64,000 bases of DNA. Source: an uncultured Bacteroidales bacterium (GTDB lineage: Bacteria > Bacteroidota > Bacteroidia > Bacteroidales > P3). Of this stretch, positions 1-64,000 are shown in pieces. The stretch covers positions 60,309-124,308 of the forward strand of contig ONBB01000003.1 of assembly GCA_900315935.1 (NCBI GenBank). The letters are read 5' to 3'. Both the position numbers and the translations under genes were made by a program. Numbering within the stretch: position 1 is the stretch's first letter; each line of letters opens with the position of its first letter. The notes beneath the pieces were generated by a model. That model did no database searches, had not been told where the DNA came from, and saw only the letters and a program-made list of their open reading frames with translations.

Positions 1-114
1 TATTACAAGACAAACTACAATTCCGTAGTCTCATCCAAGGCATATCACCTTGGAAAATGTGTATTAAGACCATTCTCCTGGGTGCGAGACTTTATAAGGA
101 CACTTCATAACTAG
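1..114 (+). CDS. C-terminal end of a glycosyltransferase-like protein (partial)
   Basis: Frame 1 is open from base 1 to a TAG at 112-114, giving 37 residues with no start in the window. The tail contains SSKAYHLGKCVLRPFS, the same S-K-x-Y-x-LGK-x-L-x-P pattern that ends several GT2 enzymes of this locus (at 3143, 4073, 7123 and 8834). That pattern is the only reason to call it a glycosyltransferase, since the catalytic domain lies upstream of the window. The next gene starts 10 nt downstream, so both are probably in one operon. Confidence 0.6.
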   Translation, partial: YYKTNYNSVVSSKAYHLGKCVLRPFSWVRDFIRTLHN

Positions 115-123
115 TTCATCCAC

Positions 124-1134
124 ATGCCATCTACCCCTGCACAACTTAATACATATAAGAGTTCTGTTGCACTCTGCACTTATAATGGCGCTAGATATAT
201 CCAGGAACAAGTCGAATCCATTCTACGACAAACCCTACCCGTCGATGAGATTGTTATATGTGATGACGGAAGTACTGACAACACACTGCAAATCGTAGAA
301 TCCCTTCAGACAAAAACGCCGACCAATATTCGTATATTTCGCAATGAAACCAACCTCGGAATTTGCGCCAATTTTCAGAAAGCAGTAAATTTATGTAATG
401 GCGATATCATATTCTTGTCTGATCAGGATGACATCTGGTTGCCTCAAAAAACACAAATGATTACAGAATGGTTCTCAAAGAACCCTTGTAAAAATGTCGT
501 TTTTTCCGACGCATACCTAATTAACGAAAGCGGCGAGTTGATTTCCAAGGACACCTTGTTTGAACGAATTGGTTTTGCAAAAAAATACAGGGAATATTTT
601 GATGACGGATGCGAACTCTCCGTTTTCTACTATTGTAATCATGCCACTGGTGCAACGATGGCTTTGCGCAAACAATATCAATTTGCACAGTATTGTTCCC
701 CTCACATTTTGCATGACGAGGTCATTGCACTTCTCTCCATTCAAGAATCTTCTCTCGGCTATATAAGCGAACCTTTAGTCAACTACCGAATTCATAGTAC
801 CCAAGGCATGAGTATACCCGCAAGCATTGAGGATTCAGAAAAACGATTCAACGAGGAGCACATACTCAATCCCACGCTCCACTCGACTCGTACATCTCGG
901 TGGTCATTCCCCTTGTCCGATAACACTCAATCTTATAAAGAATTTCTCCATATCCGTATAAAAAACAAGCTCTCCGCTGTAGGATTCCTACTTCCACTTT
1001 TCCGTATAAAGCAATATAAACTACTATACAACAACCGATACACTTCTTTCATGCACTATGATATGGTGGCCTCTGCAAAGCACACATTATTTCGCATTGG
1101 ACGCAAGTTTCATTTACCCTCTTATCAAAAATGA
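124..1134 (+). CDS. GT2 glycosyltransferase (rhamnosyltransferase-like)
   Basis: A 336-residue GT-A fold glycosyltransferase of family 2. The N-terminal nucleotide-binding strand is SSVALCTYNGARYIQEQ (about residues 13-29), followed by CDDGSTDNT and the metal-binding FLSDQDDIW (about residues 97-105). The SDQDDIW form is typical of rhamnosyltransferase-type GT2 enzymes, but the donor sugar cannot be read from sequence. The C-terminal third is variable and probably sets acceptor choice. The start ATG follows the previous stop by 10 nt and the stop overlaps the next ATG (ATGA at 1131). The gene is clearly AT-richer than those beyond 4 kb, which suggests separate acquisition. Confidence 0.88.
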   Translation: MPSTPAQLNTYKSSVALCTYNGARYIQEQVESILRQTLPVDEIVICDDGSTDNTLQIVESLQTKTPTNIRIFRNETNLGICANFQKAVNLCNGDIIFLSDQDDIWLPQKTQMITEWFSKNPCKNVVFSDAYLINESGELISKDTLFERIGFAKKYREYFDDGCELSVFYYCNHATGATMALRKQYQFAQYCSPHILHDEVIALLSIQESSLGYISEPLVNYRIHSTQGMSIPASIEDSEKRFNEEHILNPTLHSTRTSRWSFPLSDNTQSYKEFLHIRIKNKLSAVGFLLPLFRIKQYKLLYNNRYTSFMHYDMVASAKHTLFRIGRKFHLPSYQK

Positions 1135-2018
1135 AGATTTACGCCATCATAGTCACCTACAACGGCATGCATTGGTACGACCGATGCCTGGGCAGCCTAC
1201 GGGAGTCGGAAACACTCGTGGATACGATTGTCATTGACAACGCCTCCTCCGATGGCAGCGTGACCTACATCAAGGAGCATTACCCCGAGGTGCACCTCAT
1301 CGAATCCAAAGAGAACCTCGGCTTCGCCAAAGCCAACAACATCGGCATGCGTAAGGCACTCGACGACGGAGCCGACTACGTCTTCCTGCTGAATCAGGAT
1401 GCCTGGGTGGAGAGGAACACATTGACGGAACTGATTAAAAGTTTCCGCGATAATGATTCGGTAGGTATCGCTGCCCCCATACATCTGAATGGAAGCTATT
1501 CCGGTCTTGATCTGAACTTTGCGCTTTACATGGGTTCAAAATTCACCTCTGACGCCTTCATGCAAACAATAAATCCCTACTACACGGTCCCCTTTATCAA
1601 TGCTGCAGCTTGGTTGATCTGCAAAGAGTGTTTAGAAACTGTCGGCGGCTTCGACACATCTCTCTTTCGGCATTATGGTGAGGATGACAACTACTGCCAA
1701 CGGTTGGAATACCACAACCTGCAAATCGTGGTCAATACGCGTTGTACCATCTGTCATGACCGTGAGGAGAGAAAGAACGAAGGCGGGAAAAATCTCGCCA
1801 ACCAAGTGCCATTCTACGAAGAACGAATCTACTTGGGGAACATCAATTTCGAATGGAACATCCCAAACAAGATTAAAGACTTAAAACGGAAGAAACTATT
1901 GAAATTCATCCGTGGGAAATATAAGGCATGCAAAACCATTGAAGAACAGATTGGGTACCTCCACCTGATTGAAACCTCACGCCAAAAGAACAAACTCCGT
2001 GGACTACATTGGTTATAA
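1131..2018 (+). CDS. GT2 glycosyltransferase
   Basis: A 295-residue family 2 glycosyltransferase. It begins with AIIVTYNGMHWYDRCL, then IDNASSDGS, the NLGFAKANNIG segment and the metal-binding LLNQDAWV (about residues 85-92). This is the WcaA/RfbN-like class often called rhamnosyltransferase. GYGEDDNYCQR-type features (here HYGEDDNYCQRL, about residue 181) mark the acceptor-side catalytic region. The start overlaps the previous stop by ATGA. The first 300 or so bases are GC-rich like the main locus while the rest is AT-rich like its neighbours, so the gene may be a recombinant. Confidence 0.88.
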   Translation: MKIYAIIVTYNGMHWYDRCLGSLRESETLVDTIVIDNASSDGSVTYIKEHYPEVHLIESKENLGFAKANNIGMRKALDDGADYVFLLNQDAWVERNTLTELIKSFRDNDSVGIAAPIHLNGSYSGLDLNFALYMGSKFTSDAFMQTINPYYTVPFINAAAWLICKECLETVGGFDTSLFRHYGEDDNYCQRLEYHNLQIVVNTRCTICHDREERKNEGGKNLANQVPFYEERIYLGNINFEWNIPNKIKDLKRKKLLKFIRGKYKACKTIEEQIGYLHLIETSRQKNKLRGLHWL

Positions 2019-2090
2019 TTGCTCTAGCTCAACCATTAGGTTATATCGGATACAGAATAATAATGTAGCTTCACATCAAATCAGCAATCA

Positions 2091-2186
2091 ATGCCCCAAC
2101 ATCCGCTTTTTTCTGTCCTCATTGCCAACTACAATAACGGTAAATATCTGCAAGAGGACAGCAATAGCATCTCTGCACATATCTAA
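2091..2186 (+). pseudogene. 31-codon remnant of a GT2 glycosyltransferase N-terminus
   Basis: An ATG at 2091 opens a 31-codon frame ending in TAA at 2184-2186. The peptide begins MPQHPLFSVLIANYNNGKYL, which is the standard first beta strand and helix of a GT2 enzyme (FSVLIANYNNG), then degenerates and stops before the DDGS motif. The following gene at 2213 is in another frame and has its own complete GT2 N-terminus (YSIIIPHRNR), so this is not its 5' end. The most likely reading is the scar of a deleted glycosyltransferase gene. It fills most of the 194-nt gap between two intact genes. Confidence 0.6.
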
Positions 2187-2212
2187 AGATTACCGTTCTA
2201 TCTCACACAGCC

Positions 2213-3136
2213 TTGGACATCAACAAGAACATACAATATAGCATAATTATTCCTCATAGAAACCGACCCCATCTATTATTGCGCTTGCTTGGATCCATCC
2301 CACCTCGCGATGACATACAAGTCATCGTTGTTGATGACAACAGTGAATCCTCCATTGCAAACGCCGATTTCTTTCGGAAAATTGAAAGTCAAGGAATTGT
2401 TGTAATCCGGCTAGAAAAATGTCGTGGTGCTGGTCATGCGCGCAACCTTGGACTGCAACATGCAAAAGGCACGTGGGTGCTATTTGCCGACTGCGACGAT
2501 TACTTTATAACAATACCTTTTTCAACACTACTCGCCACTCCCAAGCCCAACAATTGTGAAGTTTTAGTGTGGAATGCTGAATTTATTTCAGACAAAGAAA
2601 CACACCAGTATCAAACTGACCTGGCTCCTTTCGTCTGTCACACTGATACTGACTCTTTATATCTAAATCATCTACCTGTATGGACCAAAATGATACGGCA
2701 GGATATCATAGAGAAAACTCCTATACGATTTGAGGAAACAATGCATGCGAACGACGTAATGTTTGCTGCCATATTATCTCAGGAAATAACTTGCTACCAT
2801 ACCACAGCCACAAGTATCTACGTATATGACACTACCTCATCCCATCTGACCAAAAGCAGGGCCCTGAAAAGCATTCTTACCAGAACAAATGCCGAACTGC
2901 GTGCATTATGCTACCTAAAGAAAAAAGGCAAATTTATATGGCATGGCCCTTATTGGCTTGGTGAGCTCTGCCGCAAAAATTACCACATTTATCTGTTTTT
3001 CATTCTCCGTTGCCTCATCCACCTTGGTGTCCAGCACACTAAATACATGTATACTTTTTCATGTCGGTCTGTCGGAGTGTCACCGACCCCTTACAAAACA
3101 TTCATTAAACGAAAAGGCCGGTGGATTAATAAATAA
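2213..3136 (+). CDS. GT2 glycosyltransferase
   Basis: About 307 residues of GT2 type: SIIIPHRNRPHLLLRLLGSI, then VVDDNSESS, a GAGHARNLGL segment and LFADCDDYF (about residues 96-104) as the DxD-like site. No ATG lies upstream of the conserved first strand; the frame opens after a TAG at 2165-2167, and TTG at 2213 (MDINKNIQYS) is the best start visible. The N-terminus is therefore uncertain by a few residues. The C-terminal part is rich in Tyr, His and aromatic residues with no clear membrane segment. The gene is AT-rich and ends 6 nt before the next ATG. Confidence 0.82.
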   Translation: MDINKNIQYSIIIPHRNRPHLLLRLLGSIPPRDDIQVIVVDDNSESSIANADFFRKIESQGIVVIRLEKCRGAGHARNLGLQHAKGTWVLFADCDDYFITIPFSTLLATPKPNNCEVLVWNAEFISDKETHQYQTDLAPFVCHTDTDSLYLNHLPVWTKMIRQDIIEKTPIRFEETMHANDVMFAAILSQEITCYHTTATSIYVYDTTSSHLTKSRALKSILTRTNAELRALCYLKKKGKFIWHGPYWLGELCRKNYHIYLFFILRCLIHLGVQHTKYMYTFSCRSVGVSPTPYKTFIKRKGRWINK

Positions 3137-3142
3137 TTTTTC

Positions 3143-4006
3143 ATGGAGAAATACAAAGTATCTGTCATAATTCCAGCATACAATTGTGAAAACTTTCTGG
3201 CACAGACACTTGATTCTGTACTGGCTCAAACTTATACAAATTGGGAATGCATAATTGTTGACGACGGCTCAACCGACGGGACGCTGTCCATTGCCCGGGA
3301 TTTTGCTCTATCCGATTCACGCATCCTCTGCTTTCACCAAGAAAACAAAGGCCCCTCCGCAGCACGCAATGAGGCGATTCTGCATTCGTCAGGAGATTTT
3401 ATCTTACCTCTTGACGCTGACGACATCATTCTTCCAAGTTACATCGAGAAGGCCATTTCACATTTTAAGGCATTTCCCGAAACAAAACTGGTCTACAGCA
3501 AAGCTGAATATTTCGGAGTTCAAAACGGGATATGGAACCTTCCCTCCTATAGTTTTCCAACTCTACTCTTTCGCAACTGTATCTTTTGTTCCGCCATGTA
3601 TCGTCGCAGCGACTATGACGCCACTTCAGGATACAACGAGTCGATGCGAGCGGGGCTTGAAGACTGGGATTTCTGGATAGCACTGCTGAATCCAGACGAT
3701 ATTGTGCATTGTATTGACGAATTTCTATTCCGGTATCGTACACACTTTACGTCAAGGTCAAGCAATGCAGACAACCAGTTTGCAAATCTGTATAAACAAA
3801 TATGTACGTCTCACGAAGAAAAATTCAAGCCGTACCTTCCCGACGTCTTATATCAGTTTCAAGATTGTCTGCAAACTTTCAGCGCAAGGGTTTTGGCGAC
3901 AGAGTCTGCTTTGAAGAAAATAGAATCTTCTATGGATTACAAAGTTGGGAAATCACTCTTAAAGCCATTTCATGCAATAAAAAAAATAATACGCCGTAGA
4001 AAATAG
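3143..4006 (+). CDS. GT2 glycosyltransferase
   Basis: A 287-residue enzyme with VSVIIPAYNCENFLAQTLDS, VDDGSTDGT, SAARNEA and the metal site PLDADDII (about residues 89-96), followed by EDWDFWIALL (about residue 173), the region carrying the likely catalytic base. The same layout, including EDWDFW and a C-terminal SxxYKVGKSLLKP tail, recurs in the GC-rich gene at 7123; the two look like diverged copies acquired from different backgrounds. It is the last AT-rich gene before the composition shift at about 4.05 kb. Confidence 0.88.
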   Translation: MEKYKVSVIIPAYNCENFLAQTLDSVLAQTYTNWECIIVDDGSTDGTLSIARDFALSDSRILCFHQENKGPSAARNEAILHSSGDFILPLDADDIILPSYIEKAISHFKAFPETKLVYSKAEYFGVQNGIWNLPSYSFPTLLFRNCIFCSAMYRRSDYDATSGYNESMRAGLEDWDFWIALLNPDDIVHCIDEFLFRYRTHFTSRSSNADNQFANLYKQICTSHEEKFKPYLPDVLYQFQDCLQTFSARVLATESALKKIESSMDYKVGKSLLKPFHAIKKIIRRRK

Positions 4007-4072
4007 CCCTTGCTCTAATAAAACACTCCACTTTACAAAAACAACAGCCGTTAATTTAATCCCTGTTGCAAA

Positions 4073-4984
4073 ATGTCCACCTCCCCCCCCCCTCTCGTCA
4101 GCGCCTTGTGCGTGGTGTACAACCAGGCGCCTTATCTGCGGCAGTGCCTCGACGGGCTGGTCGCGCAGGAGACGACGTTCCCCTACGAGATCATCATCCA
4201 CGACGACGCGTCGACCGACGGCTCGCAGGACATCATACGCGAGTATGCCGACCGCTACCCCGACCGCATCCGCACCATCCTCCAGAAGGAAAACCAGTTT
4301 TCGCAGAAGAAGGAGATCTGGTCTACTTTCCTCATCCCCGAGGCACGCGGCAAATACATCACCTTCTGCGAGGGCGACGACTGGTGGTGCGACCCGCACA
4401 AGCTGCAGCGTCAGGCCGACTTCATGGAGCAAAATCCCGACGTGAGCATCTGCTACCACCAGTTCCGCGAGTACGACCAGAACAAACAGGACTTCGAACC
4501 CCACGACAACCCCGCCCCAAAGGAGGGTCTCACCGTCAAAGAACTGTTTTGGGGTGGCTACATGCACACCACGACATTCATGATTCGTGTCAACGCCGAT
4601 GCTGAACAACTTCGGCGCGACATTGGATGGGTAAAGTGCATGGACATTGTAACCGTGTACCTATACATGGACCGCGGACGCATAGCCGGCCTCCCGGGCT
4701 ACATGTCGGTCTTCCGGAAGAACACAGGTATTTGGAGTACCAGCACCTGGTATCGGAACCTGATTGAAAACCTTATCATGAATGCCAGCATTCGCAGCGT
4801 TGTCAAAGACCAACGTCTACGTGACGAGCTAGACAAGTGGAACGACGAATTCCGTTTCGTTCTTTTCCGCACCATGCACGAGTGGGACGGCAACCGCAAC
4901 TCAAAGGCATACAAACTCGGGAAAACCATACTCATGCCTCTCAACAAAATCAAAAGAATACTCTCGCCCAAACGCTCCAGATGA
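4073..4984 (+). CDS. GT2 glycosyltransferase
   Basis: A 303-residue family 2 enzyme: VSALCVVYNQAPYLRQCLDG, HDDASTDGS, EGDDWWCDPHKLQ as the DxD-type metal site (about residues 102-114), and a GGYMHTTTFMIR segment downstream. The EGDDWW form is common in capsule and EPS transferases. The C-terminus carries SKAYKLGKTILMPL, the motif shared with other enzymes here. It is the first GC-rich gene of the locus and its stop overlaps the next ATG (ATGA at 4981). The 66 nt before it hold no repeat or clear promoter. Confidence 0.88.
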   Translation: MSTSPPPLVSALCVVYNQAPYLRQCLDGLVAQETTFPYEIIIHDDASTDGSQDIIREYADRYPDRIRTILQKENQFSQKKEIWSTFLIPEARGKYITFCEGDDWWCDPHKLQRQADFMEQNPDVSICYHQFREYDQNKQDFEPHDNPAPKEGLTVKELFWGGYMHTTTFMIRVNADAEQLRRDIGWVKCMDIVTVYLYMDRGRIAGLPGYMSVFRKNTGIWSTSTWYRNLIENLIMNASIRSVVKDQRLRDELDKWNDEFRFVLFRTMHEWDGNRNSKAYKLGKTILMPLNKIKRILSPKRSR

Positions 4985-6213
4985 AAGTACTCCACATAGC
5001 CACCATGGACCACGGCGGCGCCGGCATCGCCGCCCGTCGCATTCACGAAGCCCTGTTGCAGATGGGCGTGGGGAGCCACATCCTGTGCCGCTTCAAGCAC
5101 TCGTCGGCCGCCGACATCACCGCGGCGCAGCCCGACATGAACCTCTACCGCCCGCCCAGCAACAAGCTGCTGCGCAAGTGGCAGCAGCTGCAGCGCCGCC
5201 GCGGCAACTGCCTCACCGAGGTGGAACGCTACGAGCGGCAGATGGCTGTGCTCGACCGCCAGCATGGCGCCGCATTCACGCTGCCCATCTCCAACTTCGA
5301 CCTCGCGCGGCATCCGCTTGTGCAGGAGGCCGACGTGCTGCACCTGCACTGGGTGGAGAACTTTGTGGACTACCCCTCTTTTTTTACGCGCGTGCGCAAG
5401 CCCATCGTCTGGACTTTCCACGACGAGAGCGTAGCATTCGGCGGATTCCACTACACCGACGAGGCTCGTCGGCTGGCCGAACCTTACGCAGCACTCGAAA
5501 AGCCGCTGGCGGAACTGAAACGCCATGCACTCCAGACCGACAATGTCGACCTGCACATGGTGGCCTTGTCGCGTATGATGGAACGCTTCTACCACGAACA
5601 CGCCCTGGCACCGCATTTCCCCGTTGAGATCATCCACAACGGTCTCCGCCCTGACGACTTTACACTCCTCGACCGCAATTTCTGCCGCGATGTGCTTGGA
5701 TTGCCACAGGAGGGACATGTGGTCTGCTTCTGTGCCAGCGATATAAACGACAAATACAAGGGATTGAATCTCCTTATCCAGGCGCTCGAGCAGTTGCAAT
5801 CGCCCGACCTCACCCTGTTGTGTGTCGGCAATGGGGCACTGCCCAAAAGCAATGTCCGCACTGTCGGCACCGGTCCCATCGCCAATTCCCGACTGCTTTC
5901 CCTGGCCTATTCGGCGGCCGACATCTTCGCCATGACATCGCTGCAGGAATCGTTCTCGCAAACCTCCATCGAGGCCATGGCCTGCGGCTGTCCGGTGGTG
6001 GCATTTCCCTGCGGCATCGTCGATGAACTCATCACCGAGCGCAACGGCGTGCGCTGCCCCGACTTCACCGCCGACGCCCTCGCCGAAGGCATCCGAACCG
6101 CCCTCGGCCGCCAGTACGACCGCGAGGCCATCCGCCGCGACGCTGTCGACCGCTTCAACATCAGCCGCATTGCCGGCCAATACCTAGACCTCTACAACCG
6201 ATGCGTATCGTAG
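4981..6213 (+). CDS. GT4 glycosyltransferase
   Basis: A 410-residue GT-B fold, family 4 transferase. The N-terminal domain starts MKVLHIATMDHGGAGIAARR with the glycine-rich acceptor loop. The C-terminal domain has VCFCASDINDKYKGLNLLIQA and the E-x7-E donor-binding signature ESFSQTSIE followed by AMACGCPVVAFP (about residues 321-341). Such enzymes retain the donor anomeric configuration. The ATG at 4981 is chosen because it gives an ATGA overlap with the previous gene and starts exactly at the family N-terminus; the longer frame upstream runs inside the preceding gene. The 3' end overlaps the fucosyltransferase start by 13 nt. Confidence 0.9.
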   Translation: MKVLHIATMDHGGAGIAARRIHEALLQMGVGSHILCRFKHSSAADITAAQPDMNLYRPPSNKLLRKWQQLQRRRGNCLTEVERYERQMAVLDRQHGAAFTLPISNFDLARHPLVQEADVLHLHWVENFVDYPSFFTRVRKPIVWTFHDESVAFGGFHYTDEARRLAEPYAALEKPLAELKRHALQTDNVDLHMVALSRMMERFYHEHALAPHFPVEIIHNGLRPDDFTLLDRNFCRDVLGLPQEGHVVCFCASDINDKYKGLNLLIQALEQLQSPDLTLLCVGNGALPKSNVRTVGTGPIANSRLLSLAYSAADIFAMTSLQESFSQTSIEAMACGCPVVAFPCGIVDELITERNGVRCPDFTADALAEGIRTALGRQYDREAIRRDAVDRFNISRIAGQYLDLYNRCVS

Positions 6214-7043
6214 CCCTTTTCTGCCAGATGGGGAACCAGATGTTCCAGTATGCCTTTGCCCGCGCGCGCCGCGGCATCGCCCTGCCGTGGGCCAGCAGCT
6301 ATGAATACGGCTTCAAGCTGGGCTACTTCCGCCTCGACCCCTTGACGCGCTACGTCTACTCCCACCCCTGGGCCGAGCGCACCTACCGCCGTGTGTGCCA
6401 GAAACTTATCAAGTGGTTCATGCCCAACAAGGTGGGCGACCGCGACGGCTACATAACCATCGACCCCGAGACCACGCAAGGCTACCACGAGGGCTTCTTC
6501 CAGGGCGATGTGTACTTCAAGAACGCCCTGCCGAAGATACGCAAGGCATTCGAAATCAAGCCCCAATACCGCAAGGCATTCGACGGGAAATACAGCCAGT
6601 TCTTCGCCACGCACAAGGTGGTGGCCGTGCACCTGCGGCGCACCGACTACACCGAGGTGGAGTTCGAGGGACTGGGCGGCCGCGACGTGAGCCTGCCGCT
6701 CGACTACTACCACAAGGCTTTGGCACTGATTCCCAACCTGGAGCAGTACGAAGTGCTCTTCGTCAGCGACGACATCGAGAGCGTGCGCCGCGACTTCGAG
6801 GGGCCGGCCAACTACCACTTCGAGAGCAACTCGCCCATTGTCGACTTCCAAATCATCCAGCATGCCGACGTAGCAGTCATCTCGAACAGCACCTTCGCAT
6901 GGTGGGCCGCCTACCTGTCGAAGACCCCCTCGCCGCGCACCATCGCCCCCAAACACTGGATCGGGCACAAAGTGGGCAAAACATTCCCCGCCGGCATAGA
7001 AACCGCTCGTTTTGAATGGATTGAGGTGCCCCCAAAAAACTAA
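6201..7043 (+). CDS. GT11 alpha-1,2-fucosyltransferase family protein
   Basis: A 280-residue family 11 enzyme, which transfers L-fucose from GDP-fucose in an alpha-1,2 linkage. Family motifs are present in order: GNQMFQYAFARAR near residues 11-23, VHLRRTDY (about residues 143-150) forming the GDP-binding H-x-R-R-x-D loop, and VISNSTFAWWAAYLS (about residues 231-245). The length matches the family. It follows a GT4 gene with a 13-nt overlap and precedes the R2 repeat at 7047. If active, the polysaccharide has terminal or branching fucose, and GDP-fucose must be made elsewhere because no gmd or fcl gene is in the window. Confidence 0.9.
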   Translation: MRIVALFCQMGNQMFQYAFARARRGIALPWASSYEYGFKLGYFRLDPLTRYVYSHPWAERTYRRVCQKLIKWFMPNKVGDRDGYITIDPETTQGYHEGFFQGDVYFKNALPKIRKAFEIKPQYRKAFDGKYSQFFATHKVVAVHLRRTDYTEVEFEGLGGRDVSLPLDYYHKALALIPNLEQYEVLFVSDDIESVRRDFEGPANYHFESNSPIVDFQIIQHADVAVISNSTFAWWAAYLSKTPSPRTIAPKHWIGHKVGKTFPAGIETARFEWIEVPPKN

Positions 7044-7046
7044 CCC

Positions 7047-7121
7047 TACCATAAGCTACCATAAGCTACCAGAGCCTTTGTATTCCCCTAGAGATCCCCT
7101 ACCATTCCCCTAGAGAACCCC
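7047..7121 (-). repeat. R2 intergenic element, copy a (C4 tracts every 11 nt on this strand)
   Basis: CCCC tracts begin at 7085, 7096, 7107 and 7118, exactly 11 nt apart with 7-nt spacers, so the minus strand has four GGGG tracts able to form a G-quadruplex. The rest of the element is a tandem CCATAAGCTA pair and AGCCTTTGTATT, shared with the copies at 17572, 49156 and 63226. The last C tract ends one base before the ATG at 7123. Confidence 0.8.
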
Positions 7122-7122
7122 A

Positions 7123-7962
7123 ATGGAAAAACCCCTCGTTTCGGTCATCATCCCCTGCTATAGGAAAGCGCAGTACCTGGCCGCCACCCTCGAATCGATG
7201 CAGAAGCAGACCTACCCCTCGGTGGAAATCCTCGTGGTCGACGACGGCTCGCCCGACAACACGCGCGAGGTGGTGGAGCCCTACCTGGCCCAAATGCCCA
7301 ACCTGCGCTACATCCACCAGGAGAATGCCGGCGTGAGTGTGGCCCGGAACCACGGCATCCGCTCGTCCAGCGGCCGCTATGTCATGGCCCTCGACGCCGA
7401 CGATGCCATCGAGCCCACCTACATCGAGCGCTGCGCCGACTACCTCTCGGCCCATCCCGAGGTGAAGCTCGTCTACACCCTTGCCGACACTTTCGGCATA
7501 CGCACCGGCAACTGGGACCTGCCCGACTACAGCTTCGACGCCCTGCTGTGGACCAACATGGTGCACTACTGCGCCATGTACCGCCGCGAGGACTTCGACC
7601 GCACCGAGGGCTACAACCCCAACATGGTCAAGGGGTTCGAGGACTGGGACTTCTGGCTCTACTTCCTCTGCCCCGAAGACCGTGTGCACTGCATACAGGA
7701 ACGCCTCTTCCACTGGCGCGTGCTCGAGGTGTCGCGCTCACTTGACGCCGACAACAACATGCAGACCCTCCTCCGACAGCTCTACCACAACCACGAGGAA
7801 CTCTACCGCCCTTACCTGCAGGACATTGTATACTTCCGCGAAATGTGGTCGCACTACCAGTGGCGTTACCAGAAAGCCGAGGAAGTGCGCCACTCCAAAG
7901 CCTACCGCCTAGGCAAGCTCCTCCTGAAACCCGCCTCCCTGTTCAGAAAGAAATCCCGCTGA
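7123..7962 (+). CDS. GT2 glycosyltransferase
   Basis: A 279-residue family 2 enzyme: VSVIIPCYRKAQYLAATLES, VDDGSPDNT, GVSVARNHGI and ALDADDAIEPTY (about residues 87-98), then FEDWDFWLYFL (about residue 174). The C-terminus has SKAYRLGKLLLKP. It is a GC-rich relative of the enzyme at 3143 with the same domain order and similar length. The start codon lies directly after the R2 repeat, so the repeat occupies the whole translation-initiation leader of this gene. The next start follows the stop by 2 nt. Confidence 0.88.
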   Translation: MEKPLVSVIIPCYRKAQYLAATLESMQKQTYPSVEILVVDDGSPDNTREVVEPYLAQMPNLRYIHQENAGVSVARNHGIRSSSGRYVMALDADDAIEPTYIERCADYLSAHPEVKLVYTLADTFGIRTGNWDLPDYSFDALLWTNMVHYCAMYRREDFDRTEGYNPNMVKGFEDWDFWLYFLCPEDRVHCIQERLFHWRVLEVSRSLDADNNMQTLLRQLYHNHEELYRPYLQDIVYFREMWSHYQWRYQKAEEVRHSKAYRLGKLLLKPASLFRKKSR

Positions 7963-7964
7963 GA

Positions 7965-8831
7965 ATGCTCCACTCCTGGCTACAACGACACCACATCGTC
8001 CTCCAAAAAGGACAGAACTTCCACATCATCACCCAGTTGATGTGGAACTACCTACTGATGCTTAAACTGCGGATCCACAAGAAAATCCGTGGCATCAAGC
8101 AGCCCATCGTCCACTACTACTGCGTCTGCTGGAACGAGGAGCGCATGCTGCCCTTCGTATTCGACTACTACAGCCGCTTCGCTTCGCATTTCACCATCTA
8201 CGACAACTACTCCACCGACGGTTCCGAGGCCCTCGTCAACGCACGCCCCGATGCCGAGATGCGCAAGTTCGGCATCAAGGGTGTCTTCGACGACAGCGAG
8301 AACCAGCGCGTGAAAAACCACTGCTGGAAGCAGTCGCGCGGCAAGGCCGACTGGGTGGTTGTCTGCGACACCGACGAGTTTGTCCACCACCCCGACCTGC
8401 AGAACCACCTCGCCACCCTGCTCAAACAGGGGGTGAGTTTCCCCGACGTGGTAGGATTTGAGATGTACAGCCTCACCTACCCCACGCCCGAACAGGGGCT
8501 GATTACCGACCAGGTGCGGCGCGGCTACGCCACCGACTACATGAACAAGCACCTCATTTTCGACCCCCACCGCATCGTGGAGACCCAGTTCACCCCCGGA
8601 TGCCACGCCGCATCGCCTCTGGGCATCGTGCGCCACAGTACTGAACCGCTCAAACTGCTGCACTACAAATACCTCGGCAAAGCCGAGGTCATCGCCCGCA
8701 ACCGACAGCTGGGCAAGAAACTTTCCGATGCCAACAAGGAGAAAGAGATGGGGTTCCACTATCTGCTCACCGAGGAACGCATGGAGCAGGAGTTCGACCG
8801 CCACTACGCAGAAACCATAGAAGTCATCTAG
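7965..8831 (+). CDS. glycosyltransferase of the GT92 / Glyco_tranf_2_4 type
   Basis: A 288-residue protein whose core is VHYYCVCWNEERMLPFVFDY, YDNYSTDGS and the metal-binding CDTDEFVHHP (about residues 129-138). The combination W-N-E-x-x-x-L-P-x-x-x-x-Y-Y and D-N-x-S-x-D-G-S fits the Glyco_tranf_2_4 family, related to GT2 and GT92. The ATG at 7965 is preferred because it follows the previous stop by 2 nt and the longer frame lies inside the preceding gene. A second ATG about 75 nt downstream would also keep the whole conserved domain. Confidence 0.8.
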   Translation: MLHSWLQRHHIVLQKGQNFHIITQLMWNYLLMLKLRIHKKIRGIKQPIVHYYCVCWNEERMLPFVFDYYSRFASHFTIYDNYSTDGSEALVNARPDAEMRKFGIKGVFDDSENQRVKNHCWKQSRGKADWVVVCDTDEFVHHPDLQNHLATLLKQGVSFPDVVGFEMYSLTYPTPEQGLITDQVRRGYATDYMNKHLIFDPHRIVETQFTPGCHAASPLGIVRHSTEPLKLLHYKYLGKAEVIARNRQLGKKLSDANKEKEMGFHYLLTEERMEQEFDRHYAETIEVI

Positions 8832-8833
8832 AT

Positions 8834-9658
8834 ATGCTGTCAATCATCATCTGTTCGCGCGACGGCCACCTGCCACAGGTGCAGGCGGAGAACATAGCCG
8901 CCACGGTGGGTTGCGAATATGAGCTGGTCGTTATCGACAACTCCGACAACCGATACACCCTCTTTTCGGCCTACAACGAAGGGGTGCGGCGCGCCAAAGG
9001 CGAGGTGCTCTGCTTCCGCCACGACGACATTATGCACCGCAGCGAGGGCTGGGGCCGTGTGGCAGTGGAGCTGTTGCAGGATGAAACCATCGGCCTCGTC
9101 GGCGTAGGCGGCTGCCATTTCCTGCCCTCGGCGCCGGCCTACTGGAGCCAGTCGCCCTACCTGTCCATCTACAATATCGACAACGACAACGGCACCCTGC
9201 GCGAGAAGGAGGTGAACTTCTACTACCGCGACGGCGTGGCCGACGTGGTGGCCGTGGACGGACAGCTGTTCTTCATTCCTAAACGCCTGTTTGAACAAAT
9301 CAGTTTCGACGAGCAGACCTACGAGGCGTGGCACGGCTACGACATGGACATCAGCATGCAGGTGCAGAGCCTCGGCCTGCGGGCGGTGGTTACACGCCGC
9401 ATGCTCAACGAGCACCGCTGGAGCGAAAGCAAGTGGAACGACCCCGCCACTATGGAGCCACTCTACCGCGCCACGGTGCGGTTCCACAATAAATGGCAGG
9501 CCAGCCTGCCGATAGCGCGCGGCATCGACAAGCCACAGTTCGAGCTGGACCAGCTGAATGAACTCTGGCGTGCCGCGGCAAACTACCAGAATATCCGCCG
9601 ATCCAAGCCCTACAAGCTGGGGCAGAAGCTGTTAAGCCCACTGAAAATACTCAAGTGA
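8834..9658 (+). CDS. GT2-like glycosyltransferase (Glyco_tranf_2_5 type)
   Basis: A 274-residue protein beginning LSIIICSRDG, then VVIDNSDNRYTLFSAYNEGV and CFRHDDIMH (about residues 65-73) as the probable metal site. The HDDI motif, the conserved VGVGG segment and DGQLFFIPKRLF are typical of the Glyco_tranf_2_5 group of GT-A enzymes. WHGYDMDISMQVQSLG (about residues 174-189) is the expected catalytic base region. The C-terminus has SKPYKLGQKLLSPLK. Its stop overlaps the GTG start of the next gene. Confidence 0.8.
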   Translation: MLSIIICSRDGHLPQVQAENIAATVGCEYELVVIDNSDNRYTLFSAYNEGVRRAKGEVLCFRHDDIMHRSEGWGRVAVELLQDETIGLVGVGGCHFLPSAPAYWSQSPYLSIYNIDNDNGTLREKEVNFYYRDGVADVVAVDGQLFFIPKRLFEQISFDEQTYEAWHGYDMDISMQVQSLGLRAVVTRRMLNEHRWSESKWNDPATMEPLYRATVRFHNKWQASLPIARGIDKPQFELDQLNELWRAAANYQNIRRSKPYKLGQKLLSPLKILK

Positions 9659-10557
9659 TTTCAGTCATTGTACCCAACTACAACCATGCACCCTACCTGC
9701 AGCAGCGGATAGAGAGCATCCTGGGCCAGACCTATACGGACCTGGAACTGATACTGTTGGACGACTGCTCGACCGACGACAGCCGTGAAGTGATGGAGCA
9801 ATACCGCCAGCACCCCAAGGTGAGCCACATAATATATAATGAGAAGAACGGCGGCATCCCCTTCCGACAGTGGGACAAGGGCATCGAACTGGCCCGCGGC
9901 GAGTGGGTGTGGGTGGCGGAGAGCGACGACTACTGCGAACCCAACTTCCTGGAATGCCTCCTGAATGCCACCGTCAACGTGCCCGACTGCACGCTGGCAT
10001 TCACCACCACCTGCTGGGTAAGCGAAGGCGGCGAGCGACTGTTCCACAACGGAAACAGCAACAAGACAACGGTATACGACAGCCACGACTTCGTCAAACA
10101 CAAGATGGCCTGCGCCAATGGCATTGCCAATGTCAGCGAGTGCATCTTCCGCCGTAGTGCCTATCGCCCCTCCGAGACAGCACGTTACGAACACATGCAC
10201 CTCTGCGGCGACTGGTTTTTTTATATCCTTCTGGCCGAGAGCGGCAGGGTGGTCATGGCGGAAACCCCGCTGAACTACTACCGCCAGCATGCCAGCAACG
10301 TGTCGAATACAGCCGAAAACCAGGGACTTACCTTCCTGGAGGGCACCGAGGTGCTGGACTATATGGTGGCGAACTGCGGCCTGAAACGGGGCGACTACGC
10401 CAAGGGCTGGGGCAAACTGTGGGCCACCTACAAACGGCAGTACAAGTACACCCCTGATGTGCAAAAGGCCGTCCGCAAGCGGTTGGCAACCAAATACCCC
10501 GAGATATACGCTTACTATCTGATATACAGAGCAAAGCATCTTTTGACAAAAAACTGA
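9655..10557 (+). CDS. GT2 glycosyltransferase
   Basis: A 300-residue GT2 enzyme: ISVIVPNYNHAPYLQQRIES, LDDCSTDDS, GGIPFRQWDKGIELARGEWVW-type spacing, and AESDDYCEPN (about residues 89-98). The SDDYCEP site is common in Bacteroidota capsule clusters. GTG at 9655 is the start, overlapping the upstream stop by GTGA; no ATG lies near the first strand. The stop is followed by 112 nt containing an R1 repeat, which closes this cassette. Confidence 0.87.
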   Translation: MISVIVPNYNHAPYLQQRIESILGQTYTDLELILLDDCSTDDSREVMEQYRQHPKVSHIIYNEKNGGIPFRQWDKGIELARGEWVWVAESDDYCEPNFLECLLNATVNVPDCTLAFTTTCWVSEGGERLFHNGNSNKTTVYDSHDFVKHKMACANGIANVSECIFRRSAYRPSETARYEHMHLCGDWFFYILLAESGRVVMAETPLNYYRQHASNVSNTAENQGLTFLEGTEVLDYMVANCGLKRGDYAKGWGKLWATYKRQYKYTPDVQKAVRKRLATKYPEIYAYYLIYRAKHLLTKN

Positions 10558-10621
10558 GAATTTTTGGGAAAACCAGGGAAAATAGCGCCTACACAACAAG
10601 CTGATTCTCTGTGCATAAGAA

Positions 10622-10651
10622 GCACCCTCTTCTTCCCCTCTTCTTCCTCTC
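10622..10651 (-). repeat. R1 intergenic element, copy a
   Basis: On the minus strand the core reads as two 11-nt units of GGAAGAAGAGG followed by GGTGC. Flanking bases resemble those beside the copy at 45847: a TTCTTAT-like run, AATCA and a TTTTCCC segment. It sits between the GT2 stop at 10557 and the next ATG at 10670. Confidence 0.8.
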
Positions 10652-10669
10652 TTAGGCAATAATAACACC

Positions 10670-11686
10670 ATGGCAAAGGTAACGGTTCTGATGCCGACAT
10701 ACAATGTCGAAAAGTACGTCCGCGAGGCTATCGAAAGTGTCCTGCGGCAGACATACTCCGACTTCGAACTGCTGGTGATGGACGACTGCTCGACCGACGG
10801 CACGCTCGACGTGGTGCGCACCATCGATGACCCGCGCATCCGTATCGAGCGCAACCACAGCAACTTGGGTCTTGCCGACAACCTCAACCGCGGCCTCAGC
10901 CTCATCACTACCGAGCTGGTGGCACGCATGGACGGCGACGACATCGCGGAGCCCTTCTGGCTCGAGCGCGAGGTGGAAGTGCTTGACAATCACCCCGAAA
11001 TAGGCATCGTCAGCGGCGGCTTCGAGCGCTTCGGCACGCAGCAGTCGCTCGTGCGCTTTCCCGAACGGCACGAGGACGGGCTGGCCAACATGCTGTTCGA
11101 GTGCACGGTCATCGTGCCCACCTACCGCATGACCCTTTACCGCGACCACGGCCTTCGCTACAGCTCCGAGGCATTCCCAGCCGAGGACTACCGCTTCTGG
11201 GCTGAATGCCTGCGTGTTACAAAGTTATATAACATTCAGGAAACCCTCTTCCACTACCGCATGCACCCCACGCAAATATGCACCGAAAAGCGCGTGGTGC
11301 AGCAGGAGAAGGTGGCGCAGGTAAGGCGCTATATGCTTGAGTGGCTGAGCGATAGGTTCAGCGAGGAGGAGAAGCGGTACTACGTTCAGCAGTTCACACG
11401 TAAAGAAATAGATACGCGCGCGGACTTGATGCAGCGTAAAGCATTCGCGCAGAAGATGATAGATGCGAACCGCAGCGTAGGCCACTTCAAAGAGGCCGCC
11501 CTGCGCCGCCGGCTGGACAAGCACCTGACACTGAGTCTATACGACACCGTCGTGAACCGCTATTTCGCTGACGGATACACCATTGGCAGATACATAAAGT
11601 ACCTCCGCAGCGGCCTCGCCCTGAAGACCGGCCGCAAATACGAAACCAAATTCCTGCTGAAGAGCCTGCTGGGTAAAAGGGTATGA
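10670..11686 (+). CDS. GT2 glycosyltransferase
   Basis: A 338-residue family 2 transferase: VTVLMPTYNVEKYVREAIES, MDDCSTDGT, LGLADNLNRGL and ARMDGDDIAEP (about residues 83-93). This MDGDD class is common among capsule enzymes with galactose, glucose or rhamnose donors; the specificity is not predictable. PAEDYRFWAE (about residue 171) is the catalytic base region. The C-terminal 100 residues are basic and helical and may attach to the membrane. The stop overlaps the deacetylase start by ATGA. The R1 repeat forms the leader. Confidence 0.88.
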   Translation: MAKVTVLMPTYNVEKYVREAIESVLRQTYSDFELLVMDDCSTDGTLDVVRTIDDPRIRIERNHSNLGLADNLNRGLSLITTELVARMDGDDIAEPFWLEREVEVLDNHPEIGIVSGGFERFGTQQSLVRFPERHEDGLANMLFECTVIVPTYRMTLYRDHGLRYSSEAFPAEDYRFWAECLRVTKLYNIQETLFHYRMHPTQICTEKRVVQQEKVAQVRRYMLEWLSDRFSEEEKRYYVQQFTRKEIDTRADLMQRKAFAQKMIDANRSVGHFKEAALRRRLDKHLTLSLYDTVVNRYFADGYTIGRYIKYLRSGLALKTGRKYETKFLLKSLLGKRV

Positions 11687-12372
11687 TTTTCAATCGCATA
11701 CACCGAAAAATATACAAACTGACCCACCCTGTGGAGGGTGAGATATGGATGTTGCACCGTGTGGCGGAGGAGCGCAGCCGAGACCTCGAACAGCGCGAGC
11801 TGGAGGTAACGCCCGTGTGGCTAGAGGCGGAGATAAACGACTACAAACAAAAGGGTTACCGATTCGTATCGCTGGACGAGCTGCCCTGCCGCGGGCCGTG
11901 GGTGGTCATCACCTTCGACGACGGCTACCGCGACAACTACACGCTGGCCTACCCGATGCTGAAACGCCTCGGCGTGCCGTTCACCATATACATCACCACC
12001 GCACTGATAGACAACCAGATGGAGGCGTGGTGGTACCCAGGCCAGTCGCTGGGGATGAGCCGCGAGGAACTGCACGCACTGGCCGCCGAACCCCTCTGCA
12101 CCTTGGGTGCCCACACGGTACACCACCCCAAGCTCGACACGCTGACCCGAGAACAGCAACAGGCTGAAATAGCGCAATCCAAGCAACAACTTGAAGAGAT
12201 AATCGGGCGCGAGGTAAAGCATTTCTCCTTCCCCCACGGGGCACACAATCAGGACACCATTGACATCTGCAAGGCATTGGGATTTAACACGATTGTGAAA
12301 TCATGGGGCGGCCCCCTGCGACGCGGCGAATGGCCGGCAGTGCTGCCCCGAATCGACAAACAACAGCCATGA
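11683..12372 (+). CDS. NodB-type polysaccharide deacetylase
   Basis: A 229-residue carbohydrate esterase family 4 protein. TFDDGYRDN (about residues 73-81) supplies the catalytic Asp and one metal-binding Asp; HTVHHPKL (about residues 144-151) supplies the two metal-binding His; FSFPHGAHN (about residues 179-187) corresponds to motif 3. Residues 1-60 carry a basic N-terminus without a signal peptide, so it likely acts on a cytoplasmic lipid-linked sugar by removing an acetyl group. Both its start and its stop are ATGA overlaps with neighbours, implying tight translational coupling. Confidence 0.85.
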   Translation: MIFNRIHRKIYKLTHPVEGEIWMLHRVAEERSRDLEQRELEVTPVWLEAEINDYKQKGYRFVSLDELPCRGPWVVITFDDGYRDNYTLAYPMLKRLGVPFTIYITTALIDNQMEAWWYPGQSLGMSREELHALAAEPLCTLGAHTVHHPKLDTLTREQQQAEIAQSKQQLEEIIGREVKHFSFPHGAHNQDTIDICKALGFNTIVKSWGGPLRRGEWPAVLPRIDKQQP

Positions 12373-13148
12373 ACAAAACCGAAAGAATCAAGATATACAC
12401 ACGGTCGATGAACCGTGTACTCTACCATAAGTCGATGGCACTCTGCACGTTGCCATTTCCGAAGGAGCGACTGGTGGGCACCACGGCCGACGGCTACCTG
12501 ATGCAGGTAATCAACGACCCCGAGGCCGACTGGGCCGTCAACATCGACGAGGACGCCTTTATTTCCGACATCGAGGCACTCAAAAGGCTACTCGACTACT
12601 GCCAGCAGAACGGATACGAGAACTGCGGCATGCCCGACGGCGGCGTGGTGCACCTGCGCGACGCCAACCCCTTGGTAACCAATCCATACTTCAACATATT
12701 CAACACCAGGACATTGCGCGAGAAGATAAGCAGTCTGGATCTCAATGAGCAGCCACGCGAAGAGTGCTTCACGCAGAGGGAGCTGCTGGTGGACGACCAC
12801 AACTTCGGCAATGTGGGCGAAGAGCCTTACTATCCGCTGCTTATCTGGATGGGCAACCACTGCAAGACACTCTACCTCAACGCCACCACGCACCCCGATG
12901 GCGAGTCGACAATACTGCAGAACCATCTGGGCGAACCTTTCTTGATACATACCTGGTACTCACGCTGCTACAACAACGACCGCTTCCACACGCGGCGCAT
13001 CAACCGCGCCTTCAAAGAGGCCCTCGCCAAACAGGGCGGCCAGTACAGCAGCCCGATGGCCGACAGAATGGAATGCGCCATTACCCGGACACGCAACGCA
13101 CTGATGAAGTGCCTGGTAGCAACAAAAAAGACTATCACAAGACGATGA
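12369..13148 (+). CDS. uncharacterised protein, possible GT-A glycosyltransferase
   Basis: A 259-residue protein I do not recognise. DWAVNIDEDAFISD (about residues 55-68) looks like a metal-binding DxD strand, and GYENCGMPDGG followed by FNIFNT resembles the conserved core of nucleotide-sugar transferases. There is no signal peptide or membrane segment. It sits between a NodB deacetylase (ATGA overlap) and a GT14-like gene (ATGA overlap), so a role in assembling the same oligosaccharide is likely. It could instead be a sugar-modifying enzyme. The ATG at 12369 is supported by the overlap. Confidence 0.6.
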   Translation: MNKTERIKIYTRSMNRVLYHKSMALCTLPFPKERLVGTTADGYLMQVINDPEADWAVNIDEDAFISDIEALKRLLDYCQQNGYENCGMPDGGVVHLRDANPLVTNPYFNIFNTRTLREKISSLDLNEQPREECFTQRELLVDDHNFGNVGEEPYYPLLIWMGNHCKTLYLNATTHPDGESTILQNHLGEPFLIHTWYSRCYNNDRFHTRRINRAFKEALAKQGGQYSSPMADRMECAITRTRNALMKCLVATKKTITRR

Positions 13149-13990
13149 GACAGGGGCTGCTGGTTACCGCCTACCACGACATGAAACAGTTGGAGCGCCT
13201 GTTGAGACGCTTCGATGCTGACTTCGAGGTGTTTGTGCACCTGGACAAGAAGTGCCGCGAAGACATTTCGGCACTGACGGCGCGGCCGCACACACACCTA
13301 TACCAGCGCTACAGCGTGGAGTGGGGAGACTATAACCACCTGAAAGCCATCATCATGCTGATGGAAGAAGCCTATGCACAGAGCGACCTCGAATACTTCC
13401 ACCTTATCACCGGCAGCGACTATCCAGCCCTGCCGCTGGCACAATTCAAGGCATTCTGCGAGCAGCACAAGGCAGACAACTACCTGGAACACTTCGCATT
13501 GCCACACGACGACTGGGGATCGGAGGGCGGACTGAACCGCATCCAATACTGGTGGCTGCGCCCCAACGCCCACCGCACCGCCGGCGCCTGGCTGACACGC
13601 AAACTGAACAGCCTGCAACGGAGGCTGGATCTGACACGCAGTTTCAACCACTTTGGCGGAAAACTCTACGGAGGCGGCACCTATTGGAGCATGAGCCGCA
13701 AGGCCATCGGCGTGGCACTGGACTATATGCAACGGCACCCCGACTACCTGCGCCGCTTCCGACACACGAGCATCGCCGAGGAAATTTGCCTGCCAACGCT
13801 ATGGTGCAACAGCGACATCCAGCTGACGAACAACCACATGCGCTACATAGACTGGGGCACTGACGGCGCCAATCCACAGGTGCTGACCGAGAAGGACTTC
13901 GACAAAATAAAGTCTTCCGGCGCATTATTCGCACGGAAAATGGAGCGTGGAACCTCGGACAAACTGCTACAAATGATTGACAACCAATGA
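13145..13990 (+). CDS. GT14-like (Branch family) N-acetylglucosaminyl/xylosyl-type transferase
   Basis: A 281-residue protein with the Branch-domain signatures: VTAYHDMKQLERLLRRFD at the N-terminus, VFVHLDKK (about residues 27-34), YFHLITGSDYPALPL (about residues 82-96) and GGGTYWSMSRKA (about residues 175-186) with a later EEICLPTL. Family members transfer GlcNAc, xylose or related sugars to make branches. No membrane segment is visible, as is usual for bacterial members. Both ends overlap neighbours by ATGA. The exact sugar is unknown. Confidence 0.82.
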   Translation: MRQGLLVTAYHDMKQLERLLRRFDADFEVFVHLDKKCREDISALTARPHTHLYQRYSVEWGDYNHLKAIIMLMEEAYAQSDLEYFHLITGSDYPALPLAQFKAFCEQHKADNYLEHFALPHDDWGSEGGLNRIQYWWLRPNAHRTAGAWLTRKLNSLQRRLDLTRSFNHFGGKLYGGGTYWSMSRKAIGVALDYMQRHPDYLRRFRHTSIAEEICLPTLWCNSDIQLTNNHMRYIDWGTDGANPQVLTEKDFDKIKSSGALFARKMERGTSDKLLQMIDNQ

Positions 13991-14829
13991 AACAGCGAGT
14001 AGCCATCGTAATACCCATCATAGCCCCGAGCGTGAAAGGCGACGAGCTGCAATCGCTGCGCCAATGCCTCAACACGCTGGGCAAGAGGGATATATACTAC
14101 CTGTGCAGCAACGAACTGGACACCACCCTCTACGAACGCCTGAACAATGAGGCAGGGGTGCCCTTCCGCAAGAGGACTTTCGGCGGCGAATGGTTCAACG
14201 GCGTAAACGCCTACAACAGGCTCTGCTTCAGCTCTATGCTCTACGAAACCTTCGCCGAATACGAATATATGCTCATCTACCAGCTGGACGCCTACGTGTT
14301 TGAGGACCGGCTGGACGAGTGGTGCCAGCGGGGCTACGACTATGTGGGCGGCCCCTGGCTGTGCCACTGGAGCCGCGAAGTGGAGAACCTGGACCACTGG
14401 GAGGTGGGCAACGGAGGCTTCAGCCTGCGGAAAGTCGACACCTTCCTGCGGGTGCTGACCAGCCCGCGCCTGCTGCGCAAGCCGCTAAAAGGCACCGGAC
14501 GGCTGGCCAAGGAGAACCGCAAGCGACTGAACAGCAACCCACTGCTTATCGTATGGATGGCCTTCCGCGCACTGACAGGCTACCACAACACGCTGAACTA
14601 CCTCATCAGCCGCAACTGCCAGGAGGACAAAGCCTTCGCGCAGTGCAAGTACAACCGCCTGATGCGGATTCCGACGGCCAAGGAGGCGCTGGGGTTCAGC
14701 TTCGACATGCGGCCGGCCACCTGCTACAAAATGAACGGCAACCGCCTGCCGATGGGCTGCCACATGTGGTTCAAATATGACAACGAAACCTTCTGGTACC
14801 CCCAAATCTACCCGAACACAAACAGCTGA
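13987..14829 (+). CDS. DUF5672 family protein, putative glycosyltransferase
   Basis: A 280-residue protein of the DUF5672 type. Diagnostic segments are YEYMLIYQLDAYVFEDRL (about residues 91-108), YDYVGGPW (about residues 116-123) and VGNGGFSLRKVD (about residues 139-150). YQLDAYVF takes the position of a DxD metal site. These proteins are found inside O-antigen and capsule clusters and are predicted GT-A transferases, though I know of no defined donor. It closes a five-gene overlapping run (10670-14829), followed by an R1 repeat. Confidence 0.78.
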   Translation: MKQRVAIVIPIIAPSVKGDELQSLRQCLNTLGKRDIYYLCSNELDTTLYERLNNEAGVPFRKRTFGGEWFNGVNAYNRLCFSSMLYETFAEYEYMLIYQLDAYVFEDRLDEWCQRGYDYVGGPWLCHWSREVENLDHWEVGNGGFSLRKVDTFLRVLTSPRLLRKPLKGTGRLAKENRKRLNSNPLLIVWMAFRALTGYHNTLNYLISRNCQEDKAFAQCKYNRLMRIPTAKEALGFSFDMRPATCYKMNGNRLPMGCHMWFKYDNETFWYPQIYPNTNS

Positions 14830-14846
14830 AAAAAAGCAATCTGAAA

Positions 14847-14877
14847 GCACCCTCTTCTTCCCCTCTTCTTCCTCTCT
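14847..14877 (-). repeat. R1 intergenic element, copy b
   Basis: Same 11-nt double unit as the copy at 10622 and in the same orientation, with GCACC and CTCTCT at its edges. It occupies nearly all of the 66-nt gap between two genes. Confidence 0.8.
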
Positions 14878-14895
14878 AAACCCTCGGAAAAGGAC

Positions 14896-15816
14896 ATGAA
14901 AAAATTCTCGATTGTAGTACCCATATACAACGTGGAGGCATACCTCGACGACTGCCTGCGAAGCCTGCAGGCGCAGACCTATACGGACTACGAAGTCATC
15001 TGCGTCAACGACGGCTCGACGGATGGCAGCCGCCGACTGCTGGCCGAGTGGGCCGGGCGCTATCCGCAGATGCGCATCGTGGACCGCGAAAACGGCGGCC
15101 TCAGCGCGGCGCGCAACAGCGGAACCGATGTGGCTGAAGGAGAATACATTGTGTATGTGGACAGCGACGACTGGGTGAGCACCGACATGCTGGAGAGACT
15201 GGCCTCGGCGGCCGATGGAGCCGATATGCTGTGCTACGCCTGCCAACGCACTGACAATCAAGCCCACGACACCCTTCCGGCGGAGGAAAGCCACGGATGG
15301 GACTACTACTGCCGCCACGCGCTGGAGGCACGCATCGTACCCTTCGTCTGCGTGTGGCAACGGGCCTACCGTCGAGAGTTCCTGGAAAAGAACCAGTTGC
15401 GTTTCCGCGAAGGCATCCTGCACGAGGACAACCAGTTCACGCCCCGCGCCTGCCTGGTGGCCGAACGCGTGAGGGTGCTGCCCGATGTACTATATTATTA
15501 CCGCGTGCGCGAAGGAAGCATCATGACCACCCGCGGGCTGCGCAGCAAGGAGAGTTTCGTGCTGATCGGCAACGAGCTCTCGGAGCTGTTTGGCAAAGTG
15601 GAAGGTATAAACAAAACCACCGTCTATCAGGCACTTACGCATATCTACCAAATGGCCTTCAGCGACAACACGGCCGAAGAGGACCGCCACCTGCTGAAGA
15701 TGTTGGACTGGACGGCCTACCGCCGCACAAGCCGCACCAAGGCAAGGCACCGCCGCAACTACCTGGCCTTGAGGATTTCTCCGAAACTGTTCCGCCTCAT
15801 CAATAGAATCAGATGA
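14896..15816 (+). CDS. GT2 glycosyltransferase
   Basis: A 306-residue enzyme: FSIVVPIYNVEAYLDDCLRS, VNDGSTDGS, GGLSAARNSG and YVDSDDWVSTD (about residues 91-101), the EpsJ/WbbL-like class with SDDW. HEDNQFTPRACL (about residue 175) carries the base. A basic C-terminal region (KARHRRNYLALR) may bind membrane lipid head groups. The start follows the R1 repeat by 18 nt and the stop overlaps the next ATG. Confidence 0.88.
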   Translation: MKKFSIVVPIYNVEAYLDDCLRSLQAQTYTDYEVICVNDGSTDGSRRLLAEWAGRYPQMRIVDRENGGLSAARNSGTDVAEGEYIVYVDSDDWVSTDMLERLASAADGADMLCYACQRTDNQAHDTLPAEESHGWDYYCRHALEARIVPFVCVWQRAYRREFLEKNQLRFREGILHEDNQFTPRACLVAERVRVLPDVLYYYRVREGSIMTTRGLRSKESFVLIGNELSELFGKVEGINKTTVYQALTHIYQMAFSDNTAEEDRHLLKMLDWTAYRRTSRTKARHRRNYLALRISPKLFRLINRIR

Positions 15817-16631
15817 AACTCGCCACCGTCGTTGTCGTATACAACCCCAAGCCCGAAGTGTTGACCAACATTGCAAGCTACGCCGCACAAAGCGATGTGC
15901 TGTATGTGTGGGACAATACACCTGGAGGAAGCCCTCTGCTGGAGCAACTTACGGTGGGCAGAGTGATGCATCACGAGCATAGGAACATGGGGCTACCCTA
16001 CCCATACAACCGCGCCATGGAAGCGGCACTGAATGAGGGTTGCACGCACCTTATGACCATGGATCAAGACTCTCGTTTCGAGGAATTTGAAAACTATTAT
16101 GACCAACTTGCAAAAAGCATCGACGAAAAGATAGCTATCTTCACGCCACCCATAAACCACGACCGAAACTCCTGCGGCGAACGGTATCAAAACTCCTGCC
16201 AGTCTGGCAGCGTGTACCCGTTGCACATCCTACAATCCGTCGGAGGCTTCCGCGAGGATCTTTTCATCGGCATGGTCGACGCTGAAATCAGCCTCAAAGT
16301 GCAGGAACGCGGATACAAAATCTATCAGCTGGTGGGCTGCAATCTGGTGCACGAGGTGGGATCGGGCCGCACGGTGCATTTCCTTGGGAAAAGCGTTGAA
16401 GTAACTGACTACAGTCCCCTGCGGCACTACTACGACAGCCGCAACCGCATACTCTTGTGGCACGAGTTCCCTTACGACGTAGACGCCCGCTACCGCCGCC
16501 AACTGCTGGTCAACCGGGTGAAACTGATATTCAAAATCGCACTGTTCGAGAAAGATAAATGGGCCAAAATCAAGGCCATCGTGAGGGGTACGGTGAATGG
16601 ATTGCGCAACAAAGTAACGCCTTATGAATAG
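15813..16631 (+). CDS. GT2 rhamnosyltransferase-like protein (RfbF class)
   Basis: A 272-residue protein beginning ATVVVVYNPKPEVLTNIASY, then VWDNTPGGS, NMGLPYPYNRAM and LMTMDQDSRFE (about residues 82-92). The DQDS site and the later FIGMVDAEISLKVQERGYKI region match the RfbF/rhamnosyltransferase subgroup of GT2. The ends YYDSRNRILL and RIxFK-like basic helix fit that subgroup too. The donor is probably dTDP-rhamnose, by family analogy only. It overlaps both neighbours (ATGA at 15813; 8 nt with 16624). Confidence 0.85.
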   Translation: MKLATVVVVYNPKPEVLTNIASYAAQSDVLYVWDNTPGGSPLLEQLTVGRVMHHEHRNMGLPYPYNRAMEAALNEGCTHLMTMDQDSRFEEFENYYDQLAKSIDEKIAIFTPPINHDRNSCGERYQNSCQSGSVYPLHILQSVGGFREDLFIGMVDAEISLKVQERGYKIYQLVGCNLVHEVGSGRTVHFLGKSVEVTDYSPLRHYYDSRNRILLWHEFPYDVDARYRRQLLVNRVKLIFKIALFEKDKWAKIKAIVRGTVNGLRNKVTPYE

Positions 16632-17574
16632 ATTCTCGGTAATCATGCCGCTCTACAACAAGGCGCCCTATGTGGGGAAGGCCGTGGAGAGCGTGCTGGC
16701 ACAGACCTGCGGCGAGTGGGAACTGGTGGTGGTGGACGACGGGTCGAAGGACGGCAGCGGCGACATCGTGCTGAAATACAACGACCCACGCATCCGACTG
16801 CACCGGCAGGAGAACGCCGGCGTGAGCGTGGCCCGCAACACCGGCGTGGCGATGGGCACGGCACCCTATGTCTGTTTCCTCGACGCCGACGACTGGTGGG
16901 AGCCCACCTTCCTCGCGGAGATGAGCGGACTGATTGACAGGCATCCCGACGCCGGCATCTACGGCACGGCCTATTACATGGTCAAGAACAGCCAGCAACG
17001 TCCGGCACCCATCGGCTTCGATGAGGGGTTCACCGAGGGCGAGATCAACTACTGCCAGGTGTACAGCCGCACACTGTGCATGCCGCTGTGGACCGGCGCG
17101 GTGTGCATGCCGAAGAGGGTCTTCGAGGCCGAAGGCGGCTTCAAGCCGGGCCTGAAGCTGGGCGAAGACTTTGTGCTGTGGGTGCATACGGCGCTGAAGC
17201 ACAAGGTAGTGATGCTCAACCGACAGTTGAGCAACTACAACCAGGACGTGGATATCACATGGCGCGGCACCCACCGCGTGCACCCGCCGGAGCACCACAT
17301 GCTGTGGCACGTGGACGACCTGGAACCCTACGAGCAGTCGAACCCCGACTACAAGTTGATGATAGACAGCCTGCGCACCTACAGCATGCAATTCTACATC
17401 ACCGACCGCCGCTACCGCAAGCAGGCGCGCGAGATGCTGAAAAAAGTGGACTGGAGCCGCCAGCCCAAACGGATGCAACGCCTGTACCGCATGCCGGCAT
17501 GGCTGATTACGGCGAGGTACCGCCTGATGACCCTCGGGTCGAAAATCAAGCAGCAAATCCTACACACCCACTAG
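16624..17574 (+). CDS. GT2 glycosyltransferase
   Basis: A 316-residue enzyme with FSVIMPLYNKAPYVGKAVES, VDDGSKDGS, NAGVSVARNTG and FLDADDWWEPTF (about residues 83-94). LGEDFVLWVHT (about residues 179-189) contains the base. The C-terminal third is rich in Arg/Lys-Tyr and probably peripheral to the membrane. The TAG stop (17572-17574) shares its last base with the first G tract of the R2 repeat, so the repeat abuts the coding region with no spacer. Confidence 0.88.
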   Translation: MNRFSVIMPLYNKAPYVGKAVESVLAQTCGEWELVVVDDGSKDGSGDIVLKYNDPRIRLHRQENAGVSVARNTGVAMGTAPYVCFLDADDWWEPTFLAEMSGLIDRHPDAGIYGTAYYMVKNSQQRPAPIGFDEGFTEGEINYCQVYSRTLCMPLWTGAVCMPKRVFEAEGGFKPGLKLGEDFVLWVHTALKHKVVMLNRQLSNYNQDVDITWRGTHRVHPPEHHMLWHVDDLEPYEQSNPDYKLMIDSLRTYSMQFYITDRRYRKQAREMLKKVDWSRQPKRMQRLYRMPAWLITARYRLMTLGSKIKQQILHTH

Positions 17575-17634
17575 GGGAATGGTAGGGGATCTCTAGGGGA
17601 ATACTTCGACTGTGGAAGGATATGGTAGCTTAAG
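17572..17634 (+). repeat. R2 intergenic element, copy b
   Basis: GGGG tracts begin at 17574, 17585 and 17596, 11 nt apart, followed by GAATACTTCGACTGTGGAAGGATATGGTAGC-type sequence (the shared half starts at GGAAGGATATGG, 17616). It is inverted relative to copy a at 7047; the two bracket a 10.4-kb segment. Only three G tracts are present here. Confidence 0.78.
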
Positions 17635-17659
17635 TAACCCTTACCAGGAAAAAAGATAC

Positions 17660-18661
17660 ATGCAGTTCAGCTATTCGATTGTAATACGGACACTTGGCAA
17701 CACCGGCGAGAAATACCGCCGCATGCTGGAGGCCATCAGCCGCCAGACAGTGGCGCCGGAGGAAATCCTCGTCGTCATCCCTCACGGCTACGAACTGGAC
17801 CACCAGCTCGGCACCGAGCGCGTGGTGCGGTCGGAAAAGGGCATGGTAACCCAGCGTGTGGTTGGCATCAGCGAGGCCAAGGGCGACTACCTGCTGGTGG
17901 TGGACGACGACCTCGACTTCCCGGCCGACTTCGCCGAGAAGCTGCACAACACGCTGCAGGCCAGACAACTGGACTGCGTGCTGTCCTTCTGCCGAGGCTG
18001 GCAGACACCCACCAGCCACGAAAGCGCCCCCTCCAAACCACAAAAACCATCTATAAAACAGCAATTTAAGAGCAACATACGCAACTTCCGCAGCGCATTC
18101 ACCGGCCAAGCCTTCTACACCAACCGGCGGTCGGAATACTTCGATGTAACCACCACCACGGCCGGCCACCGCACCTACCTGCGCGACGAACAGGGCCTTT
18201 GCTCGACAGGCTCGTTCCAGTGCTTCTTCATCAAAAACGAGACTGCCAAACGTGTGCGGATGGAGGATGAACTCTGGCTGGAGCAGGGGCGCATTACCAA
18301 ATACGCCTCCTTCGACGACGGCGTTTTCTACTATAAGCTCTACCTGCAAGGTGGCCGCATTGCCTACGCACAGGACACTGGCTACCTGCACCTCGACGCC
18401 GCCGCTGGCCGACAGGCCAACAACCCCGTGGAAGCCAAGCGCATACGCATCTACGCCATGGCTCGCAACCGCATCATCTTCTGGCACCGGCACATCTGGG
18501 GCAGCCACAAGGGCATCAAGTCATTGGCTGGCGGACTCTATTTTATGCTGAATTACTTCATTTACAACGTACTGACCAACATCACACCCAAATACTGGCC
18601 CGTTATCGGTGCTTTGACGCAAGGCTATCGGGACGCATTCCAATTCATCAGAAACAAATGA
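17660..18661 (+). CDS. GT2-like glycosyltransferase
   Basis: A 333-residue protein: YSIVIRTLGNTGEKYRRML, VVIPHGYEL and LLVVDDDLDFP (about residues 78-88) as the acidic metal site. The middle (about residues 130-165) is a basic insertion with several Thr/Ser, then FDDGVFYYKLYLQGG (about residues 216-230) as the base region and a hydrophobic C-terminal stretch (GGLYFMLNYFIYNVL) that may touch the membrane. The ATG at 17660 is chosen because a longer in-frame start at 17612 would translate the R2 repeat. The stop overlaps the next ATG. Confidence 0.78.
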   Translation: MQFSYSIVIRTLGNTGEKYRRMLEAISRQTVAPEEILVVIPHGYELDHQLGTERVVRSEKGMVTQRVVGISEAKGDYLLVVDDDLDFPADFAEKLHNTLQARQLDCVLSFCRGWQTPTSHESAPSKPQKPSIKQQFKSNIRNFRSAFTGQAFYTNRRSEYFDVTTTTAGHRTYLRDEQGLCSTGSFQCFFIKNETAKRVRMEDELWLEQGRITKYASFDDGVFYYKLYLQGGRIAYAQDTGYLHLDAAAGRQANNPVEAKRIRIYAMARNRIIFWHRHIWGSHKGIKSLAGGLYFMLNYFIYNVLTNITPKYWPVIGALTQGYRDAFQFIRNK

Positions 18662-19374
18662 TACCCAAGAAGATACACTACTGCTGGTTTGGCCGCGGCG
18701 AGATGCCGCAGGCAGCCAAAGACTGCATGGCCAGCTGGAAGAAATACATGCCCGACTGGGAATACAAACTGTGGAACGAGGACAACTTCGACGTGCACTG
18801 CAACGCCTACTGCTCCGAAGCCTACAAGGCTGGAAAATACGCCTTTGTGAGCGATGTGGCGCGGCTCAAAGCGCTGCACGACGATGGTGGACTCTACCTC
18901 GACACCGACGTGGAGGTGTTCCGCTCGTTCGAGCCCCTGCTGCACCACCACGCCTTCGCCGGATTCGAAGGCTGCAAGCGGGTGCTGGTAGCCACCTGCG
19001 TGATGGCTTCCGAGCCTGGCACCGAGTGGGTTAAGGAACAACTGTCCTACTACAACGACCGCCACTTCATCCTGCCCGACGGCAGCCAGGACCACACCAC
19101 CAACGTGCTATACATGACCACGCGAATGCGCGAAAACGGCTTTGTGCAGAACGGCAAGGAGCAGGATTACAAAGACCTGCACGTCTTCCCCGTGGACTAC
19201 TTCAGCCCGCGACACACCACGGGTGAGTACATACGCACCGAAAACACCTACAGCGACCACCTCGGCATGGGTTCGTGGACCGACCGCAACGGGCTGATAC
19301 ACAAGTTTGCCGCCCTGGTGGGACCCAACAACATGACACGTATCATCAAACTCAAACGCAAACTGCTGGGATGA
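18658..19374 (+). CDS. GT32 glycosyltransferase (capsular polysaccharide type)
   Basis: A 238-residue family 32 enzyme: IPKKIHYCWFGRGEMP at the N-terminus, YKLWNEDNFD, YAFVSDVARLKALHDDGGLY and LDTDVEVF (about residues 81-88), the DxD motif. Members transfer mannose, galactose or related sugars; capsule clusters often carry one. The length is standard for the bacterial form. It overlaps both neighbours by ATGA (18658 and 19371). Confidence 0.88.
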   Translation: MIPKKIHYCWFGRGEMPQAAKDCMASWKKYMPDWEYKLWNEDNFDVHCNAYCSEAYKAGKYAFVSDVARLKALHDDGGLYLDTDVEVFRSFEPLLHHHAFAGFEGCKRVLVATCVMASEPGTEWVKEQLSYYNDRHFILPDGSQDHTTNVLYMTTRMRENGFVQNGKEQDYKDLHVFPVDYFSPRHTTGEYIRTENTYSDHLGMGSWTDRNGLIHKFAALVGPNNMTRIIKLKRKLLG

Positions 19375-20252
19375 GCAACATTATCTATAAAGCACTGCGA
19401 TACAGCGGTGCAGCCTGGCTTTGGCGCGAAACCGTGCAGCGCGGCAAGGTAACCATCCTGCTCTTCCACGACATGGAGGCCGACGATGCCGAGCGCAACT
19501 TCACCTACCTCAAGCGCCATTACAACATCATCAGCCTGCAGGAGTACCTGCAAGCCGTGCAAACGAAATCGAGGCTGCCACGCAAGGCACTGGTAATCAC
19601 CTTTGACGACGGACACGCAAGCAACTACGCCCTGCTACCGGTCCTTCAGCGGCTGGAGATACCCATAACCATCTTCCTCTGCTCCGAAATCGTTGGTACA
19701 CAACGCCATTTCTGGTTCCGCCACAGTGAGGAGATGAAGCCGCAGGTGGAATCCCTCAAACGCCTGACCAACCAAGAGCGACTGCGCCGCCTGCAGACCT
19801 ACGGTTTCGGACAAGAAACTGAATACAGCGACCGTCAAGCGCTGAACGACAAGGAAATAAAGGAGATGACAAGCGTGGTGGACTTCCAGTCGCACACCTG
19901 CTTCCACCCCATCCTGCCACAGTGCAACGAGACAGAGGCACGACACGAAATCATTGACTCGAAACACCATTTGGAAGAACGCTATGGACTGGAAATCAAT
20001 ACCCTCTCCTACCCCAACGGAGACTACTCGATGCGCGACATCCAGATGGCCCAAGAGGCCGGATACACCTGCGGTATCACCGTTGATTCGGGCTACAACA
20101 GCCTCCGCAGCGACCTCTTCCAGCTGAAACGCTTTTCCGTCAACGATGCCCACACCACCGAAGAGCTGATGGTGAAGGCTTGCGGCCTCTACGCACTGAT
20201 TAAGCACAAGTTGCACAAACCCTCCTACGGATTCAAACCCTCGCTGCAATGA
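19371..20252 (+). CDS. NodB-type polysaccharide deacetylase
   Basis: A 293-residue CE4 protein. ILLFHDME lies near residue 33, VITFDDGHASNY (about residues 76-87) holds the catalytic and metal-binding Asp pair, FQSHTCFHPIL (about residues 167-177) carries the H-x-x-x-H pair, and LSYPNGDYS (about residues 210-218) is motif 3. No signal peptide is evident. Its stop overlaps the start of a formyltransferase-like gene (ATGA at 20249), suggesting that one sugar is first deacetylated and then reacylated. The start at 19371 is fixed by the ATGA overlap with the GT32 gene. Confidence 0.85.
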   Translation: MSNIIYKALRYSGAAWLWRETVQRGKVTILLFHDMEADDAERNFTYLKRHYNIISLQEYLQAVQTKSRLPRKALVITFDDGHASNYALLPVLQRLEIPITIFLCSEIVGTQRHFWFRHSEEMKPQVESLKRLTNQERLRRLQTYGFGQETEYSDRQALNDKEIKEMTSVVDFQSHTCFHPILPQCNETEARHEIIDSKHHLEERYGLEINTLSYPNGDYSMRDIQMAQEAGYTCGITVDSGYNSLRSDLFQLKRFSVNDAHTTEELMVKACGLYALIKHKLHKPSYGFKPSLQ

Positions 20253-20992
20253 AGATAGCCCTTATGTGCGGCCCCTCGCTGGACGAATTCCAGCAGCAGG
20301 CGCTGACTCCCATTCTGAACGACAGCACGATAGAGATTGTGGCGGCACTGATTGACTGCCGTCCCAAGCCGTCGGCCAAAAAGAGATTCATGAAGAACCT
20401 CAAGCGCGGCCGCGGCGGCTACATGCTGGTGATGCTCGCCAAGAGCCGTTTTGCCAAGCAGAAGCCGTCGGCAAACACCAAGGAATTCCTCTCCGCCAAA
20501 GGCGTTGCCTGCATCGAGACCACACAACCCTACTCCGAAGAAAACGCGCAGAAAGTGAGCGCATTGCAACCCGAGGCGATGGTGATGCTGGGCGGCTTCG
20601 GCATCGTGAAGGAGCCACTGCTCTCCCTGGCCCCCCAGGGCATACTCTCCTACCACCACGGCAACATGCGCAAATACCGTGGCCAACCCGTTGGCTTCTG
20701 GGAGCTGTACAATGGTGAGAAAGAGATGGGAGTTACCGTGCAGCGCCTGGCCGCCGGCATCGACAAGGGCACTCCCATCGTGGAGAAGACCATCCCCATC
20801 AAGAAAGGCGACCGGCAGAACACCCTGTGCGACAGGGCACTGAAAGAGAGCACCGACATGATGCACAAGGCATTGCATCTCATCGGACAACCCGACTACC
20901 AGCCCGGCTCGATTGACCAATACGGCCCCATATACACCCTGCCCAACCTGCGGCAATATATTGTCTTACAAATCAAACTCTTGTTCCGTTAA
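20249..20992 (+). CDS. formyltransferase-like protein (sugar N-formyltransferase candidate)
   Basis: A 247-residue protein with the formyltransferase fold signature: VMLGGFGIVKEPLLSL (about residues 111-126), then GILSYHHGNMRKYRGQP (about residues 128-144) and VTVQRLAAGIDKGTPI (about residues 157-172), equivalent to the late substrate loop with the catalytic Asp. In typical family members the first motif is N-x-H; here the aligned triplet is S-Y-H, so the usual Asn is replaced while the His remains. It is coupled by ATGA to a deacetylase, which suggests N-formylation or another N-acylation of an amino sugar using a folate cofactor. Confidence 0.72.
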   Translation: MKIALMCGPSLDEFQQQALTPILNDSTIEIVAALIDCRPKPSAKKRFMKNLKRGRGGYMLVMLAKSRFAKQKPSANTKEFLSAKGVACIETTQPYSEENAQKVSALQPEAMVMLGGFGIVKEPLLSLAPQGILSYHHGNMRKYRGQPVGFWELYNGEKEMGVTVQRLAAGIDKGTPIVEKTIPIKKGDRQNTLCDRALKESTDMMHKALHLIGQPDYQPGSIDQYGPIYTLPNLRQYIVLQIKLLFR

Positions 20993-20994
20993 AC

Positions 20995-22398
20995 ATGGTT
21001 CCTTTTCTTCCCAAACAGATATCAGACAAAGGCATCTACCTCTACCTCGGTTCACTGGCAGCGGTAACGCTTATCTACTTCAAGCACGCCATGCCGTGGG
21101 AGTTCATGCTCATCGGCGTAATGTGGGTGGTGGGATTCTTTACCCTGGCCAACAAATTCACCAAAGAGTGGCAAGCCATCCCAGAGAAGAGATTCATCAC
21201 CAACCTGTTTGTGTATTCCCTGGTGTTGCGTGTGGCATGGCTCACTTTCAGCTACTTTTTCTACACTGCAAAGACGGGTATGCCCTTCGAGTTCCTTTCG
21301 CGCGACGCCATGATGTATTATTGGGTGAGTCTCGAGCGCCGCACCATGTCATTCATCGACCTGTGGAACATATCTTTCGTGCACACACCCTCCGTCTCCG
21401 ACTCGGGATATATCTTTTATCTGTCCCTCCTAGCCAAGATTACAGGTGAAAGCATCTATATACCCCGACTGATACACAGCATATTGAGTTCAATCTCCGT
21501 CGTACAGATCTACCTTCTGGCCAAACGCAACATAGGCGAAGAGGGAGCCCGCATTGCCGGCATATTTGCATGCCTCTTCCCCAACCTGATCTACCACTGC
21601 GGACTGCACATGAAAGAGACTGTGATGATATTCATTATCACTCTTTTCCTGGAACGAACCGACTATGTGCTACGCAACAAGAAATACATGATACCCAACA
21701 TCATCCTGATTACCAGCCTCATTATCTCGATGTTCACTTTCCGCACGGTGCTAGGCGGAGCGGCCATCTTCGCGGTTGCGTCTGCACTGCTGTTCTCCAA
21801 GAGCAAGGTGGTGGGAAAAGCGAGGCGCTGGCTGATGATAGGCTATGCTGCCCTGGCCATCACAACCTTGGCGGGCGGCATCATCATGGCCGAGGTGGAA
21901 GAAACATGGATGAATCGTTCCGAAAACCTGGAGCACAAGCGTATGGTACAGACCATGCGCGGCAACCAGTGGGCCCAGTACGCCACCGCAACGGTGATGG
22001 CTCCTATGATATTCGTGCTACCGTTCCCAACGATGGTACATATCTTCGAGCAGGAGAACCAGATGGTATTCAGCGGCGGCAACTATGTCCGAAATTTCTT
22101 GGGATGCTTCGTCCTGATAGGTCTGTTCTCAGCCATATTCATCACCAAAAGATGGCGGGAATTCGCCCTGATAGGCTCCTTTGCCGTGGCCTATCTGGGC
22201 ATCATAGCGACGAGTGGATTCAACAACTCGGAACGATTCCTGCTACCAGGTCTGCCTTGTCTGCTGATAATTGCAGCCTATGGTGTAACCCAGCTCAACG
22301 CTAAAAACTTCCGATTTGTCAAAATTTGGTACTATGTCGTGCCTGCCATGGCGTTGGGGTGGGCTTACTTCAAACTAGGTACTCGCGGAATGCTATAA
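20995..22398 (+). CDS. multi-pass membrane protein, candidate Wzy polymerase or GT-C transferase
   Basis: A 467-residue protein with roughly ten hydrophobic segments: for example LYLGSLAAVTLIYF (about residues 16-29), FMLIGVMWVVGFFTL (about 38-52), IILITSLIISMFTF (about 237-250) and ALIGSFAVAYLGIIAT (about 391-406). A long loop after segment 3 contains FLSRDAMMYYW, an Arg-Asp pair of the sort seen in GT-C enzymes, where the acidic residue follows the first membrane segments. Length and topology also suit a capsule polymerase. It starts 2 nt after the formyltransferase gene. Which of the two roles applies cannot be settled from sequence alone. Confidence 0.65.
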   Translation: MVPFLPKQISDKGIYLYLGSLAAVTLIYFKHAMPWEFMLIGVMWVVGFFTLANKFTKEWQAIPEKRFITNLFVYSLVLRVAWLTFSYFFYTAKTGMPFEFLSRDAMMYYWVSLERRTMSFIDLWNISFVHTPSVSDSGYIFYLSLLAKITGESIYIPRLIHSILSSISVVQIYLLAKRNIGEEGARIAGIFACLFPNLIYHCGLHMKETVMIFIITLFLERTDYVLRNKKYMIPNIILITSLIISMFTFRTVLGGAAIFAVASALLFSKSKVVGKARRWLMIGYAALAITTLAGGIIMAEVEETWMNRSENLEHKRMVQTMRGNQWAQYATATVMAPMIFVLPFPTMVHIFEQENQMVFSGGNYVRNFLGCFVLIGLFSAIFITKRWREFALIGSFAVAYLGIIATSGFNNSERFLLPGLPCLLIIAAYGVTQLNAKNFRFVKIWYYVVPAMALGWAYFKLGTRGML

Positions 22399-22401
22399 AC
22401 C

Positions 22402-23412
22402 ATGAGCAAAATACTCTTAATCAGCAATTACCGCCCAGGCGTAGGCGGTATTTCGGGGCAGGTCGAAATCCTGCAGCGCAAGCTCCGCGAGGAGGGGCAT
22501 GTGGTTGATATCTTCAATACAAAAGCCCCTATACTCCAGCGGCTCAAGCTCTTCGGAAAGCTCCGCAAGGTGGGCAAAGCATACGATGTGTTCCACATCC
22601 ATTGTTGCTCCGACTGGGGCTTCCTGCCGGCGGTGGTGGGTGTCAGCGTGGGTCGCAGGCTGGGCAAGCGTGTGGTGCTGACCTACCACGGCGGCGGCGG
22701 CGAGAAATTTTTCGAGCGGCACCCCAAGCTGGTGCGCCACTACCTGACCCGCACCGACCAGAACATCGTCCTCTCCGGCTTCCTCGCCGGGGTGTTCGAC
22801 CGCTTCCAACTGCCCTATACCATAATCCCAAACATCGTAGAGCTCGATTCCAGACTCTTCCGCCAGCGCGAGACATTCAAACCCAACTACATCTGTACCC
22901 GCGCCCACGAAGAACTCTACAATATCCCCTGTATACTGCACGCTTTCAGAAAGCTGCAAAAGACAATGCCGAAGGCAACCCTCACGCTGGTGGGCGACGG
23001 TTCGCTGCACGGCGAACTGGTGCAAATGGCTGACAGCATGGGATTAAAGAACGTAACCTTCACCGGCCGCGTGGACAACAGCGAGATTTACCGGTTGCTG
23101 GACCGCGCCGACATCCTGCTTTCCGCGCCCAAGGTGGACAACATGCCCGTCTCGCTTCTCGAGGCGATGAATGCCGGCCTGCTGGTCATCTCCAGCCGTG
23201 TGGGCGGCGTGCCGTTCATCATCGACGACGGCCGTACCGGCATCCTTTTCGAGAGCGACAACAGCGACGACCTGGCCGAGAAGATGCGCATCGCCATTGA
23301 CAACCAAGAGGATAGCAAATCCATCACCACACAGGCACGACACGCTGTCGACGCCTACCGCTGGGAGAGAATCAAGAACCAAATATACGAAGCCTATGGG
23401 ATTCCTTCATGA
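22402..23412 (+). CDS. GT4 glycosyltransferase
   Basis: A 336-residue GT-B enzyme. KILLISNYRPGVGGISGQVE contains the N-terminal glycine loop; DVFHIHCCSDWG and VVLTYHGGGGEKFF follow; the C-terminal domain has LTLVGDGSLHGELV (about residues 193-206) and DNMPVSLLEAMNAGL (about residues 243-257), where Asp replaces the first Glu of the E-x7-E motif. This mild change is seen in other active GT4 enzymes. Its last 17 nt overlap the next gene. Confidence 0.88.
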   Translation: MSKILLISNYRPGVGGISGQVEILQRKLREEGHVVDIFNTKAPILQRLKLFGKLRKVGKAYDVFHIHCCSDWGFLPAVVGVSVGRRLGKRVVLTYHGGGGEKFFERHPKLVRHYLTRTDQNIVLSGFLAGVFDRFQLPYTIIPNIVELDSRLFRQRETFKPNYICTRAHEELYNIPCILHAFRKLQKTMPKATLTLVGDGSLHGELVQMADSMGLKNVTFTGRVDNSEIYRLLDRADILLSAPKVDNMPVSLLEAMNAGLLVISSRVGGVPFIIDDGRTGILFESDNSDDLAEKMRIAIDNQEDSKSITTQARHAVDAYRWERIKNQIYEAYGIPS

Positions 23413-24697
23413 ACACATCATTCTGCCGTTGAGCGACTTGGCCAAGGGCGAACGGGTGCACCGCCACCTCAAGCTGCTGGCCAAACTGGAACACGCCTCG
23501 GCCGAGGAAATGGCTGATTTTCAATTGCATCGCCTGCAACTGCTGATGCACCACATCGCCCATAAGGTGCCCTTCTACCGCGAGTGGTTCGCCGGCAACC
23601 ACCTGTCTCCCAACGACATAAAAAAGCTCGAAGACCTGCGCCGCCTGCCCGTGGTGGACAAAGCTTTCATGCGCAGCCACAACATCGAGCGTTTTTGCGC
23701 GGAACTCTACCCCGAATCGAAGCGCATGGAGGCCCGCTCCAGCGGCTCCACAGGCGAGCCTTTCTCCTTCTATATCAGCAAGGAAGCCTACTCGGTGAAC
23801 ATGGCCGCCAAGCTCCGCACCTGGTACCAAGCCGGCTACCGCCTCGGCGACCCCTACATGAAGATCGCCAACGGCGCGCGCCACGGACGGCTGAAGACGC
23901 TGCAAGACCGCGTAAACCGTTGTGTATATGTGCCTTTTTACTCGATGGGCGACGACACCCTGGCCGCCATCCTCGACCAAATCGAGCGCACACGCCCCTC
24001 GTTCATCCGCTCCTACCCCATGCCGCTCTACCTGCTGGCGCAGTACCGCAACAGCCATCCCGGCTACCGCTTCACGCCGCGCCACGTGATGACCACCGGC
24101 TCCCTGCTCCCCGATGCCTATCGTGCTGAAATCGAGCGCGCTTTCGGCTGCGACGTCATCGATTCCTACAGTTGCGAAGGCACGCCCAACACCTACGAGA
24201 CCACCGCCCACGACGGCTACCATGTAACCGAAGCCTACGGCATCATCGAGGTGCTGGACGACGAGGGCAACCCTGTCAGCGACGGCATCGGCCGCGTGGT
24301 CAGCACAGACCTCTGGAACATGGCCACTCCCTTCGTGCGCTACGACACGCAGGACCTCGTCGAGGTGCGCGGTGGCCGCATCCAGCGCATCATGGGGCGC
24401 GAGTGCGAGACGCTCATAGTGGCTGGCGGACAGCGATATATGGTACACAACTTCGTCGGCTTCTTCCAAGAGGACGACCGTCCCACCAAGCGGTCGGTTA
24501 CAGCCTACCAAGTGGTCAAGCGCAAGGACGGCTCCATCACCTTCCGACTGGTGGTCAACGAGCAGTACACCAGCGACATAGAACGCTACATCATCGACTT
24601 CTGGTACGAGCGCCTCAACGTGCCCGTCAACGTGGAACTGGTCGACGAAATCCCCCTGATGAAAAACAACAAACGCCTCACCATCATAGACGAATAG
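23396..24697 (+). CDS. CapK/PaaK-like adenylate-forming ligase
   Basis: A 433-residue member of the phenylacetate-CoA ligase superfamily (CapK/coenzyme F390 synthetase-like). The ATP-binding loop is ARSSGSTGEPFSFY (about residues 103-116), followed by VMTTGSLL (about 230-237), DSYSCEGTP (about 257-265) and YDTQDLVEVRGGRIQRIMGR (about 316-335), the hinge before the C-terminal domain. In capsule clusters such proteins are thought to activate an acid for attachment to a sugar; the substrate is unknown. The start at 23396 overlaps the GT4 gene by 17 nt. The acyltransferase 3 nt downstream is a plausible partner. Confidence 0.82.
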   Translation: MGFLHEHIILPLSDLAKGERVHRHLKLLAKLEHASAEEMADFQLHRLQLLMHHIAHKVPFYREWFAGNHLSPNDIKKLEDLRRLPVVDKAFMRSHNIERFCAELYPESKRMEARSSGSTGEPFSFYISKEAYSVNMAAKLRTWYQAGYRLGDPYMKIANGARHGRLKTLQDRVNRCVYVPFYSMGDDTLAAILDQIERTRPSFIRSYPMPLYLLAQYRNSHPGYRFTPRHVMTTGSLLPDAYRAEIERAFGCDVIDSYSCEGTPNTYETTAHDGYHVTEAYGIIEVLDDEGNPVSDGIGRVVSTDLWNMATPFVRYDTQDLVEVRGGRIQRIMGRECETLIVAGGQRYMVHNFVGFFQEDDRPTKRSVTAYQVVKRKDGSITFRLVVNEQYTSDIERYIIDFWYERLNVPVNVELVDEIPLMKNNKRLTIIDE

Positions 24698-24700
24698 CCC

Positions 24701-25198
24701 ATGCCCAGCCCGGAAATACTTCAATACCACGGCATTGACTCAACGCCCAAGAAACTCCGCTACACCCTCGTCCAGCTCTGGCGCTTCACCCTCTCGCGCC
24801 TGGCTTTCTTCGTGCCGTTCAAAGGGTGGCGCGCCACGATGTACCGCTGGAGCGGCGTGAACATCGGCCGCCGTGTCTACATCGGCCACGACATGCTCTT
24901 CGACCGCGCCTTCCCCGAGCAAATCACCATCGGCGACGACACCGCCATCGGCGACCGCTGCACCATCACCGCCCACGGATGCATCCCTACGCAAACCCCT
25001 CTGAAAGAGATATATCCGCTCACCGTCAAGCCGGTCAACATCGGCAGCCGCGTGTGGATTATGCCCAACGTAACCATCATCTATGGCGTAACCGTGGGCG
25101 ACGAGGCCGTCATCGCCACCGGCTCGGTGGTTACGCGCGACGTGCCTCCCCGCACCCTCGTGGCCGGCATCCCAGCCAAGGTAATCAAGCAGTTCTGA
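24701..25198 (+). CDS. left-handed beta-helix acyltransferase (WcaF/LpxA-like)
   Basis: A 165-residue hexapeptide-repeat protein. The basic N-terminus (about residues 1-50) precedes repeats such as VNIGRRVYIGHDMLF, ITIGDDTAIGDRCTI and VNIGSRVWIMPNVTIIYGV, ending with the conserved VVTRDVPPRTLVAGIPAKVI (about residues 143-162). The catalytic His expected in these trimeric O-acetyltransferases is probably in ITAHGCIP or in the GHDML loop. It probably O-acylates the polysaccharide. It is coupled to the CapK-like gene and ends this cassette; the R2/R1 hybrid repeat begins at its stop. Confidence 0.85.
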   Translation: MPSPEILQYHGIDSTPKKLRYTLVQLWRFTLSRLAFFVPFKGWRATMYRWSGVNIGRRVYIGHDMLFDRAFPEQITIGDDTAIGDRCTITAHGCIPTQTPLKEIYPLTVKPVNIGSRVWIMPNVTIIYGVTVGDEAVIATGSVVTRDVPPRTLVAGIPAKVIKQF

Positions 25199-25230
25199 AG
25201 ATCCCCTAGAGAGGAAGAAGAGGGGAAGAA
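25199..25230 (+). repeat. R1 intergenic element, copy c, fused to a partial R2
   Basis: AGATCCCCTAGAG (R2-type, C4 tract at 25203) runs straight into GAGGAAGAAGAGGGGAAGAA (R1-type). Bases to about 25320 (TAATCACC, CATTTTCGCCCGTT, CAAAAATTGCACA) resemble those after the copy at 45847, so the full element may be about 120 nt. The 140-nt gap it occupies holds no gene; CACTTTTG at 25297 is a weak promoter-like match. Confidence 0.72.
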
Positions 25231-25338
25231 CATGATGCTATTACAACCCTCGTAATCACCTACTTATACATCCTCCATTTTCGCCCGTTCCGCCCACTTT
25301 TGACCAAAAATTGCACATCTGCCTAAACCGCTGACTCC

Positions 25339-26373
25339 ATGAAAGTTCTATTCCAACTGGGCCATCCCGCCCACTTTCACCTTTTCCGCTACACCATCGA
25401 CGCCCTCAACCGCGACGGACACCAGACCTATATCCTCATCCGCAAGAAGGACATCCTCGAAGACCTGCTGCGCGAGGCAGGGTTGCCCTACGTCAACATC
25501 CTCCCCAGCGGCCGCAAGTCCTCCTTCACGCTGATGCTCCGCCTGTGGCGCGTCTTCTGGTTCACGCTGCGCCATGGGGTCGACGTGCTGGCGGGCTCCA
25601 CGCCCGAAGTGGCCCAGGTGGCCTGGCTGCTGCGCCGCCGATCGGTCATCATGGCCGAGGACGACGCCGAGATTGTGCCACCGTTCATCCGTGCCGTCAA
25701 GCCCTTCGCCGACCAGTACCTCTCGCCCGTCAGCTGCAATAACGGTCCGCTGGAGCCCAAGACCACCCACTATGCTGGTTTCCATAAGCTTGCATACCTC
25801 CATCCCACCCGTTTCACCCCCGACCCCACGGTGGTCGATCGCTACTTCCCCCACGATGAGCCCTACTTCCTCTTGCGCTTTGCGCAACTGACTGCCTATC
25901 ACGATGTTGATGCGCATGCCACCGGCATCACGGCCGAAATCGCCGATCGCCTTATCAAGCTCCTTGAGCCCCATGGGAAAGTCTACATCACCTCCGAGCG
26001 CCCGCTGGAGCCGCAACTCGAACCCTATCGGCTGAAAATCAACCCTCTCGACATACACCATATCATGTACTTCGCCACCATCTACCTCGGCGACAGTCAG
26101 AGTATGGCCGTCGAGGCCGCCATGCTCGGCACCCCTTCCATCCGTTTCAACGACTTCGCCGGCCGCATCGGCGTGCTGGAAGAGTTGGAGCACACCTACC
26201 ACCTCACCACCGGCATCCCCACATCACAGCCGGACACACTGTATCGCACTGTGCAACAGCTGCTTGACACCCCCAACCTACGCCAGGAATACCAAACGCG
26301 TCGCCAGCGTATGCTCGCCGACAAGATTGACGTTACCGCTTTCTTTACCGAATTCATAGAGAACTTAAAATGA
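25339..26373 (+). CDS. DUF354 family protein, GT-B-like
   Basis: A 344-residue DUF354 protein. MKVLFQLGHPAHFHLFRY is the family N-terminus with the conserved GHPAH-x-H loop; YLGDSQSMAVEAAMLGTPSIRFNDFAG (positions about 254-280, given here in pieces: GDSQSMAVEAAMLG and PSIRFNDFAG) is the C-terminal nucleotide-binding signature. The fold resembles UDP-GlcNAc 2-epimerase and MurG. It starts a three-gene unit with a NodB protein and a 2-epimerase, an association known from other polysaccharide loci. The reaction is not established; a sugar transfer or epimerisation is likely. Confidence 0.8.
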   Translation: MKVLFQLGHPAHFHLFRYTIDALNRDGHQTYILIRKKDILEDLLREAGLPYVNILPSGRKSSFTLMLRLWRVFWFTLRHGVDVLAGSTPEVAQVAWLLRRRSVIMAEDDAEIVPPFIRAVKPFADQYLSPVSCNNGPLEPKTTHYAGFHKLAYLHPTRFTPDPTVVDRYFPHDEPYFLLRFAQLTAYHDVDAHATGITAEIADRLIKLLEPHGKVYITSERPLEPQLEPYRLKINPLDIHHIMYFATIYLGDSQSMAVEAAMLGTPSIRFNDFAGRIGVLEELEHTYHLTTGIPTSQPDTLYRTVQQLLDTPNLRQEYQTRRQRMLADKIDVTAFFTEFIENLK

Positions 26374-27116
26374 GAGACTTCACCCCGGAGACCTACCGCG
26401 CACTGCTCCATGCCCTCAAGCGCCATGGCCGGTTCACGCTTCGCCACGATGTGGACCTCTATCCACTTCGTTCCCTGCACATTGCGGAAATCGAGGCCAG
26501 CGAAGGGCTACAGGCCACCTACTACTTCCGCACCGTGCCCGAAAGCTATGACGAAGGCATTATCCGCCAGATTGTAGCCCTCGGACATGACGCCGGCTAC
26601 CACTACGAATGCCTCACCACCTGCCAGGGCAACATCAATGCCGCGCTCGCCGACTTCCAGCTGAACCTGGCCAAACTGCGTTCCGTAGTGCCCATCGCCA
26701 AGGCTTGCGCCCACGGCAGCCCCCGCTCGCCCCACAACAGTATGGACCTCTGGCAACACCAAGACTATCATACATTTGGCATCGAACACGAGTCGATGCT
26801 CGACACCGACTTCTCCACCACCTTCTACCTCACCGACACCGGCCGCCGATGGGACGGCTACCGCGTCAGTGTACGCGACAAAGTGCCTCAATACCAAGAC
26901 CAATGGTCGCGTGAAGGGTTGGTCTTCCACACCACCGATGATTTAATTCGCGCCCTCAACAGCGCGCAGCACCCCATCCACACCCGCCCCTTGCTCATCA
27001 ACACCCATCCCCAGCGCTGGATACCCTTCGGCGCCGCATGGGTGAAAGAAGCCGCTGTACAGCGTGCAAAAAACATTGTGAAACAATCCCTTATCGCTAT
27101 CCGAAACCGTAAATAA
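26370..27116 (+). CDS. NodB-fold polysaccharide deacetylase-like protein
   Basis: A 248-residue protein with FTLRHDVDLYPLRSLHIAEI (about residues 22-41), the D-V-D variant of the CE4 first motif, then ATYYFRTVPESYD and LGHDAGYHYECLTTC (about residues 73-87) where H-x-x-x-H-x-E replaces the usual H-x-x-x-H. ACAHGSPRSPHN and LINTHPQRW follow. It lacks the classical TFDDG motif, so metal binding differs from the two other deacetylases here. It overlaps the DUF354 gene by ATGA and the wecB start by one base, indicating a fixed three-gene module. Confidence 0.75.
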   Translation: MRDFTPETYRALLHALKRHGRFTLRHDVDLYPLRSLHIAEIEASEGLQATYYFRTVPESYDEGIIRQIVALGHDAGYHYECLTTCQGNINAALADFQLNLAKLRSVVPIAKACAHGSPRSPHNSMDLWQHQDYHTFGIEHESMLDTDFSTTFYLTDTGRRWDGYRVSVRDKVPQYQDQWSREGLVFHTTDDLIRALNSAQHPIHTRPLLINTHPQRWIPFGAAWVKEAAVQRAKNIVKQSLIAIRNRK

Positions 27117-28192
27117 TGAAACGCATACTCACCATCGTCGGCGCCCGCCCCCAATTCATCAAGGCCGCCGCTATCTCGCATGTTATCAGGGACAAATACT
27201 CCGACAGCATCAGCGAAGACATCCTCCACACCGGGCAGCACTACGATGACGCCATGTCGGGCCGATTCTTCACTGAGCTTGACATACCACATCCCAAGTA
27301 CAACCTCGGCGTAGGCTCGGGTTCCCACGGGCGGCAGACCGCCCTGATGCTCAGCGGCATAGAAGAGATTCTGCTCAACAACCGATACGATGGCCTGCTC
27401 ATCTACGGCGACACCAACTCCACCCTCGCCGGCGCCTTGGCCGCATCCAAATTGCAAGTGCCTGTCTACCACGTAGAAGCGGGTCTCCGTTCCTTCAATC
27501 GAGCCATGCCGGAGGAGGTCAACCGCATTGTGGCCGACCATGTATCAACGCTCCTCTTCGCCCCCACCCAGACCGCCATACAGAACCTTCACAACGAAGG
27601 CTTTGCCGAATCCCAAGCCATCTTCAGCGGCGACGTCATGCTCGACAATGTGCGCCACTACTCCCCCATCGCCCTCCAAGCAACCATTCCCGCCATACCC
27701 GACCGCCCCTTCATTCTCGCCACCGTACACCGCGACTTCAATACCGACAACGAAGAGCGCCTAAAAACCATACTGTCAACACTCTGCGACCTCTCCTCCA
27801 ACTACCATTCCGACATCCTACTCCCTCTTCACCCCAGGACACGCCATCGTATTGATTCCATGAACCTTGGCTCGCTTTTAGAGCATATCCGCGTGGTGCA
27901 ACCCCTCTCCTACCTGGAGACCCTCGCCGCACTGAACCGCTCGTGGCTCGTCCTCACCGACAGCGGCGGCCTTCAGAAAGAGGCATACTTTTGCGGCCGT
28001 ACCTGTGTCATCCTGCGCCCCGAGACGGAGTGGACTGAAATTGTTGAAGCGGGTGCCGCCATACTGGCCGACGCCGATGCCGATCGCATCGCATCCGCCG
28101 TGGCATCGCTCAAAGAAATCCATCCCACGCCGCCCACACAATTCGGCGACGGCAATGCCGCCGACATAATTATCCAAAAAATCCTCGTTTAG
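27116..28192 (+). CDS. wecB: UDP-N-acetylglucosamine 2-epimerase (non-hydrolysing type)
   Basis: A 358-residue enzyme that interconverts UDP-GlcNAc and UDP-ManNAc. Signatures: ILTIVGARPQFIKAAA at the N-terminus, LHTGQHYDDAMSGRFF (about residues 37-52), YGDTNSTLAGALAA (about residues 96-109), YHVEAGLRSFNRAMPEE (about residues 118-134) and LTDSGGLQKEAYF (about residues 279-291). It supplies UDP-ManNAc or a derivative to the polysaccharide. A related 2,3-diacetamido epimerase activity (as in WbpI) cannot be excluded. It is the last gene of the biosynthetic block; the 215-nt gap after it contains a promoter for the export genes. Confidence 0.88.
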   Translation: MKRILTIVGARPQFIKAAAISHVIRDKYSDSISEDILHTGQHYDDAMSGRFFTELDIPHPKYNLGVGSGSHGRQTALMLSGIEEILLNNRYDGLLIYGDTNSTLAGALAASKLQVPVYHVEAGLRSFNRAMPEEVNRIVADHVSTLLFAPTQTAIQNLHNEGFAESQAIFSGDVMLDNVRHYSPIALQATIPAIPDRPFILATVHRDFNTDNEERLKTILSTLCDLSSNYHSDILLPLHPRTRHRIDSMNLGSLLEHIRVVQPLSYLETLAALNRSWLVLTDSGGLQKEAYFCGRTCVILRPETEWTEIVEAGAAILADADADRIASAVASLKEIHPTPPTQFGDGNAADIIIQKILV

Positions 28193-28345
28193 CAAGCCAA
28201 AAAAGCATTTTTCAGACACGAACTACCACTGATTACACCCCCAAAATAGTGGCTTGTATAAAATATTTACGCACACAACATCATGATAATCAGCGTGTAG
28301 TAAATTTTTAACATTATTATTTACGCACATACGAGAATATTTTAG

Positions 28346-28353
28346 TACTTTTG
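28346..28353 (+). promoter_or_regulatory. promoter -7 element for the export genes
   Basis: TACTTTTG matches the Bacteroidota -7 consensus TAnnTTTG. The upstream -33 element is weak (TTTA/TTAC near 28320). The leader that follows (28365-28387) can form a small hairpin from CCTAAA and TTTTAGG. The rest of the 28193-28407 gap is AT-rich and holds nothing else recognised. Confidence 0.65.
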
Positions 28354-28407
28354 CATTTTATTTAAGCCACCTAAACACCAGTTTTAGGCAATAAAATAAA
28401 CACGGGA

Positions 28408-29169
28408 ATGAACAAACGCAACCACCTGAAAATCCTCTCACTGACACTGCTTTTTGCAGCGTTGGCAGCCTCGTGTGTCAGCCCCAAGCGCATCAACTAC
28501 CTGCAGAACATGACCCATGGCTCGCAGATTGAGATTGAGAACCGTTTCGAGGCCAGGATTGCCCCTTACGACAAGCTCTCCATCAAGGTGAGCACCTCCG
28601 GTGTGCGCCAGGAGCTCACCACCCCCTTCCAGACCTTGGCTGGCGACAACATGGTGGACATCAACGGCGATGTCCTCCTTCCCGTGCTGGGCAAAATCCA
28701 TGTTGCCGGCCTCACCCGCCTGCAACTGCAGGACACCCTCGCCAACATCCTCCAACGCGATGGCTATGTGGATGACCCCATCGTCATTGTCCACTTCACC
28801 AACTTCAAAATCTTCTTCCTTGGCGGCGACGGCCGTGGCCGTGTCATCAACATCCGCGACGAAAAAGCCCCCTTCCTCGAAGTGCTTGCCCAGATGGGCG
28901 GTCTCGACAACTACACCCGCCGCGACCGCATCGGTGTTATGCGTGAAATCAACGGCAAAATGGTGATGCGCTACCTCGACCCCCGCTCCACCGACGTCTT
29001 CAAGGATCCCTTCTACATGCTCCAGCAGAATGACTTCATCATCGTCGACGCATTCAACGCCACCACAGCCTTGCAGCAATTCAACTTCTGGCTAGGCTTC
29101 ATCGGCACCTTCACCTCTGTTGCCTCCTTGATTACCTCTATCGCAGTCTTCCGCTCCATTAAGAATTAA
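28408..29169 (+). CDS. wza: Wza-like outer-membrane polysaccharide export lipoprotein
   Basis: A 253-residue OPX protein. The signal peptide ends in LAASC with Cys23 as lipidated residue. The Poly_export domain (about residues 45-130) has IAPYDKLSIKVST and GDVLLPVLGKIHVAGLTRLQ; a SLBB-like domain follows (about residues 132-205, IFFLGGDGRGRV). Residues about 225-250 form a hydrophobic segment (FWLGFIGTFTSVASLITSIA), the usual C-terminal anchor of Bacteroidota members. It starts the export unit 15 nt before the tyrosine kinase gene and would form the outer-membrane channel. Confidence 0.88.
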   Translation: MNKRNHLKILSLTLLFAALAASCVSPKRINYLQNMTHGSQIEIENRFEARIAPYDKLSIKVSTSGVRQELTTPFQTLAGDNMVDINGDVLLPVLGKIHVAGLTRLQLQDTLANILQRDGYVDDPIVIVHFTNFKIFFLGGDGRGRVINIRDEKAPFLEVLAQMGGLDNYTRRDRIGVMREINGKMVMRYLDPRSTDVFKDPFYMLQQNDFIIVDAFNATTALQQFNFWLGFIGTFTSVASLITSIAVFRSIKN

Positions 29170-29184
29170 CACTCCCGACACGCA

Positions 29185-31704
29185 ATGGCAGAAAACAACG
29201 AAACCTCGTTCTTGGAAGAGAAAAAAGTCCAGAAGATACACGTCAAAGACATCCTCTTCACCATCCTGCGCAACCTGCACTGGCTGGTGATTTGTGGTGC
29301 CGTGGGCGCTGCCATCGCCGGTTACCAAGTGCGCCAACAGAACCGCATCTACAGCAGCAGCGCACGCATCCTCATTGTCAAGACCACCACCGCCAGCAGC
29401 ACCGACAACGGCGGCACCCTGCGCGAGGCTTCCATCAAGAACATGTTCTACCGCGGCCCGCTCTACAACAGCAATGTCAACAACGAAATGAACATCTTCA
29501 AGTCCAAGACCGCCATGCTCGAGGTGGCTCGCGACCTGAAACTCAATACCTACTACACTACCAGGAGCCGCTTTGCCAAGCGCACCAAAGATCTCTATGG
29601 CGAATCGCCCTTCACCATCGACTTCATCGACAATGACGAAGACGGCCAGTGCACGTTCACTGCCATCGCCAAGGATGACAGCGGGCTCGAGATTATCCTC
29701 CCCGACGCAGACCCCCTCAAGGTCGCATTCGAGGACACTGTGGCCCTGCCTTTTGGCCGTATCGTGGCACACAAGACCTGGTTCCTCACACCCGACTACT
29801 ACAATGTCCCCGTCACCGTAACCCACACCAGCGTCAACGCCGCTGCCGATAGATATCGCAATGCCTTGTTTGTAGGCCGAGCCGACCCGGAGAACACCAT
29901 CCTCAACATTGTACTGAACGACGTCTCGCCCATTCGCGCAGCCGAGGTTATCAACAAGGCTATCGAGGTCTACAACAATGATGCCGTCAACGACAAAAAG
30001 CGCATCATCGCGTACACGCACGACTTTATTAATGAGCGTATCCGCATGCTGCAGAACGACCTTGGTGCCCATGAAAACGCCCTGGCCAGCTTCAAGCGCG
30101 AGAACCGCCTGCTCAACATCTCCAATCTCGGCCAGAGCTACCTGCAGTCGAGCATCCAGTCGTCGGAGGAAATTGAGCGCCTCAAACAGCAGCTCTCCCA
30201 AGCCCGCTACCTGGCGCACCTCAATGCTACCGGCGACGGCTCAACCCTCATCCCCCAGACCGTCGGCATCAACGACCCGAACATCACCCGAATGATCAAC
30301 CAGCACAACCAGATAGTACTCGACCTGCAGAAATACCAGACCCCCAACAGCCCGATTGTCAAGGGAAAACTCAGCGACCTTAACGACCTGCGCAACAGCA
30401 TGAACACCCTGCTCGACGGCTACATCGGCATGCTGCAAGAGCGTATCGCCGAGACCCAGATTGTGGCCTCGACCGCCACCTCCAAGATGAGCCAGGTACC
30501 CGGTCAGCAGATATATATAGAGAATATCGAGCGCGTACAAAAGATTAAAGAGAGCCTCTACCTCAACCTGCTCAGCCGCCGCGAGGAGCTGCTCATCAGC
30601 CAACCCTCCATCGAACCCAACGGCAAGATTCTCGACCCTGCACGTGTCAACCGCACGGCCGTCTCTCCCGACGAGTCGAAACAAACCATGACCGGCCTCC
30701 TCATCGGCCTGGCCATCCCCGTGGGCATCTTCTTCCTGCGCATGCTGCTCGACACCAAGGTCAAGTTCCACAGCGACGTGGCCAAAGCCACCGCCATCCC
30801 CTTCCTCTGCGAGATTCCCTCACGCGAGAAGGACGACGACCGCGACTTGGTCATCTCCAACCACGACCACGACACCATGTCGGAGTCGTTCCGGCTGCTA
30901 CGCACCAAGCTCGACTTCCTCGGCCAGAACGAGAACCAAAGCGGCCGAGTCATCATGGTTACCTCGATACTGCCTGGCATGGGCAAATCGTTCATCTCGT
31001 CCAACATGGCCGCCAGCATCGGCCTGACGGGCAAGAAGGTCATCCTTGTCGACCTCGACCTGCGCCGCGGCACCATGACACGCACCTTCTACTCGCGCAA
31101 ACATGCCGGCCTCTCCAACTATCTCGCCGGCCGCGTGGACAACTGGCAGGACATCATCAAATCCGACATCGTCAGCAAGGGGCTCGACTCCATCTTTACG
31201 GGCCAGATACCGCCCAACCCCACCGAGCTGCTCAGCAACGGCCGCTTCGAGCGCCTCATCGCCTCCTTGCGTGAACGCTACGACTACATCATCCTCGACA
31301 CTGCCCCCACGGGTCTCGTGGTCGACACCGATGTCATCAAGACCCTCGTCGACAACACCATCTTCGTCGTCCGTGCCGGCAAGTTCGACAAGCGCCTCCT
31401 CGGCACCCTGGACGAGATGTACAAGGACCAGGCATTCCCCAACCTCGCCATCGTGCTCAACGACGTGAAATACAAGAAACTCATGCCCTACGAGAAGAAG
31501 TACGGCTACGGTTATGGTTACGGCTATGGCTACGGTTACGGCTACGGTTATGGTTATGGTTACGGCTATGGTTACGGCTATGGCTACGGTTACGGCTACG
31601 GTTATGGTTATGGTTACGGCTATGGTTACGGCTATGGCTACGGTGAAGATGAGAAAGACCAAGCCGACGACAACGACGACAACGACAACGAATTCAAAGC
31701 ATAA
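29185..31704 (+). CDS. wzc: Wzc-like chain-length regulator and bacterial tyrosine kinase
   Basis: An 839-residue inner-membrane protein. One membrane segment lies at about residues 31-49 and the second at about 502-522, enclosing the periplasmic Wzz/GNVR region with coiled coil (about 275-345). The cytoplasmic kinase domain has Walker A ILPGMGKSF (about 595-603), Walker A' VILVDLDLRRG (about 618-628) and Walker B YIILDTAP (about 700-707). The tail is extraordinary: 24 consecutive Tyr-Gly pairs at residues 773-820, then an acidic end rich in Asp. BY-kinases autophosphorylate on C-terminal Tyr clusters, so this tail is the presumed phosphorylation site controlling polymer assembly. Confidence 0.92.
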   Translation: MAENNETSFLEEKKVQKIHVKDILFTILRNLHWLVICGAVGAAIAGYQVRQQNRIYSSSARILIVKTTTASSTDNGGTLREASIKNMFYRGPLYNSNVNNEMNIFKSKTAMLEVARDLKLNTYYTTRSRFAKRTKDLYGESPFTIDFIDNDEDGQCTFTAIAKDDSGLEIILPDADPLKVAFEDTVALPFGRIVAHKTWFLTPDYYNVPVTVTHTSVNAAADRYRNALFVGRADPENTILNIVLNDVSPIRAAEVINKAIEVYNNDAVNDKKRIIAYTHDFINERIRMLQNDLGAHENALASFKRENRLLNISNLGQSYLQSSIQSSEEIERLKQQLSQARYLAHLNATGDGSTLIPQTVGINDPNITRMINQHNQIVLDLQKYQTPNSPIVKGKLSDLNDLRNSMNTLLDGYIGMLQERIAETQIVASTATSKMSQVPGQQIYIENIERVQKIKESLYLNLLSRREELLISQPSIEPNGKILDPARVNRTAVSPDESKQTMTGLLIGLAIPVGIFFLRMLLDTKVKFHSDVAKATAIPFLCEIPSREKDDDRDLVISNHDHDTMSESFRLLRTKLDFLGQNENQSGRVIMVTSILPGMGKSFISSNMAASIGLTGKKVILVDLDLRRGTMTRTFYSRKHAGLSNYLAGRVDNWQDIIKSDIVSKGLDSIFTGQIPPNPTELLSNGRFERLIASLRERYDYIILDTAPTGLVVDTDVIKTLVDNTIFVVRAGKFDKRLLGTLDEMYKDQAFPNLAIVLNDVKYKKLMPYEKKYGYGYGYGYGYGYGYGYGYGYGYGYGYGYGYGYGYGYGYGYGYGYGYGEDEKDQADDNDDNDNEFKA
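31501..31644 (+). repeat. Tyr-Gly coding tandem repeat with a 54-bp higher-order unit
   Basis: Twenty-four TAY-GGY hexamers encode the kinase tail. Following the synonymous codons shows that hexamers 4-12 are repeated without any base change as 13-21, and 22-24 begin a third copy. The array thus grew by an exact 54-bp (18-residue) tandem duplication covering 31519-31644. Confidence 0.92.
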
Positions 31705-31761
31705 GCCACCCTTGGAACGAATAACTCTTAAGTAAAGAATAACAATAAAATAATCAAAAAA

Positions 31762-33243
31762 ATGAAAAGAGCAATTACGATCTTACTGCTACTAATTGCA
31801 ACCGCCAGCCTTTCCGCTCAGACCTATCATCCGAGCAAGAAGTGGATGCGCCTTGGTGTTGACCGCGACACGCTGGCCTACATCATCGCCTCCCCGTTCG
31901 ACAACTGGTACATCACCGGCGGCGTAGGTCTCCAGACCTTCATCGGCAACGAGGTGGAAGCCGACGCCCGTCACAACAAGCTCAACAACAATGCCCGCAT
32001 CGAAATCGGTAAGTGGGTCATCCCCGATGTCGCCATTTCGCTGCGCTACTCTATGATGAGCATTGACGGCCAGACCCGCTATAGCTTGAATCCCTTCGTT
32101 GACTGGACGGGCTACACTACCCAAGTCGATGACCTCGGTCGTTCCGTCTATCCCTACCAGCCGTTCCACGTCCACGCCATGTACCTCATGGGCTTCGTCA
32201 CGCTTGACTGGACCAACTTCCTGCGCGGCTACGAGCGCGGCAAGCGCACCTGGATCCACGTCTACACCCCCATCGGTTTCGGTGGCTCGATGCTCTACGG
32301 CAAACAAGTCAACCCGCGCAATAGCGAATACCAACTCGGCGACTTCCGTCGCAACTTTGAGCTCTGCTTCGCCACCGGTATCGGTGCCAACCTGTTCGTC
32401 GCTCCCTGGCTCAGCATCGGTCTCTCGGCCGAAATCTTCGGCTCCGAGTCCACCTGGGACTGGTCGTCCTACGACAACTCTCGCTACGCCAAGAACATCT
32501 TCGACCTTGTCCCGTCGCTCAACCTGAATGTTACCTATAACATCCTGCGCGACTTCAACCAGTACAACCCCGAGACCAAAGGCCACGACCAGGTGCGCGA
32601 CTGGGGCTTCGAGACCTACGGCTCGCACAGCGACCTGCGCAACATCCACGACCGCATCGCCGACCTCAACCGTCAGAAAGACGCCCTGCAGGACCTCGCC
32701 GACGACCTCGACGGCAAGCATGCCGACGAGCTGCGCCGCATCAACGACGAACTGGCCCGCCTGCAGCAGGAGCTCGAAGACGAGAAGAAGAAACCCGGCT
32801 ACCGCACCCCCACCAACCTGCTGAGCGAACTCATCCAGGTCAACGAGGCCCTCAACCTGCCCGCCACCATCATCTACTTCCAGCTCGACAAGTATGACAT
32901 CGACTACAACGCCCGCAAGCGCCTCCAGCAGTTCGCACGTGAGATGAACGCCCTCGACGACACCCTCGAGTTCTACCTCATCGGCGCCGCCGACTCGCTC
33001 ACCGGCTCCATCCCCCACAACAAGTGGCTCTCCGAGAAACGCTGCGGCGTTACCTACAACATGCTGACCCGCGACTTCGAAGTCGACGGCAACCAGCTCA
33101 TCGTCATCCCCCTCGGCGGTATCACCGAGTACGAGCCCCAGGAGAACAACCGTATGGCTATGCTGATTCTCCGCACGCCCGTAACCGAGGAGATTGTCGA
33201 CCGCTGGACCAAGAAGCGCCCGCAAGTGGAGGGTCGACGCTAA
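31762..33243 (+). CDS. OmpA-family outer-membrane protein
   Basis: A 493-residue protein. The signal peptide is cleaved near ASLSAQ (residue 20). An N-terminal beta-barrel (about 30-265) has alternating aromatic strands (WYITGGVGLQTFIG, AMYLMGFVTLDW). A charged coiled coil (about 288-345, DRIADLNRQKDALQDLADDL) leads to an OmpA-like peptidoglycan-binding domain (about 365-475) with IIYFQLDKYDIDYNARKRL, GAADSLTGS and LSEKRCGVTYNML. It anchors the outer membrane to the wall. It follows the Wzc gene by 57 nt and may be co-transcribed with the export genes. Its last 86 nt overlap a convergent gene. Confidence 0.88.
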   Translation: MKRAITILLLLIATASLSAQTYHPSKKWMRLGVDRDTLAYIIASPFDNWYITGGVGLQTFIGNEVEADARHNKLNNNARIEIGKWVIPDVAISLRYSMMSIDGQTRYSLNPFVDWTGYTTQVDDLGRSVYPYQPFHVHAMYLMGFVTLDWTNFLRGYERGKRTWIHVYTPIGFGGSMLYGKQVNPRNSEYQLGDFRRNFELCFATGIGANLFVAPWLSIGLSAEIFGSESTWDWSSYDNSRYAKNIFDLVPSLNLNVTYNILRDFNQYNPETKGHDQVRDWGFETYGSHSDLRNIHDRIADLNRQKDALQDLADDLDGKHADELRRINDELARLQQELEDEKKKPGYRTPTNLLSELIQVNEALNLPATIIYFQLDKYDIDYNARKRLQQFAREMNALDDTLEFYLIGAADSLTGSIPHNKWLSEKRCGVTYNMLTRDFEVDGNQLIVIPLGGITEYEPQENNRMAMLILRTPVTEEIVDRWTKKRPQVEGRR

Positions 33244-33946
33244 CGCCGACAGCAGTAACTCCATCTGATACAAGGGACAAGCCCACCGGGCTGGTCCCTT
33301 TTTCGTTTTCCTGCATGGCGACACCGGCTACGGTCTCTTCCATCGGCGGCACATAGGCCGAGCGCGAGGCTTGCCCGCAAGCGTCGACACAGAAGCCATA
33401 GACCACCAGCCCACGGCCTGCCCACTCGTCCGGCAGCGCCATGCGCAACCTGCCGTCCCTGCGCTCGGCCGGAGCCGACAGCAACCCCTGACCCAGGTCG
33501 GGGCAATAGACATAGGCATACACCCTGTCCTGCGCCCGACCGATACCACGGCCAAAGCGGACATCGAGCACCCCGTCGTCGTCCACCGCATAGCCCTCGA
33601 ACGAGGCCGAGCCTGCACTGCCGCAGGCAAACACCAGCCGCTCGTAGTCCACCCTGCCGTCAAGCGCGAAACAATCCTTGTTGCGCTTCACAAACAGGTT
33701 GCCCTCCGTCATCTGCTCGCGGGCTGCCGCCTCGCGCAGTCCCAGCAGCAGCGCGCCACGCGCCACCGAAGCGAAACGCACCATCTGCACAAACCAGCTG
33801 CGCTCCTCCTGCTGCCGTTCGGTATTCGGATAGCGCACCGCTCGCCGATAGCCCCGCACCACCGGCAGACCCTTCCATCGGTACCCCACAACGGTACCCA
33901 CCTTCCCGGTAAAAGGCCCGAGAATGCCTTGTTCTAACTTTGCCAT
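33158..33946 (-). CDS. DUF6266 family protein
   Basis: A 262-residue protein. The start at 33946 gives MAKLEQGILGPFTGKVGTVVGYRWKG-type N-terminus (segments GILGPFTGKVGTVVGYRWKG), the DUF6266 signature, common in Bacteroidota. There is no signal peptide; the function is unknown. The middle is rich in Gly, Ala and Arg, and short beta-like segments (YAYVYCPDLG, GLVVYGFCVDACG) resemble the family. The last 28 codons run antisense into the end of the OmpA-family gene, and the coding region also contains the transcription terminator of that gene. A longer start at 34015 would add 23 residues not typical of the family. Confidence 0.75.
   Translation of the reverse strand: MAKLEQGILGPFTGKVGTVVGYRWKGLPVVRGYRRAVRYPNTERQQEERSWFVQMVRFASVARGALLLGLREAAAREQMTEGNLFVKRNKDCFALDGRVDYERLVFACGSAGSASFEGYAVDDDGVLDVRFGRGIGRAQDRVYAYVYCPDLGQGLLSAPAERRDGRLRMALPDEWAGRGLVVYGFCVDACGQASRSAYVPPMEETVAGVAMQENEKGTSPVGLSLVSDGVTAVGVSVDPPLAGASWSSGRQSPRLRACGESA
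33272..33304 (+). terminator. intrinsic terminator of the export/OmpA operon
   Basis: AAGGGACAAGCCC and GGGCTGGTCCCTT pair around a short loop (ACC), followed by TTTTTCGTTTT on the plus strand. It lies 28 nt after the OmpA-family stop and inside the convergent DUF6266 coding region. Confidence 0.85.
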
Positions 33947-34070
33947 AAAACTGCAATTTAAATGAAACAAAAAACCGTATATATATAAAATAAGGCCATT
34001 TTTGGGAAATGACATTTTTTAACTAAACTTTAACATTTCACACCCTCCCCTCCCACTCTCTGTCCATATA

Positions 34071-34091
34071 AGAAGAGGGGAAGAAGAGGGT
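34071..34091 (+). repeat. R1 intergenic element, copy d
   Basis: AGAAGAGGGGAAGAAGAGGGT, an R1 core, sits between the divergent-side end of the DUF6266 gene (start 33946) and the ompH terminator. The surrounding 33947-34119 stretch holds no gene. Confidence 0.75.
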
Positions 34092-34119
34092 GTCGGCAAA
34101 TCGCTGTGCGACAGCGTAT

Positions 34120-34150
34120 AAAAAAGCCGCGCCAGTTCCCTGACGCGGCT
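34120..34150 (-). terminator. intrinsic terminator after the ompH gene
   Basis: On the minus strand AGCCGCG (34150-34144) pairs with CGCGGCT (34131-34125), followed by TTTTTATA. It begins 20 nt after the ompH stop and would end the bamA-ompH-ompH transcript. Confidence 0.85.
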
Positions 34151-34170
34151 CTGATTTGTCGTTAGGAAAC

Positions 34171-34683
34171 CTATTTCAGACCCAGTTTCTTTTTCACCTG
34201 GGGCATGATGTCGTCGCTGTCCTGCGAGTAGAGCACGGCGGCGGTGCCGGCATCGAGGATATAGGTGTAGCCGCCTTCGCGGGCCACGTCCTCGATGGCC
34301 TTCTTGGCGCGGTCGATGATGGGCTTCAGCAGGGTCTGTTCGCGCTCCTGCAGCTGCTTCTGGGCGTTCTCCTGAAACTCTTGGATGCGGGCGCCCATGT
34401 CCTGGATTTCGCGCTGCTTGGTGTTGCGGATCAGCTCGGTCCAGCCGGCCTGGTTCTCCATGTAGTCGTTGTAGCGCTTCTCCATTTCGGCCTGCATCGA
34501 CTTGAGGGTGGTCTCAAGTTCCTGCACCTCGGCCTGCAGCACCGTCTGTGCCGAGTCGCGGCCGGGCATGATCTGCATCAGGTCGTTCGAGTTGATGTGT
34601 CCGAGTTTGATGTTCTTCTGGGCCACGGCCGTGCCGCCAAAGGCGAACAGGCAGGCCACGATTGCAATGAGAGTTTTTTTCAT
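34171..34683 (-). CDS. OmpH/Skp family periplasmic chaperone
   Basis: A 170-residue protein with signal peptide MKKTLIAIVACLFAFGGTAV(A) and mature start near QKNIKLGHINSNDLMQ. Residues about 40-130 form the long helical tentacle (LETTLKSMQAEMEKRYNDYM) with heptad charge pattern, and the C-terminal strand IDRAKKAIEDVAREGGYTYI-type region closes the body. Skp binds unfolded outer-membrane proteins in the periplasm and delivers them to BamA. It is the second of two ompH genes downstream of bamA, 16 nt after the first. Confidence 0.87.
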   Translation of the reverse strand: MKKTLIAIVACLFAFGGTAVAQKNIKLGHINSNDLMQIMPGRDSAQTVLQAEVQELETTLKSMQAEMEKRYNDYMENQAGWTELIRNTKQREIQDMGARIQEFQENAQKQLQEREQTLLKPIIDRAKKAIEDVAREGGYTYILDAGTAAVLYSQDSDDIMPQVKKKLGLK

Positions 34684-34699
34684 TCTTTAGGTATTTTTG

Positions 34700-35347
34700 T
34701 TATTTTCTTGCGTTGTTATTTTGTCCGCGCGCCGGCATGTTTCTTGCATTCTGGCGGCGATCCGGGCTGCGCATCTCGGGGTTGGCCGGGCGCTTGGCCT
34801 TGGTTTCGGGCTCGGGTTCGGGCGTGGCGCCGGGCTTGTGCCCCAGCAGCTCGAGCACCTCGTTGCTGATGTCGTACTTCTTGTTGGCGAACAGCACCGT
34901 GGGGCTGCCGGCCTTGTCGAACACAAAGGCGTAGTTCTTCTCGTTGGCCACGCGCTCAATCATGGCGTATACGCGGTCCTGCACGGGTTTGAGCAGCTCG
35001 GCGCGCTTCTTGTCCAGGTCGCCGCCGGCACCGAATCGCTGCTGCTGCAGGTCGCGGATGGCCTGTGCCTTGGCCTTGATTTCCTCCTGGCGGCGTTTCT
35101 TCAGGTTGTCGGGCAGCAGGTAGCTCTCCTGCTCGTACTCGGCCTGCATCTGGTCCAGCTCGGCCTGTTTCTCCACCAACTCGGCCTGCCAGCCCTCGAC
35201 GTACTTGTCCAGCCGCTTCTGCGCGTTGGCGTAGTCAGGGATGTTCTTGAGCACGTAGTCGGTGTTGACGCAGGCGTACTTCTGCGCCGCCGCCGGCAGT
35301 GCCAGCAGCAACAGCAGGGACGCTATGATGATTCGTGAGGCTTTCAT
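34700..35347 (-). CDS. OmpH/Skp family periplasmic chaperone with long tail
   Basis: A 215-residue Skp-like chaperone: signal MKASRIIIASLLLLLALPAA, mature KYACVNTDYVLKNIPDYANA, a coiled-coil arm (about residues 45-115, ELVEKQAELDQMQAEYEQES) and the body strand EKNYAFVFDKAGSP (about 135-148). After the family core (about residue 170) it has a 45-residue Pro/Arg/Asn-rich tail ending MPARGQNNNARK, absent from the sister gene at 34171. The tail may bind wall or membrane components. It starts 2 nt after the bamA stop, so both chaperones are co-transcribed with bamA. Confidence 0.87.
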   Translation of the reverse strand: MKASRIIIASLLLLLALPAAAQKYACVNTDYVLKNIPDYANAQKRLDKYVEGWQAELVEKQAELDQMQAEYEQESYLLPDNLKKRRQEEIKAKAQAIRDLQQQRFGAGGDLDKKRAELLKPVQDRVYAMIERVANEKNYAFVFDKAGSPTVLFANKKYDISNEVLELLGHKPGATPEPEPETKAKRPANPEMRSPDRRQNARNMPARGQNNNARK

Positions 35348-35349
35348 GG

Positions 35350-37872
35350 CTAGTCGAGGCTTTGTCCGATTGAGAAGTGGAACTGGCTGCCGCCGTAGGC
35401 ACCGTCGAAGCCGTAACCCCAGTCGACACCAATCAGACCCAGCATCGGCAGGTAGAAGCGCGCGCCGAGGCCGGCCGAGTTGTACATCTTGAAGGGTTGG
35501 AACTGCGACAGGTCGGTCCAGCAGTTGCCGCCCTCAATGTAAGCCTGCAGCCAGATGGTGGCCTGGGGGCTCTCCACGATGGGGTGGCGCAGCTCGATGG
35601 TGAAACGGTCGAAGACAGAGCCGCCGGCTGCCGGGCTGAGCGAGTTGTTCTCGTAGCCGCGCAGGGGTATCACCTCGCGGCCGTCCATGACCCACGACGA
35701 GAGACCGTCGCCGCCGAGGTAGTAGCGTCCGAAGGGGGCCTGGCCGATGTCGTCGTTGTAGTGGCCCATCCATCCGAAGCGGAAGCGGGTGCTGAGCACC
35801 AGGTCGCCCACCAGGTTGAGGAACCACGAACCGCGCAGGTTCACCTTGTAGTACTCCACCCAGCGGTATTTCTCCTGCGGCGAGGCGTTCTTGTAGTCCT
35901 TGCCGTTGAGGAGCGAATAGGGCGGAGTGAGGAAGGTACTCAACGAGAGTTCCGAGCCGTTGCGGGTGTAGATGGGCGAGTCGTAGGAGTTGCGCGTAAG
36001 CGAGAACGAGTAGGATATGTCGTTGGCGGTGCCGTCGGTGAAGAGGGTGTTGAGGCTGTTGTAGTTATAGAGCACATAGTGCTTGTAGGAGAGGCCGTGG
36101 GACATGTAGAAATAGTCGTCGGGCCACTTGAGGCGTTTCGAGAAGGTGAGGCCGGCGCCGGTAATCTGCAGGCTGTAGTATTTGTCGCTGCTGCTACTCC
36201 AGTAGAGGCCATTGCTCATGAAGGTGTGGTACACCTGTCCCGAGAGCGACTGCGCGCGCTTGCCGCCGAGCCAGGGCTCGGTGAACGAGGCGTTCAGGGA
36301 GTAGTACGAGCTGCCGTTGGTGGTGGCGTTGAACGAGAGCTTCTGTCCGTCGCCGGCGGGCAGGGGCGCCCATGCCTCGGCGTTGAACAGGTTGCGCGCA
36401 CTGAAGTTGTTCAGCGTCAGACCCACCTGGCCTATGAACATGCCGCCGCCGTAGCCGCCCTGTAGGTTGATGGTGCTGGTGTTGCCCTCCTTGACCTTGT
36501 AGACGATGTCCACCGTGGCGTCCTCGGGGTTGGGGCGCGGTTCGGGGATGACGCTCTCTTCCTCGAAGAAGCGGAGCGTCAGCAGTTCGCGGCGGCTGCG
36601 CAGCAAGGCGTCGCGGCTGAAGAGGTCGCCGGGGCGCGTGTACAGCTCGCGCATGATGATTTTGTCGTTGGTAATCGTGTTGCCTTCAATCCACACATTG
36701 CGTATGCGGGCCTGCTTGCCCTCATTGATGCGCACCTCGATGTCGATGCTGTCGCCCACCACCGCCACCTCGACCGGCGTTACCTTGAAGAAAAGGTACC
36801 CGTTGTCCATGTACAGGCTCGAAATGTCGGTGCCCGAGGGGTTGTACTGCAGGTTCTGGTCCAGCAACTGGCGGTTGTAGGGGTCGCCCTTGCTGATGCG
36901 CAGCGAGCGCCGCAGCACGTCGTCGCTGTACACCGTGTTGCCCGAGAAGGTGATGTTGCGGAAGTAGAACTTCTGCCCCTCGTGCACCTGCACCCGCACC
37001 TTCACGCGCTCCTGGTCGGCCTTCTTGCTCGGCGCGTCCCACACCGTGTCGCTCACGATGCGCGCGTCGCGGTAGCCCTGCTCGTTGTAGTAGGCCACCA
37101 CCTGGTCCAGGTCCTCGCGGAAGTCGCTCTCGATGTAGCGGCTCTTCTTCCAGAACACCTTCTTCCAGAACCGCAGCTTCTTGCGGAAGTGCACATCCCT
37201 GGTCTTCTGCATCTTGGAGGCTAGCGTCAGGTCGCTCACCTCGCGGTTGCCCTCGAACATCAGCGAGTCAACCTTGACCTTCTTGCCACGCTTGACATTG
37301 AAAGTAACCGTCAGGCGGCCCGTCGAGTCGTCGGCCTCGGTCGTGGGCGTAACTTCCACACGCGTAAAGCCTTTGCCGATGTAGTAGCCCTTGATTTTGT
37401 TGGTCGTCGTGCGCAGCAGGTTTTCCGTTACCACCTCGCCCGTTACGAGCTTGATTTCCTCGAGCAGCTTCTTGTTCTCGCCCTTCTTCACACCCGTGAA
37501 GGCAAACTTCTCCAGGCGCGGGCGCTCCTTGAGCACTATCTTGAGGAACGCGATGTTGCCCTGGATGCGGGTAACGCGGATCTGCACATCCTCGAACATG
37601 CCCTGCTTCCACAGGTTCTCGATGGCGCCGGAAATCTTGTCGCCCGGTATCTTCACACGGTCGCCCACCTGCAGGCCGGCCACCAGTTGCACCACGCGGG
37701 TGTCGAAATTCTCGGCGCCCTCGTAGGTGATACCTCCGATTTCGTATGTCTTGGGGGTCAGATAGTCAAAGTCGTATTCCTCTTCTCCGCCCACAACCAC
37801 CTGGGCTTCAGCCGCCAACGGCCTTGCAAGCAGGAGGGCTGCCAGCAGCAGCAGTATCTTTGTTTGTTTCAT
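35350..37872 (-). CDS. bamA: outer-membrane protein assembly factor BamA
   Basis: An 840-residue Omp85 protein, the core of the machine that inserts beta-barrels into the outer membrane. The signal peptide is near residues 1-24. POTRA domains cover about 45-430, with ITYEGAENFDTRVVQLVAGL, FYFRNITFSGNTVYSDDVLR and RIRNVWIEGNTITNDKIIMR as the repeating beta-alpha-alpha-beta-beta starts. The 16-strand barrel is about 450-840 (LQGGYGGGMFIGQVGLTLNN). The RGYENNSLSP segment (about 755) matches the conserved V/I-RGY motif of loop 6. An insertion of Lys/Arg-rich sequence after POTRA 3 (RKKLRFWKKVFWKKSRY) is notable. Co-transcribed with two ompH genes. Confidence 0.95.
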   Translation of the reverse strand: MKQTKILLLLAALLLARPLAAEAQVVVGGEEEYDFDYLTPKTYEIGGITYEGAENFDTRVVQLVAGLQVGDRVKIPGDKISGAIENLWKQGMFEDVQIRVTRIQGNIAFLKIVLKERPRLEKFAFTGVKKGENKKLLEEIKLVTGEVVTENLLRTTTNKIKGYYIGKGFTRVEVTPTTEADDSTGRLTVTFNVKRGKKVKVDSLMFEGNREVSDLTLASKMQKTRDVHFRKKLRFWKKVFWKKSRYIESDFREDLDQVVAYYNEQGYRDARIVSDTVWDAPSKKADQERVKVRVQVHEGQKFYFRNITFSGNTVYSDDVLRRSLRISKGDPYNRQLLDQNLQYNPSGTDISSLYMDNGYLFFKVTPVEVAVVGDSIDIEVRINEGKQARIRNVWIEGNTITNDKIIMRELYTRPGDLFSRDALLRSRRELLTLRFFEEESVIPEPRPNPEDATVDIVYKVKEGNTSTINLQGGYGGGMFIGQVGLTLNNFSARNLFNAEAWAPLPAGDGQKLSFNATTNGSSYYSLNASFTEPWLGGKRAQSLSGQVYHTFMSNGLYWSSSSDKYYSLQITGAGLTFSKRLKWPDDYFYMSHGLSYKHYVLYNYNSLNTLFTDGTANDISYSFSLTRNSYDSPIYTRNGSELSLSTFLTPPYSLLNGKDYKNASPQEKYRWVEYYKVNLRGSWFLNLVGDLVLSTRFRFGWMGHYNDDIGQAPFGRYYLGGDGLSSWVMDGREVIPLRGYENNSLSPAAGGSVFDRFTIELRHPIVESPQATIWLQAYIEGGNCWTDLSQFQPFKMYNSAGLGARFYLPMLGLIGVDWGYGFDGAYGGSQFHFSIGQSLD

Positions 37873-37981
37873 GCAGTTTACTTCTTAACCCTACAATAAC
37901 TCGTTTTCGCGCGTATTATTATATGCCGCCGCAATTTTTTTTTCTACCCGTCGCCGCCCCCTCCCCTGCCGCTCCCTAGGC

Positions 37982-38007
37982 AAGGAAGAAGAGGGGAAGA
38001 AGAGGGT
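37982..38007 (+). repeat. R1 intergenic element, copy e
   Basis: AAGGAAGAAGAGGGGAAGAA and GAGGGT follow each other here, between uppS and bamA. Its presence separates uppS from bamA by 187 nt; no other feature is seen in the gap. Confidence 0.8.
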
Positions 38008-38059
38008 ACCCGTAAAGCACTGGTTGTTACCCTGTTGCGTATGGCCTATTTTTGGCCTA

Positions 38060-38800
38060 TCAAGCCTTTTTCGCCTCCACCTGTGCACCGGTTTTCCCGA
38101 AGCGCCGCTGGCGGCTCTGGTACTCGGCCACGGCGGCGTAGAAGTCCTCGTGGCGGAAATCGGGCCAGAGCTGCTCGCTGAAGTAGAACTCGGTGTAGGC
38201 CATCTGCCACAGGAGGAAGTTCGACACGCGCACCTCGCCGCCGGTGCGTATCAGCAGGTCGGGGTCGGGGTACTCACGCGTGGTCAGGTATTGCCGCAGC
38301 GTCTCCTCGGTGATGGCCTCGGGACTCAGCCCCTGCCGGCATATCTCCTTCAGCGCTTCGGCAATCTCCCACCGCGAGCTGTAGCTCAGGGCCAGGACGA
38401 GTGTCATCGCCGTGTTGCCGGCGGTCTCGGCCATGCACTGCTCGAGCATCGTCCGCGACCGCTCGGGTATGCGCTGCAGGTCGCCTATCATGCTGAGGCG
38501 CACATTGTTGTCCATCAGCGTCTTGGTCTCCTCCTGCACGGCTTTGATGAGCAGTTCCATCAGCCCGTCCACCTCGGCCTGGGGGCGGTTCCAGTTCTCG
38601 GTGCTGAAGGTGTATAGGGTTAGGTACTTCACACCCGTCTGCACCGCGGCCTCCACCGCCTGGCGCACCGCCGTGAAGGCGTTCTGGTGGCCGAATATGC
38701 GTTCGTGCTGCTGCTTCATCGCCCAGCGGCCGTTGCCGTCCATGATGATGGCCACATGCTGCGGAACCCGCTCTTTGTCAATCTGGTCCAGTGTTGTCAT
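38060..38800 (-). CDS. uppS: undecaprenyl diphosphate synthase
   Basis: A 246-residue cis-prenyltransferase that makes the C55 carrier for peptidoglycan and the surface polysaccharide of this same region. HVAIIMDGNGRWA (residues 15-27) holds catalytic Asp21; LTLYTFSTENWNRPQ (about 60-74) and the C-terminal PDPDLLIRTGGEVRVSNFLLWQ region (in pieces PDPDLLIRTGGEVRVSNF, about 183-200) bind pyrophosphate. The length is standard. It begins 12 nt downstream of the DUF6089 gene. The uppS-bamA-ompH order is conserved in Bacteroidota. Confidence 0.95.
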   Translation of the reverse strand: MTTLDQIDKERVPQHVAIIMDGNGRWAMKQQHERIFGHQNAFTAVRQAVEAAVQTGVKYLTLYTFSTENWNRPQAEVDGLMELLIKAVQEETKTLMDNNVRLSMIGDLQRIPERSRTMLEQCMAETAGNTAMTLVLALSYSSRWEIAEALKEICRQGLSPEAITEETLRQYLTTREYPDPDLLIRTGGEVRVSNFLLWQMAYTEFYFSEQLWPDFRHEDFYAAVAEYQSRQRRFGKTGAQVEAKKA

Positions 38801-38812
38801 ATCTGTTTTGTG

Positions 38813-39679
38813 TTATTTATTCCTGCAACGCTTGGAGCGCATCCAGCCGAACATAGTCTCCATGCTGATGCCTATCGAGAGGGAAAGGTAGCTGTACATG
38901 TCGTCCAGCGAGTCGTCGCCGCGCTTGATGCCCGGTGCGTTCTCGAATCCGTACACCACCTCGCCGCTGCGGTCGGCCAACTGGGCCGCCAGGGCGCCGT
39001 CGCTGTCGCCGGCCATCAAGGCTGCCGAGCCTACATAGGTGGTGCTGACATCGTCCAGGTAGTCGGTCCAGGTCTTGCGGAATCCGTATTCCGCCGCCAG
39101 GGAGAAATGCTTGCCGAGACGCCACTTCACGCCCACGCCGAAGGGCACGCACACCTGCGTCAGGCGGTAGGGGCGCCGGTTGGCTATGTTGGGGTTGTAC
39201 TGTCCCTCGGTGCCCAGCGGCTGCAAGGCCACCCAGCGCACCGCGCCGTCGGCCTCGGTTATGGGTGCCTTCGGGTTGTAATGGAACACCGCCACGCCGC
39301 CGAACAGGTAGGGTGTCCAGGGTCTTTCCTTGGGGCCGTTGCCGAAGGCGGCAAAGTTGAACTCGCCCAGCAGCCCCACCTCCAGTATGTCGGAGCGGAA
39401 GCGCAGGTTGCGCAGCTCGATGCAGTCCTTGTCGCCACTGCTCACGCGCCCATACGATGCCTGCAGGCGCAGGGACCAGCGGTTGTCCAGCCGCACCTTC
39501 CAGCCCAACGTGCCGGCACCCTGCGGCAAGGTCAAGGCGCTCTGGTTGTTGAGGTCGCCGATGTAGAACATACCGCCGCCGCCCAGCGTCAATTCGCTGC
39601 GGCCCAGCAGGTCCTGCCGCTGTCCCCAGAGGAGGGCGGGCAGCAGCACAAGCGTCGCTATGGCCAGTCGCCGCCTCAC
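38813..39679 (-). CDS. DUF6089 family outer-membrane beta-barrel protein
   Basis: A 288-residue protein with a signal peptide (MRRRLAIATLVLLPALLWGQ). The mature chain is a small barrel: ELTLGGGGMFYIGDLNNQ, LRLQASYGRVSSGD, DILEVGLLGEFNF, WTPYLFGGVAVFHYNP and LAAEYGFRKTWTDYLDDVS are successive amphipathic strands. The GxxxYxGDLN and F-R-K-T-x-T-D-Y-x-D-D-x-S segments match DUF6089, a family normally encoded next to uppS in Bacteroidota. The function is unknown; the setting suggests envelope assembly. A C-terminal basic end (GWMRSKRCRNK) is unusual for a barrel, which normally ends in an aromatic residue. Confidence 0.82.
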   Translation of the reverse strand: MRRRLAIATLVLLPALLWGQRQDLLGRSELTLGGGGMFYIGDLNNQSALTLPQGAGTLGWKVRLDNRWSLRLQASYGRVSSGDKDCIELRNLRFRSDILEVGLLGEFNFAAFGNGPKERPWTPYLFGGVAVFHYNPKAPITEADGAVRWVALQPLGTEGQYNPNIANRRPYRLTQVCVPFGVGVKWRLGKHFSLAAEYGFRKTWTDYLDDVSTTYVGSAALMAGDSDGALAAQLADRSGEVVYGFENAPGIKRGDDSLDDMYSYLSLSIGISMETMFGWMRSKRCRNK

Positions 39680-39680
39680 C

Positions 39681-40682
39681 CTATTCCCATTTCAGTGTAT
39701 TGCAGATGCCTTCCACCTGCATCAGGTAGTCGCGCTTGTTGAACCGCGGCGCGTAGACGTAGCCGATGAGGTCGATGATGTCCTTGCCGTCGGGCGAAAG
39801 CATGGAGTAGCTCACGAAGGGGCCACCCATGCGGTCGGTGGTCTCCATCAGGCGCCACAGGCCGTGGGTCTGGATGCAGTAGGAGGTGCCCTTGTAGTCC
39901 ACCTTCTCGGTCTCGAACGCCACCCTGCGCTCGGTGCCCATGTAGCCGTCCTCCGAGGGCGACGGCACATGGCGCCGCATGATGGTGTCGATGCGGTTGT
40001 GGATGCGCTCATACGAGAGCTGCTCCTGGTTCTTGTAGGGCGTTACATTGATCAGCACGCCGAGGCTGATGTCCTTGGTCTCCTTGCGTATCCATGCGAA
40101 GCCGTCGTCCTCGGTGGCCCACGAGAAGTCCTCGCTGAAGGTCATGCCGAAGCCGAATTTCTCGCGCACGCGCTGCATCAGTTGCACGTTGCGCACGTTG
40201 TGGAAGGCGCGCTCGATGCGCAGGTGCTCGGCGTCGTAAATGGCACGGATGATATTGGGCTCGTAGCGGCGCAGCAGGCGCTGCAGCGAGGTGTCGCTCT
40301 TGGCCATCACCTCCACCACCACCTGCGGCGTGGCCCAGCGGTCGCGGCTGATGTAGACCTTGTCGGGCTGCTCCGACCCCACCTCGCACAGCACTATGTT
40401 CCTGTGCTTCTGGAACATCTGCGTGTTGCGCAGCGATGAGACGGGGATGTTCACCACGTCGAACCTGGGCTCCGGCTGCGGCAGGCATCCCTGGGGTTGC
40501 TTGAAGATAGAGTCCAGCAGGGCGCGGGCGGCACCGCTGTACTGGCCCTGGTTGGCGGCCAGCAGCACCTCGAGGGTCTTGCCCGACGAGCTCTTCATGC
40601 TCAATGCCTCGGCCTGACGGCCGCCGCAGGCGGCCACGAGCAGCGCTCCGGCCACAATCATTGCTATCCGTTTCATATTCAT
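39681..40682 (-). CDS. DUF4837 family lipoprotein
   Basis: A 333-residue lipoprotein. With the ATG at 40682 (ATGA overlap with the epimerase gene) the N-terminus is MNMKRIAMIVAGALLVAACG, with lipobox VAAC and Cys19. The body contains LEVLLAANQGQYSG, FDVVNIPVSSLRNTQMFQKH and GVLINVTPYKNQEQLSYE, matching DUF4837, a family of unknown function in Bacteroidota. The longer start at 40700 adds six residues before this and is less likely. One base separates its stop from the DUF6089 start. Confidence 0.8.
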   Translation of the reverse strand: MNMKRIAMIVAGALLVAACGGRQAEALSMKSSSGKTLEVLLAANQGQYSGAARALLDSIFKQPQGCLPQPEPRFDVVNIPVSSLRNTQMFQKHRNIVLCEVGSEQPDKVYISRDRWATPQVVVEVMAKSDTSLQRLLRRYEPNIIRAIYDAEHLRIERAFHNVRNVQLMQRVREKFGFGMTFSEDFSWATEDDGFAWIRKETKDISLGVLINVTPYKNQEQLSYERIHNRIDTIMRRHVPSPSEDGYMGTERRVAFETEKVDYKGTSYCIQTHGLWRLMETTDRMGGPFVSYSMLSPDGKDIIDLIGYVYAPRFNKRDYLMQVEGICNTLKWE

Positions 40683-41656
40683 GTATTTTCCTTTCTCCAT
40701 TGGTGGAAATCCTTGATGGCCTCCTCGATCGGGGTGGCCGGCATGCCCAACTCGTCGGCGGCCAGGCTGCCGTCGTAGAACTCATGCACCAACAGTTGCT
40801 TCACGTTGCTTGTGCTCAGCTCTGTCTTCAGCCCCACGGCGCGCAGCGCGTCGCCCACCCAGCCAGCCGCGCGCACCAGCCAGTCCGGCGGCACGATAAC
40901 CCACTGGCCATAGCCATAGATTTTGGCCTGCAGTTTATATAAATCCCTGATTGTTATACATCCACGGCGGTTGGCCGCAATGTAGCGCCGCCCGTGGGTG
41001 CCGCGCGTCAGGGCGCTCACCACGGCCTGCGCCACATCCTGCACATGCACGAATGCCTTGCCGCCCCACGGGGCGATCATAACGGGCTTCCGGTAGCCCG
41101 CCAGCAGCATGCGGCCGCTCGAGGGCTTCACGTCCCAGGGGCCCAGCAGGTAGCCCGGGTTGATGACTATGATATGCCTGTCGTCCAGCCTTTTGGCCGC
41201 CTCCAGTATGATGTCCTCACCCTCGCGCTTGCTGCTGGCATAGTAGCTGCTAAGGAAGGGCTCCCACATCGGGATTCGCTCGTGGGCATACTTGTGTACG
41301 ATGCCGTAGCCGATGGTGTTCACCGTCGAGGTGTGCACCAGCGTGCCGATGCCCTCCTCCTCCACCAGCCGCACCAGCAGGCGGCAGAGGTCGCGGTTGA
41401 CGGGCAGGTAGTCGTCGTAGCGCCGCAGCGACATGTCGGTCGTGCCGGCGCAGTTGATCACGGCGTCGCAGCCCGCAGCGGCCTCCCACAGCACCTCATA
41501 GTCCAGCGGCGAGCCCTCGCGCACTTCACACAAATCCTTCAATTTCAGTCCTTCGGCGCAGCGCACAAGCGCCCTCACCTGGTGGCCTTCGTCCACCAGC
41601 CGCAGCAGCACATTGTGCCCCAGCAGTCCCGTCGCACCTAGCAGCAGTACCTTCAT
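40679..41656 (-). CDS. NAD-dependent epimerase/dehydratase family protein
   Basis: A 325-residue extended short-chain dehydrogenase. LLLGATGLLGHNVLLRLV (about residues 4-21) is the Rossmann G-x-x-G-x-x-G, INCAGTTDMS (about 67-76) follows, THTSTVNT-like strand (LVHTSTVNTIGYG, about 105-117) carries the Ser/Thr, and SSYYASSKREGED (about 136-148) holds the Y-x-x-x-K pair. NPGYLLGPWD matches the dihydroflavonol-reductase-like subgroup. The substrate is unknown: a nucleotide sugar or a small carbonyl compound. It is coupled to the DUF4837 lipoprotein gene by ATGA. Confidence 0.85.
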   Translation of the reverse strand: MKVLLLGATGLLGHNVLLRLVDEGHQVRALVRCAEGLKLKDLCEVREGSPLDYEVLWEAAAGCDAVINCAGTTDMSLRRYDDYLPVNRDLCRLLVRLVEEEGIGTLVHTSTVNTIGYGIVHKYAHERIPMWEPFLSSYYASSKREGEDIILEAAKRLDDRHIIVINPGYLLGPWDVKPSSGRMLLAGYRKPVMIAPWGGKAFVHVQDVAQAVVSALTRGTHGRRYIAANRRGCITIRDLYKLQAKIYGYGQWVIVPPDWLVRAAGWVGDALRAVGLKTELSTSNVKQLLVHEFYDGSLAADELGMPATPIEEAIKDFHQWRKENT

Positions 41657-41698
41657 ACGCCCACCATAACGCGGGTTCGCTTGTTTTATTGTATGAAA

Positions 41699-42898
41699 TC
41701 AATACAAAAAGCCAAACATCCAAAGAGGCACGCGCTCCCCATTTCCGTACTCAATATCATCAGCCACGATGTAGGCCGACTCTACATTTTCCACCTGTTG
41801 CATGCCTTTTCCTGCCCCCCCTATCTCAAAAGTATAGTTTCCATCAACAACAAAATCGCCAGCCTTGGCCACCTCGACGACATGTCCCTGCCTCAACTGG
41901 TTGGCGAAAAAGGTCTCGCGCAAGGTCCCCCTGTTGGGCTGTCCACCAATCAAAGCATAAGCAAGATTCGTATTGTCCAGGTAGAGCTTGTCTGGTTTCT
42001 GTAGACGGGCCACTCCGGAAGCATCCTTGTGCAGACTGAATGTGATGCGACTTTCGTGTAACGCATTAAGATATGCAAGCATTGCATTGCGTGATACACC
42101 TATACGCTCTCCCAACTTGGTAACGTTAGGGGTGAATGGTGCCGATTCAGCTATCACATAGAGCAGTTGCTTGATTTTAGGTACATAGGCCATATCGAGA
42201 CCTCGCAACTGCGGCAACTCTACCTCAAGTATCATATTCACCACCTCGCCCAATCGTGTGTTAAACATCGTGGGCTGCTCCTTGTAGAATGGGTAGTAGC
42301 CGTGGCGCAGGTAGGCATCGAAATGCTGCAGCACTTTCACTTTCCCCATCACCTCCATGGCTATCTCCACATGGTCAGCCAGCAACTGCGGAAACTCCAC
42401 CTTGGGCAGCCTTACCTGCTCGTTCCAATTGAGGTACTCGCGAAACGAGAACCCCTGCATCTCGTAGACCACGGCTCGACGGCTGAGGTCGGCTCTCGAG
42501 TTGAGTATCTCCAATAGGGACGATCCCGTGAAAACCACTTTCAAATCCGGCAAATCGTCGTAGATATTCTTCAATTCCTGGCTCCAGTTGGGATATTTGT
42601 GTACCTCGTCGAGGTATAGGAACCGGCCTCCACGCTGCGCGAAACCGACAGCCAATTCATAGATACTATGTGCGTTGAACCATATATTGTCTGCGCTAGC
42701 ATAGAGTACCGACCCGTCCACCTTGTGGTGCAACTTGATATGCTGTAGCAGCATAGTAGTTTTCCCCACTCCACGGGGCCCTCTTATACCCACCAACGGC
42801 AACTCCCAGTCAATTTCTCGCTCCAATCCCCTCACAAACCGGGTACCAGTTCTTGCATATTTTGCTGAAAAAGAATTAAATAACACATCCATAAGCAT
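41699..42898 (-). CDS. AAA_14/DUF4143 family ATPase
   Basis: A 399-residue P-loop ATPase. Walker A is GPRGVGKT (residues 40-47), Walker B is GRFLYLDEVHKYPNW (about 91-105), and VVFTGSSLLEILNS (about 121-134) carries sensor 1. The C-terminal half (about 215-399) is the DUF4143 domain, including a winged-helix-like NVTKLGERIGVSRNAMLAYL segment and LDNTNLAYAL. This family is abundant and often multicopy in Bacteroidota; roles are unproven, with links to mobile or defence contexts. Its composition is AT-richer than flanking genes, and a 30-bp palindrome overlaps its promoter. Confidence 0.88.
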   Translation of the reverse strand: MLMDVLFNSFSAKYARTGTRFVRGLEREIDWELPLVGIRGPRGVGKTTMLLQHIKLHHKVDGSVLYASADNIWFNAHSIYELAVGFAQRGGRFLYLDEVHKYPNWSQELKNIYDDLPDLKVVFTGSSLLEILNSRADLSRRAVVYEMQGFSFREYLNWNEQVRLPKVEFPQLLADHVEIAMEVMGKVKVLQHFDAYLRHGYYPFYKEQPTMFNTRLGEVVNMILEVELPQLRGLDMAYVPKIKQLLYVIAESAPFTPNVTKLGERIGVSRNAMLAYLNALHESRITFSLHKDASGVARLQKPDKLYLDNTNLAYALIGGQPNRGTLRETFFANQLRQGHVVEVAKAGDFVVDGNYTFEIGGAGKGMQQVENVESAYIVADDIEYGNGERVPLWMFGFLY

Positions 42899-42912
42899 AT
42901 ACTTTTACACTG

Positions 42913-42952
42913 CAAATATACAAAAAATTGTTCACTGCAGTGAACAATTTTT
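42913..42952 (-). promoter_or_regulatory. promoter with 30-bp perfect palindrome upstream of the ATPase gene
   Basis: The minus strand has TATATTTG (42920-42913), a TAnnTTTG -7 element, 15 nt before the start codon. Directly upstream, 42923-42952 is a perfect 30-bp palindrome centred on CTGCAG (half site CAGTGAACAATTTTT), covering the -33 position. A diverged half site AGTGAACGATT lies at 42971. The placement suggests an operator, perhaps for autoregulation. Confidence 0.6.
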
Positions 42953-43005
42953 CATTTTTTTGTTGTCTAAAGTGAACGATTATTAATAAATTTAATTTAG
43001 AATCC

Positions 43006-43054
43006 GCTTAATGGAGTAAGCAAATTTCATGTTTTTTTGCTTATTCCATTAAGC
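43006..43054. repeat. 19-bp imperfect inverted repeat
   Basis: GCTTAATGGAGTAAGCAAA (43006-43024) and TTTGCTTATTCCATTAAGC (43036-43054) are inverted copies with one mismatch and an 11-nt loop. It lies 22 nt or more past the end of the Sel1 gene (43084) on the far side and 100 nt from the ATPase start. No U tract follows on the minus strand, so it is more likely a protein-binding or recombination site than a terminator. Confidence 0.6.
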
Positions 43055-43083
43055 AAATTTGGCATGTTGGGTGTAAAAAAGCG

Positions 43084-44862
43084 TCAGTCGTCGACGACGA
43101 AGGACAAGCCCAGCGACAGCTTGTCCAGTGTGCAGCGGTATCCTTGGGAGAAGGGGTGGCCGAGGAGGCCTTTCTGATAGGTGGCGTGGAACATGACCCC
43201 ATCCAGGTGCAGGCTCAGGCCCAGGTTGAGCGAGAGGTTGAAGCGGTTGATGAAGCCCTCGCCGTAGTCCACCTCCTGGCTGGGCATGTAGGAGTCGTCC
43301 CAATCGGTAACTTTGGCCAAGCAGCTGAAGTCGGCTCCAAGGCCAGCGCGCAGGTGCAGCGCGCTCTCCCTTCCGAAGGGCAGGTAGAGCACCATCTCCA
43401 GCGGCACATGCAGGTTGAACTCATAGTAGTTGTCGTAGTAGCCGCTGGGTGCGTTCTCCCATTTGTCGAAGAGCATCTCTAGGTAGAAGCCCGAGTTCAT
43501 GCCGATGATTTCTTTCTTCTCCATCGGGTTGAAGTGCATGCCTATCTGGAACCCCTTGCTCCAACCCTCTTCGCCGAATACGTCGGCGTAGCCCGTCTCG
43601 CCGCTGACGGCGTCGCGCGCGTAGATGGCGCGCTGGATGTAGGCGAAGTGGACGCCGTAGTCCACCCCGTCGTAGTACCACGGCCACCGGCCGTACTTGC
43701 TGCTTGATGTAGTGGAGACCATGGTGGTGTTCTTTTGCGGTGTACCTTCCTGTTCATTGATGTGTTTTTCGGCCTCAACCAAATAAGTTTCTATAGAAGA
43801 TTGCACGTAATCCGATAGTTCATTTTTTTTTGCCTTGGCTGCATTGAACCATTTTACTGCCTGCTTGTAATCCTTCCTCACTCCAACGCCATAGTAGTAG
43901 CAGACGCCGAGCATGTATTGCCCCCTGGCATACCCTTGGTTCGCTGACTGGGTGTACCAGTACACCGCCTGCTCGTAGTCCTTTTCAACGCCATTGCCTT
44001 GGTGATAGCAACCGCCGAGTTCGTCCTGCGCCTCGGCGTCCCCCATGTTCGCTGCCTGCGTGTAGAGTTCGACGGCTTTCTGCAGGTTCTTGGTCACCCC
44101 ATTGCGCCCGTAGCGGTAGTTTTCAGCCTGGGTAAGTAGCTCCGCTGCCGAGACTTGGGGCTTGGCTACAGAGGTGGTCGTGGTTGACGTTGATTGCGTA
44201 GTGGAGGTCGTGGTTGGCGTAGTGGTGCGTGGTGCAGTGGTGCTGGTGGGGTCGGCGGGCTTTTGGGGAGTGCAATCCGACGTTGCAATAAGGAACATAT
44301 TTAGAAAGTTTCCATCTGACAACTCGTCTCGCTTCTTTTCTGCCTGCAAAAACCAGTATCGTGCCGCGCCACAATCCTTCTCCACGCCCTCGCCCCTATA
44401 GTAGCGGATGCCGAGGTTGTACTGCGCATTGGCAAACCCCTGGTTGGCCGCCTTGGTGTACCAGTACACCGCCTGCTTGTAGTCCTGCGCCACGCCCTTG
44501 CCGTGATCGTAGCAGACGCCGAGGAAGAACTGCGCCGCGACATCCCCCTGGTTTGCCGCCTTGGTCCACCAGTACACCGCCTGCTTGTCGTCCTGCGCCA
44601 CACCCTTGCCTTTATCGTAGCAGACGCCGAGGTTGTACTGCGCCGCGGCATACCCCTGGTTGGCCGCCTTGGTGTACCAGTACACCGCCTGCTTGTAATC
44701 CTGCGCCACACCTATGCCATAATGGTAGCAGACGCCGAGGTTGTACTGCGCCACTTTATTTCCACGCTCAGCGGCGGTGCGGTAGTCGGAGGCTTTCTGC
44801 CCCCAGAGGGGTGCGGCGAGGAGGGCGAGGAGGATCAGGAGTAACGTTTTCTTCATATTCAT
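43084..44862 (-). CDS. Sel1-repeat protein fused to a C-terminal beta-barrel
   Basis: A 592-residue exported protein. The signal peptide is MNMKKTLLLILLALLAAPLW-GQ. Residues about 25-175 hold four Sel1 repeats of 36 residues (units of the type YNLGVCYDKGKGVAQDDKQA). A Thr/Pro/Ser linker (about 199-232) is followed by about three more repeats (235-345), then a Ser/Thr stretch and a C-terminal domain (about 390-592) of amphipathic strands (VHFAYIQRAIYARD, FNLSLNLGLSLHLDGVMFH) typical of Bacteroidota outer-membrane barrels. Sel1 repeats bind proteins; here they would be periplasmic and tethered to the barrel. A second ATG two codons downstream is possible. Confidence 0.82.
   Translation of the reverse strand: MNMKKTLLLILLALLAAPLWGQKASDYRTAAERGNKVAQYNLGVCYHYGIGVAQDYKQAVYWYTKAANQGYAAAQYNLGVCYDKGKGVAQDDKQAVYWWTKAANQGDVAAQFFLGVCYDHGKGVAQDYKQAVYWYTKAANQGFANAQYNLGIRYYRGEGVEKDCGAARYWFLQAEKKRDELSDGNFLNMFLIATSDCTPQKPADPTSTTAPRTTTPTTTSTTQSTSTTTTSVAKPQVSAAELLTQAENYRYGRNGVTKNLQKAVELYTQAANMGDAEAQDELGGCYHQGNGVEKDYEQAVYWYTQSANQGYARGQYMLGVCYYYGVGVRKDYKQAVKWFNAAKAKKNELSDYVQSSIETYLVEAEKHINEQEGTPQKNTTMVSTTSSSKYGRWPWYYDGVDYGVHFAYIQRAIYARDAVSGETGYADVFGEEGWSKGFQIGMHFNPMEKKEIIGMNSGFYLEMLFDKWENAPSGYYDNYYEFNLHVPLEMVLYLPFGRESALHLRAGLGADFSCLAKVTDWDDSYMPSQEVDYGEGFINRFNLSLNLGLSLHLDGVMFHATYQKGLLGHPFSQGYRCTLDKLSLGLSFVVDD
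44411..44756 (-). repeat. 108-bp tandem repeat encoding Sel1 units
   Basis: The segment starting CCTTGG at 44451 recurs at 44559 and 44667, an exact 108-bp spacing (36 codons), with high nucleotide identity between units. Recent in-frame duplication is the simplest explanation. Confidence 0.85.
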
Positions 44863-44900
44863 ATTATATATATTGCCGCCCGCCGCACCCCACGGGCAGA

Positions 44901-45120
44901 TACAATAAAAGAAGCGTGGCGCTGATATACCACGTCTCCTAATAGAGGTCGTAGGATTACCTTAGAGTGAAGATGCAGCCAAACAGCCCACGCATAAACA
45001 GCGCGAACCGTCACACTTGCCTGCACTCTTTTAGAAAGTTCCTACGTTTCTATTAGCAGAACGAGCATAACGCTTCGTTATTTAATTCACTTTCGGCAGC
45101 GGCCACCAGCGGGCCGAAAC
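44901..45120 (-). ncRNA. candidate structured small RNA (about 220 nt)
   Basis: A 363-nt gap without a gene contains, on the minus strand, a strong promoter (45158-45127), a 5' hairpin TTTCGGC/GCCGAAA, a hairpin ATAACG/CGTTAT, then a long imperfect stem: 45056-45040 pairs with 44956-44939 (CTAATAGA and CGTAGGA arms), continuing after an internal loop with AGAGTG/CACTCT and GCAG/CTGC. It ends with ACGTGG/CCACGC (44935-44914) followed by TTCTTTTATT, an intrinsic terminator. A long bulged hairpin of this size recalls 6S RNA, but this is only a shape argument. The Sel1 gene lies 39 nt downstream, so a long regulatory leader is the alternative. Confidence 0.6.
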
Positions 45121-45126
45121 CAAGTG

Positions 45127-45158
45127 CAAAAGTACGAACTTTTTCCCACACGGCCAAA
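45127..45158 (-). promoter_or_regulatory. Bacteroidota promoter for the candidate small RNA
   Basis: On the minus strand TTTG (45158-45155), 20 nt, then TACTTTTG (45134-45127), a full match to the consensus. Predicted transcription start is about 45120. Confidence 0.8.
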
Positions 45159-45164
45159 TATTTT

Positions 45165-45195
45165 TTTGCCAATCCAATTATTTGTATTACTTTTG
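45165..45195 (+). promoter_or_regulatory. Bacteroidota promoter for the toxin-antitoxin operon
   Basis: TTTG at 45165-45168, 19 nt, then TACTTTTG at 45188-45195. It is divergent from the small-RNA promoter, with the two -33 elements only 6 nt apart. The antitoxin ATG is 30 nt downstream. Confidence 0.8.
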
Positions 45196-45209
45196 CAATC
45201 AGAAGTAAT
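45186..45209 (+). promoter_or_regulatory. probable antitoxin operator
   Basis: ATTACTT (45186-45192) and AAGTAAT (45203-45209) form a perfect 7-bp inverted repeat that spans the -7 element and start site. Antitoxins of this class repress their own promoter, so this is the expected place for the operator. Confidence 0.5.
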
Positions 45210-45225
45210 CATTAATAATACAACT

Positions 45226-45552
45226 ATGGCAACCGCAATCGAAAGAAAATCACCAATTCAAGAGAGCGAGAGCAACGAAGCTTGCTTCGCTGCCGAGCCG
45301 AAGAATTGTGTGCGAAAGCAAGCCTCTTTCCGTCTCCGTGCCGATTTGCTGGAACGGCTGAAGCGCAACGCAACCCGCGAGAACCGCACCCTCAACAACT
45401 ATGTGGAAAGCGTGCTGCTCGACATCGTCTACCACGAACCCAACGCCGAGACCCGCGCCGCCATCGAGGAGGCAATGAATCGCAAAGAGTACCCGGCAGG
45501 AGAGCTCTACTATAGCGTAGAAGAACTCTTTAAAGCTTTAGATGCCGAATGA
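45226..45552 (+). CDS. antitoxin with ribbon-helix-helix-like domain
   Basis: A 108-residue protein. The ATG at 45226 is used because the promoter lies upstream at 45165-45195; the longer frame from 45124 would be untranscribed. The segment KQASFRLRADLLERLKRNAT (about residues 34-53) followed by NRTLNNYVESVLLDIVY fits a ribbon-helix-helix DNA-binding fold. The acidic C-terminus (EEAMNRKEYPAGELYYSVEELFKALDAE in pieces; about 81-108) resembles the toxin-wrapping tail of other antitoxins. Its stop overlaps the toxin ATG (ATGA at 45549). Confidence 0.85.
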   Translation: MATAIERKSPIQESESNEACFAAEPKNCVRKQASFRLRADLLERLKRNATRENRTLNNYVESVLLDIVYHEPNAETRAAIEEAMNRKEYPAGELYYSVEELFKALDAE

Positions 45553-45821
45553 AGATACTTTTTCCTTCCAGCCGCTACAAAAAAGACTATAAGCGATACC
45601 GTAACAATCCCAGGAAAAAGGCCGCTTTGCAAGTCGTGCTTGACATGCTGGCCAACGAGCAGCCTATCCCCAAGGAGTACAGGCCCCATATGCTGCAGGG
45701 CAACTACAAAGGCTGCATGGAGTGCCACATCGAGGGCGACTTCCTGCTGATATGGGTGGACGAGGAGCGCAACATCATCGAGCTGGTCCGCCTCGGCTCC
45801 CACGCCGAACTGTTCGGATGA
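45549..45821 (+). CDS. YafQ-family toxin (RelE superfamily mRNA interferase)
   Basis: A 90-residue protein: MKILFPSSRYKKDYKRYRN at the start, then PHMLQGNYKGCMECHIEGDF and LVRLGSHAELFG. These match the YafQ residues H50, H63, D67 and H87 (here His at PHM, ECHI, the Asp of GDF, and SHAELF), so the active site looks intact. YafQ cleaves mRNA in the ribosomal A site. It is translationally coupled to the antitoxin gene. A transcription stop was not found before the R1 repeat at 45847. Confidence 0.9.
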   Translation: MKILFPSSRYKKDYKRYRNNPRKKAALQVVLDMLANEQPIPKEYRPHMLQGNYKGCMECHIEGDFLLIWVDEERNIIELVRLGSHAELFG

Positions 45822-45846
45822 CACCCCACTCCTCCCCCACCCCGAA

Positions 45847-45876
45847 GAGAGGAAGAAGAGGGGAAGAAGAGGGTGC
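45847..45876 (+). repeat. R1 intergenic element, copy f
   Basis: GAGAGGAAGAAGAGGGGAAG then AAGAGGGTGC. G tracts fall at 45849, 45860 and 45871, 11 nt apart. Downstream to about 45970 (TAATCACCCACTT, CATTTCGGGCGTT, CAAAAAT, TTGCACA) is similar to the flank of copy c, so this is the clearest full-length copy. Confidence 0.85.
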
Positions 45877-46014
45877 CTCTTATTACCTAATAATCACCCA
45901 CTTGCAAACCTGCCATTTCGGGCGTTTTCCGGCGTTTTGGGAGCAAAAATATGGGGCAGTTGCACAATAAATCGGCCGTTGTTCTGTTATAGCGTCATAA
46001 TATTAGTACACGCT

Positions 46015-47637
46015 ATGCGCACGACAAAACGGACAGTACTGGCCGCCCTGGCTCTGGCCCTGGGCAGCCTGCAGGCTGCGGCCCAGGCCGACCGCAGCTT
46101 CGAGATAGCCAAGAACCTGGAGATTTTCTCCTCGGTCTACAAGCAGTTGAACCTGAACTACGTGGACGATGTGGACCCCGGCAAGACCATCAAGGTGGCC
46201 ATCGACGCCATGCTCTCGTCGCTCGACCCCTACACCAACTACTACCCCGAGAGCGATATCGAGGATGTCAAGCTGCAGCTGCTGGGCGAGTACGGCGGCG
46301 TGGGGGCGCTGATCATGCAGCGCGGCGACAGCATCATCGTCTCCGAGCCCTACAAGGGGCTGCCGGCCGACGAGGCGGGCATCAAGGCCGGCGACCTCAT
46401 CCTGGAGGTCAACGGCGAGAGCACCCGCGGCAAGAAGACCGCCGACGTCAGCAGCGCCATGCGCGGCCAGGCCGGCACACAGGTAACGCTCAAGCTGGAA
46501 CGTGCCGGCAAGGTGTTCGAAAAAGCGCTGACCCGCCGCGAAATCAAGCTGCCCAACGTGCCCTACTACGGCTACGTGCAGGGCGACTACGGATACATCA
46601 AGCTCGACGAGTTCACCGCCGACGCCGCCAAGAACGTGAAGGAAGCCTTCCTCAAGCTCAGGCAGGACAAGCCCGGCATGAAGGGCATCATACTGGACCT
46701 GCGCGGCAACGGCGGCGGATTGATGAACGAGGCGGTCGACATCGTCAACCTCTGGGTACCGCAGGGCACCCTCGTCGTCGAGACCAAAGGCAAGGTGGCC
46801 TCCAAGAACATGAAGTCATACACCCGCATGCAGCCCGTCGACACCAAGATACCGGTGGCGGTGATCATAGACAACACCTCGGCCTCGGCCTCCGAAATCG
46901 TCAGCGGCGCCCTGCAAGACCTCGACCGCGCCGTGGTCATCGGACAGCGCAGCTATGGCAAGGGGCTGGTGCAGAACATACTGCCCATGCCGTACAACAG
47001 CCAGATGAAGGTAACGGTGAGCAAGTACTACATCCCCAGCGGCCGCTGCATACAGGCCATCGACTACAGCCACCGCGATGAGCAGGGGCGCGCCGTCAAG
47101 GTGCCCGACTCGCTCAAGACCGCCTACAAGACCAAGAGCGGCCGGACGGTGTACGACGGTTTCGGCATCGAGCCCGACGTGGAGGTAGAGCCCGACTACA
47201 TGTCGAACCTCGGCATGGCACTGGCACAGAAGATGCTCATCTTCGACTACGCCACCGACTACTATCGCAGCCACAAGGAACTGCCGCCGGCCTCGGAGTT
47301 CGAAATCTCGGACGAGCTCTACGCCGACTTCTGCGCCTACCTCAAACGCCGCGGGTTGACCTACAACACCATTACCGAACACGTCATCAAACAGCTGCGC
47401 GACGTGGCCAAGCAGGAGAAATATGCCGACGCCATCGAGACGCAGCTCAAAGCGATGGAGCAGCAGCTGGAGCGCGAAAAGGAAGGCGACCTGCAGAAAC
47501 ACCGCTCCGAGGTGTGCGATATGCTCAAGGCCGAGCTGCTCAACCGCTACTACTATGACCACGGACGCATCCAGGGCGCGCTGAAGGGCGACAAGGTGGT
47601 GAACCGCGCCGTGGAAGAGCTACGCACTAAAAACTGA
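46015..47637 (+). CDS. S41 family C-terminal processing protease
   Basis: A 540-residue periplasmic serine protease. The ATG at 46015 gives a signal peptide MRTTKRTVLAALALALGSLQ ending near AAAQA; the longer frame upstream is ruled out by this. A PDZ domain spans about 90-180 (GLPADEAGIKAGDLILEVNG). The S41 catalytic region is about 190-385, with the nucleophile inside SASASE (residues 289-294) and the general base Lys in SYGKGLVQ (about 316). The C-terminal part is helical and charged (EKYADAIETQLKAMEQQLER). Tail-specific proteases trim envelope proteins. An O-antigen ligase-like gene follows after 10 nt. Confidence 0.9.
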   Translation: MRTTKRTVLAALALALGSLQAAAQADRSFEIAKNLEIFSSVYKQLNLNYVDDVDPGKTIKVAIDAMLSSLDPYTNYYPESDIEDVKLQLLGEYGGVGALIMQRGDSIIVSEPYKGLPADEAGIKAGDLILEVNGESTRGKKTADVSSAMRGQAGTQVTLKLERAGKVFEKALTRREIKLPNVPYYGYVQGDYGYIKLDEFTADAAKNVKEAFLKLRQDKPGMKGIILDLRGNGGGLMNEAVDIVNLWVPQGTLVVETKGKVASKNMKSYTRMQPVDTKIPVAVIIDNTSASASEIVSGALQDLDRAVVIGQRSYGKGLVQNILPMPYNSQMKVTVSKYYIPSGRCIQAIDYSHRDEQGRAVKVPDSLKTAYKTKSGRTVYDGFGIEPDVEVEPDYMSNLGMALAQKMLIFDYATDYYRSHKELPPASEFEISDELYADFCAYLKRRGLTYNTITEHVIKQLRDVAKQEKYADAIETQLKAMEQQLEREKEGDLQKHRSEVCDMLKAELLNRYYYDHGRIQGALKGDKVVNRAVEELRTKN

Positions 47638-47647
47638 CATTCAAGAG

Positions 47648-49150
47648 GTGCTGGGTGCCACGGCACATAGAACCATTTACCTGGTGCTGCTCACGCTGCT
47701 GGGCGGCACCATGGTGTGCTCCACGTGGGCAGCCAACCTGGTATGGGTGCTGATGGCGGCCAACTGGGTGCTCGAAGGGCGCTGGCACGAGAAGTGGCAG
47801 CGGGCCCGCCGCAGCCGCCTGCTGCACGGCGTGCTGGCGGTAGTGGGGCTGTATGCCCTGTCGGGCCTTTGGAGCGACAACCGGGGCGAGTGGCTGAGTC
47901 AGCTGGAGCTGGTGCTGCCACTGCTGGCGGTGCCTGCGGTGGTGCTCACCACACGGCCGCCTTCCGGACAGGCACGGCGCACCATCCTGTGGCTCTACAC
48001 CGGGACGGTGGTCGTGGTGTCGCTCATCGGCACCGTGCGGTTGCTGACAATCGACGGCCTGCCCTACCGCCAGGCGGTACCCTACATTTCCCACATACGC
48101 TTTGCACTGAACTGCTGCCTGGCCACAGTGGTCTGTCTTACAGAGTGCGGCCGCAGCCGCTGGCGCTACGGCGCATGGCTGCTGGCGGCATGGCTGCTGG
48201 CCTACGTGCTCCTGATGCGCTCCTACACAGCGGTGGGCATCCTGGCGGCCTTGGGTCTGCTGCTTGCGTTGCGCAGCGCACATCGGTGGCGCTGGACGGC
48301 GGCGTGGGGGCTCTGCATGCTGGGCGGCATCGGATTTCTGCTGGCGGAGGTGCACGGCTACTACCGCCTTGTGCCCCTGGCCACCGGGCCACTGAAGGCA
48401 TATACCGCCGGCGGACGGCCCTACCACCACGAGCAAGACGGCTTCATCGAGAGCGGAAATTATGTGAACAACTACCTATGCCTCGAGGAGATGCGAGCGG
48501 AATGGACGCGGCGCGGCGGCGGCGACCTTGGCACACCCACGCCCGAGGGCTACACCTGCGAGGCCAACCTCATACGCTATCTCAACGCCCTCGGGCTGAC
48601 CAAGGACAGCGTCGGTGTGGCATCCTTAAGCCGGCAGCAGCTGGAGGAGGTGGCACGCGGTGTGCCCAACCCCGTCTACGCGCACGGGAACCCGCTGCGC
48701 CGCATGGTGCACGTCATGCTGTTCGAATACGAAAACTACCGCTGCTACAACGCGGTGGCCGGTTTCACCATGCTGCAGCGGCTAGAGTTGTGGAAGACCG
48801 GCTGGCGCGTCTTCCTGCAGCACCCCTGGGTGGGCACCGGCAGCGGCGACCTGGCCGACGCCATGGAGCGCGAACTGCAGGCCACAAACTCGCCACTGCA
48901 AGGCCACGGCATGTACCCACACAACCAATACCTCACCTGGCTCGCCATGTTCGGCCTGCTGGGAGCTGCCCTGCTCATCTTCCTGTTTGCCCGGGCGCTG
49001 CCTGCACTCCGTGGGCAGTCTACCCTGACGCTGGCCTGGGCCCTGACCCTGACCCTCTCCTGCCTGACCGAAAGCACGCTGGGCACCCTGGCCGGCTGCC
49101 TGCTCTGCTGTTGGTTCATGGCCTTCCGCACCATCGGACACCACCGGTAA
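47648..49150 (+). CDS. O-antigen ligase / Wzy_C family membrane protein
   Basis: A 500-residue protein with about ten hydrophobic segments (TIYLVLLTLLGGTMV, LLHGVLAVVGLYALSG, TVVVVSLIGTVRLLT, AWLLAYVLLM and others) and a large polar loop (about residues 245-385) before the last segments, the topology of WaaL and Wzy_C proteins. Conserved GWRVFLQHPWVGTGSGD (about 386-402) with HNQYLTWLAMFGLLG (about 426-440) matches the family signature containing the essential His. It would join a polymer to a lipid or protein acceptor, or polymerise. GTG at 47648 is the likeliest start; no ATG is near. Confidence 0.85.
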   Translation: MLGATAHRTIYLVLLTLLGGTMVCSTWAANLVWVLMAANWVLEGRWHEKWQRARRSRLLHGVLAVVGLYALSGLWSDNRGEWLSQLELVLPLLAVPAVVLTTRPPSGQARRTILWLYTGTVVVVSLIGTVRLLTIDGLPYRQAVPYISHIRFALNCCLATVVCLTECGRSRWRYGAWLLAAWLLAYVLLMRSYTAVGILAALGLLLALRSAHRWRWTAAWGLCMLGGIGFLLAEVHGYYRLVPLATGPLKAYTAGGRPYHHEQDGFIESGNYVNNYLCLEEMRAEWTRRGGGDLGTPTPEGYTCEANLIRYLNALGLTKDSVGVASLSRQQLEEVARGVPNPVYAHGNPLRRMVHVMLFEYENYRCYNAVAGFTMLQRLELWKTGWRVFLQHPWVGTGSGDLADAMERELQATNSPLQGHGMYPHNQYLTWLAMFGLLGAALLIFLFARALPALRGQSTLTLAWALTLTLSCLTESTLGTLAGCLLCCWFMAFRTIGHHR

Positions 49151-49155
49151 CTCCC

Positions 49156-49236
49156 AGGGGGACGGTAGGGGAATGGTAGGGGAACGGTAGGGGAATACAA
49201 AGGCACTGGAAGGATATGGAAGCTTATGGTACAATA
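49156..49236 (+). repeat. R2 intergenic element, copy c
   Basis: GGGG tracts begin at 49157, 49168, 49179 and 49190, all 11 nt apart with 7-nt spacers, a canonical G-quadruplex pattern. The conserved half follows: GAATACAAAGGCACTGGAAG, GATATGGAAGCTTATGGTA. It starts 6 nt after the ligase stop. Confidence 0.88.
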
Positions 49237-49313
49237 AAAGCTGCAAGAGGTATGGACACTGGCACCAGCATGCTGTTTATCAACAGAATACAGAAAACCA
49301 TAAAGCCTTGACT

Positions 49314-49350
49314 AAAAAAAATGGGCTGCAACCGGGTGGCTGCAGCCCAT
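49314..49350 (-). terminator. intrinsic terminator after rpoC
   Basis: ATGGGCTGCA (49321-49330) pairs with TGCAGCCCAT (49341-49350); on the minus strand the hairpin is followed by seven T residues (49320-49314). It ends the tRNA-tuf-rpoBC transcript 23 nt after the rpoC stop. Confidence 0.92.
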
Positions 49351-49372
49351 TGGGTAGAAATTGTCCTTTTTT

Positions 49373-52300
49373 TTAACTCTCCTTGGCGGCGCTCATGGCG
49401 GGGGCACTGCCAACGACGAGGTTCTGGTACTCGCGCAGGCCGGTGCCGGCGGGGATGAGGTGGCCGACGATGACGTTCTCCTTCATGCCGACCAGCGTGT
49501 CGACCTTGGCGTTGATGGCGGCCTCGGTGAGCACCTTGGTGGTCTCCTGGAAGGAGGCGGCGGAGATGAACGACTTGGTCTGCAGCGAGGCGCGGGTGAT
49601 GCCCTGGAGCACCTGCTTGCAGGTGGCGGGGCGGGCGTCGCGCACTGTAACCAGACGCTTGTCCTGACGGCGGAGCGAGGAGTTCTCGTCGCGCAGTTCG
49701 CGGGCGGTAACAATCTGACCCACGGAGAGGTTCTCGCTGTCGCCGGCGTCCTCGACGACCTTCATACCGAAGATGCGGTCGTTGATGTCGCTGAAGTCGA
49801 GTTTGTTGACCAGGTCGCCTTCGAGGAAGCGGGTGTCGCCCGGGTCTTCGATTTCGACCTTGCGCATCATCTGACGGACGATGACCTCGAAGTGCTTGTC
49901 GTTGATTTTCACACCCTGCAGGCGGTAGACCTCCTGGACCTCGTTGACGATATATTCCTGCACCTTCATGGGGCCCTTGATGGCGAGGATGTCGCTGGGC
50001 GTGATGGCACCGTCGGAGAGCGGGGTGCCGGCCTTGACGTAGTCGCTGTCCTGGGCCAGGATTTGCTTGGAGGTGGGGATGAGGTAGGAGCGCTGCTCAC
50101 CGGTCTTGGAGGTGATGGTTACCTCGCGGTTGCCGCGCTTGAGTTTCTTGGCGATGGAGACGATACCGTCCACCTCGGCCACGATGGCGGGGTCGGAGGG
50201 GTTGCGGGCCTCGAAGAGCTCGGTAACGCGGGGCAGACCGCCCGTGATATCGCCGGCCTTGCCGAAGGAGCGCGGAATCTTGACCATGATGTCGCCAGCC
50301 TTGAGTTTCTGACCCTGCTCGACACCGATGTGGGCGCCCACGGGAAGGTCGTACACCTTGAGGATGTTGCCCTCGGAATCGACCACGTTGAGGGTGGGGT
50401 TCTTGGTGCGCTGACGGCTCTCGATGACCACCTTGTCCTGCAGGCCGGTCTGGGCATCGCTCTCGACGCGGTAGGTAACGTTCTCAATGACATTCTCGAA
50501 CGAGACCTTACCGGCCACGTCGGAGATGATGACGGCATTGTAGGGATCCCACTCGGCGATGAGTTCGCCCTTCTGCATCATGTCGCCCGAAGCCTTGTAG
50601 AGCTTGGCGCCATAGGGCAGGAGCGAGGAGAAGAGGGTGATGTCGGTCTTGGGGTCGACGATGCGCATCTCAGCCGAGCGACCCATGACGACATGGTAGC
50701 TGTTGCCCTCGGCGTCGCTGTAGGGGATGGAGCGGAGCTCGTCGATGACGAGGCGGCCCTCATGCTTGGCCTGGAGGCTGGAGGTGGTACCGATGTTGCC
50801 ACCGGCCACACCGCCGACGTGGAAGGTACGGAGGGTGAGCTGCGTACCGGGCTCGCCGATAGCCTGTGCGGCGATGACGCCGACGGCCTCGCCTTTCTGC
50901 ACCATCTTGCCGGTGGCCAGGTTGCGGCCGTAGCACTTGGCGCAGACACCGTGCTTGGACTCGCAGGTGAGGACGGAACGAATCTCGACCTCCTCGATGC
51001 CAGCCTCTTCTATGCGGCGGCAGATGTCCTCGGTGAGTTCGTCGCCGGCATGGGCAATATAGTCGCCGGTCTTGGGATGGATAATGTCGTGGACGGTGGT
51101 GCGGCCGAGAATCTTCTCGCCGAGGCTCTGGACGATATCCTCGCCCTTCTTGAGGGCGGTGGTGGGCAGGCCGCGGAGGGTGCCGCAGTCTTCCTCGTTG
51201 ATGATGACATCGTGAGCCACGTCGACCAGACGACGGGTAAGATAACCGGCGTCAGCCGTCTTCAGAGCGGTATCGGCCAGACCCTTACGGGCACCGTGGG
51301 TGGAGATGAAGTACTCGAGCACCGAGAGACCCTCCTTGAAGTTGGAGATAATGGGGTTCTCAATAATCTCGTTGCCCGAGGCGCCGGCCTTCTGCGGCTT
51401 GGCCATAAGGCCGCGCATGCCGGAGAGCTGGCGGATCTGCTCCTTGCTACCACGAGCACCGGAGTCGTACATCATATAGATGGGGTTGAAGCCCTGGTTG
51501 TCGGCCTTGAGCTGCTTCATGAGCGTCTCGGTGAGCTGGTTGTTGGTGTTGGTCCAGATATCGATGACGTGGTTGTAGCGCTCGTTGTTGGTGATAAGAC
51601 CCATGGCATACTGGGCCATAACCTCTTCGACCTCCTCGTTGGCCTTGTCGATAAGACCCTCCTTCTCGGTCGGGATAATGACATCGCCGAGGTTGAACGA
51701 GAGACCGCCACGGAAAGCCTGACGGTAGCCCATGTTCTTGATGTCGTCGAGGAAGGCAGCGGTAACGGCGTTGCCGCACTCGGTGAAGATGTCGCCGATA
51801 ATGTCGCGCAGCGACTTCTTGCCCATCACCTGGTTGATATAGCCATACTCGGCAGGGACCACCTGGTTGAAAATGACGCGGCCCACAGTAGTGCGGAGGC
51901 GGTTGGTCTTGATGTAGTGTCCCTTCTCGTCGAGGACGGGATTGCCCTTGCCGTCACGCTTGATTTCGAACTCGGTGCGGCTGTGGAGAGCCACCTCGGC
52001 GGGAGTGCTGCAATCGGTGTCGGTCAGCACATTGCCCTTGGCATCCTTGATGACCTCGGAGAAGGTGCGGTCGGTCTTGATATAGGTGTACTCGTCGCGA
52101 CCTGCGGCGGCATCCAGCTGGACGCTGATGCAGGCATTGAGATCGACACGACCTTCACTGTAGGCAATGATGACCTCCTCGGCGGAGTAGAAGCGCTGAC
52201 CCTCGCCCTTCACCTTCTCGGTGTCGGTGGAGTAGCGCGGTTTGGTCATATAATAGAGACCCAGCACCATGTCCTGTGAAGGAACGGTGATAGGGGCGCC

Positions 52301-53848
52301 ATTGGCGGGATTGAGGATGTTGTGGGTGGAGAGCATCAACAGCTGAGCCTCGAGGATGGCAGCGTTGCCCATGGGCACGTGGACAGCCATCTGGTCGCCG
52401 TCGAAGTCGGCATTGAAGCCAGTACAGACAAGCGGATGCAGACGGATGGCCTTACCCTCGACGAGGCGGGGCTGGAATGCCTGGATACCCAGACGGTGGA
52501 GCGTAGGAGCACGGTTGAGGAGGATGGGGTGTCCCTTGAGGATATTCTCCAAAATCTCCCACACGACAGGCTCCTTGCGGTCAACGATACGCTTGGCGGA
52601 CTTGACCGTCTTCACCAAGCCACGCTCAAGAAGCTTGCGGATGACATAGGGCTTGAAGAGCTCGGCGGCCATATCCTTGGGCAGACCGCACTCGTGCATC
52701 TTCAGCTCGGGACCCACCACGATGACCGAACGGCCAGAGTAGTCGACACGCTTACCGAGCAGGTTCTGGCGGAAGCGACCTTGCTTGCCCTTAAGGGCGT
52801 CGGAGAGCGACTTGAGGGCGCGGTTGGACTCGGACTTGACGCTGGAGACCTTGCGGCTGTTGTCGAAAAGCGAGTCGACCGACTCCTGCAGCATACGCTT
52901 CTCATTGCGCATGATAACCTCGGGAGCCTTGATTTCGACGAGGCGTTTGAGGCGGTTGTTGCGGATGATGACACGGCGATAGAGCTCGTTGATATCGGAG
53001 GTGGCAAAGCGACCGCCATCCAGCGGAACGAGGGGGCGCAGGTCGGGAGGAATGACGGGAACAATGTTCATAATCATCCACTCGGGGCGATTGTCCATGC
53101 CACGGTTCTGCATGTTCTTCTGCGACTCGCGGAACGACTCAATCACGTTGAGGCGCTTGAGGGCATCCTGCTTGCGAGCCACAGCGGTCTCGCGCGATGC
53201 CTTGGCACGAAGTTCATAGGAAAGCTTGTCGAGGTCAAGGTCGCAAAGCAACTTGTAGAGCGCCTCGGCGCCCATACCTGCGATAAACTTGTCGGGATCG
53301 CTGTCGGGAAGCTGCTCGTTGCCCTCGGGCAGCGACTCCTTGATGTAGTAGTATTCCTCCTCGGTGAGCAGGTCGAGCTTCTGGACAGGGTTCTCGTTGA
53401 GCATGCCCTTGCCAGGCTGCAAGACTATATATTTTTCATAGTAGATGACCTGGTCCAGCTTCTTGGAAGGCACATTCAGCAGGGTGCCAATCTTGTTGGG
53501 AAGCGAGCGGAAGAACCAGATGTGGGCGATGGGGACCACAAGTTCAATATGGCCCATACGTTCACGACGGACCTTCTTCTCGGTAACCTCCACACCGCAG
53601 CGGTCGCAGACAATACCCTTGTAACGGATGCGCTTGTATTTTCCGCAGTGGCACTCCCAGTCGCGGGTAGGACCGAAGATGCGCTCGCAGAACAGACCGT
53701 CGCGCTCGGGCTTGTATGTACGATAGTTAATGGTTTCAGGCTTCGTTACCTCGCCAAAGGAACGCCGCTTGATTGACTCGGGCGATGCCAGGCTGACGGT
53801 AATCGAATTGAAATCAGTCTTTAACTGTGATTCTTGTTTAAAAGCCAT
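49373..53848 (-). CDS. rpoC: DNA-directed RNA polymerase subunit beta'
   Basis: A 1491-residue catalytic subunit. Zinc site 1 is CHCG...CDRCG (Cys66, 68, 81, 84). The active-site NADFDGDQM lies near residues 475-483. Zinc site 2 is formed around [16 protein letters not shown] (about residues 960-975). [18 protein letters not shown] (about 363-380) is the highly conserved rudder region. The bridge-helix and trigger-loop segments are present ([28 protein letters not shown]). The length fits Bacteroidota. The gene starts 23 nt after rpoB and is the last in the transcript. Confidence 0.98.
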
Positions 53849-53871
53849 GTTCTCTTTTCTACTTAAAAGAA

Positions 53872-57675
<3,804 letters not shown>

Positions 57676-57757
57676 GGGACTAAAAATTATTCGTGTTCTA
57701 TAATTGATCGCGAGTGAAGAGAGGGTGCTCCACAAAGGGGAGAGGCGGGGCAGACAA

Positions 57758-57823
57758 CTATGGACTCAAAATCCATAGCAACAAGGAATAGGCACTCCAG
57801 ACAAAGCTGGAGGCCCTATTCCT
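57758..57823 (-). other. two hairpins in the rplL-rpoB spacer
   Basis: Hairpin 1: AGGAATAGG (57784-57792) with CCTATTCCT (57815-57823), continued by CTCCAG/CTGGAG around ACAAAG. Hairpin 2: CTATGGA (57758-57764) with TCCATAG (57772-57778). There is no U tract on the minus strand beyond TTGTTG, so readthrough with attenuation or RNase III processing, as at this spot in other bacteria, is more likely than full termination. The spacer (57676-57847) holds nothing else. Confidence 0.65.
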
Positions 57824-57847
57824 CGTACTTGATAGAAAGGGGCAACC

Positions 57848-58231
57848 TTACTTGATTTCAACTTCGGCGCCGGCCTCTTCAAGGGCTTTCTTCAGGCTCT
57901 CAGCCTCATCCTTGGAGATACCTTCCTTGACGGGCTTAGGAGCGCCATCGACGAGCTCTTTGGACTCTTTGAGACCCAGGCTGGCCATGTCCTTGACGGC
58001 CTTCACAACGCCGAGCTTCTTGGTAGCATCGGGCACACCCTTCAGGATGACGTCGAAGGAGGTCTTCTCCTCGGCGGCGGCGCCAGCGACAGCGGCGGGG
58101 GCGGCGGCGACTGCGACAGCAGCGGCGGCGGGTTCAATGCCGTACTCCTCTTTCAGGACATCAGCGAGTTCTTTAACTTCTTTAACGGTAAGGTTAACCA
58201 GTTCTTCAGCGATAGCTTTGATATCTGCCAT
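57848..58231 (-). CDS. rplL: 50S ribosomal protein L7/L12
   Basis: A 127-residue stalk protein. The N-terminal dimer domain ([20 protein letters not shown]) is followed by an Ala/Val-rich hinge (about residues 34-54) and the C-terminal factor-binding domain (about 55-127; [22 protein letters not shown], given as [10 protein letters not shown] and [12 protein letters not shown]). Four or more copies bind L10 on the ribosome and recruit translation factors. The gene follows rplJ by 93 nt, where GGGAtggcTCCC forms a small hairpin. Confidence 0.97.
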
Positions 58232-58324
58232 GACTTTTATTGTTTTTAAATGTTTTACTAATTTTGTTGAATTAATTGTTTCGGCTTTTTAGCGGGAGCC
58301 ATCCCGGATTGATTGTGCTGTTGT

Positions 58325-58849
58325 TTAGCGTTCCTCCAAAGTTTTCAGTACACCGGTAATGGTATTGCCACCCGACTGAAGCTGCGAGAGCACGTTCTGG
58401 ACGGGCGACTGCAGCAGGGCGACCACATCGGCGATGAGCTCGTTCTTGGACTTGATGTTGACAAGTTCGTCGAGGTGCTCGTGGCCAATATAGAAGCTCT
58501 CTTCCACGTAGGCGCCTTTAAGGACGGGCTTGGTGGCGTTCTTTTCGGCAGCGCGGAAGTCTTTAATCAGCTTGGCAGGGGCATTGTTGGTGTTCGAAAG
58601 CATTATGGCGGTTTCACCCTTGATCACCTGGAAGAGCTCGGAGTAGTCGAAACCGGTCTTTTCGAGCGCCTTGATGAGAAGAGTGTTTTTCACAACCTCC
58701 AGCTTGATTTCCTTGCGGAAGGCGGCACGACGCAGCTTGCTGGTCTGCACCGAGTTGAGGCCACCAATGTCTGCGATATAGAGATTGGGGTAGGCCTTGA
58801 CTTCTTCGCACAGGGAGTCAATCAACTGGTCTTTGAGTTCTTTTCTCAT
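58325..58849 (-). CDS. rplJ: 50S ribosomal protein L10
   Basis: A 174-residue stalk base protein. MRKELKDQLIDSLCEEVKAY begins the conserved N-terminal rRNA-binding domain, with VVKNTLLIKALEKTG (about residues 56-70) and GETAIMLSNTNNAPAKLIKDF (about 81-100, in pieces). The C-terminal helix binds L12 dimers. It starts 27 nt after rplA, leaving no room for a long autoregulatory leader between the genes. Confidence 0.97.
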   Translation of the reverse strand: MRKELKDQLIDSLCEEVKAYPNLYIADIGGLNSVQTSKLRRAAFRKEIKLEVVKNTLLIKALEKTGFDYSELFQVIKGETAIMLSNTNNAPAKLIKDFRAAEKNATKPVLKGAYVEESFYIGHEHLDELVNIKSKNELIADVVALLQSPVQNVLSQLQSGGNTITGVLKTLEER

Positions 58850-58876
58850 AATGTTTCTTTAAAAAGTTAGTTTGTG

Positions 58877-59572
58877 TTACAAGGTAGCGGCCTTGGTGTC
58901 GACCTTGACGCCGGGGCTCATGGTGCTGCTGAGGGCGATGCTCTTCACATAGGTACCTTTGGCGGCACTGGGTTTGAGCTTCATGATCATCTGGAGCACC
59001 TCGCGGGCATTGTCAACGATTTTCTGGTCGTCGAAGGAGCATTTGGCAACGGCGGTATGGATGATACCGAACTTGTCGACCTTGAAGTCGATCTTACCGG
59101 CCTTGGCTTCCTGAACAGCCTTGCCAACTTCCATTGTAACGGTGCCCGTCTTGGGGTTCGGCATGAGTCCGCGGGGACCGAGGATGCGGCCGAGGGCGCC
59201 AATCTTGGGCATACAACTGGGCATGGTGATGATGACGTCGACATCGGTCCAGCCACCCTTGATCTTTTCGACATACTCGTCGAGGCCGTAGTAGTCGGCA
59301 CCTGCGTTCTTGGCCTCTTCCTCCTTGTCGGGGGTGCAGAGCACAAGGACACGGACGGTCTTGCCGGTACCGTGGGGCAGGGTAACGCTGCCACGAACCA
59401 TCTGGTTGGCTTTACGGGGGTCAACGCCGAGGCGGACGTCAATGTCGACCGAAGCATCGAACTTGGTGTAAGTGATTTTCTTGACAATGCTGACGGCCTC
59501 TTCGAGGGAGTAAACCTTACTTCCGTCGAACTTGGCGATAGCCTCTTTTTGTTTTTTGGTTAATTTTCCCAT
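58877..59572 (-). CDS. rplA: 50S ribosomal protein L1
   Basis: A 231-residue protein of the L1 stalk. [20 protein letters not shown] is the standard start; the longer frame to 59599 adds nine residues (MRRPHKQTN) that are not conserved. [17 protein letters not shown] (about 72-88), [14 protein letters not shown] (about 129-142) and [15 protein letters not shown] (about 211-225) are family signatures. It follows rplK by 63 nt. Confidence 0.97.
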
Positions 59573-59635
59573 GTTGGTTTGTTTGTGTGGTCGCCGCATA
59601 GCGCAGGGCTATGCTACCACAGGTTCATTACTCTT

Positions 59636-60079
59636 TTACTTGTTGAGGGGGTTCTCGCCGGTAACGGTGATACCCATGCTGCGCGCGGTGCCAGCCACCA
59701 TGCTCATGGCGCTCTCCACTGTGAAGCAGTTGAGGTCGGGCATTTTGGCTTCGGCAATTTGGCGCACTTGCTCCCAGGTGACGGAGGCCACTTTGACGCG
59801 GTTGGGTTCGCCGGAACCCTTGGCGGCTTTAGAGAGCTCTTTCAACTGGACAGCAACAGGAGGAGTCTTGAGTACAAAGTCAAAGGACTTGTCCGTATAG
59901 ACAGAGATGATGACGGGCACCACTTTGCCGGCCATATCCTGCGTACGGGCGTTGAACTGCTTGCAGAACTCCATGATGTTCACACCCTTGGCACCGAGAG
60001 CCGGGCCTACAGGAGGAGCGGGGTTTGCAGCACCGCCTTTGATTTGCAATTTAATCAATCCTGCAACTTCTTTTGCCAT
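59636..60079 (-). CDS. rplK: 50S ribosomal protein L11
   Basis: A 147-residue protein at the GTPase-associated centre. [20 protein letters not shown] (about residues 7-26) contains the conserved PPVGPALG motif; [13 protein letters not shown] follows. The C-terminal rRNA-binding domain includes [20 protein letters not shown]. It lies 33 nt after nusG. Confidence 0.97.
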
Positions 60080-60112
60080 TGAATTAAATTTTAAATAGGG
60101 TTAGTTAATCGG

Positions 60113-60658
60113 TTACTGTTCTTTTTCCACCTGGGAGAAACTGAGTTCGAGGGGAGTCTTGCGACCGAAGATCTTGACCGTAACTTTCAATTTCTTTTTT
60201 TCCTCGTTGACATCTTCAACGACACCGGTGAAGCTGTTGAAGGCTCCGTCGATGACCTTGACATTCTCGCCGATAATGAAGTGGTCCAGGGCGTCGGCGC
60301 CGTCAATCTGCTCATCCATCTTGCCGAGGATGCGGTTGATTTCGGCCTGGCGCATGGGTATGGGCTTACCTTCGCGTTCGCGGAGGAAGTCGAGCACATT
60401 GGGCAGACTCTGAATGACGGGGATAATCTCGTCGCGCAGGTCGGCCTCGATGATTACGTAGCCGGGGAAGTAGTTGCGGTCTTTGACCACTTTCTTTCCG
60501 TTGCGGATGGCAACCACCTGTTCGGTAGGGATGAGAACCGTGGGTACATCGTTACTCCAGCCGCGTTTGGCCATTTCGTTTTCGATGTATTCCTTAGCTT
60601 TCTTCTCCTTGCCGCTGATGGCTCGGACGACATACCACTTTTTTTCCTGTTGTTCCAT
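60113..60658 (-). CDS. nusG: transcription termination/antitermination factor NusG
   Basis: A 181-residue factor. The N-terminal RNA polymerase-binding domain runs from WYVVRAISGKEKKAKEYIE, with GYVIIEADLRDEIIPVIQS near residues 66-84. The C-terminal KOW domain (about 125-181) has IIGENVKVIDGAFNSFTGVV and KVTVKIFGRKTPLELSF. An acidic linker with MDEQIDGADALD joins them. It lies 121 nt downstream of secE, in a gap with no other clear feature. Confidence 0.97.
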   Translation of the reverse strand: MEQQEKKWYVVRAISGKEKKAKEYIENEMAKRGWSNDVPTVLIPTEQVVAIRNGKKVVKDRNYFPGYVIIEADLRDEIIPVIQSLPNVLDFLREREGKPIPMRQAEINRILGKMDEQIDGADALDHFIIGENVKVIDGAFNSFTGVVEDVNEEKKKLKVTVKIFGRKTPLELSFSQVEKEQ

Positions 60659-60779
60659 TTCTTAAAAGGCAGTGTAAGGACAGTGAATATACTCTGTAGA
60701 CCTTTCTCGCATCATGCTGCGTGCCGGCGGGCTCAAAGGGGATTTGGGAAGCAAGCCGCGCCTGATGAGGCAGCGGAAA

Positions 60780-60995
60780 CTAGGCGATCAGGTTGTAGAA
60801 GTATCCAAGAAGACCCTGCCAGCTCCAAGAGTGGACACCGAAGACGATATCCATTGCGAAGACGAGGAGGGCGATGACTAGCGAAGCCACGGCAACGACG
60901 ATTGCGCTGCTTTGCAGCTCCTTGAATGTGGGCCACGACACTTTGTGCACAAGCTCGTCGTAGCTAGACTTCACGTATTCACCAAACTTTGACAT
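60780..60995 (-). CDS. secE: preprotein translocase subunit SecE
   Basis: A 71-residue single-membrane-segment protein. KSSYDELVHKVSWPTFKELQ (about residues 9-28) is the conserved amphipathic helix with the WPTFKEL motif, followed by SSAIVVAVASLVIALLVFAM as the membrane segment. The order tRNA-Trp, secE, nusG, rplK is the common bacterial one. It begins 28 nt after tRNA-Trp. Confidence 0.96.
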   Translation of the reverse strand: MSKFGEYVKSSYDELVHKVSWPTFKELQSSAIVVAVASLVIALLVFAMDIVFGVHSWSWQGLLGYFYNLIA

Positions 60996-61023
60996 GTTCT
61001 TTTTAAACTAGTTTATCTTTTCT

Positions 61024-61097
61024 TGGCAGGGGCAGAGAGAATCGAACTCCCAACAGCGGTTTTGGAGACCGTCATTATACCATTTAACTATGCCCCT
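61024..61097 (-). tRNA. tRNA-Trp (CCA)
   Basis: Acceptor arms AGGGGCA and TGCCCCT pair fully; the anticodon loop CTCCAAA gives CCA; the T arm GGAGTTCGATTCTCT is intact. The encoded 3' CCA is at 61024-61026. It lies between tuf and secE. Confidence 0.95.
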
Positions 61098-61141
61098 GTA
61101 AAGTCGCGCCATGCGAGGCGCGACTTACTTATTGCGGCTAA

Positions 61142-62329
<1,188 letters not shown>

Positions 62330-62446
62330 TTTTAATACGTATTAAATGTTAACAATAATATTAATTCACGTTCAAAGAGGGCGAGCCTTGCGGCTTGCGT
62401 CCTCGTTTTTGTTTGTTTTCCAGTTGCACTTTGGTGCAAAAAGGAG

Positions 62447-62518
<72 letters not shown>

Positions 62519-62596
62519 TTGTTGTTGTCACTCTCTTACTTTTTGAGTGCCTTGGGTTCGCGGGGCGAGTTAGGTGAGGGTCTGTTCCCGCTTGTT

Positions 62597-62672
62597 TGGA
62601 GCGGAAGACGGGGCTCGAACCCGCCACCTATAGCTTGGAAGGCTATCGCTCTACCAAATGAGCTACTTCCGC
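62597..62672 (-). tRNA. tRNA-Gly (TCC)
   Basis: Acceptor GCGGAAG with CTTCCGC, anticodon stem ATAGC/GCTAT, loop CTTCCAA giving TCC. The discriminator is T and the 3' CCA is encoded at 62597-62599. Confidence 0.95.
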
Positions 62673-62694
62673 CTGTTGAAGTTTTGGCATTTCG

Positions 62695-62776
62695 TGGGGG
62701 AGGGTGGACTCGAACCACCGAACTCTTCCGAGGACAGATTTACAGTCTGTTGCAATTGCCGCTATGCGACTCCCCC
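62695..62776 (-). tRNA. tRNA-Tyr (GTA)
   Basis: Acceptor GGGGGAG with CTCCCCC, anticodon stem ACAGA/TCTGT, loop CTGTAAA giving GTA, and the long variable arm expected for tRNA-Tyr (CCTCGGAAGAGTTC). CCA is not encoded. Confidence 0.95.
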
Positions 62777-62815
62777 GTATTCCAGATGCACTTTCGCCGG
62801 CATCGGTTTTGTTCG

Positions 62816-62888
62816 AGCCGATGAAGGGACTCGAACCCCCGACAGGCTGATTACAAATCAGCTACTCTACCAACTGAGTTACATCGGC
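62816..62888 (-). tRNA. tRNA-Thr (TGT)
   Basis: Acceptor GCCGATG with CATCGGC, anticodon stem GCTGA/TCAGC, loop TTTGTAA giving TGT. CCA is not encoded. It is the first gene of the cluster, about 40 nt after the promoter. Confidence 0.95.
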
Positions 62889-62932
62889 TTGTATTAACCT
62901 TTCAAATGTCTCTTTTTCTCGAATTGAGGATG

Positions 62933-62963
62933 CAAAAGTACAACCTTTTTCCGAACCAGCAAA
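62933..62963 (-). promoter_or_regulatory. Bacteroidota promoter of the tRNA-tuf-rpoBC cluster
   Basis: On the minus strand TTTG (62963-62960), 19 nt, then TACTTTTG (62940-62933), a perfect consensus. No terminator is visible between here and rpoC, so the whole cluster could be read from it. Confidence 0.82.
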
Positions 62964-63225
62964 ATATTTTTTCACTTTTCATGTAAATTTTTTTACAATA
63001 CGCTGGTTTTCAACATCAGTTGATGTGAAAAAAAATATGGATTACAGGCGGAATCGGGGGAAAAACAGGGGAGATTTGAGGGTAGCGCGACAGTTTTTAG
63101 GGGGAACGGAAACGGGAAATCCTGCACTTTTTACACCACAATATCCATAAGTACCTGTTTCTATACAAGTTAAGATTTATAGGTAAGCGGTGAGGAGTGA
63201 GAATGGAGGAATGAGGTGTTATCGG
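62964..63225. other. AT-rich intergenic stretch with no recognised feature
   Basis: No open frame with a family match is seen on either strand. It separates the tRNA promoter from the R2 repeat at 63226. Confidence 0.6.
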
Positions 63226-63340
63226 GAGGACGGTAGGGGAATGGTAGGGGTTCTCTAGGGGAATAGAAGGGCATTGGAAGCTTATGGTAGCCTGTGGAAC
63301 CCTACCCTGCCAAATCCTTCCATATCCTGCCAAAACCGCC
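63226..63340 (+). repeat. R2 intergenic element, copy d, with an inverted fragment
   Basis: G tracts start at 63236, 63247, 63258 and 63269 (GGGG three times, then GGG), exactly 11 nt apart. The shared half (GGCATTGGAAGCTTATGGTA) follows at about 63270-63289. Then CCTTCCATATCC (63317-63328) is the reverse complement of the GGATATGGAAGG piece seen in other copies, so part of a second, inverted element is attached. Confidence 0.85.
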
Positions 63341-63352
63341 CCGCCAGAACGA

Positions 63353-63385
63353 GTAGAGGGGCGCGGAGAATCCGCGCCCCTCTAC
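63353..63385 (-). terminator. perfect 15-bp hairpin downstream of the last gene
   Basis: GTAGAGGGGCGCGGA (63353-63367) and TCCGCGCCCCTCTAC (63371-63385) pair perfectly around a 3-nt loop. It begins 25 nt after the stop codon of the gene at 63410. There is no U tract on either side, so it may stabilise the transcript end or act as a terminator without a U run. Confidence 0.6.
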
Positions 63386-63409
63386 AACTCATAACCCTTA
63401 ACACCCAAG

Positions 63410-64000
63410 CTACTTCACCACCACAATCTTCCTTGCCGGGTAGCGGCCAACCCTTATCATATAGGTGCCGCTGGCGGGAGCGTCGAAGCGCAGGGGCGAA
63501 GGGTCGTCCTGTTTCGTGGCCAGCAGGCGCCCGCTCACGTCGTAGAGCGTTACCGCGTTGCCCTCGGCGCCCTCCACAACAATCTGGCCGTCGCGCTGGT
63601 ATATTTTTGCATTCACCCCATCCACGCCCTCGATGCCATCGGTGGTGATGTAGATGGTGTCGTGGATGTAGACGGTATCGAAGATGTAGCGGTTGAGGTA
63701 GATGGTGTCATAGATGTAGTTGTTCACCAGCACCGTGTCGTGGTAGTAGTTGGTGATGACCACCGTGTCGCGGTAATAGTTATTCACCGTGTCATAACGG
63801 TAATTGTTCACTATCACCGTGTCGTACACATAGTTGTTCACAATAATGGTGTCGTACTGGTAGCGGTTCGTGATGGTCGTGTCATAGATATTGACGATGG
63901 TGGTGTCGTACACGCTGACCAGTGTTGTGTCGTAGTGGTACACATTGACAACCGTGGTGTCGAACTGGTAGCGGTTGTAGACGCTGGTGTCGAAGTTGTA
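63410..64000 (-). CDS. YDT-repeat surface protein with type IX secretion C-terminal domain (partial, 3' end)
   Basis: 196 residues are visible; the frame is open to base 64000, so the start lies outside the window. About the first 125 residues are roughly a dozen short repeats of the form Y-D-T-x-x-V-N-N-Y (YDTIIVNNYVYDTVIVNNYR and so on), then a spacer. The end has VTLYDVSGRLLATKQ, LRFDAPASGTYMIRVG and ARKIVVVK, the type A C-terminal signal of the type IX secretion system (PorSS). The protein is therefore probably exported through the outer membrane and attached to the surface. The repeats may form a beta-rich stalk. Codon use keeps the Asp-Thr pairs constant while spacers vary. Confidence 0.85.
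   Translation of the reverse strand, partial: YNFDTSVYNRYQFDTTVVNVYHYDTTLVSVYDTTIVNIYDTTITNRYQYDTIIVNNYVYDTVIVNNYRYDTVNNYYRDTVVITNYYHDTVLVNNYIYDTIYLNRYIFDTVYIHDTIYITTDGIEGVDGVNAKIYQRDGQIVVEGAEGNAVTLYDVSGRLLATKQDDPSPLRFDAPASGTYMIRVGRYPARKIVVVK

Follow-up and report, generated by a model that had tools for sequence, protein, structure and literature searches.

A candidate pseudoknotted leader RNA family lying between promoters and diverse genes in Bacteroidia

The locus in the window

The window, the 64,000-nucleotide stretch of Bacteroidales DNA that was analysed, contains a structured RNA at 44901..45158. The leader occupies the minus strand between a gene for a Sel1-repeat protein (43084-44862) and divergent plus-strand genes, and its features are collected in Table 1. 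Pfam Sel1 was matched at E 2e-72 in a 491 aa portion of the 592-aa downstream protein. The −33 and −7 boxes at 45158-45126 (−) form a Bacteroidota-type promoter, and transcription would start at about 45120 on the minus strand. The structure of the leader runs on to 15 nt before the Sel1 start codon. On the other side of the locus, the divergent gene pair at 45227-45821 (+) has its own TAnnTTTGC-type promoter and looks by eye like an antitoxin/YafQ-like toxin pair.

Table 1. Features of the leader locus, in window positions
Feature	Position	Strand	Partner or detail	Basis
Promoter −33 element TTTG	45155..45158	−	20 nt spacer to −7 element	sequence
Promoter −7 element TACTTTTGC	45126..45134	−		sequence
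P0, 5′-terminal hairpin	45095..45121 (45123-45093 in shorter-span fold)	−		folding energy
Leader RNA conserved core, helices P1-P5	44906..45077	−		covariance model R1, 161.4 bits
P1 5′ strand, GAAGCGU (45076-45070) and UAUGCU (45069-45064)	45064..45076	−	pairs with 44917-44911 and 44931-44926	
P1 3′ strand, GGUAUA ... ACGCUUC	44911..44931	−	internal loop UCAGCGCC at 44925-44918	
P2 5′ strand	45049..45056	−	pairs with 44946-44939	
P3 5′ strand	45040..45046	−	pairs with 44956-44950	
P4 5′ strand, GAGUG	45024..45028	−	pairs with 44969-44965	
P5 5′ strand, apical hairpin rich in G-U pairs	45002..45011	−	pairs with 44992-44983	
P6 hairpin, GCCCG/CGGGC	44878..44897	−	loop GGUGC, 44889-44885	
Pseudoknot, P6 loop with P1 internal loop	44889-44885 with 44922-44918	−	GGUGC with GCGCC	
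Alternative terminator-like hairpin	44915..44934	−	competes with P1	terminator search and nested fold
Sel1-repeat protein gene under the leader, 592 aa, signal-like N-terminus	43084..44862	−	start 44862 or 44856	

The minus strand folds more stably than dinucleotide shuffles, with z −4.0 for 44890-45124 and z −5.1 for the whole leader at 44840-45121, none of 200 shuffles being as good in either case. The plus-strand fold is weaker than the minus, at z −2.8. In relatives, the segment from the −7 box to the core, which corresponds to P0, folds with a mean z of −2.6 (n=136); P0 is predicted from folding energy.

The consensus promoter proposed in the initial annotation is present on the minus strand, with the boxes and spacer of Table 1. 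Its two 5′ hairpins were recovered in part: a 5′ hairpin folds, but as one compound hairpin and not clearly as two. The long bulged stem that it described, 45056-45040 with 44956-44939, was found at exactly those coordinates, while P1, the 3′ hairpin P6 (44897-44878) and the P1-P6 pseudoknot were absent from that reading.

Fold of the leader RNA

A nucleotide search with 235 nt gave matches in 29 of 61 genomes, with five in the window's genome including the window copy, and 24 of these matches were used to build the covariance model R1. Alignment A5 comprises 100 matches from 100 chosen sources (98 distinct sequences); the fitting of these to R1 biases its counts towards the R1 structure. It holds 94.9% standard pairs, compared with 89.8% in shuffles, and 223 cells changed on both sides, compared with 72; stem covariation in related genomes was one of the checks proposed in the initial annotation. 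None of 500 shuffles reached the value of A5 on any of the five measures used; in slid controls 39-48% of cells were paired. The unfitted alignment A1 recovered these helices too, 13 of its 38 pairs being changed on both sides.

Among the 98 sequences, the two parts of P1 had 99.3% and 91.7% of cells paired, mostly invariant or with changes on one side. In P2, where four pairs were modelled, 97.7% of cells were paired and three pairs showed changes on both sides. P3 was 99.4% paired with both-side changes in five of eight pairs, and alternates among CGUAGGAA/UUCCUACG, CGUGAGAA/UUCUCACG and CCUGAGAA/UUCUCAGG. The two modelled helices of P5 were 97.6% and 87.9% paired, with mostly one-sided changes. 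Covariation thus lies mostly in P2 and P3; it says little on P1 and P5, because these are nearly invariant or changed on one side.

P4 and P6 are absent from R1 and were assessed by swapping partners between loci. The P4 stem score was 17.0 for native partners and 11.6 (sd 0.2) for partners swapped among 137 loci, these being the loci with anchors found. For P6 the scores were 13.1 native and 9.7 (sd 0.2) swapped, in 108 loci chosen because the loop pairing was present. The pairing of the P6 loop with the P1 internal loop scored 14.9 native and 12.4 (sd 0.2) swapped in 187 distinct of 200 loci, and includes CAGUUCC/GGAACUG, CAGUGCC/GGCACUG, CAGAGCC/GGCUCUG and CAGUACC/GGUACUG. At least five contiguous pairs were present in 174 of 186 distinct loci, and in 153 the partner was 23-36 nt past the loop. 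The small helix 7 of R1 cannot coexist with P4 as a nested structure and was excluded from the structure model.

Paired cells in the 98 sequences comprised 621 G-U and 63 A-C, which indicates that the minus strand is the folding strand. This G-U bias by itself is also compatible with folded single-stranded DNA.

Distribution and gene context

In the genus draw, R1 matched 108 of 119 genomes at E<=1e-3 and 89 of 119 at E<=1e-10, with up to 11 matches per genome. In the order draw, 112 of 393 genomes, in 67 of 206 genera, matched at E<=1e-3 and 89 of 393 at E<=1e-10. The phylum draw gave 15 of 296 genomes at E<=1e-4. These were the window's own genome, one more from its order, and 13 spread over other orders of its class, in which the best E-values ran from 2e-13 to 3e-7. 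These large draws scored few candidates per genome, and absence in them is weak evidence. A few of the weakest genus- and order-draw matches could be opposite-strand self-complementarity. Opposite-strand R1 matches were rejected as such and are absent from A5, which used a stricter E-value. The main set of 199 loci represents 194 distinct cores, a few places having been fetched twice.

A pattern scan of one genome for each of 84,980 species found at least 119 stretches. All those listed are from Bacteroidota, including Bacteroides, Phocaeicola, Parabacteroides, Prevotella, Alistipes, Butyricimonas, Barnesiella, Muribaculum and many ruminant MAGs; cultured carriers include Bacteroides gallinarum DSM 18171 and Bacteroides xylanisolvens XB1A. 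The same kind of scan found three copies on viral contigs; in both sets the pattern fixed part of P1 and the loop, and the pattern bases are conserved by choice. Three phage records were matched, two of them only in part, and none is annotated.

The leader belongs to an unclassified RNA family with no match in Rfam 15. The Infernal search against Rfam that the initial annotation had suggested, 6S and 6S-Flavo included, was run, and its result together with the strong covariation bears out the suggestion of an unlisted family. At the gathering cut-off only tRNAs were found in the window and a single tRNA in 20 loci of the order, and nine loci of other orders gave no match at E<=0.01. Relaxing the threshold at the window locus likewise brought up no relevant family. 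The initial annotation had also noted a likeness to 6S RNA, and in outline the long irregular hairpin does resemble RF00013 and 6S-Flavo (RF01685). Neither model matched at E<=10 in 44800-45260 or at E<=1 in the whole genome; of 14 control genomes RF00013 was found in six, and RF01685 in one and over its cut-off in none, so that the RF01685 negative is weak. Unlike 6S RNA, the leader is multi-copy, carries the P1-P6 pseudoknot and is mostly followed by an ORF, with different genes after different copies. The 6S identity was rejected on the lack of a model match, the number of matches per genome and the downstream ORFs described below. Bacteroides is reported to have its own 6S RNA with product RNAs (PMC7366714).

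The leader also resembles the FopS/GibS family, a multi-copy Bacteroides sRNA family with its own promoters (PMC11697453). That paper describes FopS as a trans-acting sRNA with a single-stranded 5′ stretch and a terminator hairpin, and states that it was deposited in Rfam. Membership was rejected on this description, which sets FopS apart from the several long helices and pseudoknot of the leader. Among the 3161 candidates of Fremin and Bhatt 2021 (PMC8040213), HMP2_4205 is described as 132 bp, palindromic, mostly from Bacteroidetes and near TPR genes. A fragment of the leader family might be among those candidates. The leader RNA was not found in searches of an open-access literature library, nor in passages of PMC2864571, PMC11109978, PMC8040213, PMC7366714, PMC11697453 and PMC13370916.

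Of 185 distinct loci, 167 have a TAnnTTTG −7 box ahead of the core, where 13 would be expected from shuffles, and 74 of the 167 also have a TTG-type −33 element at about the same spacing. Downstream, an ATG opening an ORF of at least 60 aa lies 30-90 nt from the core in 171 of 199 loci, the control counts being 35 of 193 for the divergent side and 191 of 995 for random places. The spacing from core to ATG is 38-56 nt in 116 of the 199 and 63-81 nt in 53, and the ATG is a median 25 nt past the P6 pairing loop (5th-95th percentile 16-52, n=140). A TAnnTTTG box was found between core and ATG in only 7 of 184 leaders. With none in the other 177, the gene seems to depend on the promoter of the leader.

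The window's genome has six strong copies, each followed 3-56 nt on by its own longest ORF; two of these ORFs encode Sel1 proteins, and the other four products are 131, 402, 180 and 153 aa long. At a greater distance, a methylase-like gene and a gene for a leucine-rich surface protein lie behind two further matches that are divergent and partial; gene names other than Sel1 were assigned by eye.

Taken together, the copies seem to form a multi-copy RNA family of many Bacteroidia, several per genome and mostly between a promoter and different genes, which probably controls how the downstream genes are read. That the RNA is a cis-acting leader in Bacteroidales is very likely. A leader of the Sel1 gene had been one of the alternatives in the initial annotation, and the ORF at a short constrained distance in most copies speaks for it.

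The genes under the leader are diverse. The 199 downstream ORFs fell into 113 clusters, mostly unrelated, the largest having 28 members. In Pfam searches of two sets (A3 and A4), no family among those listed matched more than three proteins of either set, so the largest cluster lacks a common Pfam name. PADLOC and NCBIfam were searched with set A4 only, which comprises 103 of 180 aligned proteins, and the best 25 families of each were listed. The Pfam and NCBIfam matches are scattered, and each PADLOC family listed was matched by one protein. (The alignment of 180 of the 199 proteins left out eight shorter than 60 aa and others with the same first 60 residues.) Among the families listed in these searches no common pathway was seen. 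Simple heuristics, with no control set, assigned a hydrophobic N-terminal segment to 141 of 191 downstream proteins and a lipobox-like motif to 44.

The commonest downstream family (alignment A6, e.g. L078:1722-2285) consists of proteins of about 190-240 aa with a signal-like N-terminus and the motif VTKFLGIPVDG ... YDNEYNxANGEDL; its member L089 had no Pfam, NCBIfam or PADLOC match. The RNA is directly upstream of only six of 13 genes of this family, with one more at 512 nt, and all six places were already R1 matches in the order draw. These 13 are from 15 protein-match loci, L248 and L249 each containing another piece of a gene already counted in L240 or L246. The regulon looks broad and accessory. 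Such breadth is more like that of second-messenger riboswitches than of biosynthetic ones, and the absence of a shared downstream pathway is unusual for a metabolite riboswitch.

Models of leader function and mobile copies

Comparison of the copies shows a P2-P5 domain closed by P1, a pairing of the P6 loop with the P1 internal loop, and a start codon at a constrained distance. Of the features of the riboswitch kind, conserved structure with covariation was found. Comparison among loci put most copies ahead of a gene, mostly with no second promoter between, as for a putative co-transcribed leader. We favour, with moderate confidence, a riboswitch-like cis-regulatory leader and its promoter acting as one unit. 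A putative effector, either a small molecule or a protein, would bind the P2-P5 domain, in which the unpaired bases flanking P3 hardly vary, and binding would stabilise P1 and the P1-P6 pseudoknot. Because P6 is close to the start codon (15 nt in the window copy), stabilisation of the pseudoknot would gate translation initiation of the following gene. In this way one signal could control several unrelated accessory and envelope genes per cell. Leader position, a pseudoknotted domain, covarying helices, conserved unpaired bases and multiple copies are shared with orphan riboswitch candidates; the leader differs from these in having no evident gene theme, a promoter within the conserved unit and no Rfam match.

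Occlusion of the ribosome-binding site by nested structure had no effect in an accessibility test and was rejected. In 70 leaders drawn at random from the distinct ones that have an ORF, predicted start-region accessibility was 0.472 native and 0.476 shuffled (35 of 70 higher, t −0.6), as calculated for nested structure only, pseudoknots lying outside the model. This result, that the non-pseudoknotted fold does not open the start region, counts against the riboswitch-like reading and also against an expression leader that works constitutively, in which the 5′ hairpin and pseudoknot protect the mRNA and aid Shine-Dalgarno-independent initiation with no sensing. Such a leader would account for the joint occurrence of promoter and leader, the constrained ATG spacing, downstream genes with nothing evident in common and copies before the cargo genes of mobile elements. 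However, the inner unpaired bases and the P1 sequence are strongly conserved, suggesting specific recognition, and we regard the constitutive leader as unlikely.

The riboswitch-like reading may include a step at the 3′ strand of P1, which can instead form the terminator-like hairpin of Table 1. A terminator search found this hairpin with a U-rich tail once in the window copy, against an average of 0.4 in shuffles. When the leader is folded as a whole, its nested minimum-energy structure contains this hairpin rather than P1, which counts against the riboswitch-like reading. A terminator with a U-rich tail, as put forward in the initial annotation, is thus present in the window copy but poorly kept in Bacteroidales. 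Among 98 Bacteroidales sequences the hairpin GUGG/CCAC shows no compensating change; all four pairs are intact in 73, and one or more are lost in 25. A T6 tract occurs in 9 of 184 leaders with an ORF, and 31 of 199 loci of the main set have five or more consecutive T where the core ends. The discrete transcript of about 220 nt that was predicted to end at this terminator is at odds with both the uncompensated hairpin and the rarity of T6.

U tracts are common in other orders. The phylum draw provided 19 distinct copies, 18 of them from other orders and L224 from Bacteroidales, and 14 of the 19 have the run of T at the core end, compared with the 31 of 199 above. An ORF of at least 60 aa begins 38-52 nt past the core in eight of the 19, and in L211-L213 the P1-P6 loop pairing can be seen by eye. 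The remaining 11 lack an ORF of 60 aa in the first 130 nt, and this finding weighs most heavily against a translational role for every copy. These copies (L214-L219, the same as L230-L235, L221, L223, L225, L227 and L228) mostly have T runs, and several copies distant from an ORF have a divergent HTH gene, with a TonB-dependent receptor, FecR or sigma-factor gene further down. In other orders the element may be an attenuator or a free RNA. Since T runs are common there, attenuation at the P1 3′ strand was kept as a possible step: where a U tract follows, as in many other-order copies and weakly in the window copy, it may be the switch or an added one.

The same observations bear on a free-standing regulatory RNA, 6S-like or another trans-acting sRNA, that ends at the terminator-like hairpin and has only incidental neighbours. 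The terminator-like site of the window copy, its preference in the nested fold, the T runs in 14 of 19 phylum-draw copies and the 11 of 19 lacking a near ORF would all fit it. Against it, the structure extends beyond the supposed terminator, T6 is rare, no 6S model matched, genomes hold several copies, and 171 of 199 loci have an ORF at constrained spacing, so that this reading appears quite improbable to us.

Copies of the module are also found on mobile elements. Seven plasmid records had matches, the same seven being returned by searches with two other copies. Six of the seven were examined, two of these having no annotation of the stretch. In three of the four annotated plasmids the next CDS is 15, 46 or 48 nt past the core, and in the fourth 375 nt. 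The three close CDSs encode a DUF4433 protein, a class A beta-lactamase located behind a mobV gene, and a protein annotated as hypothetical. In the Bacteroidales plasmids L258-L260, L262 and L208, the module lies near primase/toprim/MobV modules and before changing cargo genes. The plasmids were compared over 3.4 kb before and 2.5 kb after the RNA. L208 and L260 have 3.6 kb in common at 83%, ending at the end of the RNA core, with different cargo beyond it. Similarity among L208, L258 and L259 is about 94% over a segment that opens about 50-70 nt ahead of the core and closes with the core itself, with adjoining flanks that do not align; L208 and L258 have common cargo further on, and L208 and L259 a common 769-bp stretch far upstream. 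On these few records, the patterns fit homologous exchange through the promoter-leader module.

An element acting at the DNA level, such as a recombination site or MITE-like repeat, which folds by chance, could likewise give similarity confined to about −70 through the core end, or cut off there when the cargo changes, and the dispersed copies would suit this as well. Yet promoter and ATG spacing are conserved in one orientation and the internal sequence is strongly conserved, making such an element highly improbable. Integron attC-like sites have an integrase nearby, cassette arrays and a folded structure of little sequence conservation; in the leader family the inner sequence is strongly conserved and the copies are mostly on different contigs.

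A more speculative idea, to which we give little weight, is a portable promoter-RNA module, old in Bacteroidia, that docks a Shine-Dalgarno-blind ribosome via P1-P6 and provides host-independent, conditionally gated expression of any gene that follows it, similar to an IRES. Being alike and dispersed, the copies would in addition let chromosomes and mobile elements trade single cargo genes at the module.

Bacteroidia are dominant in many guts and rumens, and to our knowledge few of their leader RNAs are understood. A pseudoknotted leader before surface, lipoprotein, defence-like and orphan genes would point to a shared signal and a hidden regulon. The leader may also give a handle on how translation starts in Bacteroidia without Shine-Dalgarno pairing, and it seems to mark sites of cargo exchange by mobile elements.

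A second, small H-type pseudoknot, GUUG-N5-GAC-ACGUAUUA-N4, was observed directly before the ATG in 29 of 199 leaders by regular expression (e.g. L119, L003, L054 and L057), and many leaders with the 63-81 nt spacing hold it. Its stem 2 covaries by eye (CCC/GGG, CUC/GAG, ACAC/GUGU), and one example had no relevant Rfam match. A strict pattern occurred at 13 places in 10 of 41 genomes, and the reversed pattern at none. Three of the 13 loci had a strong R1 match and a fourth a weak one, indicating that the small pseudoknot also occurs without the large RNA. A variant, CUGAUGAGCCGACAGGAUAAAACGGC (the L045-like form), lies just before the ATG in, for example, L010, L027 and L045, and could by eye form a like pseudoknot. 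The small pseudoknot is also present in L264-L276 at about 1501-1525. Upstream of it in L267, L268 and L274 is a recurrent structured-looking leader, GUUUGGCGAUACCU ... CCUCAUGCC plus a U-rich stretch ... GUUGGAGGGUCGG, which looks like a separate RNA family of the same genus.
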